This document shows, piece by piece, positions 1-64,000 of a DNA stretch of 64,000 nucleotides (positions are counted from its first letter, which is position 1; every line of letters starts with the position of its first letter). The DNA lies in the NCBI RefSeq assembly GCF_040954835.1, contig NC_090698.1, positions 2,168,501-2,232,500 on the forward strand, written 5' to 3'. A program made the translations under genes and the position numbers. The notes beneath the pieces were generated by a model. It was not told where the DNA came from and did no database searches. It saw nothing but the letters and a program-made list of their open reading frames with translations. This DNA comes from Lepisosteus oculatus (taxonomy: Eukaryota > Chordata > Actinopteri > Semionotiformes > Lepisosteidae).

Positions 1-489
1 ATCCAGGTTTCTAATATTATGGCACTTGAGTAAAATTCTGACTTAAAACACAAGCCAGACCTGGGGGAACTCACACAGAATGCAATCGAAAGTATTATTC
101 AGGAGCAAGAAGAAGGACATACTCCCTTCTTAAAAATGGACAAACATCTCAGGCAAGGAGTCCAGTCCTGGTGAATCTGCAGGCTTCTTAGAGAGCGGTC
201 AAGTAAATTGGTCCAGCTGGTTTCGGCTGATTTAGCTGGTCTGGAATTAAAACCTGCAGACACACACCTGCCCCCCAGAACCGGGATTGAACCTCCCCGG
301 TCTGTCACATAGCTATGCTGTGCACGTTTATGTGAAAGATTCCTTCAAGAAACTTCCTTCTCTTAAAAAGACAAGTCTAAAAATATGTGTAAGGACTGGC
401 CTGTGCCCTCTTGACTCTCCACTGCTTTCAGGGCTAAACACCAGAAATCATGGCTCGTTGTGAATCTCAGGGACTTTGTTGTTTTGCAG

Positions 490-528
490 CTCCTGCAAAA
501 GACATTGAGACAGCCTATCAGCAGAGCT
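490..528 (+). CDS. PLEKHG2: PLEKHG-like exon a (39 nt)
   Basis: Small candidate exon between tttgcag and gtaagt. Read in phase 0 it gives LLQKTLRQPISRA, leading into QAGSEGEL of the next exon; PLEKHG3 has a comparable LRQLNEKARAAGMKHAGS stretch. It is short, so other phases cannot be excluded. Confidence 0.45.
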
Positions 529-3500
529 GTAAGTCTGTTTGCTGTTATCGTTTTCTAGTGTTGAATATTTGAGAGTTTGAGTATTATTGCATATTACTGT
601 AGTCCAGCATCCAGCAGCTTTTCTAGGTCTCTTTAAATCATCACTATCTGGAGACCTGGTCCAGCTAATCTCATGATCTCCTCAATCAGGGCATTAAGGT
701 TTAGTGACAGTGTGGGCCTCCCTGGCTGGAGCTTGGTACCCCTGCTGTAGTAAAACGTGACACTGTTGTATAGGATGTGCTAAATGTCAATGATATTGAC
801 CCTTTGCTCCATACAAAAGCTGACCTCTGACCTTTCTTCTGTTCCTTCTCCCGTCCTGTGTGCTGTTGGTGGGGCGATCTGACTTCCAGTGAGGCTGAAG
901 GTGAGCTCACTCGTACGTCTGAAGGGGCGGTGCAGGAGCTGAGATTGGGAAAGCCCACGCTGACAGCTCTACTGTCAGTTCTGATATGTTTCCACTGCAG
1001 AGAATTGATAGAATAAGCCTTTTCTGCTGTAATTCTCTAAGGTGCTTGTTGTCGCCTGGGAAGATCATCTCTTTATACTGGCGTGCTGCGCAGGTTTATG
1101 TCAGATTTCACAAGAAACACTCTGGGAACACAGTCTTGACTGGGATGTCGGTAGCTGAGGCTGAGCTTGAAGAGGGGAAACGAGAACGTTACTATCCTCT
1201 GACGGCAGTCCAGCCGTTCAGTTGGCCCTGATCTCTCTGTCTGTGTTGCGCGCAGCAGGCTGGCAGCGAGGGGGAGCTGTGCCCGGGCGCGGATGGCATG
1301 GGCTCCTCGGGCAGCGCCAGCACGCTGGCCTCCTCCGTCATCGAGGTGGAGGCCGGGCGCGACGACCTCGGACTGGGCCCGGAAGGGGACATCGCTCCGC
1401 CCACCCTGTCCATCACCGAGGAGATCTTGCAGTTCATCAGCCAGAGCCGGGCCCGGGAGGGCATGACGGACTGCCAGCTGGAGAGGGTGAGTCGCACACC
1501 AGCGAGTTTCCTTTCCTTCACGCCCCTGTGCCACTTGTCTGTCTACAGGGCATGATGTACAGAAGAAAAACACAGTCACAGAAATCAGAACAGGAGAACA
1601 CAGAGATGAGGCCAATAGCCCCTTGTCGTGTGGCTTGTTTTGAGTAGCTAGTTTATTTTAGAATCCCTTTGAAGGATGCCAAGGCAAACAAAACGGCATT
1701 TGGGTGAGCTTTGGGATTTTGAATAGTTGAGTTGGTCTCAATTCAAGACCAACATGCTTCGTGTTTCCTTTTAAATAGGACCTGTTCATCGAAGCCATTC
1801 TTCTTGTCATTGAAGGCCATTCAATTCAATTCAATGTATTTTTTTAAATAAAAATAAAGGCCTTTCTTATGCATTGTTCAGTTTTGCATAAGTACCACAA
1901 ATGTGCAGAGCAACCTCTGCCTGGAATGATGTCTCCTCAACCATTTTGCAATATCTCTGGAAGTATAGAGGGCAGAGGCCTAGTTTAGGGGTTAAAGTCA
2001 AGCTAATGTATACTGTAAGTACCATAGTGCAGGGGTGCTCATGGTTGTATTATGTTCTTTTCCACTTGATTTATCCTGCCCCCGTATTTTACCCAATGCT
2101 ACATAAATTACAAGGGAGCACAATAATAGGCTCCACATGTACCGTGCAAAGGAACACTGCAGTGCAATCAAGATGGTGCAGGCAGAGGAGTCTGGAGAAT
2201 GTGACAGGGATTGGGGAAACAGAACCCAGTCTTGGGAGTCCATGGCCTCCACCACAGTGGAGTAAATTGAAAAAAAAAAGGTTGTAGAGTGAGGTGTAGG
2301 TGCAACAAGACAGCCAGGCTCTTTGATCTGTGTAATCAAGAAAACCTTTGAATTTGGCAGGATCAGACGCAAATGGAGCCAGTGAATGAAAACTCAGCTG
2401 CTGAAGAGCTGTGTGCCGCAGAGCAGGAAGAGCATGAGGAAGAGCTCTGTCTCTCTCTAGAGACCGTCGGGGCCGAGGAAGAGGACGGCCAGGAGGAGCT
2501 AAGAGCCGTGCCCCCGCTGACAGATGAAGAAGTTCAGGTCGAGGAAGGAGAGCCTCCTGCTGCAGTCAGCGAGTCTTCTGAAGAGGAGGACCCGAGGAAA
2601 GGGGAGTCTGTGTCTTCCCCTTTGCACAGGCTGGACGAGATGGGGACCGAGGAAGAGCCTTCAGCTGTGACAGCGAACCCAGGAAGCTCTACAGAGCCTG
2701 AGGAGGAGGAGGAGGCTGCTGAGCCCACGCTTGAGGCTGAGCTGGAGCCGCAGCAGGAAGGGGTGGCCCCACACCCCACCCTCCCTGGCAGCGCCAGCTC
2801 CTACCCAGCCTGCGGCGAGGATGAACCCGAGAACCAGCGCCCAGCAGAAGGCCTGGCAGGCCACAAGCCGCTGAATTATGCAGAGGCATTGGTAGGAAGT
2901 GGGCCAATGCCTAAAAAGGAAGCCATGTTGACCAAAAACGACCGGATGATCATCGAGAAGATAAGAAACTACTATGAGACGGCAGAGGTTAGCGGTGGCA
3001 CCCTGCAGAGGAGAGACAGCATATCCTTCATTCCCACTGGACTGGTCAAAGACTCTGTTTCCCGATTCGACATCTTTGGGCAGCAGGACAGCCTCTGTGA
3101 GTCGGAAAGCAGCCGGTCGGAGGCGAGCGAGATGGATCTCTCCTCTCCGCTCACCCCTCTTCTCCTGCCAGCCACCGAAGACTCGGAGCTGGAGCTGAGC
3201 GGGTCTCTCGGTCTTAGTGACTGCGCTTTTGTGGAACGGGAAGGGACAGGCAAGGAGTCCTGGGACATCCGAGAGGAAGACAGTGGCTCTGTCACAAAGC
3301 CTGAGCCAGAGCTGGCGTTCCAGTCCTGCACGGAGCTGATGAAAGTGTGGAAGGAGAAAGAGAAGAGGCTGAGCTGCAGCGAGGGAGGAAGGCGATTCGG
3401 TTTCAGAGTCAAGCGAGCCACAGATGGAGAAGCCCCCAGCAATCAAACAGCAGCCCCTGCAAACGGGCCGCTGGTGCTCGTAGAGAATGTGGAAACGGGA

Positions 3501-6500
3501 AGAGAGGACGTGGTTGTCCCCAGGCAGGACAGCGAAGACAGCGAAGACCGAGACGGGAAGGACCTGAGGGAACTGGACACGTTGAAGAACAAAATCGTTC
3601 ACAAATCCACGCCTTGCGGGGATTCGGAAAGCACTCCGAGCCAGGACCCCCCCAGAGCAAAAGAGGAGCCCTACTCCAAGCACGCAGGGGTGACCCTTTG
3701 TGGGGCGCTCGAGAGGCCTCTCTACAGCGTGCCCCCGGACGTCACCGGGATCAGCCTGCACGAGGGAGGAGACGTGTGCCTCCCGGAGAACTCGGAGAAG
3801 ATCCTGAGCAGGGTGCAGGTACTGGCCCGCATGTACAGTGCCAAGATCGGACGCATGAAGACGCCGCTCCACAAGAAGGTGTGGGAGGCCAGGGGGCCGG
3901 GGAGGCGAGAGGACCTCGGAGAGGCCAGGGCTGACCCAGCCTGGAGGAGGCCAGCGGCCCAAACCACCGCGGGTAAGCAGCCTGTCGCCGACAGCTCCCA
4001 AACACACTCCAGCTCGGCTCGCCCTGGGCCTGCAGCCACACACAGGGCCACCCGCAAACTTAACATCTCGGCAGACGCTCGGGGGGCTCGTTTCACTGCG
4101 AATAAACTGAATAAATTCATCTGAAGTGGCGGTGTTTGTTTTTGACGGAATGGCTTTGCTTTGTTCTGAGGACGTTAAAGAAAGATCGGGATAGGCAATA
4201 AAAACTGATTTAAAGTCGGACTAGAGTGTGTCCACCCCCATATAGTCCACACTGACCCCATTTGTTAATGCGTCAGTCAATTTTTAATATACATTGAAGC
4301 GCTTCGATGGAGTTTATTTAACTAAAGTTCGGGAGGGATGACAACAACCACGCTCAGTCATTCCCAGCCGTCAGCGATTAGCAATCACTCCCTTCGTCCT
4401 TCCTCCACCGAATGCTATAAATACCAAATGCGATATCTCTCTCTCCCTCGCGTGCGACTTTCGCATCCCACCTCCACCCCAAGTCCACCTCTGCAGCTGC
4501 CCCTTGGTTACCTCGCGGGGGGTCCTGGCCTCCTCGTCCTATGGCCAGGAGGTCGGCCCTCAGCCAAGCGGGTTAAGCCAAATATCCACTCCACAATAGT
4601 TCGCCACGCTTTGATTTTGGGGCGTTGTCATTCCTCATGAAACGAAAGAACCACCAAAAAAGAGTGTTTATGCCATTGTATAGGCTTGATGAAGCCTACA
4701 TTGAAACTGGGGTTTACAGTTCTGGCAAGGGATGCGGGAGATTGTTGACACTGACAAGAGCAGGGCATGATGGGGAATACCCAAAGACAGGAGTCAATGC
4801 ATGCTGACAAGTCACTGATATGTGTGTGCAGTGTGGGCGATCACAAGGGCCCATCCAAACGCCAGATAAGGGAGGAATGGGGTTTGGGCGTAACTAAAAA
4901 CCTTGTGTGGAAGGTTTCCGCTGGGCTTTCCTTTGATCTCTTTTATCTTAATATACTCTGCATTTTCTAATGTTCTACCTGTGCCAACTCGTCGGCTTTA
5001 TCATTCTGATTCCCTCAGACAAGTCACAAAGAAGACTCAGGTCACACGAATCGCTTACTTTGTCTAAAAAGCATGTTCTCCTGCCCTCTTTTCTCCATCA
5101 GGACGTCCCATGGTGCCCAGAGAGCCGCAGCTGTATGGGCATGTCCTCATCCGAGAGCAGCTGTCCCCCACCTACCTGCAGGAGAGCAGGTGCATCGTCT
5201 CCGCACCCCGGAGCAGCGCCTCAGCTCTGGAGCCCTCCAAGACTTTGTTGCATCCTCTTCCATCTCCTTTTGAACCACCTGAAGGAGATGCAGAGATCCA
5301 GGAAACACCCTCCTTGGATTGCAGTCCTGAGATAGGTCTACCCAGCTCTGAGCAAGCACCACCATCCAACAGCACGGACTCCTCCCCAGACACTCCTCCC
5401 CCAGGAGCTCCATCCCCCAGAGCTTCGGAAGTTAACCAGGCCTCAGAGATCAACTTAAAAGACAAGCTCGAGGTTCTTCAGGACGTAACTCTGACAGATC
5501 AGTTTGGTTCAGGATCTTGGCTGTCATCGGCTGAAGCTGACAGTCCGGCATGTGCTCCAGGAAATTCATCGGAAGCCGGTCCAATGCCCTTGAAAGAGAC
5601 TTTTGATAGTCCAGTGGCCTCTGGAAGTGGAGACCCCACTTTGGCATGCCCTCTTCCTCTGGTGTGTGAAGAAGTGAACAAATTGTTATCCAGCACAACA
5701 GTCCTAGAAGGCTCTCTGGCTTCCTCTTCGGATCAGGTCCAGGCCCGGGATGAGTTTCATACTCTGCGAGAGGAGGATGATCTGCCCTACCGGAGTGCTG
5801 AAGGGGAAGGATGTAAACTCAGTTCTGAAGATAAAGACAGTTGCCAGTCATGTTTAGGTGCACCAGAGTGGGAGAGCGACATCACTATAAGCACATCAAA
5901 TAGCGGGGAACAGCACGCCAGCAACAGGGGTGCATTGGCATCATGTCAGGTGGTGCAGAACCATACTGATGTTCCTGAAGATGCAGCGGAGTGTGTCAAA
6001 CAGCCGTCCCCTGCTACTTCCTTGTCATCATGCCTCCCATCTGTCCCCGAGGACTCCGCCGTTTTCACTTTGACATTCGCACTGGGTGATGGAGCTTGTG
6101 ATGACCATCAGGCCGGTCAGAATGATGAGTCCTCCGTATCTCCACAACACACTCTGCCTCTGGAGGATGCTGGAGAAGGGACTCCATTGGCATCTCCGAT
6201 AGTACTGTTGCCTGCAACGTGTGCAGTGAAGGAGATTTTGGGGTCAGACCTTCAAGGCACTACGAGATCTGACCCACTCCAAGAAAAGGACGGGCTTCCT
6301 CAAAACCAAAGCTTAACAGCTCAGACAACTGATGAGGACTTGTCAGATACACAGCCCTCAGATTCGTCATCTTCAGAGCTTCTGCCAAAGTTCACCAGCC
6401 AAAGACCCCTTAACTTACCCACCACACGAGGCAGAAGAAACCTGGCTCTGAGCCTGGAAAGACAGGGGTTGTCTGTCCCTAACCCAAGGTGTGTTCCTCC

Positions 6501-8658
6501 ACTTTCTGACTTCGCAGTTGAGATAACAGGACATTCTAAAGATGTGGATAGATGGCCCACTTAAAAGAAGTTCTAATATTCAGATTTATAAGGAAATGTA
6601 GTAGCACAGTGTTGCACTTACGTTTTTGAGGGCATGTTACATTTTCCGTTCAACATGTTTGAGTCTGAGGTTTTGCCTGATACCTAGATCGTTTGTTCTG
6701 TTCATTTTTGTAGGGTGTGGTGAACGACTGCAAAATGACAAAGTACCAAGAAGGCTAAAGCTTTGTGTATCTTAAACTTAAAACTGTGCTTTTGCATGAT
6801 TGGCAGTACAGTCGGATTCCCAATGGGTTAACTAGACTTTTTCCTTTCCTCTCATTCCAGGTACCCTGAAAGCATCAGAGATGACGTTTTTCCCGATACA
6901 TCCCTGAGAGTTACAGGACACTCCCAGACTAGAAAACCAAATTCCCAATACTTACAGACCCCCTCAGGGAATACAATAAATCCCCCATCTGCCAATAGCC
7001 ACGCAAACGTGCCGTCTGCATTTATCCCTGGAGTTCGTCTTCGGTCACACTCTCCAATGAGAAACATCCATCCTCCATCTGCTTCGTCCAGCTCCAGTGC
7101 TCTGGCCAAGTCTTTGGCAGCTTCCTGCATCAGCCAGACTTTAAGTCAGACCCTTGCTAGAAGGAGTGCCAGACTGCAGTCTGTTCTTCCAGGAAGCTCA
7201 AATACAAAGAACCCTTCTGCGTCTCTACCTCCTGCTTCTGGATCGGGTCTGAGGTTTAGGTCCCCTTCACCCAGACCAAGCTCCCCTTCGGGATCTCCAC
7301 AGAGCCCCAGTATTCCAGGTACACCCAAGACTGAATGTTCCTTCCCAGGAGACCCTTCCACAACAAGGAGTGGAAGCTCCCATCCTTCATTGTCCAGGAC
7401 AAGCCCATCTCCCATGCTGTCTCCTCCACCGTATCGGAGCCAGAGGTCCATATCACCTGTAGCATCAGTTAGTCTCCAGCAGGTTCCTACCCCACCACAG
7501 TCAAGATCCCTTGCCTTAGAGCTTTTAAGTCACAGTAATTCAAACAATAACAACAATAAGGCATCCTCAGCAAGCCTAGGACAGGGAGTGTGCTCCCCAA
7601 ATTTGGCAAGAGCTTCCATTTCTTCCCACAATCGAGCAGCCAGACCATTCTCTTCTGCCTCAGAGCCCAGTTCCCGGGTCCAGTCTCCTTCCCCATCCTG
7701 CGCCAGAATCTGCTCGCCGCCTCCCGCCCTGCTGCCACAGGCACAGACACGAGACTGCGCCACCTTGAAAGCCAAGCCCCCCCACCCCTCCCACCCCAGA
7801 GGGCCTCGCTCCTTCACCCCTCTGTCCCTCTCTCAAAACCGCTCAGGGTCCTCCTCCACCTGCTCCTCGCCTCCTTGCACCAGCCCTCGAGTCACCTCCC
7901 CGTCCCCCCTAGGGGTCCCTCCGAACACAGGTGCGCACCCTCAGACCCTCCGGAGACCACGAGGGAACAGCCTGCCCTTCATCGGCCGGACGGATGGGCC
8001 TCCCAGCCCTTCGCAGATCACTGGGAAGATCTCTTGGGGAGATGGCGGTCCTGATGCTCGGAGGTCCCTGAGTGTTGATCATGATCCAGGGCCGGTTAGC
8101 CCCAGGAGGACCTGTAGCAGCCCCCCTTGTCTCAGCCCGGTGTCCCTGTCTCCAACAAGGCAGGGCCCTCACAAGAGCAGCACCAGCATACAGGATTACA
8201 CCAGCATTGCCTGGCCGTACATCCAGGAACTGTTGACCAAATATGATTCGTCCGATTTGGGAGATTGCCCTCAAAGACCCAGTGAGGACTCGCTGTCGTC
8301 GGGCTGCCCTGAGACCAGTTCGGAAGACCCGGATCTCTGTGACACCAGTTTCAGGAGCAGCATCATCTGCGCCTACGTGAACAGCAAGCCCCTCTCCCAA
8401 AGGGGCTCGTCCGAAACACCCGATCCGTGCATGGATGGCGAAGACGGAGACTCTGGTCAGGCCCGTGGCAGAGGCTCAGTAAAAACAAGCTACGCCACCA
8501 CGGTTAACCTCCAGATCGCAGGCAGTGGAAGGATCACGTCCTTCAGCAACGCACAGGTCAGCCTGACCCAAACTCTGGCACCGGCGTCGGACAGCCAGAG
8601 CACGAGACGGGTCAACGGATGTAATGTTGTTGCGTCTCCGAACTGCAAAAGACTCTGA
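490..8658 (+). CDS. PLEKHG2: PLEKHG2/PLEKHG3-like RhoGEF, C-terminal part, 5 exons
   Basis: PLEKHG-family proteins are Dbl-type exchange factors for Rac/Cdc42 with an N-terminal DH-PH module; only the long disordered C-terminal part is in this window. Exons are 490-528, 1256-1486, 2361-3972, 5102-6488 and 6861-8658 (TGA). All junctions have GT-AG ends and matching phases, giving about 1,688 residues here, already longer than the whole human PLEKHG2 or PLEKHG3 as I remember them. Family landmarks seen are LSITEEILQFISQSR, DRMIIEKIRNYYETAE followed by SISFIPTGLVKDSVSRF, SEKILSRVQVLARMYSAKI, and a C-terminal SIAWPYIQELLTKYDSSD block. PLEKHG3 carries related blocks in the same order. Linkage to VASP (both on human 19q13) favours PLEKHG2, but the paralogue is not proven. 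The 5' exons lie before the window. Confidence 0.8.
1256..1486 (+). CDS. PLEKHG2: PLEKHG-like exon b
   Basis: Seventy-seven codons, phase 0 at both ends, acceptor cgcgcag and donor gtgagt. It encodes QAGSEGELCPGADGMGSSGS at the start and LSITEEILQFISQSR near the end, finishing QLER. An alternative acceptor three bases downstream would drop the first Gln. Confidence 0.75.
2361..3972 (+). CDS. PLEKHG2: PLEKHG-like exon c, acidic and conserved block
   Basis: Begins DQTQMEPVNENS after acceptor tttggcag. The first ~160 residues are Glu-rich and low complexity. Then comes the family core DRMIIEKIRNYYETAE, SISFIPTGLVKDSVSRF, and ELMKVWKEKEKRL, and near the end VQVLARMYSAKIGRMKTP. I place the donor at GCGG|gtaagc (3972/3973): it leaves one base, which pairs with the two-base phase of the next acceptor to make Gly-Arg-Pro. 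The frame stays open to a TGA at 4122-4124, but the residues after 3972 are probably intron. Confidence 0.8.
5102..6488 (+). CDS. PLEKHG2: PLEKHG-like exon d
   Basis: Acceptor ctccatcag; coding begins (G)RPMVPREPQLYGHVLIREQL. The exon is Ser/Pro/Glu-rich and probably disordered, with a basic RPLNLPTTRGRRNLALSLE segment near its end. Donor AAG|gtgtgt leaves two bases that complete an Arg codon with the next exon. The donor is weaker than the others and was chosen on phase. The frame runs on to a TAA at 6562. Confidence 0.75.
6861..8658 (+). CDS. PLEKHG2: PLEKHG-like terminal coding exon
   Basis: Acceptor ctcattccag; begins (R)YPESIRDDVFPDTSLRVTGH and ends ...SPNCKRL and TGA. Very rich in Ser/Pro with many PxxP stretches (about residues 80-390 of the exon), so SH3 or 14-3-3 docking is possible but untested. 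A more ordered segment, SIAWPYIQELLTKYDSSD, lies near 8190-8250 and matches the position of FSWPDVRELCSKYASRD in PLEKHG3. Confidence 0.85.
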
Positions 8659-10175
8659 TGGGTGATGATGCAGGCTGAAGCTTCCTTCTTATTTCAGTCC
8701 AGAAGTGACGTCCCTCGTTTAATACTATCTTTTGATGATGTTTGCTCTTTTTTACCACCCCTAATGACGTGAAAGAACCGGATTTTATGTTTTACGTCCA
8801 GTTGAAGGGGTGCAGTACATTCCCATTCCAGCTTTTAGAGTAAATCTTATACCGGCTCTTATTTATGAAGTGGTTTTGTTTTCCCTGTCTGGCACTTATT
8901 GCTGTTTCCTCATTTGGCACAAGGTCTTTAGGCTGAGAGTGGGTCTGACGTGTCTGTGATATGAACTCGTATTTCAGGCTAAACTGAGATGTTAATGTTT
9001 TGTGTATTAGAAATGAAACTGGGCATAAAATGGCAGAAGGGGGAACTTCTCTACAAACTGAACAAAACTGACTAATGCAAGAGGTGAACTCTCAAAAACA
9101 CGGAGAAAGGGGGCCATGTCTGCTTTGATGAAAGTGAGAAAAAAGCAATCCTACAGTATCTTTCCTCTGGGTAGAGGCATCATCAATTTCCACAGCGTTC
9201 CCAGAAGGTCATTTTCAAAACTTACTCTGCACAGTGAGACAGACAAAGGTGTCTCATAGTTACTCACCCAGACACGTTGTTGAATCCACTACATGGGGAC
9301 CATTGGAGATTCAACAGCTCTTGGTATGCCTGGGCCAGCTCAGGTGAGGTGAGGTGGGGTGCCTCGGTTCTTTTATTTACCCCTTCGGTTGCTGTGTCAC
9401 CCATTTAATTTCATGATTGTGGCCATTGCTGGTGTGTCATGTCAGGCTCAGGACAGTTTCCTAACTTTTTATTTCCAAAAACCAGACATCTAAAGTGATT
9501 TAAAGGGACCAGCTGTTTACTTATGAAATCTGGGGCATTTTTGGTTGCAGTGGCCCTGAACCCACATGCCCTGTAGGGGGGGGTCATTCATCACGACTTC
9601 TTCTGAAATTCCAAAACTCTTTTCAGGGACGATACCAATATCCAGAGGCACGAGCAGCCATCACAGAGCCAACAAGCAGTGTAGAGTCTGTGTTCTGCAT
9701 TCATTTGCACAGGGTGGCAGCTCAAGCCTTCCCATTGGGTCTGGCTTCCTGCTTGCCCTGTACCTTCTCCCTGATAACAAGCCATCGCATTCCTCACTGC
9801 CCACCTCCTATTTTGCACCATCTGCAAGTTAGCAGAATTTGTCAGTATTGGGTTTGAATGTTCAGTATTGTCTGTTTTTCATTTTTGTCGCTTTGACTGC
9901 CTCACTCATGTTGTGTTGTGTGTTTATCGTGAAGTGGATAATACTGTAAAAAAGGGAACAATTAAAAAGCCTAGGAATTCATTATTAATGTTATCGACTC
10001 GTGGTTTCATGTGGCGTTTGTGTACGTCTGCAGGCGATGAACGAGAGGAAGAGCTGTTTCTCCCTGCGACGTCAGCACACAATTCAAATCCAGCATCAAA
10101 ACAAAGCTATTTGCACCAATTCATTATGAGCGCAATATTTTTCTTCTTTGTGAAATAAAAACTGTTCTATCCAAC
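8659..10175 (+). other. Probable 3' UTR of the PLEKHG-like gene
   Basis: No coding frame with family character was seen. The first clear AATAAA on this strand is at 10154-10159, so the 3' UTR would be about 1.5 kb. A closer non-canonical signal cannot be excluded. Short ORFs here show no motif. Confidence 0.45.
10154..10159 (+). terminator. Candidate poly(A) signal, PLEKHG-like gene
   Basis: AATAAA about 1.5 kb downstream of the PLEKHG-like stop codon. It is the first canonical hexamer on the plus strand after the stop. Confidence 0.4.
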
Positions 10176-10487
10176 TTTATCTCGCGATCTCTTGGTTTTC
10201 TGGATCAGACAATGATTTAGAGTCTCAGCCAAAGCCATGGAACAACGTGGCTGCTCATTTCTTTTCTAGGAGGGGGTTGGTTTTACATCAGCTTGCAGAG
10301 GACGTCAGAGAAGTATGTGCATGTCTGTGTTCCAGCAAGGAGAGACGAGTTATTTGTTCAGCAAGTACTGAAAACCCTGAAATTAGTTATAGAGGACCAA
10401 GGAAAGGGCTTTTCGACTCTCCATACGATTCCAACAGGACAGAGAGAGAGCATGAGAAGTATCAGACACATTTGTGATCAATCATAT

Positions 10488-10493
10488 TTTATT
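10488..10493 (-). terminator. Candidate poly(A) signal, minus-strand gene
   Basis: TTTATT on the plus strand reads AATAAA on the minus strand, about 310 nt after the stop codon at 10800-10802. It would place the 3' ends of the two convergent genes close together without overlap. Confidence 0.45.
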
Positions 10494-10799
10494 ATAAATC
10501 CAGACAAGACGTTGCACATTGAAAATCATGTTGTTGTTACACTGTTTAAATTCAATCAGGCAAAACAAGGAAAACGTTTTGGCATGAAAATCGCTATATA
10601 GAGTACGGCACTCTATAGAGTGTGAGAATTGCTATACAGCTGTTTTGCTAGACACAGTGCGCCCACTACCCACTCTGCTGATGGGGACTCATCCTTGTGA
10701 TTTCCTATGTTTCTTGTGCTGGGAAGCCCGTCGTTCTACACTTGATTTCTGTGTTTCATTGACAATGGGGTTTGTGGTGACCTCGTGTCACCCCGGGTG

Positions 10800-11423
10800 T
10801 CACTCGGAGGGGTACGGCCTGGGGCCCTTCAGCAGTTCTGAGGACCTCACTGTTCCTCTGTACGGGACCGAGAGAACAGTGCCCCCTGCCATCACCCTGT
10901 CCTGGGACCTGGCTGTGTCCCTGTCCCGGCCCGTCGGGCCCCCCATGAGCGATTCGATGGGGCTCATGGGGATCCCGCTTGGCCGGGCTGACTTCCCTGA
11001 CATGAGCGATTCGTACGGGGTCAGAGTGTGCTCTCCGGCCCGCAGGCTGACTGGGACGGCCTGCTTCTCGGGGGCCGGCGCGCCGAACACGCCTGGCGGC
11101 TTTTCCGGCCTCCCTGACGGAACCGTCTCCCCCGACAGCGACGTCCCCTCCCACCTGAAGAGCACATGCCTTCCGCCTCCCAGCTCTGCCTCGCCTCTTG
11201 CCCCGGAGTCCGTCACCTCCCCGGGCGGCGCGCCCCCCTGCTTCTGCGATTCCGAGTCCTTGGATCCGGGTGTCTCCTCGGCCCTCCCCTGCTTCGCCTC
11301 CCCAGCGCCCCTCTGCTCCTCTCCCTGCTTCTGGTCCTGAAGGACAGTGGGAGAGCGAGACCGCCTGAGACCCCCTCCCACCCCATCAGCAGGGTCCCGC
11401 AGTGCCGGGGGGGGGACCCAAGC
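10800..11423 (-). CDS. Array gene terminal exon, 207 residues plus stop
   Basis: Acceptor ggtgctgcag, phase 0, begins AWVPPPALRDPADGVGGGL and stays open to a TGA at 10802-10800. It is Gly/Pro/Ser/Arg-rich. Two copies of an ESLM motif (TPYESLMSGK and SPIESLMGGP) share the 12 bases GAATCGCTCATG. The end is VRSSELLKGPRPYPSE. No known domain is recognised. Confidence 0.6.
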   Translation of the reverse strand, partial: AWVPPPALRDPADGVGGGLRRSRSPTVLQDQKQGEEQRGAGEAKQGRAEETPGSKDSESQKQGGAPPGEVTDSGARGEAELGGGRHVLFRWEGTSLSGETVPSGRPEKPPGVFGAPAPEKQAVPVSLRAGEHTLTPYESLMSGKSARPSGIPMSPIESLMGGPTGRDRDTARSQDRVMAGGTVLSVPYRGTVRSSELLKGPRPYPSE

Positions 11424-13397
11424 CTGCAGCACCGACCTCAAGCTCTGCTAACATAAAAGGGCAGCTCCGGTGCTGCCTTCTTCAAGAGGTACAGTGAGCA
11501 GCAGGTTTGTGAGAAAACAAGACTGTGGTAACGTGAGAGATTGTGTGTATGTGGAAAAAAAAACACAAGGACTTTATACCTGAAACTGCTCATCCTGCTG
11601 AAGCACTGGCTGTCGTTCTTACTCCTGCCCATTTCTACAGTGTGTACTTTCAGGAGCTCAAGACCCAGGTTTCAAATATCCTACTTGTTTGCAGCTTATC
11701 GATCTGATGATAAACTCCTGCGTTTTCATGAAAATTAAACTGCTTTTACAGTGTGAGAATGAGCAGCCTGTTCCAGACACCCACAACCCTTTGTGTAAAA
11801 CAGAAACATGTTATTTTTACATGCATCTATATGAAATACAAACTGATTTACTTTCTCTTTGTCTTCTCACATCTGCATAACATCAGGTATAAGAGACCTT
11901 TGTACAAACCTCATTGAGGCCACTCTGGCAGATAAAAAAGATGCCTTTTATCAGTATGATTATGATGGATTTACTCACCTTCTTGGTCTTCTTTTTCTTC
12001 TAAAAGACAGAGAGAGAGTGATATTAGAGACAGCAGCACATCTGTCTTGATGAGCACCACAGATAGGGTGCTCTAAGGACGCATCAGAGAAAGCAGTCTC
12101 ACTGGATGCATTAGAGTTTGGTATGGCAGTTGATCAGCTTGTGACCATAGAAAACTACACTGGTACAGAACTCCCCACCACGCACTGCCTCAGAATGGCA
12201 AATAATAGAATCAAGGATCAAAAGCACCATGCTCATGCACTTTTCTCTCTTCTTCCTTCTGGTAGAAGATTCAGGAGTATTAAAGCCCAGACCTCTAGGT
12301 TCAAAGAGAGCTGCTTTCCCACAGCCAAAAGACTCCTAAAATCCAAATGAATTTCGCACACGTCTGCTGTCTGAATGCCACTTAAGACCATAGCTGCTAC
12401 CATGTTCCTGTCTCCAAACAATGTGTGATGTAATTTATTAAATGGCAAACAAATCCTACTCCGTTGGACCCCAGAGCAAGGCCCTTAACCCCAGCTGCTC
12501 CAGGGGCGCTGTATAAATGGCTGACCCTGCGCTCTGACCCCCAGCTTCTCTCCCTGTCTGTGTGTCTCATGGAGAGCAAGCTGGGGTCTGTGAAAAGACG
12601 AATTCCAAATGTAAGAAATTGTATATGGCCAATAAGGTGATCTGATCTGATCTGAAACAAGTAAGCAAGTAAGTATTTCATTGTACTCAGGTACACATGG
12701 CAATAAACTTGAAACTCAGCTCCTTGCAGGCCACAGAGTTCCCTGAGTTTCACTCTAATTGAACTAATTATTCCCCTCCTCCAGATTTTTTAATTGTTTT
12801 CCTACATCTTGAAGAACCTAAAGGCGCTGCAGGAAATACATTCTTATGAAGACATCAGTCTTTGTTTTGGACGCAGAGCTCTACTGCACTGTCAAGTAAC
12901 AAAGTGTTGATGCAGGAACATTCTTGTGACTGCGAACGTGTTGCCTGTGCCGGTGCAGGGGTGTACTGGCCAGCTGATGGTAGGGCAGGTCAGAGATTCT
13001 GAACAGGGAACAAATAACAGCAAAACACAAGAGCAGCGACATACCTTTTCATCGTCCTCGCTGTCTGAGGAAGAGGAGGAGCTGGATGAGGAGGAAGAGC
13101 TCGAGCTGGAGCACTGTGGGAGAGAGCAGGTTAGTGCCCTTTCTCTTCTGACAGCAGAAAAAACAGATCTCCTCAAGACAGACACTCTGAACGCGAGAAG
13201 ACCTTCGAAAGGTCACCAAAAACAACAAATATCTGCACCACCTGACACCCACAAGAGAGACTGTAATTGCAGTCAGTGATGCACCAAAACTCAGTACCAT
13301 ACCAGGTACCTGCATGGTCGCAGATTCTATGTTTTGAGTGGATAAACTCGGAAAATACTGTAGCTTGTTAAGAGTTTATTTCTGACTCTCCTTACCT

Positions 13398-13429
<32 letters not shown>

Positions 13430-16400
13430 TTCATCTTCTTCTTCTTCTAGAGACAGGGAGAGAGAGACATGAGGGACTGCAGGACACACAGACATTGAAA
13501 AAGGGTCCAGATATCTGTCAAGCCGAAAGGACGGCACCTTTTTATCACACTCGCTGTCCGAGGAAGACGAGGAGCTGGAGTCCTGGAAGAGAGGAAGGCA
13601 ACAGGTTAGATTTTTATCGAACAGTTTGACCTCTCCATGTTTCCACACTTTAGCTGTCTTTCAACACTATAGGTGTTTTTTATTACCATCCAATATTTTC
13701 CATAATTATCATATACTTAATAAACAATTAAGGTAGTAAAAGGAAATATACACCCACACAAAACACCCTCTTACACCCCTCCACCTGCCAGAAAAACAGT
13801 TGACAGATCCAATAATACATCATCAGTTAATGGGGAAAAAATATAGTCATATTTCTATATATGATTTCATATTCACATTTATAAGAATATAGTATATTTT
13901 TTGAATAATTAAACAATTTACGTGAAGAAAATAGTCATTCAATTGAAAAATGATTACCTTTATTTTTCATTATTTCACATAATATTATTCCTTCTATAAG
14001 ATAGATGTTTTTCCCCATCTATCTTCAAAACGTTTATTCTGATTCCATTCCATTTCATGAACTTCACTGACTGATTTGAGGTGCTTGTGGTTTAAGCCAG
14101 AACCACCTGCTCCACTTAAAGACATTCTCGGTCTCACTGCTGCAACGCTGTGCGTGCAATGATCAGAAACGAACCAGGAGGAGGTGGGCCTGCGTCTGAC
14201 AGGGGAATGACTGAGCTGTACTCTAACCTCCCCTTGAGCTGAGGTGGCCCGGGTTGTTAGACACTTAGATGCTTAAAACCACAGCAGCCCTTCACAGGGA
14301 TCGCCGGTGCTCAGTGTCTTACTTGGTCCCATTTTGTGCTGTCATCCTGGGACTCAGACTTCATCACGAAGACACGAGAGGAGCTGTGAGCTACCTTTTT
14401 AGAACCTGTGCTGTCGGAGTTCGAGGAGCTAGAAGTCTTTGAAAGGGAGGCACAGGATTAAGATCCTAATATTGGGAAAATCGCAAAAAGTCCACCCTGT
14501 CAAAAGCTGTTGAAAGTTCCCTGACGTCCTTTGCTTGCCATCTTGAGGGGTCATCCTGCTTTCTTGGTTTTTATCTGAATCATCCTTTCAATCTCTAGAG
14601 GAGAGCAAGTGCCCCATTCACCCACTTCTTACCTTCTTCTTGCCTTTCTTCTTCTTGTCCTTCTTGTCTTTCTTCTTGTCCTTCTTCTTGTCTTTCTTCT
14701 TCTTGTCCTCATCACCACTCAGGACGGCTGGGTCTCTCTGCTCTTGCGCCCCCCCTGCAGGAGGAAATGGGTAAAGCAGAGAGAGAGTGTGTGAGTACAG
14801 TAAACCCCTGAGGACAGCAGCTCAGAAGCTGTCCTCACAGATACTGTCTCTTCTGAGAAGCGTTTGTTGTGAAAACAGAAGATATGTTCCAAACCATCAG
14901 AGGCTGTTCAGACCAACTAGCTTATTCAATATGTTGTTGCTGGTTTATGTGAGGATGTTAACCACCTTATTTTTTTTTAAAGAAGATGAGCTTACTTCCT
15001 CTTTAAAATGTAGAGGTGCCTGTATTTTTTGGTTCAGGCGGAGTTTTCATTTGAGTGGCATTTGGAATATTAAAAATAGAATGGGGGTCAATGGAAAGTA
15101 CAGGAATTCAGAGCACTGCAGCCTCAAGCTGGGGTTTCTCAGTTCTGTGAGGATAAATGGTTGCAATCGGGGGGAAAATTTGCTGTTCAGAATCGTTTTT
15201 AGGGGAGCAGCACATCATGCAAAACTTAATTGAAAAACTGTAAACATTTAAGGGTGACAGCTGCATGTGGTTTATCACTGTTGCTTCACAGCTCTCGGTC
15301 CTCAGTTTGATTCTGGACAGGAACACTCTGTGTGGAGTTTGCATGTTCTCTCAGAGACCCACAAGCTAGGTTAATCCTAAATTGTCCCCCTCCATTCTGG
15401 GAAAGGCTCTAGTTTCTTGCATCCCACACCAAAATAAGTGGCTTTCTGCAGAAGCGCCTGCGTTACTCCGCGGCCACACACAGCCTGTACTCACCGCTCT
15501 CACAGACGGCACCCACACTTTCATCAGCAGCCCCCTTCTCGCCCTGGCCACCCTGGCAGACAGGAGAGGAGTGAGCGGAGGTGTCGTCCAGCAGCACAGC
15601 TGACCAGCTGCTCTCCACGTGCACGTGAGATGTCTGTGAGAAGCTCATGCACAGGAGACACTGCCTCGCACCGAGTCCCACCTGACTGCGCGTAACCGGC
15701 TTCGAACTGGGACACTTTGTTTTGTCTTTTTTATTTTAACAGCGGCACAAACAGCAGAACCAGCTCATCGCCGACTCTGAGCTCAGAGGCATCTGTCTCT
15801 CTACAGGGCTTATGGAAACCTGGAGGTAGTGTAATTGTCACTGACTCACCTTCTCCCCCTTCTCCTCCTCCTTCTTTTCCTCCTTCTTCTTCTCCTTCTT
15901 CTTCTTCTTTTTCTTCTTCTTCCCCTTCTAGCAGACAGAGAAAGGCATTAACATAGCAAGGTTCTGAAACAAGACGAAGCCACAGACCCGGTCCGCTCGT
16001 GGGACATCCCGGTCACCTGCTCGCAGCGTCACCCACGTGAGGCCGCGCTGGCGACCTGGTCAAATAAGAGCCGGGGACCCTCAATCAGGGCTCCCCGATC
16101 CTGGGCCCCCAGGGGCCCCACGCAGCTGCTGAATCTGTGCATCTAAAAAAGGGACCAACGGCTCTCGATCCCGAACCGTAAAGCACACAAGCAGAGCAGT
16201 GCGTACCTTCTTATCGCCCTCGCTGTCGGAGGAGGAGGAGGAGCTGGATGAAGAGGAGGAGGAGCTGGAGTCCTGTGGGAGGGGAGCAGGAGACAGCAGG
16301 TTAGTGCTTCAGCCTCAGACAGCCCAGACGCCCTGAAGCCTCCTGGGTCTGGCTTGTCCTGGCAGACACACAGCTGGGCTCCCCTGCCTCACGCCTGCCC

Positions 16401-19400
16401 TTGGCCTACACCTGCTCGTCTCCTCTGCCAGCTGCTGTCCCTGCTGCAGAACGTGGAGATTAGAGGACTCTTCGTCAACAACAGCTCACCTTCTTCTTCT
16501 TCTTCTTCTTCAACTTCTTCTTCCTCTTCTTCTTCTTCTTCTAAAGACAGGAACAGAGCAACATGAGGAACAGAAAGTGCTGTGGGCTGGGAGGAACGTC
16601 CAGCTCCTGTGTGTCTTAACGAGAGGATACAGTTCTGACCAGGATCAATGGGGCAGGAAACTTTAAAAGAGTTACTAAAACCCGTTAGAAATGAAAATTA
16701 AGTCTAAAATTCATCTTTCTTGCAAAGACTAAGAGTGGGGTTCAACAGGAAATAATGCTACTCTTTTACCATACTGTAATCGAGAGCATTATGAGATATG
16801 GTATAACAGTGGAGTTTGGTCATCTATCAGCTCAGTTGAGATCGCAAATTACCCGCCTCATCCAAACAGCCTTGAAGGCCATGGGAGTGAAACAGCACCC
16901 CTCCCTGCAGACAATCTTTGAAAAAGCCATAATCAAACAGGCAGGACAAATTATATCAGATCCTTCCCACATCCTCAACTCTGAATACCAACTTCTTTCA
17001 ATGTGCCCAACGTTTTAGGGTTCCCAAATGTAAGTCAAACAGATACAAACATTCCTGTGTTCCACTATCCATTAAAGCTGTCAATGCAGATGGCAAAGAT
17101 AAACACAATTTTTTATCTTTAAAATCCACTTGTGTGCAATATGTTTTGTAATGTGTTATAAATGTTATATTTGTTATGTGTTACACATGTGCAATAGAGT
17201 GATGTGCAATGTTTTTTCTGTTGTTTTTTTTTTGGGGGGGAGGGTGTGCATTATATTTAAATGTACAGAAGTGCTGTGTGTCCACAAAAAATGTCCCTCA
17301 GTGGACAATCAATCTTATCTTATCTTAAAAAAGGAGGATCCACCACCCCTCAATTGTAAACCATAAAGCACACAAGAAGAGCAGAGCGTACCTTTTTATC
17401 GTCCTCGCTGTCGGAGGAGGAGGAGGAGCTGGATGAAGAGGAGGAGGAGCTGGAGTCCTGTGGGAGGGGAGCAGGAGACAGCAGGTTAGTGCTTCAGCCT
17501 CAGACAGCCCAGACGCCCTGAAGCCTCCTGGGTCTGGCTGGTCCTGGCAGACACACAGCTGGGCTCCCCTGCCTCACGCCTGCCCTTGGCCTACACCTGC
17601 TCGTCTCCTCTGCCAGCTGCTGTCCCTGCTGCAGAACGTGGAGATTAGAGGACTCTTCGTCAACAACAGCTCACCTTCTTCTTCTTCTTCTTCTTCAACT
17701 TCTTCTTCCTCTTCTTCTTCTTCTTCTAAAGACAGGAACAGAGCAACATGAGGAACAGAAAGTGCTGTGGGCTGGGAGGAACGTCCAGCTCCTGTGTGTC
17801 TTACCGAGAGGATACAGTTCTGACCAGGATCAATGGGGCAGGAAACTTTAAAGAGTTACTAAAACCCGTTAGAAATGAAAATTAAAAAAGGAGGACCCCT
17901 CAATTTTAAACCGTAAAGCACACAAGAAGAGCACTGCATACCTTTTTATCGTCCTCACTGTCGGAGGAAGAGGAGGAGCTGGAGTCCTGTGGGAGGGGAG
18001 CAGGAGACAGCAGTTATTCTCTTCACAGTGTGTTCACAGCTCTGCAGGGTGTCAGCTCTCAATTCCACTGGCCAGGCTCAACCAGTGCCACAGCAGGACT
18101 GTCCGGCACCAGACCAACCCGGACCGTACCCAGAGCAGAGCTGTCTGGCACCAGACCAACCCCGGAGCACACTTGGATCACTTGCAATTACCTACTGCTT
18201 AAGTCTGCTCTCCCAGCGGGACTCTTATTTCTTTTATCTTTCTGCAGACTTTTAGCTGCCCAAAGCAAAACCATAAAGCCCATTACCTCCTTTGCTTCCC
18301 ATACTTCCCACTTTCATGCTCAGTTGTGAGCGATGTGCAAAATGAGAATTGTGCCCGGCTCTGAGGGCTGCTGTTCTGGACTGGGTCAGTGTCAGTGGAC
18401 ACCTGTCCGGCTCTCTGGCCAGCGTGTCCAGATATCGTGTCAGCTGTGGCCTGCGCTCAAGTGGCCTGTAGAGCACAGTGGAATGAGGTCCCTCCAGGAC
18501 CAGCACTGCTGCTGTCCAGGAACTAGGCCCCTTTCTGTTTTGTGTTCATATTCTAAAGAGCATTGACCTCCTTGGCACAATACAAAACGAGCTCAGCTAC
18601 ACGAACAAAAGAGACCCGAAGGTGAGTTGTGGTGCATGCTGGGTCAAGTAGTGCCGTAGTGACTGGTCAGTGAGTTATCCAGGAGTCCGCCCACCTTCTT
18701 CTTATTCTTCTTCTTCTTCTTCTTTTTCTTCTTCTTCTGTTAAAGACAGGGAGAGAGAGACATGAGGGACTGCAGAACACACAGACTCCGAGCAGTGGAC
18801 ACAGCAGTGCCGACTCTGCGTGTCGTTCACTGAGCGAAGAGACTCCCGTCCCTTTTTGCATTCACCTGAGACGTCCCCTTCAAATCTGCATTTGAAAGGT
18901 CTTTGGACATGTTTATAACGTGCATAAGCTTGGCTTAATCACAGGTTCGAGCTTGACTTCACCTCTGTGCTAGCTGCTTGTTTCTCTGCTGTTGTAGTAG
19001 ACCGCAACACAGTCTTGGAAGGGTGTATGGGGGTGCCCAGCTGCTGTGTTAGTGATGGGATGTGGGGGTGCAGTGTTCTGAGATAAACAGCGTATTGGAA
19101 TCTGAAGCTGCGTCTAAAAAAAGGAGTAACTATGGAAAACACAGGCAGTGCTTTGTCTTACCTTTTTATCATCCTCGCTGTCCGAGGAAGAGGAGGAGCT
19201 GTCCGAGGAGGAGGAGGAGCTGGAGTCCTGCAGGGGAGACAGGGAGAGCAGGTCAGAACACAGATACCCTGACAGAGAAAGAGTCCCGTTATGTGCCATC
19301 ATACCTGGGGCATTTAGCCAATACACTCCAGTTCAGAAGGTTGACAGCACTACACCTCTCAGCTCATGTTGAAAGCTTGTTTTCCTCACGCCTGGGGGCT

Positions 19401-22400
19401 CATCTCTCACTATGGGATCTTTCTCATGTTCCAGCTGTACAGCATGGCTAGGGTGCAAAGGCACTGCGTCTTTGTAAACTGCACTGAGCTGAAGTCTGAA
19501 GTGCCACACGGCTCCAGTGCCCTGATAGACTCTGCTGCTCCGGACAGACTCAAGAATTCCCACTCAATACAACATCAGCACTAGCTCTTCTCACCTTCTT
19601 TTTCTGCTTCTTCTTCTTCTTTCTCTTCTGTTTCTTCTTCTCCTAGAGACAGGAAGAGAGGTGTGAGGAGGGCAGCACAGACAGAGCTTTTGACGCAGTG
19701 CTGAGGACAGGGCCCAGACAGCTGTGTTTCCCTAGTGGTCACCCCCACTAGCACAGCGAAGGCTTTCCTCCATCTGGCAGGACTACGAGAACAACTTCAT
19801 TCTAATTATACTGTATCTAAGAAGACACTAGTGGAAGTGTTCGGGCTTTTTATACCCAACTGTAATAAAAAGCTAGCGAAGTGCTTTCTAAGTGACCTCT
19901 TAACACTGTTTAGATCACTACTAAATTCTAAAGTTCACCAATTGTTATTTCTTAAGCTAATAACCACTTCACTCAGCTGAGTAATATTGCTTTCAAGAAG
20001 GAGCTGGATACTGTAATGCACTGTTCATGCTGCAGTCTTGGCTGCTTTCCTCAACTGTGCAGTGTTGTCTCTGTATCTGCGGGCAGGGGGGTGACTAATT
20101 GTCGATCTGGGGCTGTGCCCCTGCAGGAGAAGTCAAATCGCACCTTGTCATCATCCTCGCTGTCCGAGGAGGAGGAGGAGGAGGTGGAGGAGGATCCAGA
20201 GTCCTGCAGGAGAGAGCGAGTGAGGGCTCATCAGGTAGTGCTGACACACAGGGGAGCTACACAACTGGATTCACAACAAGTACAGACTCCCAGAGGCCTG
20301 AACGACAACAGGAGTGTTAGCCGCTGACTCTGCTTACCTTCTTCTTCTTCTTCTTCTTCTTCTCCTCCTTCTCCTCCAACTCATCGTCACTCAGATCTCC
20401 AGGGTCTCTCAGCTCTGAGGACACAGTTGGAAACAAGAACTGCTGGACTCAGTGTGAATCACTCTCCAGGTGTGTATGTGTGTCTACATCACTCTCCAGG
20501 TGTGTATGTGTGTGTCTACATCACTCTCCAGGTGTGTATGTGTGCGTCTACATCACTCTCCAGGTGTGTATGTGTGTCTACATCACTCTCCAGGTGTGTA
20601 TGTGTGTCTACATCACTCTCCAGATTTGTATGTGCGTCTACATCACTCTCCAGGTGTGTACGTGTGCGTTTACATCACTCTCCAAGTGTGTACGTGTGCA
20701 TCTACATCACTCTCCAGGTGTGTATGTGTGTCTACATAACTCTTCAGGTGTGTATGTGTGCATCTACATCACTCTCCAGGTGTGTGGGTCTACATCACTC
20801 TCCAGGTGTGTATGTGTGCATCTACATCACTCTCCAGGTGTGTGTGTCTACATCACTCTCCAGGTGTGTGTGTGTGTCTACATCACTCTCCAGGTGTGTA
20901 TGTGTGTCTACATCACTCTCCAGGTGTGTATGTGTGTCTACATCACTCTCCAGGTGTGTACGTGCGTTTACATCACTCTCCAGGTGTGTACGTGTGCATC
21001 TACATCACTCTCCAGGTGTGTATGTGTGTGTCTACATCACTCTCCAGGTGTGTATGTGTGTCTACATCACTCTCCAGGTGTGTATGTGTGTCTACATCAC
21101 TCTCCAGGTGTGTATGTGTGTGTGTGTCTACATCACTCTCTACGTATATATGTGTGTCTTCATCACTCTTTAGGTGTGTCAGTGTGTGTGTGTGCATCAC
21201 TCACAGGGTGAATTTAAGCATCACGCTCAATGTGAGTGTATGTGTGGGCTCATCAATATTGTTGTGTATATATATCACTCCCAAAGTGTGTGTATGTGCA
21301 TTACCATCAGTGTGTATATGTGGACTCACATCCAATGCCAGCCAGCAGCCATGTCACTCTGCAACTCACAACTGGCAACCCACTGAAGCTAAAGCAGGTG
21401 TGAGCCTTGCCAGTACCTGGATGGGAGACCTCCTGGGAAAAACTAATGTTGCTCCAGGAAGAGGTGTTAGTGGGGCCTGCAGGGGGCGCTCACCCTGCGG
21501 TCCATGTGGGTCCTAATGCCCAGGTATAGTGACGGGGACACTATACTGTAAGCAGGTGCTGTCCTTCGGATGAGAGGTAAAACAAAGGTCCTGACTCTCT
21601 GTGGTCATCCCAGGGCATCTCTCGAAAAGAGTAGGGGTGTAACCCCGGTGTCCTGGCCAAATTTCCCATTGGCCCTTACCAATCATGGCCTCCTTATCAT
21701 CCCCATCTATGAATTGGCTTCATTACTCTGCCCTCCTCCCCACTGATAGCTGATGTGTGGTGAGCGTTCTGGCGCACTATGGCTGCCGTCGCATCATCCA
21801 GGTGGGGCTGCACATTGGTGGTGGTGGAGGGGATCCCCATTACCTATAAAGCACTTTGAGTGGAGTGTTAAAGCGCTATATAAAGTGTAAGCAATTATTA
21901 ATTATTATTATTAAATGCAAAGTGTGTGCATGCAGTTGTGTATAATTTACATTCCTTTAACTATTCAGTTGATCCTTGTTGCCCAAATTTGTGCATTACA
22001 ATAAAAAGTGAGAAGTTAATTTATAGTGGATTCTTCTTACTGATGTCAATTGAACCCTTGTAAAATTTGCTGATAGACATTTCATTAAAGGCACAGCCTT
22101 GAAGGCACAGCCACAAGGAGAAGTCCAAATATAGGAGAAATAGCTATCTGTGGCTGCTTGCCTTGACTTAATGGGAGACATCTAATTCTACATCACATAT
22201 AAAATGAAGTAGTCATAGCTACTGTGCTATTCATGCTGTATATTCCACAATAAACAGACAGGAGTGGCTCACCCTTATCTTTCTTTTTCTTCTTCTTTTT
22301 CTCCTTCTTCTTCTCCTTCTCTCCATCCTGACAGACAGGGAGAGAGTAAGAGGCGATGGCACTGGGAAGGTCAGGGGACTGTGTTTCTCTAAGGAATATT

Positions 22401-23774
22401 GAACAGAAGCTCTGGCTGCCAAGGAATGGACTGCACACGACCTGGGCGCAGGAATGTGGCTTTTCAACATCCGAGAAACTGACCTAACAGGACCTGGAGT
22501 TCGTGTCAGCTGCCGAACACTAACCCTGTATCTAAAGGCTTGGATTTCTTGTTGAGGTGTGGCAGAAATTGCATGCTCTTCGAGTTTCACATTTGTTGGC
22601 AAACGTAAAAGCCAATGCGAGCATTTACTCCAATTTAACGAAATACCTCTCTGTCACAGTTCTCTCATCTGATTGGCCCCATGCAATGCAAGGAGACCTT
22701 AACAGTTTCACCAGCTGATCAGTCGATCCAGTTAACACATGAAAGTGGTGAGATCAGAAGTCACCAAATCGTGTCAGAATTTGAGGAATTGTACACAGAA
22801 TTTGGCACAGAAGCTTGCAAAAGCACTGTTGAGGTGGTGGGGGGGGGGAAACACGCTCAAGGTGTTTGTGCTTCTGGGAAAGACGTGTCAGGGAAAACTG
22901 CAGGCAGCCAAATACCTCTTCGTCATCCTCGCTGTCAGAGGAAGAGGAGGTGGATGCCTGTAAAAGAGCAAATGACAGCAGGTTAATATTCTTCACAGAA
23001 TTCCCTATGTACAGCCACCGCCACTAGAAATCCGCTGCTGACGTCACCGAACGCCAGTATCTATTTGTGTCATATCATATCTGTGTATATTTGATAAAGG
23101 AGTTCCATTCCAGGAGCACCACCCCTACTGCTGAAGATAAAGTAAAAAATGTCGGTATCAGAAATGACGTTCTCAGTTCTATTTTACAAAGTAGTCCTGC
23201 AGGCTGTTGGAGCTGTGATTTTACTTTCTGGGTGGGGTCTTTGGTGTGATAGAAGAGATATCCACCACATGTCTCTAGGTCCCTTGTAAGGGTGTCTCTC
23301 AGAACTGCAGCTCATGCCCTGACATTTGGTAAAAATTTGGTAAAACTACTATATATAGAGGTCTGTTTTAGATGCATCATCCTATCAGATTACAATAAGC
23401 AATGAAATGGTCCGTATCCTAATGTACAGTGACACAACACCAAGCACAAAGAGGAACAGGCACAAACACACTAGAATTTGACTTTGAGCACCTTGCAGGA
23501 CCTGTGACAGCCATGAAGAAGGCTGATACACTATAGGTACGGATATATTGCAAAGGACCTGGTTGTTCACGCTGCATTTGGAGACTGGTGTGCTGATTTG
23601 GCAGAGCGCCATAGGTTTTCATCAGCAGCTGTTCCCACCCCACCAGCTCACCTGATGCTCTTTGGAGGGATCCCGATCCTGATCCGCGTGGGGGGTCAGG
23701 CTCGCTGGTGCAGCCCTCCACGTCTCTCCCCTCCATCCCTCCTCCCAGAGCTCCTGCCTTGTCTTCACCTCCAT
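10800..23774 (-). CDS. Unrecognised gene: alternating poly-Lys and acidic-Ser microexons
   Basis: I assemble 22 exons on the minus strand that join in one frame (1,902 nt, 633 residues): 23774-23652, 22957-22916, 22327-22273, 20414-20338, 20203-20144, 19642-19595, 19227-19162, 18736-18695, 17986-17942, 17725-17675, 17457-17392, 16540-16490, 16272-16207, 15927-15850, 15552-15495, 14754-14633, 14436-14395, 13582-13538, 13446-13396, 13113-13045, 11999-11979, 11423-10800. All have GT-AG ends. Nine exons encode Ser runs mostly ending DSEDDKK (candidate casein kinase 2 sites). Ten encode Lys-rich blocks. The 207-residue C-terminal exon has two ESLM motifs. No signal peptide or membrane segment was seen. 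NOLC1 and TCOF1 also alternate acidic-Ser and basic blocks, and cylicins have KKD repeats, but I see no homology beyond composition. Function unknown. Confidence 0.62.
11979..11999 (-). CDS. Array exon 21, 21-nt Lys microexon
   Basis: Seven codons, KKKKTKK, between tcttttag and gtgagt. Its size makes it hard to prove without transcripts. Confidence 0.5.
12070..12352 (+). mobile_element. L2-type LINE remnant (RT C-terminus)
   Basis: The frame 12237-12350 reads HALFSLLPSGRRFRSIKAQT and FKESCFPTAKRLLKSK, typical of the C-terminal end of L2-clade reverse transcriptase ORFs. It is 5'-truncated and lies in an intron of the minus-strand gene. Confidence 0.7.
12470..12650 (+). repeat. SINE or LINE tail repeat copy
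   Basis: The segment with catggagagcaagctgggg and gaaaagacgaattccaaatg recurs at 34940-35030, and ends in a (gatct)n simple repeat. Family not named with confidence. Confidence 0.5.
13045..13113 (-). CDS. Array exon 20, acidic-Ser type
   Basis: Twenty-three codons: Cys, fifteen Ser, then DSEDDEK. A CACTAACCTGCT branch-point-like stretch lies upstream of the acceptor. Confidence 0.65.
13396..13446 (-). CDS. Array exon 19, Lys type
   Basis: Seventeen codons: Lys with one Met and one Arg. Acceptor tgtctctag, donor AAG|gtaagg. Confidence 0.65.
13538..13582 (-). CDS. Array exon 18, acidic-Ser type
   Basis: Fifteen codons, DSSSSSSSDSECDKK. It follows another Ser exon directly, so the Lys exon expected between them is missing. 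Confidence 0.65.
13683..14340. other. AT-rich intron, nothing recognised
   Basis: Intron between array exons 18 and 17. It is AT-rich around 13680-14000, and I see no gene or named repeat in it. Confidence 0.4.
14395..14436 (-). CDS. Array exon 17, degenerate Ser type
   Basis: Fourteen codons, TSSSSNSDSTGSKK. The DSEDD core has decayed to DSTGS. Acceptor ends AAG, weaker than its neighbours. Confidence 0.5.
14633..14754 (-). CDS. Array exon 16, QRDP plus Lys/Asp type, phase 1 to 0
   Basis: One hundred twenty-two nt: (G)GAQEQRDPAVLSGDED then a KKKKDKKKDKKKDKK-type block ending KKGKKK. This is the array's longest basic block. Confidence 0.65.
15255..15400 (+). mobile_element. tRNA-derived SINE fragment (5' part)
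   Basis: Contains the common fish SINE segment gtgtggagtttgcatgttct after a degraded tRNA-like head (tttgattctggac). It lacks the 3' half seen in the copy at 35110. Confidence 0.6.
15495..15552 (-). CDS. Array exon 15, phase 0 to 1
   Basis: Fifty-eight nt: GGQGEKGAADESVGAVCES plus one base. Same phase pattern and position before an RDP exon as exon 3, so the 3/4 and 15/16 pairs look like duplicates. Confidence 0.6.
15850..15927 (-). CDS. Array exon 14, Lys/Glu type
   Basis: Twenty-six codons, the longest plain Lys exon, with Glu and Gly mixed in towards its end (ending EEEKGEK). Confidence 0.65.
16207..16272 (-). CDS. Array exon 13, acidic-Ser type
   Basis: Twenty-two codons: Asp, fourteen Ser, then DSEGDKK. 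The Gly replaces the Asp of its duplicate, exon 11. Confidence 0.65.
16490..16540 (-). CDS. Array exon 12, Lys type
   Basis: Seventeen codons: fifteen Lys, one Arg, one Leu. Acceptor tgtctttag, donor AAG|gtgagc. Confidence 0.65.
16735..17345 (+). mobile_element. L2-type LINE 3' end between duplicate copies
   Basis: The frame 16755-17018 reads LLFYHTVIESIMRYGITVEF and PSLQTIFEKAIIKQA, typical of the LINE-2 reverse transcriptase C-terminus, followed by a 3' tail. It sits exactly between the two duplicate copies. Confidence 0.75.
17392..17457 (-). CDS. Array exon 11, acidic-Ser type
   Basis: Twenty-two codons: Asp, fourteen Ser, then DSEDDKK. Sister copy of exon 13. Confidence 0.65.
17675..17725 (-). 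CDS. Array exon 10, Lys type
   Basis: Seventeen codons: fifteen Lys with one Arg and one Leu. Identical to exon 12 in the neighbouring duplicate. Confidence 0.65.
17883..18010 (+). repeat. Tandem duplication, truncated copy 3
   Basis: Repeats the left flank and the Ser exon (array exon 9) of copies 1 and 2, then diverges after gggaggggagcaggagacagc. Confidence 0.8.
17942..17986 (-). CDS. Array exon 9, acidic-Ser type (third duplicate)
   Basis: Fifteen codons, DSSSSSSSDSEDDKK. It and its flanks are a truncated third copy of the tandem duplication that also contains exons 11 and 13. Confidence 0.65.
18695..18736 (-). CDS. Array exon 8, Lys type
   Basis: Fourteen codons, thirteen Lys and one Asn. 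The intron flank (gacagggagagagagacatgaggg on the plus strand is longer than quoted here; core gagagagacatgaggg) nearly repeats that of exon 19. Confidence 0.6.
19162..19227 (-). CDS. Array exon 7, acidic-Ser type
   Basis: Twenty-two codons: two Ser blocks separated by Asp, ending DSEDDKK. Donor AAG|gtaaga. Confidence 0.65.
19595..19642 (-). CDS. Array exon 6, Lys type
   Basis: Sixteen codons, EKKKQKRKKKKKQKKK, between tgtctctag and gtgaga. Confidence 0.65.
20144..20203 (-). CDS. Array exon 5, acidic-Ser type
   Basis: Twenty codons: DSGSSST, a Ser run, then DSEDDDK. Acceptor ctcctgcag, donor AAG|gtgcga. Confidence 0.65.
20338..20414 (-). CDS. Array exon 4, LRDP plus Lys type, phase 1 to 0
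   Basis: Seventy-seven nt: (E)LRDPGDLSDDELEEKEE followed by eight Lys. It resembles exon 16, (E)QRDPAVLSGDED then Lys/Asp. Donor AAG|gtaagc. Confidence 0.65.
20455..21190 (+). repeat. 30-bp minisatellite, about 25 copies
   Basis: Unit close to gtgtgtatgtgtgtctacat plus cactctccag, with small length variants at the TG stretch. It lies in the intron between array exons 3 and 4. Because the period is near 30 bp it leaves long frames open on the plus strand, which are not genes. Confidence 0.95.
21330..21915 (+). mobile_element. 5S rRNA-derived SINE (SINE3 type)
   Basis: The head holds gaagctaaagcaggtgtgag and gtacctggatgggagacct, the internal promoter region of 5S rRNA. A ~430-bp body follows, ending in agcgctatataaagtgtaag and a TTA-rich tail. 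The 5S part is diverged, so it is a retroposon rather than a working 5S gene. Confidence 0.85.
22273..22327 (-). CDS. Array exon 3, Lys type, phase 0 to 1
   Basis: Fifty-five nt: DGEKEKKKEKKKKKKKDK plus one base. Donor G|gtgagc. Its phase is completed by exon 4, which starts with two bases. Confidence 0.65.
22916..22957 (-). CDS. Array exon 2, acidic-Ser type
   Basis: Fourteen codons, phase 0-0: ASTSSSSDSEDDEE. A TTAAC branch-point-like motif and AACCTGCTGTC stretch sit upstream, as before the other Ser exons. Confidence 0.65.
23652..23774 (-). CDS. Lys/Ser-array gene, candidate first coding exon
   Basis: ATG at 23774-23772 in context gagagaATGG, then MEVKTRQELWEEGWRGETW, ending DQDRDPSKEHQ before donor CAG|gtgagc, phase 0. 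An in-frame TAG lies 33 nt upstream of the ATG. A tgtcccag acceptor just before the ATG allows a non-coding first exon further upstream. This is the least certain exon of the model. Confidence 0.45.
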
Positions 23775-23889
23775 TCTCTCCACTGCTGGGACAGCGCACA
23801 GGGACTATCAGCCTAGAGACACTCCCCTTGGGTACACTCCAGGGTACAGGGTAAAGTATTCCTGCAGGATTTTTTACAGACGTCATTTC

Positions 23890-24560
23890 TGAGAGCGCCT
23901 CGCGCCTCGAACAGAAAGCCTCCGGGTGGGACTGAACGTTTCTCCCGTGGGTGTTTCTGGGAGCGCTCCTCCTCAGCCCGTCTATGGCTAATGTCCAGGG
24001 TTAGTGCAAACAGGGCGACGGAGATATGGTTGAAAAATCTCTTTTTAAAAGTTTGAGTTACGCTAATCCGGCATCTGAGCCGTCATTCACCAAGATGTAC
24101 ACGCGGGGCGGGTGATGTCGGATAAGTGTGATTAACGCGGAAAAGAGGTCCTGTCACCGGGTGTGAGTTTTGAGCCGGAGTGCCTGATACTACAAACCTT
24201 AACGCACACGGTGTTATTAACGTGTGGGTGTGAACGATAACCAGCGGTTAACGCCTGTAGAGATTTTTTTTCGAGTTTTTTTCAGATTATCTTTTTAATG
24301 TTCTCATAGATCTAAAATGATAGACAATAATAATTATAATGATCAACTACTTGCTGAAAAGGACCTGGTTACATGCACGAATATAAACATAGATAACGTG
24401 ATTATCACATCGTTCAGGTCACTTTTTCGGCCACTGAAAAGATCTTGCTTCGCCGTGGCTAAAACGCGCTAGAAGACGAAAACAGCGCCGGCTTACCTCT
24501 TACCCAGTGCGTGGACAAGAAGAACTTAGTTTCTCAGCATGGTCGTGACAGAGGTACTTC
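23890..24560 (-). promoter_or_regulatory. Possible promoter region of the array gene
   Basis: CpG dinucleotides are frequent at 23890-24140 and again near 24460-24520. On the minus strand a gtaaga/gtaagc donor pair near 24490-24505 could end a non-coding first exon. Only weak positional evidence. Confidence 0.3.
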
Positions 24561-24589
24561 AAATAAATCTGACTGCTCCCAGTACTGTT

Positions 24590-25310
24590 CTGCGCCTAGC
24601 GAGCGCATACAGGAAGAGGCAACTGCAGTACTGCTGACCCCAAAGCCCTACAGCGGGTGGTGAAAACTGCCCAGTCCATCACTGGGGCTCCTCTCCCATC
24701 TATACAGGACATTTATGACAGACGGTGCTTGAGGAAAGCTCTAAGCATCATCAAAGACCCCACACACCCCAGCTACAGACTGTTTGACCCTCTGCCATCT
24801 GGAAAACGGTACTGGAGCATTCGGGCCCGGACCAACAGACTCAGAGACAGTTTTTACCCCCGCACTATCAAACTGTTAAACTCCCAGCCTCTCTCACTCT
24901 CACCTCACCTCTCACCTATGATCTGAACCTCACAGTGCCTTCTTTCTTACCAAAAACTCACACATTGAAATCTACCCCTGCCTCACATGTCAAGAAGTTC
25001 ACTCCCCATAATTTCTATCCTTTTATTTCATTCTGTTGATGCATGTTTTTGCACATCTGATGTTGTTTTTGCACATTGCCTGTTACCTTTTTGTTGTTTT
25101 GCACATTGCCTGTTGTTGTTTTGCACATTGCCTGTTGTTTTTGCACACTGCCTGTTGTCTCTGTCTTTTTTTTATTATACAATTGTATTGTTGTTGTTGT
25201 TGTTGTTGTTGTTTTTTTTGTACTACGTATCGTCTGAGAGGTAGCTAAATAGCATTTCGTTATACCATATACCTGTATATGAGTTTAATGACAATAAATT
25301 GTAAATTGTT
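24590..25310 (+). mobile_element. L2/CR1-type LINE 3' end
   Basis: Frame 24657-24926 reads VKTAQSITGAPLPSIQDIYD, RCLRKALSIIKDPTHPSYRL and PLPSGKRYWSIRARTNRLRD. A 3' tail with repeated ttgcacattgcc and a final aatgacaataaa follows. The element is 5'-truncated. Confidence 0.8.
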
Positions 25311-25415
25311 CCATGCAGAAAAGAGAAGCCTTCTTCACCTGAAGAAGGCTCCACAGCCGAAACGTTGTGTTGCTTTTCTTTTCAGCATGGAATAAACCTC
25401 TGCCTGTTCCTTTGC
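25300..25415. repeat. Foldback element, copy 1
   Basis: gaagccttcttcacctgaag folds on itself and is followed by cacagccgaaacgttgtgtt and ttcagcatggaataaacctc. The same core appears at 33040-33215 and 48180-48375. This copy has lost most of its left arm. Confidence 0.75.
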
Positions 25416-25699
25416 ATGACAGTATGGGAGCCCTTGTCCAGTTTGTTGGACACTCTTATGAGATATAGAGAATAAAAATGCCCAAACCAACCTTTCGGTC
25501 TGCTGGAATCCATTCTGCCGGAGAAGAGCCCTGTCCGGCTGGATCCTCGTGTCGGTAACAGATTCACCTGTTCTGTGCGCTGCAGGTCCGACCAGTTCTG
25601 CAAGGTTCAGTATTTATACACAGAAGGAGGTGTGCAGAGTGGGCGTCTAAACCTGTTTTACAGTCAAGAATGCAGTTGGGCGTGAAGAAGAACAATTTA

Positions 25700-25870
25700 A
25701 ATACACCTCTGCAAACCCAGCCATTCGTTTTCGTCAGTTAACCTACCAGCACATATTTTGGACTGTGGGGGCGAAACCCAGGAAAATGGGAGGAGAACAT
25801 ACAAAGTCCACGCAGACAGCTCCCCTGGTCCAGAATTGAACCCAGGGCCCCTGTGCTTTGAAGGCCACCC
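25700..25870 (-). mobile_element. tRNA-derived SINE fragment, reversed
   Basis: On the minus strand it has ctgggttcaattctggacc (B-box-like), then a tgcgtggactttgtatgttc segment, and a taggttaactgac end. Same family as 15255 and 35110. Confidence 0.65.
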
Positions 25871-25959
25871 TGCCCCCCAACACTTCTGTAAATAAATGAT
25901 CAGTTCCATAATACTGGCTGGATAAGCTTTAGGGACGTTCAGTCTGTACTTTTCCATTT

Positions 25960-27050
25960 CAGTCTCTGCATAGCTGTTTCATATCAGACAGAGTTAGGTC
26001 AGCTGAGTGCCAGCCTCTTTCTTCCTCGCTTGTTTTCCTGCTGGGTTTAAGATCCTTGAATTCCTTTTTGAACCCCACATTCAGTCTCTATTATAAATAC
26101 AGTATGTGTAGCATAGAAGATACTTCACCAGTCAACTCTCTGTATAAACTTTCCTAATAATTTAGATGACATCCTTTATATCTTCAGTTTTATTTAAAAG
26201 CCTTTCACAAAACAAAAACATTTATTTTCAGGCATGAAATGCTTCCTAGTTGCAGTGGATCAGGGGTGCGACCTTTATAAACCACTTGCATTAACAGATG
26301 GGATAGGTCTATATGAGGATGACGCCAGTATCAGATCACGTTCACTGGAAATTTAAATTAGATAATTCTGATTCTCCAGGTTTTAAATCCATTTCACATC
26401 TCTTACTGGAACAGTTTCCAGGATATTTTCACACCCTGCAACAGGGACTTTAGTATTAGACTGTTTTCGTTACTCGTCCTGTTCAACAGTTTATAAATTA
26501 GATAATGCCGAATTATAATCTATCCTTCTACTCCTAATCTTCCATCTCTCTCATCTGACTCTAGTCTTCTCTGTCCCCCAAACTTGAGACTTTGAGACCC
26601 CAACCTTTGAGAATGTGCTTTTAAACTGTATACAAGCGTGGGTGTATAAATTAAGTTAGTTATTATTAGTGAAGTTCTAAAACAATTTAAATTAATAAAT
26701 TGGGTAATATATAATTTTGGACCCCAAAGGACGAGACTCCTTATTAATTCAAATTAAGATATTTTTTGAATAGTCCGATGACATACAGGTGTTCCTAAAC
26801 TTTTTTTTTTAAAAAAAATATTATTCAGGGTGATCCGTACAACTACCTGAAACGAGGGGTCTCTCCAATAGCGTTTTTTTTCTAGTTTTTCAGTAGGCGT
26901 GTAGTTACAGTCACTCGCTTCCTGTTGACGGAGCGAGAGGGATTTCTGGACGACTGTTAAATACAGGGGTTTCTGTTTGATGTTTCTTGCTAGTTTGTAT
27001 TTGTCCTATTTTTTTTTGTCTTATTCATTTGTGCGCAGACTATTTTTATT
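25960..27050. other. Intergenic, AT-rich, nothing recognised
   Basis: No splice-compatible frame, RNA gene or named repeat was recognised here. Confidence 0.4.
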
Positions 27051-27190
27051 TTACTTAATCTCCCAGATTTATACCCGATGAATTACCAGACGAAAGCGCC
27101 TTTGTTTTCGAGAAGGCCCCGGGACATCCACGGGCTGAAGTAGAGCCCAATTCCCGACAGCAAGGCGCGGGAGAGGCGGCGGTAAGACTC
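27050..27190 (+). promoter_or_regulatory. CpG-rich putative first exon and promoter
   Basis: A locally GC- and CpG-rich patch in an AT-rich area ends in gcggcg|gtaaga near 27181, a good donor on the plus strand. It could be the non-coding first exon of the small gene at 28375. Confidence 0.4.
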
Positions 27191-28374
27191 GGGTGAGTCG
27201 GGTGCCCGTTTTTCTGATAAAACGTGCAGGTCTTGTTAGGGATTTAAACGAAATAAATGTAAATCGCAAGTGTAAAAATGATAAGAGGATAATATATATA
27301 TTTAAAGTGGAGCGAAGGGGTGATTTTTGGCCCTTGAGTGTATGGGTACGAAGCTTGAAGTAAATCGGATTATTAGTAATTGTAGTGTTGTCATGGTACA
27401 GTTGCAACGTAGGTGCTTTTCAACGTTGCGTAGGAGAAAATGCACTGTGGTGGATGATATTATTGTGCTTATATTTGAAACGCCACAGTGCCGTAATAAG
27501 ATACGTTATAACGAACTTTCGAGTATTTGTGAAGGAAAGTGCCCCTTTGTGCAGTTTAATTTTCTATGGAGCAGATAGTTTCCTTAATGGGTAGCCTACA
27601 TTCTAACGCGTAAAGTTTAAACTCCTCTGCAGAGATGTCTAACCTTAGCACCACCCCCCCAATGCTCCAGTCCAGTACGTCACTATTCACTAGTTGAGAA
27701 AAGCGATTTCCCTGTGATCGGTTTAGCAGGTCATTTAAGTACTTAAGTGGTCATTTTGGGGAGCGGGATCTGAGTGATATTAAGCCGCCATGGTCTGGAT
27801 CTCGGTTAAGTAAGCAAATTAGGTGCTTAATTTCTCAAACTAAGTTGCTACAGGGGCCCCAGCCCCAGTCTGTATACTTATGGACAGCCTTTGCATGGGT
27901 GGTTTGAAATTTGATATCCGAGAGGAAGATTGAAAAATCTTCCTAGAGGGGCCATAACTGAGTCATGTTTTTCTGGACTGATTTCCTTTTATTTGAAAAA
28001 GGCTGAAAATAAACCGACACAGAGACAGACAGACTGATCTCCAGTAGCAGTGAGATGGAATGTGTTGTGCACATTGGTATGTGACGGGGGGCACCATTTT
28101 GAGTTACCTGTGCCAATGAGGGTTGAAAAGAGTTTAAAGGATACAGGATGAAGAGGGGCTCTAGAAGCAGAATGTGAATCCCCCTTCTTAATGAAGAGCC
28201 CCCCTGTGAAGGACATGCCATATGTCTGCTGCCTTCATGGAAGAGTGGTGAAGATGCTATTTAAAACCCATAACCGGATCCTGGGGTGTAAGCTCAGGTG
28301 TGCCCACCCACTCTCTCCCTCTCTTCATTTCAAGGGCGCACAGAGCACGAGCTCCCCTCACCCCTGGTGCCAGC

Positions 28375-29019
28375 ATGGTGTGCGAACTCTTCCTGTTATC
28401 GTCCGTCTGGTTCCTCTTCGTGATCTTCTGGATGGAGACCATCAGCGTCTGGCTGTTCCTCTGCAATTTTTACCAGGATAGGGCCTTCTATCACGTGGGT
28501 GTGGGGTGAGTGGGCAGGGCTTTGCGTTAATGATCCACCGCTGTCCAAAACGAGAGCTCCTGGTGGTTTCAGAAGCTCTTCGTTCTGTCTTCAGACTTGC
28601 ACGTTCAGTATTTGTTTCTACAAAATCTAGAAAGATCCCTTTCTCAATGCGATTCAAAGCAGTATGAGTTTTCGGCAGTAATATAAAAAATGTAATTGAT
28701 ACTTCAGTCGGAGACATTCCTGTAGTTCTCAGGCTATGAAAGTTATCTAAAAATCATTAAAGGGCTGGAGTTTTCTTGTGCTGTTTTGATCACAGCAGAA
28801 TGTGTACCAATGTCAGAAGCTCGCTGTGAGACATATAGGCTTGCCTATTGCTCCAGCTTCATAAGTGATGTGGCCTTAATCTTTTGTGCATAGCACACAG
28901 CCACAGGGCTTGTGAGGTGTGTTTGTCGGGTTGGTTGTGTAGTCCTAATGTCTGTCTCTGTGCTCTTCCTGCAGGGTGTTTGCAGATGACCCCGGGCACA
29001 TGCTGTACGTGCTGGGCAG
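28375..29019 (+). CDS. Tentative small membrane protein, two exons
   Basis: ATG at 28375 in gccagcATGG begins a hydrophobic segment (FLLSSVWFLFVIF, ISVWLFLCNFY) that could be one membrane span or a signal anchor, then QDRAFYHVGV. Donor gtgagt after 28505 joins acceptor cctgcag at 28975 in phase 2, giving VFADDPGHMLYVLG before donor gtgagg after 29019. From there the frame either ends at once (AGG TGA by read-through) or needs a further exon. The candidate acceptor at 29624 fits a basic WRDRDKRQHEEKERKED tail only if a different donor (after 28498) is used. I recognise no homologue; it could be non-coding. Confidence 0.3.
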
Positions 29020-29214
29020 GTGAGGGAGTGTCTTGGGCACCGTGCCTTCCGCTGGTCGTGAAGTTGAACAACGGGGTGATCAGTACAGGATCTGTCCTGG
29101 TGAATTCAGACTGCAGACTTGTTATGCAGGGGAGATAACAAACTTATGTGTTTTTTTTTTTAAAGACAAAACTAAGAATAAACAGCAAAATATGAACCAG
29201 AGGGCACAAGTGGA

Positions 29215-29410
29215 AACTGTCCAAGTGCATTTTAAAACTAGGACTAGGAGGCACTTCTGTACACAGAGATTTGTGGGGGTATGCAGCTACCAACCCAACT
29301 GGTTGAAGCCGATACCCTGGCAGCTGAATGAGACCCTGGGATCGATTAGCTACTGACTACCAAACGGGTTAGATGGGCTGAATGGCCTCTCATTTGTAAA
29401 CTTTGTGCTC
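29215..29410 (+). repeat. Dispersed repeat, family R copy
   Basis: Carries ttaaaactaggactaggagg, acccaactggttgaagccga, and agatgggctgaatggcctct. This is a repeat common in non-teleost fish genomes; related copies occur at 45300, 46840, 50680, 52000, 55290 and 56600. Confidence 0.65.
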
Positions 29411-29759
29411 TTAAGAGCCGAATGGGTTGCCAACAAGAACACAGCAGAACAATAATAATAACAAGGATGAGGCCTCAGTTCCAGCTGTGTACTGGTTTGT
29501 GGGAGATTAGCCCTCCCTTGCATCTCTTGTGGTGTTACGCAGGTAACAAGATGAGAACGCCCTTTTCTGTTTGCGCCCTGCTTCAGGAGCCCCGATTTCC
29601 ATCTGTTTTCTGTTTCCTACTAGGGTGGAGGGATCGGGACAAACGCCAACATGAAGAGAAGGAGAGAAAGGAGGACGAGGGAGCGCGCGTCTGCTTTGTA
29701 CATAAACCGAACCCCTCCTGCTGCCTGCATCACACCGCCCAGCCTGCCCCGTGACTGGG

Positions 29760-32700
29760 GGCTTCACCCTTGTCGAAGGAGTTGGGAGATGCTGTTATAG
29801 AGGGGCGAATTTGATGGAAATTGTCAACTAGTTGGGGATGTTGTGTGAGCCATAGCATCAGCAGTATCCATGTCTGGCCATCTCTCTCTCTGTTCCACCA
29901 CTGGTCTTGCAGGTGTTGTTCCAGCTGTTCGGTTTTGCCCTTTGGTGGGGAGGGGTGGGTGCCCTTAACAACCCTTCTTGTCTTTTGTGTTTGGATGAGA
30001 TGCATGCAAGATCGATTCATCTCTGGCTTGGCAAGCTGTTGGCTCCACCGGTACTTCTTAGGCACGTTACTGACTTTTTTAATGAACTTGATTGAAAAAT
30101 ATGAAATGAACTTGTGCCTCAGTAGGACAATGTGGTGAAGAACCTGCAGCCTGTTTCATCCTAAATGAATTGTTCTGCTTGCCGAGAGTCTGGTTTTCCT
30201 GACATTTATAGTTAATGCACATCTTGCATCTCTCCTACAAATGTTTTCAGTCAAAACTTTCCTGCCACAATCCTTTAAACACGTGGGAGAATTTGTTTAT
30301 GCCTTGAAAGCTTTCCCGTGTTGTTTGGCAGTAGATGAAGATAAACCGAACAGTGCAAAAAAATATATATACTTTAAGTTTTCTTAGAATCTAGTCTTTA
30401 TTCTCCATGTCAAAGGGTTTAGACTGATGCTCCAACGTTGATTTGAGTTATGAGACCAGAACAGTGTTGTTACTGAGCCTGTTTTCATAGGGCTCCCTGA
30501 CCCGAGGAAGTGGGGCTTCATTCATTAATAGGCATCTCTTAAAGGGTCTTCTTTCTCCCTGTGTTTTTATGTGGGATCTGTGCTTTTTGACTAAAAATCG
30601 AAATGGCCGAGCTCCTGACCTTATCCATATTGTAAAACTGATGTATTTGGAAGAGGAGCATTTTGGACAATTTACAGTTACGGTTTTCCCATAAACATTT
30701 TAGATGAGAAATTTAAGACCCAGATTGGTATCCTTAAGATGGTGAGACGTATGTACCAGGGGTCTCCAACTCTGGGCTTGGAAAGCCCTGGCTCACAGAT
30801 TTTATATGGAACCTCTAAGGTGTCTATTTCTGATGATTTGGGACACTTTTAACTGTGATCATTAAAAGGATGCTTTGTTAGATTACCTAATTTGGAGGTA
30901 GTTTTGGGACAATTTGCAACACCCTGTGAAATTAGAGTTCAAAAACTGGTGGCCTATAATGTTTGATTGGGGATCCAGACCAAGAGCTGGAAACATGCTA
31001 TACAGTGTGTCTCTCCATAAACATCTGTCTTCTCTGTGATGCCTTCCTCATGTCTTTTTGCTTTGAACTGCTTTGTATCACTATTAAATTGTTTAACTGC
31101 ATAACTTGCTCTCCGTCAAGTCAGAAGGTGGAGTACCGAAGTTGGAGCGCTCTAGTTAGGAGGATTGACGTATTCCAGTTGTTTTCTGATTTTTTTTTTC
31201 TTTATACTCGAGCAACATTTTGACTCATTCGCGGTGACTGACGGCTTGTGTGCAGGCGCTGACACGTCCACCCCAGTCCTTGGGTAAGCAGCAGCGGCCT
31301 CTGAGACGCACGCTGAGCTCTGACAGAGAAGCTGTGCTGGTTGCTTTGCAGAGAGTGGAGCTCCTCGATCTTGGCAGGGGTGCACATTGAGCCTGGAAGT
31401 GGGTTTTTCCTTTTTGAAGTGTGGATGAAGTACGGGTGAACGTGCTCTTTTACAGTGAATTTGAAGTAGGTGTTTAGAATTTTGGAATGCCATTTTTTTT
31501 TGTTCCCGTCACATCTATGTTTCCATCTCATTGAAGATAAAAAGACTTGGCGGTTGTGAATAAAGGTGGAGGGATTTTTGTCATGGTTGGTGCTGCTGTA
31601 TGTGAGGTGGTCAGGCAGGGTCTTGCTGTGGCAACACATACGGCGTCAGGTTTTGCTTCCTTCTGGGATTGCTGGACAGATTCCAGTGTGTCTCTGCAGG
31701 TTTTCACCTCTGCTTGTAATAACCCAGCCGAGCTGGTCGTTGGCAAAACTGGACCAGTTGAACGCTTTTCAAAGGTTTTGCAGCAGTTGATGATTTAAAG
31801 AGACCTAGAAAACCATTGGATGCTAGCTGTCACGGACTGGAGTTGTGCTCCAAAGGAATAGAACAGGGTAGTCTGCTCCTGGACCCGGCTACTGTCATTC
31901 CCATGTTTTCAATCTAGTTTTCAGTCTTCTGCTGGCTACTGGCTCATTTGGTCCAATTCCCCAGCATCTCTCTGCTTTTCAGGTGCTGCTAGTGTGAACA
32001 AAATCTGCAGATAGAGCGCCCCCTATAGGACCAAGGCTGGCCAGGCCTGCCCTAGTGCAACCAAATGAGATGTCCTACTTGGCCACCAGGTGGAGACAAG
32101 GCAGTAGACTGGAGAACTCAATGGCGTGCTTGAAAAGTAATCTGTTTCAAGGGCTTTGTGATAAAGTGCTATATGAATGCAAGGAATTATAAGGTTGTTT
32201 GCTCTAAATTGTTTTGAGGCTTTAAACTTGATGAGCTGTATAGTTACAGTTCATTTCGCTAAAATGCGTGGGACTGTGTAGTTATAAATATTTTTTTAGT
32301 ACGGACAGATTCCTGAAGGTATCATGTAAAATAAAGACTGCAGAATTAAATTTTAAATGCAACTTGGGTATAATCAAAAAAATAAGACCAAGTTGAAGTA
32401 TTACATTACCTTGCCAATTTTAACTAGTACTTTTGCAAGTTCATGATCGAACACTAGAGGGCAGAGCAGATCTCAAGACCTGGGTTAGGGACAGTCACTG
32501 GTGCTTATTTTATGTTCTTGGGTAACTGAATGTTTTGTTACTTAATCCGTTTCAATTCCACTTTTAAATGTTATGGATGATTTAATGAAACGACAGAGGT
32601 TGCAAAACAACCCATGTGCCCTGTAATCTTATTTTTGACTGTTCTGTATTTACTATTGTTTCAACTGGTGAGCATTTTACCCTCTTCAAAAATAAAGTAT

Positions 32701-33030
32701 AGTTGTACTGTAAAATGAATTGATTGTGTACAACATCAATATGAATTATTAATATTGCAGGTTGTCAGGGTGCTGAACTGGAATAGCAGGCTTTTGGACT
32801 GTAGACCAATTTGTTACTGAATACTCCAAGGAATTATTCAAATTCAATTGAAATGCTTTATTTTGTATAGTACAATTTTTCCTGTTGGTGACCTAACAAT
32901 TCTTTTTAATAATTTGGCTAAATCTTTAAAAGCAAATACTGCATTAAGTGGACTTTTGGTAGTACAGTATTTTGCCCTGTATGATTTAAGTATTTTAACT
33001 GTTATAGTTCAGGTGGGCAGGTGCGTCGGA
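29760..33030. other. Intergenic, nothing recognised
   Basis: Scattered short frames only. No family motif, array or RNA gene was seen. Confidence 0.35.
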
Positions 33031-33039
33031 ACGCGTAGT

Positions 33040-33215
33040 CCGCAGAGGAACAAGGAATAGGTTTATTCCGTGCTGAAAAGAGAAGGAAGAAAACGCAACG
33101 TTTCAGCTGTGGAGCCTTCTCACACACCTGAAAAAGGCTGCACAGCTGAAACGTTGTTTTCTTCCTTCTCTTTTCGGCATGGAATAAGCCTATTACTTGT
33201 TCCTTCGTAACTTAT
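33040..33215. repeat. Foldback element, copy 2 (most complete)
   Basis: Left arm gctgaaaagagaaggaagaa with acgcaacgtttcagctgtgg is mirrored by cacagctgaaacgttgtttt and cttccttctcttttcggcat about 60 bp later. It is a near-perfect hairpin with a short loop, flanked by ggaataggtttattccg-like ends. Confidence 0.85.
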
Positions 33216-33219
33216 TCTT

Positions 33220-34590
33220 ATGAAGTGGAAATATCTTAATTCCACATAGAGGAAAGGCTTAGGCTTAACAGTTAAGCAGAGCTCAGTATAGACAAATGTT
33301 GAACTGTTGTAATTGTGTATCTTTTATCAAGAGAACAACTCCAGTGGCTTTGCTCAAATTCCCAAATGTATGATTTTCATTTTAATTTCTCAGAACGGTT
33401 ACTGTACCTGCTTTTGTGAGGTGAAGAATAGCAAGCCAATCTGTTTTAACATTGTTCGTATTTCTGTGTGCAGGTTTGCTGTGGTAGAGCATGTTTTTTT
33501 TTTGTTGTAAAGGCTGCAGCTTGATCTGAGAGTACTCTCTCAGGCATGGTTGCTCACAAGCTGTGTGAGGGATCTTATCAGCTCAGAGAGCAAGACTAGA
33601 CATTTGGAGCACAGAAAGCACTATGAATTTAAAATGTTTTTTTTTTTTTTACTTCTCCTGCACACTGACCTATGGATCCCATCCTCAACACCTGAAGCTT
33701 CTGGTAGGAACAAACAGCAGGTTTTCTAGGCTGCCAATTAACGGGTATTTCCAGGTTGTCTGACTGTGTAAGACGGGACAGTCAGACTCTCATTAAGGCT
33801 AAAGTGCTACAGCACAGACTGTAACATGAACTAAATACCACCACCCTAAAACTGAGATATTTTATCCGTTTGTTTAAAAAAAGATATTCATCGTTTAACA
33901 AGCCCAGCCAAGTAAAAAAAAACCTTCACTTTATGAAGTTTAAAAAGCCCAGCCAAGTGCAAAACGAAACCTTCTTTTGGTTTGCATGTGTTAGTCTGCT
34001 GAATACCACAACCCCACTTGTACACACAGATATATACACCATGCAGGACTGCTGAGATATGATGCAAAGTCAGCAGTTTGTACTGTAACCTCTGTGAAAG
34101 AGTTGTGATTCCAGGCATACCGATGTCTGCACTGGCAGTTTGGTCAGTCTCCAGTCACGTTCATCCAAGGACTCAGGAAAGACGCAGACCCAGACCGCAC
34201 TGAAATAGATCAGCCATATGAAAAGAAAAAGGGGAGCAAGTGCTTTCGGGGCGTGGGCCTAGCCCACATGCTCGGACCCAAGGGAGTGCTGGAAGCCATC
34301 TGTTGCTCGGAGAATGAGCCTGCTCTCGAGTTGAAGTGGGAGAAGAGAAATGGAGACAGTGAGAGGCTGGGGCTTAAGGTAGCAGGAGTGTGGCAGGGAG
34401 ATACGATGAAGGTGAGGGGTATTATCCTGAAGGGACAGTGTAACCAGGGGTAAAGCCAGGTTTGTAAGAGCCCAGAAGTGGGAAGCTCACCTAAAAATCC
34501 ATTTCTAAGGTCTGAAGTTGAGCTCCAAACAGTATGACAAATAAACTAGTTCTAATGTAAATAGAAAATTAAAAGAAAAGGGCTGTTAAT
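33220..34590. other. Intergenic, nothing recognised
   Basis: No supported gene. Poly-T runs at about 33490 and 33640 and a short direct repeat of agcccagccaagt at about 33900-33960 were noted. Confidence 0.35.
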
Positions 34591-34599
34591 TATACAGTC

Positions 34600-35290
34600 A
34601 GTGAAGTTGCAGCAACTTTTATCCTATAGAGGGTTGGTGGACATGGGGTACAGAATGGGATTCCAGTCCACCACAGGGCACGCTCACAGTTCAGAAACCT
34701 CCATTGACCAGAGCACCCAGAGGGAGAACTCACATGAACATGGGCACAACAGACTGCCTGCCTGCAGAAGCCAGTCCTGTCAAGGAGAGCCGCGCGGTGG
34801 CAGTGATCAATTGGCGTAGGACCTTGCTCAAGGGTACAACCACAGTACCTCCACTGGGAGATCGGGATTGATGTTTCCGGGGGCGAGTTCAGATCCAAGG
34901 CCAGAACAACGGCGCGGTGGTCAGTCCCAGACATGACAGACATCTCTCCCTGCCTGTGTCTCCATGGAGAAAAGCTGGGGTATGCGGAAAAGACGAATTC
35001 CTAATGCAAGAAATTGTATAGGGCTAATAAAGAAACATTATTCTTATTATTATTATTATCATTACATTATTATCATTATCATTATTAATTACATTATTAT
35101 CATTATTATTAATGGGCTTATGGGAGAATTGGCCCTAGAGGTGAGCGTGTGTGCCCTGTGATGGACTGGCGTCCCTTCCGGGGTGTACCCTGCCTTGGGC
35201 CTGTTGCCTCCTAGTATAGGTCCTGGCTCCCCCCCCCCGTGGACCTGAACTGGAAGAAATGGTTAGAAAAAGGATGGGTGGAGTTCAGCT
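34600..35290 (+). mobile_element. SINE cluster with (ATT)n repeat
   Basis: Left part 34600-35035 ends with the catggagaaaagctgggg and gaaaagacgaattcctaatg tail shared with 12470-12650. An (att/atc)n simple repeat spans 35040-35112. From 35112, gagaattggccctagaggtg and gatggactggcgtcccttcc, ending ggttagaaaaaggatgggtg, is the 3' half of the tRNA-derived SINE seen at 15255. Confidence 0.65.
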
Positions 35291-36724
35291 CCCCGAGCCA
35301 CTGTACCACACTACCACCTCATTGCTGTGATCATCCCGAAACTGTGTATCGACACACTATCCTCTTTGTACCGGTCCTCCCCTGGACCCTGGTGGTGGTG
35401 GTAAGGCCTGGCTGTCAGCCTCCCCTCCGCCCCGCGATCTGACGGCATCTTAGCCACAGGGTCTTCTTGCTTTGACTCAGTGAAGAGCTCTCGCATACAT
35501 CACCAGATGAGTCACTGGCTTATTAATCAGTGCAGGTGAGGGCGGCTGTTGGCTGCTGACCCAAGACACCTAAGACTGGTGCTGTCCGGGACTGTGATCC
35601 ACTGCTACAGTGATCAGAACTGTCCTCGGTTGTCCTTTGTTTCAGCACCTTTCAGGTATTGATTGAGATATTTCAGCCACTGAGTTTAGCAAATTAATTT
35701 AGAGAAGCAGTTTGCACTGCCTGAGGCATCCTGTATATGCAGTGTAATTTCATCAGCTGCAGTTAAGCGAACACTGTCGTTTTATTGTGTCTGATGAGTG
35801 TAGGGCTTGTCACAGGCGCTGTCAGGCACGCTGCTCTGACTCAGGAGCAAAGACGGCAGCAGCTGCCCAATTTTCACATCTCGCTGGCTCTGAAAAGGTT
35901 CATATGGCGCGAACAGAGAGTTGTCTGCTACACTGAGCAGCGCGGCTCGCCCCTCCTGCTCGGCACAAACTTCACCACCCAAGGCAGAGCTGGGCTGCCT
36001 CGCCGACGCCCAGTTGCTCAGTTTATATAACGAACTGAAACAGTTTTAAATAAAACCAGCAAGCTCACATGACCCCTGACTAAATATCGCACAAGACACA
36101 CCATCTCTCAGGTTAGGCGTAACCTCTGGTTTGTGAAAACCTTCCTGTAACAGATGTTAGCCAGACTCTCAGCAGGGACGTGTCTCCCAAAATAAAGCTC
36201 TTCTACCTTCATCTATGCCTTTTCAGAATCTCTCCACCTTCCAGAGTCTCAGACCCCTATATATCAGGTCTAGGCTCTTCCTTTTTGAAACTCATAAGGT
36301 GATATTTCTCTTAATTTGTCCACCAAGAAGTCAAGCCAAACACTGTGCTCTTTGTTCTAAAAGGTAAATGTTAAAATAATGACAACATATTTTTATTTTT
36401 AACAGATATTGCTTGTGTTCCTCTCACTCAGTTTGTCCCTCTGTCGGGTGAAGTTTGCAAGTTTTTCTAGACTCCAGAAGAAGTGGACCCTGTCAGTTTT
36501 AAATGCACCTCGTCTTTAAGACCCAGGGGCTCCACTGGCACAGCAGGGCCCTTGCTAGATCAGTCTGAGCTGACTGCCTGACCCATGAGCACAACAGCAG
36601 CCTTGCTCATGGGAGTTGAACCCACAACCATCTGATCTAAAGCCGTGTAGTCTTGTATGTGAATGTATTGATCTCAAGAACCATGATGACCTAGTCCCCC
36701 CATTTTCTGACCACTTCATCCAGT

Positions 36725-37075
36725 AGAGTGTCACGTAGAGTGAGTCTGATCTACCTGTGACTGGTCTGTCTGATCTATCTCTGACTCTGATCTGTCTGTG
36801 ACTGGTCTCTCTGATTTATCTCTGACTAATCTGTCTCTGTGTCTGTGTCTCTGGTCTGTTGGACTGTGACTCTGGTCTGTCTATCTGTGTCTCTGGTCTG
36901 ATTGTTTGTGAGTCTGATCTACCTGTGACTGGTCTGTCTGATCTATCTCTTACTCTGGTCTGTCTCTGTGTCTGTGTCTCTGTGTCTGTCTCTGTGTCTG
37001 TGTCTCTGTGTCTGTTGGACTGTGAATCTGATCTGTCTCTGTGTCTCTGGTCTGCCCCTGTGTGTTCATTCTTCT
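36725..37075 (+). repeat. Degenerate tandem repeat, (CTGTCTGTGACT)-like
   Basis: Repeated blocks such as ctgatctacctgtgactggt and gtctctgtgtctgtgtctct make up about 350 bp. Copies are irregular. Confidence 0.8.
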
Positions 37076-37479
37076 GCCTTCCAGAGCTGCGATCTACGAG
37101 CTACAGAATTACGATCATTGTAGGGAGATTGATTGACACTAATGCTGCTGAATAAAGAACACAGCTGCACTTAGTAAAACAGTCGTGTGGGGCAGCCATT
37201 TATCCAGTGCCAGGATCCAGACTGGCTCCTCCACTTCACTGCAGTATTGATCTCTCACTTTGTGCTGTCTCGAAGGGTGAAAGCATAAGACCACTACACA
37301 CATGGGTGTTTAGGGGAGAGAAGTAGATTATTATTAGAAATGGAATAGAGAAGTAGACAAACTCACCTTTCTGACTCTCAACAAGCCCTTTGAGAGTCTT
37401 GCTCAGAGGCCCCACTCTCTCTGGTGTGCTGAAAGTGCAAGAGCTGGGACTGATGCTGATTTGGGGTGCAGTCACCCCT

Positions 37480-38015
37480 GTGTGTAAGGTATCAGGACAG
37501 CACCACGCTGCAGAGTCCCCCCGCCTCCCCGACCAAGAGCGCCTTCACAGACTTACACCCCCAGAGAGTGTCTGAGACTGGGGCTTCCCAGATCATCTGG
37601 GGGCAATTTCACCCCCAACAGCACCTCAGCACAGCAGATGAGGTGGAGGAGAGAGAAACTGCTGAGAGGACATTAGGAGGAACTGCAGGGAGGCCAGGCT
37701 GTGCAGCCCAGGGTGGAGAGCAGCCCTGCGGACAGTGTCCTCTCTCTACTGACCGATCAGGCAGGACCTCAGGTGGACACGAGCACCTCTTCCCAAACAA
37801 GGTCCCCAGCTTTCATACTGGGGCACTGCCTTGGAGACACCTGTCCAGAGGGAATATCGCCACCTACTGGTCCACCAACACCACTGACAGCAGCAGCCTG
37901 GCTTCCCTTAGACGTCTCCCACCCCAATACTGGCCAGGCCAGTCCTTGCTCAGCTTCTGAGATCTGATGAGACCAGGCTACAAGGTGATGAAGCTGCTGG
38001 TATTCAAACCTTCTG
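37480..38015 (-). mobile_element. 5S rRNA-like retroposon, reversed
   Basis: On the minus strand the 38015 end reads gatctcagaagctgagcaag and then ggcctggccagtattggggt, followed by gggagacg. This matches the A box to C box region of 5S rRNA with many changes. The body differs from the copy at 21330, so it may be a second family. Confidence 0.65.
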
Positions 38016-38814
38016 CTGACTTTGCGACCGATCCCACTTCGCCGTCTGAAACCCCAGAAGCCTTTTTTAGGGCGCAAAAACATACCCAACACATAACACC
38101 GTTTAGCGGGGTCGGAGGATTTACTAATCCGTCCCAGTGCGGGCGACAGTGGGGCAGCGTGGGAAACAGAGCGCTGTCGCCGTTTTAAGAGCGACTCCGA
38201 CGGCCGTTTCCCTTTTAAGCGCTTCAGCCCCCGGGAGGAAGGTGCGTCGACAAGGAGGAGGAGCAGACGTTCATATACATGTATACGTTTTACAGCGTGG
38301 AAGGCTGTAATGAAAGTATCGTTACCAGCAGCTGGAGGCTGGCGGGCTGCCGGGTTTAGGGAACAGGGGGAGCGCGGAGAGGAACTGAGACAGACTCCGC
38401 CAGAGAAAGAGGTGATCGGACCGTTCTAATAAGAACAATACTGATACTGATACTACTACTCATAATAGAAGAAAAAGACAGGAGGAAAAAAGGGGATCTC
38501 TGCCGCGTCAAGCTCTTCGGGCGGATATCGGAGAGGCTGTCGAGCAGAAGCGCCGCGGATCCTGATTGGAGTTGAGCGGCTGCGCCGCGTTCGCTCCCAA
38601 ACCAGGAAATCGGCGAGGTGTGCAGCTCGCCCGCTCTTCCTGCGGCGTGCCGTCCGCCCCGAGCGGATATATCGATGTGCACACAGACGTGTGTCTTGAT
38701 GGGGTGTTCTTCGGCTTCGTTTTTTTAACCCTGCGACCGTAGATTTGGATACCAAAGAGAGAGAGAGAGTGAGTGAGAGAGAGGGAGGAAACCTCAGCAG
38801 ACCGACGCGCAAAA

Positions 38815-63393
<24,579 letters not shown>

Positions 63394-64000
63394 GTAGACC
63401 GAGCTGGGCCGGCGCCCTGCTGCCAGGCTGCTGCATCTGCGCTGCTCTTCTGGGTTCTGGGCGCGAGCTGTGGTGGCTTTTTGTCTGGGGGGGCGGCTCC
63501 AGTCCCTGCAGTGTGGCCTGCGAGGGGCGCTGGGCTCAGGCCTCAGACCTCAGCGCCTGGCTGGCTGACCCCTGAGGGGCTCTGCTAGACCAGGTGTTTG
63601 CTGGATCTCTCTGCACACTGGCTGTCAGAAGCAGCCTGCAGGCCCGAGGATCCCCCTTTATCGTAGACCTCTGAGTCCAGCTGCGACACTCTTCCCCGCG
63701 TTCTGTGGCCAGTGTCAGTGTTGCTGCAGTGCCCAGACTGGAGGTTATCAAAACCTGTGCTGCTGTGCTGAGGCTGCAGAGTTGCTTTACCTGTGAGCAC
63801 AGGCACACCTGTGTCCGGACAGGCGTCCGTTTCGCTGCCTCTGTACAGGACAGAATGGCACTGGGCTCTGGATCCCAGATGTGCTGTGTGTGAGAAGTGT
63901 GCTGAGCTGTGCTGGTGTCCATCTGGTTGTCAAGGGTGGTGGTGGTGGGCGGGTCTGTGGTTGTTGGGTTGCCGTGGCGCTGGGTGTCTGTTGCCACAGC
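63394..64000 (+). other. VASP: VASP intron 11, window end
   Basis: GC-rich and TG-rich sequence with no further exon that continues the VASP frame. No Ena/VASP tetramerisation motif was seen. Confidence 0.6.

Follow-up and report, generated by a model that had tools for sequence, protein, structure and literature searches.

An apparently real but unnamed gene of Lepisosteus oculatus with lysine and acidic serine blocks on separate exons

On the minus strand of a 64-kb window of Lepisosteus oculatus DNA, which is the whole stretch analysed (64,000 nucleotides of NC_090698.1), short runs of lysine codons and short runs of serine codons lie between splice-like sites. This arrangement raises the question of whether the runs are exons of one gene or a cluster of microsatellites, and of what kind of protein such exons would encode. 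An earlier note had joined 22 exons in a single frame. The joined-exon observation holds, and the locus apparently contains a real but unnamed protein-coding gene; read from the DNA itself, its gene structure, the constraint on its Ser exons, a recent duplication and the rarity of its exon types in the genome are established.

The gene model, shown in Table 1, runs from 23774 to 10800 in a single frame with one stop, at its end, and with GT-AG at 21/21 introns, which bears out the claim of canonical splice sites and a common frame for all 22 exons. Nine exons are of the acidic-Ser type and ten of the Lys type. The two block types do occupy separate exons, as had been claimed, but their alternation is imperfect: the order across exons 2-21 is S-K-K-S-K-S-K-S-K-S-K-S-K/E-(GGQ)-K-S-S-K-S-K, with K-K and S-S neighbours. 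The description of the basic blocks as almost pure Lys fits six of the ten Lys-type exons (6, 8, 10, 12, 19 and 21) but not exons 3, 4, 14 and 16, where K is mixed with E, D or G. Similarly, the C-terminal DSEDDKK or close form attributed to the Ser runs closes eight of the nine, but exon 17 ends in DSTGSKK. Phase 0-0 holds for 16 of the 20 internal exons, and both phase-1 introns are compensated. Exons 1 and 17 are atypical for the gene. The N-terminus is the least certain part of the model, and a possible 5' UTR acceptor (score 4.8) lies just before 23782. The stretch preceding exon 1 has a CpG observed/expected ratio of 1.23-1.35, compared with 0.50 for the window; it is not a classical CpG island because its GC content is only 0.41.

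Table 1. Predicted exons and flanking elements of the gene, in window coordinates.
Feature	Position	Strand	Description
Promoter-like CpG-undepleted stretch	24001..24600	-	precedes exon 1
Exon 1	23652..23774	-	start codon ATG at 23774, MEVKTRQELW..., phase 0 end
Exon 2	22916..22957	-	Ser type, ASTSSSSDSEDDEE, weak donor (score 5.3)
Exon 3	22273..22327	-	Lys/Glu type, phase 1 end
Exon 4	20338..20414	-	(E)LRDPGDLSDDELEEKEEKKKKKKKK, phase 1 start, similar to exon 16
Exon 5	20144..20203	-	Ser type
Exon 6	19595..19642	-	Lys type
Exon 7	19162..19227	-	Ser type
Exon 8	18695..18736	-	Lys type
Exon 9	17942..17986	-	Ser type
Exon 10	17675..17725	-	Lys type
Exon 11	17392..17457	-	Ser type
Exon 12	16490..16540	-	Lys type
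Exon 13	16207..16272	-	Ser type (DSEGDKK)
Exon 14	15850..15927	-	Lys/Glu type
Exon 15	15495..15552	-	GGQGEKGAADESVGAVCES, phase 1 end
Exon 16	14633..14754	-	GAQEQRDPAVLSGDEDKKKK..., phase 1 start, similar to exon 4
Exon 17	14395..14436	-	degenerate Ser type TSSSSNSDSTGSKK
Exon 18	13538..13582	-	Ser type, weak donor (score 3.9)
Exon 19	13396..13446	-	Lys type
Exon 20	13045..13113	-	Ser type
Exon 21	11979..11999	-	Lys type, 7 codons
Exon 22	10800..11336	-	terminal, 178 aa + stop; alternative in-frame start 11423
AATAAA polyadenylation signal	10488..10493	-	~310 nt past stop

The predicted product has 604 residues if the terminal exon begins at 11336 and 633, the length first proposed, if it begins at 11423. 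Both starts keep the frame, but the acceptor at 11336 scores 11.3 (98th percentile among 1222 AGs in the region) and that at 11423 scores 1.0 (77th percentile). The earlier acceptor is disfavored by this score, and the shorter product is the more likely one. The sequence of the terminal exon is specific and not repetitive; it has a GC3 of 0.82, no internal stop and one match below E 0.8 in its own genome. Searches of Pfam and PDB gave no match to it, and AlphaFold2, run on this exon alone without an alignment, returned no fold (mean pLDDT 52.1, pTM 0.12).

A strict exon scan of both strands of the window recovered 13 exons, all within the gene and none elsewhere, and the same scan recovered none when the region was simulated 100 times with a first-order Markov model, so the set exceeds chance. 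Because the Markov null does not preserve microsatellites, the remainder of the window serves as the better control. The scan misses seven of the 20 internal exons, namely 3, 4, 15 and 16 (phase-1 end), 2 and 18 (weak donor) and 17 (K/S/D/E content too low). Throughout the 1.2-Gb genome, the DSEDDKK-donor pattern occurs three times, always at the gene; the poly-AAG donor pattern has six occurrences, of which five are at the gene. RNA structure was unusual in none of three exons, and a phage DNA search gave no match, as expected of a fish gene.

The last 8 codons of the Ser exons have a pN/pS of 0.15 in frame, compared with 3.1 and 1.1 in the shifted frames, for a set of seven that drops exon 13 as a duplicate and exon 17 as degenerate; over all nine exons the in-frame value is 0.22. 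All six Ser codons are present (TCC 46, AGC 17, TCT 11, TCG 7, TCA 3 and AGT 1 in eight of the nine exons, 13 dropped), which sets the Ser runs apart from a pure TCC microsatellite. Codon-position constraint was also looked for in the Lys exons and was not found there. By codon position (first, second, third), departures from AAG number 3, 3 and 5 in five near-pure exons (12 dropped; 71 codons), and 20, 3 and 12 in nine of the ten Lys-type exons (12 dropped; 180 codons), where those at the first position are mostly GAG. A drifting AAG repeat could produce this pattern. Exon 10 is identical to exon 12 at 51/51 bases, exon 11 is a near copy of exon 13 in which two codons differ, and 375 of 377 intron columns in the duplicated module are identical. 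Block number has evidently changed through tandem exon duplication, once very recently.

These results bear on two readings that would leave the blocks with little or no function. That there is no gene here, only a microsatellite cluster with fortuitous flanking splice-like sites, is highly improbable: its Lys tracts are indeed AAG repeats, but such exons are lacking in the rest of the window and in the simulations, the Ser exons are under coding constraint, a CpG-undepleted stretch and an AATAAA stand at the gene ends, and the terminal exon combines high GC3 with freedom from stops. The artefact was rejected on the window scan, the simulations and the frame test on the Ser tails. A young or decaying coding gene, whose Lys and Ser runs are drifting AAG and TCC repeats with little function of their own, would fit the missing codon-position bias of the Lys exons, the near-identity of the duplicated introns, the imperfect alternation and the two weak donors. 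The in-frame pN/pS of 0.15 with its out-of-frame control, the preserved splice sites with compensated phase-1 intron pairs, and the scarcity of the two exon patterns across 1.2 Gb make it unlikely nonetheless.

The predicted protein is a polyampholyte with segregated charge, as had been proposed. Charge segregation over the 385-aa core is 0.233, compared with 0.091 in 500 shuffles (sd 0.011, maximum 0.129). The six near-pure Lys exons carry +6 to +16, and eight of the nine Ser exons carry −2 to −6, exon 17 being +1. Each of the nine contains two to four S-x-x-D/E sites. Exon 1 as translated has no hydrophobic stretch.

The statement that no homologue could be named stands within the scope of Pfam, PDB and the animal's own genome. 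The sole Pfam match of the 604-aa model at E<=1, in a search whose HMMER filters drop most weak matches, was to SR-25 (38.4 bits, below the cut-off of 40); it covers a low-complexity stretch and looks compositional. SR-25, which we take to be ARL6IP4 (SRp25), resembles this gene in that a Ser run adjoins a Lys run. The best stretch here spans only profile positions 70-122, whereas C22 carries a group of three PF10500 matches (81.1, 44.4 and 38.9 bits) that extend to position 211/226. NOLC1 has an N-terminal LisH domain, for which the 604-aa model, with its uncertain N-terminus, gave no Pfam match. SRP40_C, the conserved C-terminal domain of NOLC1, is absent from the model at E<=1, and the genome's one match is on C4. 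The NOLC1 gene there holds 11 acidic clusters and K/A/P/T linkers inside a single 548-codon open frame. This upholds the earlier comparison with NOLC1 and TCOF1: the principle is alike, with repeated acidic Ser clusters alternating, here imperfectly, with Lys-containing basic stretches, but the present gene gives each block its own exon and has near-pure Lys in six of ten basic ones. Triadin-type genes also build a Lys-rich chain from many short exons, but Asp-B-Hydro_N of the Triadin/ASPH family is not in the model, and its three matches in the genome are on C6 and C2. Identity as NOLC1, ARL6IP4 or triadin/ASPH was rejected because these domains are located elsewhere in the genome and no match to the protein exceeds its cut-off.

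A further comparison is provided by RPA43, a subunit of RNA polymerase I. According to one account (PMC9470157), RPA43 has repeated Lys blocks like the gene here, but three of them, and at least two K-rich blocks are needed for nucleolar integration. Two others describe how acidic Ser clusters phosphorylated by CK2 alternate with basic stretches in Nopp140 (NOLC1; PMC12905727), and how Treacle, the TCOF1 product, combines repeated acidic Ser regions with Lys-rich blocks in a block polyampholyte, its K-rich LCR acting as a nucleolar signal (PMC11996177). The latter places Treacle's S/E-rich region beside a linker and its K-rich LCR at the C-terminus, whereas Lys and Ser blocks are interleaved here. 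The Treacle repeat region PF03546 had no match in the protein or in this genome, nor in 14 control genomes, which makes this search uninformative for absence. Neither the gene nor a polyampholyte with one block per exon turned up in keyword searches of open-access literature (titles and abstract beginnings); other databases may carry an annotation of the gene.

The best explanation, held at about even chances, is that the gene encodes a disordered block polyampholyte, phosphorylated by CK2, that scaffolds a nuclear condensate and whose blocks were multiplied by exon duplication. The S-D-S-E-D-D motif suggests that CK2-type kinases would phosphorylate the weakly acidic Ser blocks and turn them strongly negative. 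The Lys blocks would serve as nuclear or nucleolar targeting and multivalent binding elements, and Lys and phospho-Ser blocks would attract one another, or client proteins and RNA. The protein would then scaffold or join a nuclear condensate, most likely nucleolar, by analogy with NOLC1 and Treacle, with valency set by block number. We infer both its nuclear location and its phosphorylation. A bolder proposal is that charge valency is written as separate, mostly symmetric microexons of a condensate scaffold, and that tandem duplication and tissue exon choice dial block number, order and balance with the frame kept; this proposal is unlikely.

A real gene could instead encode a protein of the cytoplasm, the cytoskeleton, the sperm head or the junctional SR, with a cylicin-like or triadin/junctin-like Lys-rich chain. 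This would suit the many short Lys-rich exons of triadin-type genes, and composition alone does not fix a compartment. Such a product is improbable given acidic Ser blocks of the NOLC1/Treacle type, the lack of a hydrophobic stretch in exon 1, the lack of Asp-B-Hydro_N or cylicin matches in the model at E<=1, and the placement of all three genomic Asp-B-Hydro_N matches away from the locus. There is a somewhat better, still minor chance that this is a known vertebrate gene in a form specific to its lineage, with the mammalian counterpart lost or unrecognizable by sequence. This reading is compatible with the nuclear scaffold, and the specific terminal exon could carry the homology, but that exon has no Pfam or PDB match, and the NOLC1 and ARL6IP4-type genes lie elsewhere.

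Nucleoli are organized by block-polyampholyte scaffolds, and engineered constructs, such as the RPA43 deletions (PMC9470157), have served to test how block number acts. A natural one-block-per-exon gene with a near-identical duplication would permit block counts to be compared between individuals, tissues and species. With such a layout, exon duplication and possibly also splicing could alter the number of charged blocks, and low-complexity proteins could grow via exon copying, not repeat slippage alone.

The alternative start at 11423 keeps some likelihood because its extension carries ALRDPAD, similar to LRDPGD of exon 4. The pattern [LQ]RDP[AG] occurs five times in the six frames of the window, and the likeness is suggestive only because two of these (63613 and 43992, both minus) fall outside the gene.

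Reconstruction of the gene model one exon at a time on the minus strand yields 22 exons read in one frame, with GT-AG borders at all 21 introns and a sole stop at the end. The earlier note had proposed just such a shared frame, and the 19 short Lys and Ser exons and the GGQGEKG exon that it described are recovered as the classes listed below. Its product of 633 aa is in frame, but requires an acceptor before 11423 that scores only 1.0; the acceptor before 11336, with a score of 11.3, keeps the frame equally well and gives a product of 604 aa. Sixteen of the 20 internal exons are phase 0-0, while the remaining four form the pairs 3/4 and 15/16, each with one exactly compensated phase-1 intron. 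Shortly past this junction, exons 4 and 16 share an RDP..LS.DE motif. The in-frame extension at 11337-11423 carries ALRDPAD, comparable to LRDPGD in exon 4 and QRDPAV in exon 16, and could be what is left of a third exon of this type. The pattern [LQ]RDP[AG] occurs at five places in the window, two of them outside the gene.

Exons of the gene and other features of the window
Feature	Exons	Position (strand)
Ser-type exons (n=9)	2, 5, 7, 9, 11, 13, 17, 18, 20	
Lys-type exons (n=10)	3, 4, 6, 8, 10, 12, 14, 16, 19, 21	
GGQGEKG... type, neither Ser- nor Lys-type	15	
Minisatellite in intron 3		20458-21202
Open frame directly upstream of CpG-undepleted stretch		24600-24926 (+)
Open frame within intron 11		16695-17018 (+)
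Open frame within intron 20		12054-12350 (+)
WH1-domain frames		53722-54225, 56023-56340 (+)

Several lines of evidence argue that the gene is very probably real. A strict scan of both strands of the window for phase-0, K/S/D/E-rich exons flanked by good splice sites found 13 exons, all within the gene and on its strand, and none on the plus strand. The scan used hand-entered splice weights; applied to 100 first-order Markov simulations of the region, which lose microsatellites, it found no such exon. Over the last eight codons of seven of the nine Ser exons, pN/pS is 0.15, compared with 3.1 and 1.1 in the two shifted frames of these exons. Exon 13, a duplicate, and the degenerate exon 17 were set aside here; with all nine included the value is 0.22. 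These ratios are rough, the sites being few and related. All six Ser codons are used in eight Ser exons, 13 being left out (TCC 46, AGC 17, TCT 11, TCG 7, TCA 3, AGT 1). The Lys exons contribute no comparable support: non-AAG counts at codon positions 1, 2, and 3 are 3, 3, and 5 in five nearly pure Lys exons and 20, 3, and 12 in nine of the ten Lys-type exons, exon 12 being left out of both. The terminal exon has a GC content of 0.69, flanked by 0.54 in the preceding and 0.45 in the following 300 bases, and 0.66, 0.59, and 0.82 by codon position; its own frame is stop-free, and a second frame is open as well. The segment 24001-24600, immediately upstream of exon 1, has a GC content of only 0.41 and a CpG observed/expected of 1.23-1.35, the value across the window being 0.50. 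AATAAA lies at 10493. An AG at 23783, eight bases upstream of the ATG (acceptor score 4.8), may be the acceptor of an intron in the 5' UTR; the corresponding donor would then be expected within the CpG-undepleted stretch or close to it.

The introns point to how the gene grew. A segment running from the end of intron 9 through exon 10 and intron 10 (17885-17458) aligns with one running from the end of intron 11 through exon 12 and intron 12 (16701-16273), with identity at 375 of 377 intron columns and all 51 exon columns and one gap column. With exons masked, shorter stretches connect the surroundings of exon 9 with those of exons 11 and 13, the acceptor regions of exons 8 and 19 are 95.7% identical over 46 bases, and no further intron pairs match at E 0.001. 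These matches indicate that tandem duplication multiplies the exon modules, with one round being recent. The remaining introns are past alignment, whereas the Ser-exon peptides are still alike. In this one genome, duplication is the only cause of changed block number to which the alignments attest. The minisatellite in intron 3 has 30-nt units in about 24 copies with 87% matches.

The modules are rare in the 1.2 Gb genome, where pattern counts for repeats are lower bounds. DSEDDKK followed by a donor occurs three times, always in the gene (exons 7, 9, and 11), and its reversed control never. AAG tracts that run up to a donor occur six times, five of them in the gene (exons 4, 6, 10, 12, and 19), the control again giving zero; the sixth lies on contig C6 in a frame holding ETPSDSDHKKKKKKRDDDPDRKKKKKDKKKKK, presumably MED19. 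The only strong genome match of the terminal exon is itself (next match, E 0.81). The window, bases 2168501-2232500 of contig C3, places the gene between three long frames on the plus strand, at 2.3-8.7 kb, and the WH1-domain exons found by a Pfam search of window frames. The latter fit the VASP of the earlier note; the former have no Pfam match, and the name PLEKHG2 for them comes from that note. The three other plus-strand open frames in the table, without Pfam matches at E<=0.01, seem to us to resemble retroelement fragments.

The principle of the protein is already known; the new element is the separation of block types at the exon level. Published studies describe acidic, CK2-phosphorylated Ser clusters alternating with basic stretches in Nopp140 (PMC12905727), apply the term block polyampholyte to Treacle (PMC11996177), and report that nucleolar integration of RPA43 requires at least two Lys blocks (PMC9470157). 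NOLC1 of the same genome, on contig C4 (SRP40_C, 76.2 bits), houses eleven acidic clusters and K/A/P/T linkers in a single 548-codon open frame, and smaller same-strand frames at its locus likewise carry acidic Ser clusters with Lys. At the level of open frames, NOLC1 mixes both block types, while the gene splits them onto separate exons, as the earlier note had seen, six of its ten basic exons being nearly pure Lys.

Charge segregation of the 385-aa core is 0.233, compared with 0.091 (sd 0.011) in 500 shuffles, and each of the nine Ser exons has two to four S-x-x-D/E sites. The terminal exon has no relatives in Pfam or PDB, and structure prediction without an alignment gave no confident fold. 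By analogy, the Ser blocks would be phosphorylated by CK2 and the product would act as a nuclear scaffold, probably nucleolar, a role that is plausible at about even chances. Symmetric phases would permit frame-safe skipping of 16 of the 20 internal exons; splicing may, at low probability, tune the blocks as had been proposed. Since rival readings partly overlap, their probabilities do not total one. At the NOLC1 locus on C4 (stretch L021, 5165-6811), one open frame contains a KKKQESSSSSDSSSEEE unit in four closely matching copies and a more diverged fifth. A second open frame with a Ser run and a Lys run lies on contig C12 (stretch L007, 1483-1962), its SR-25 score of 34.4 bits falling under the cut-off.
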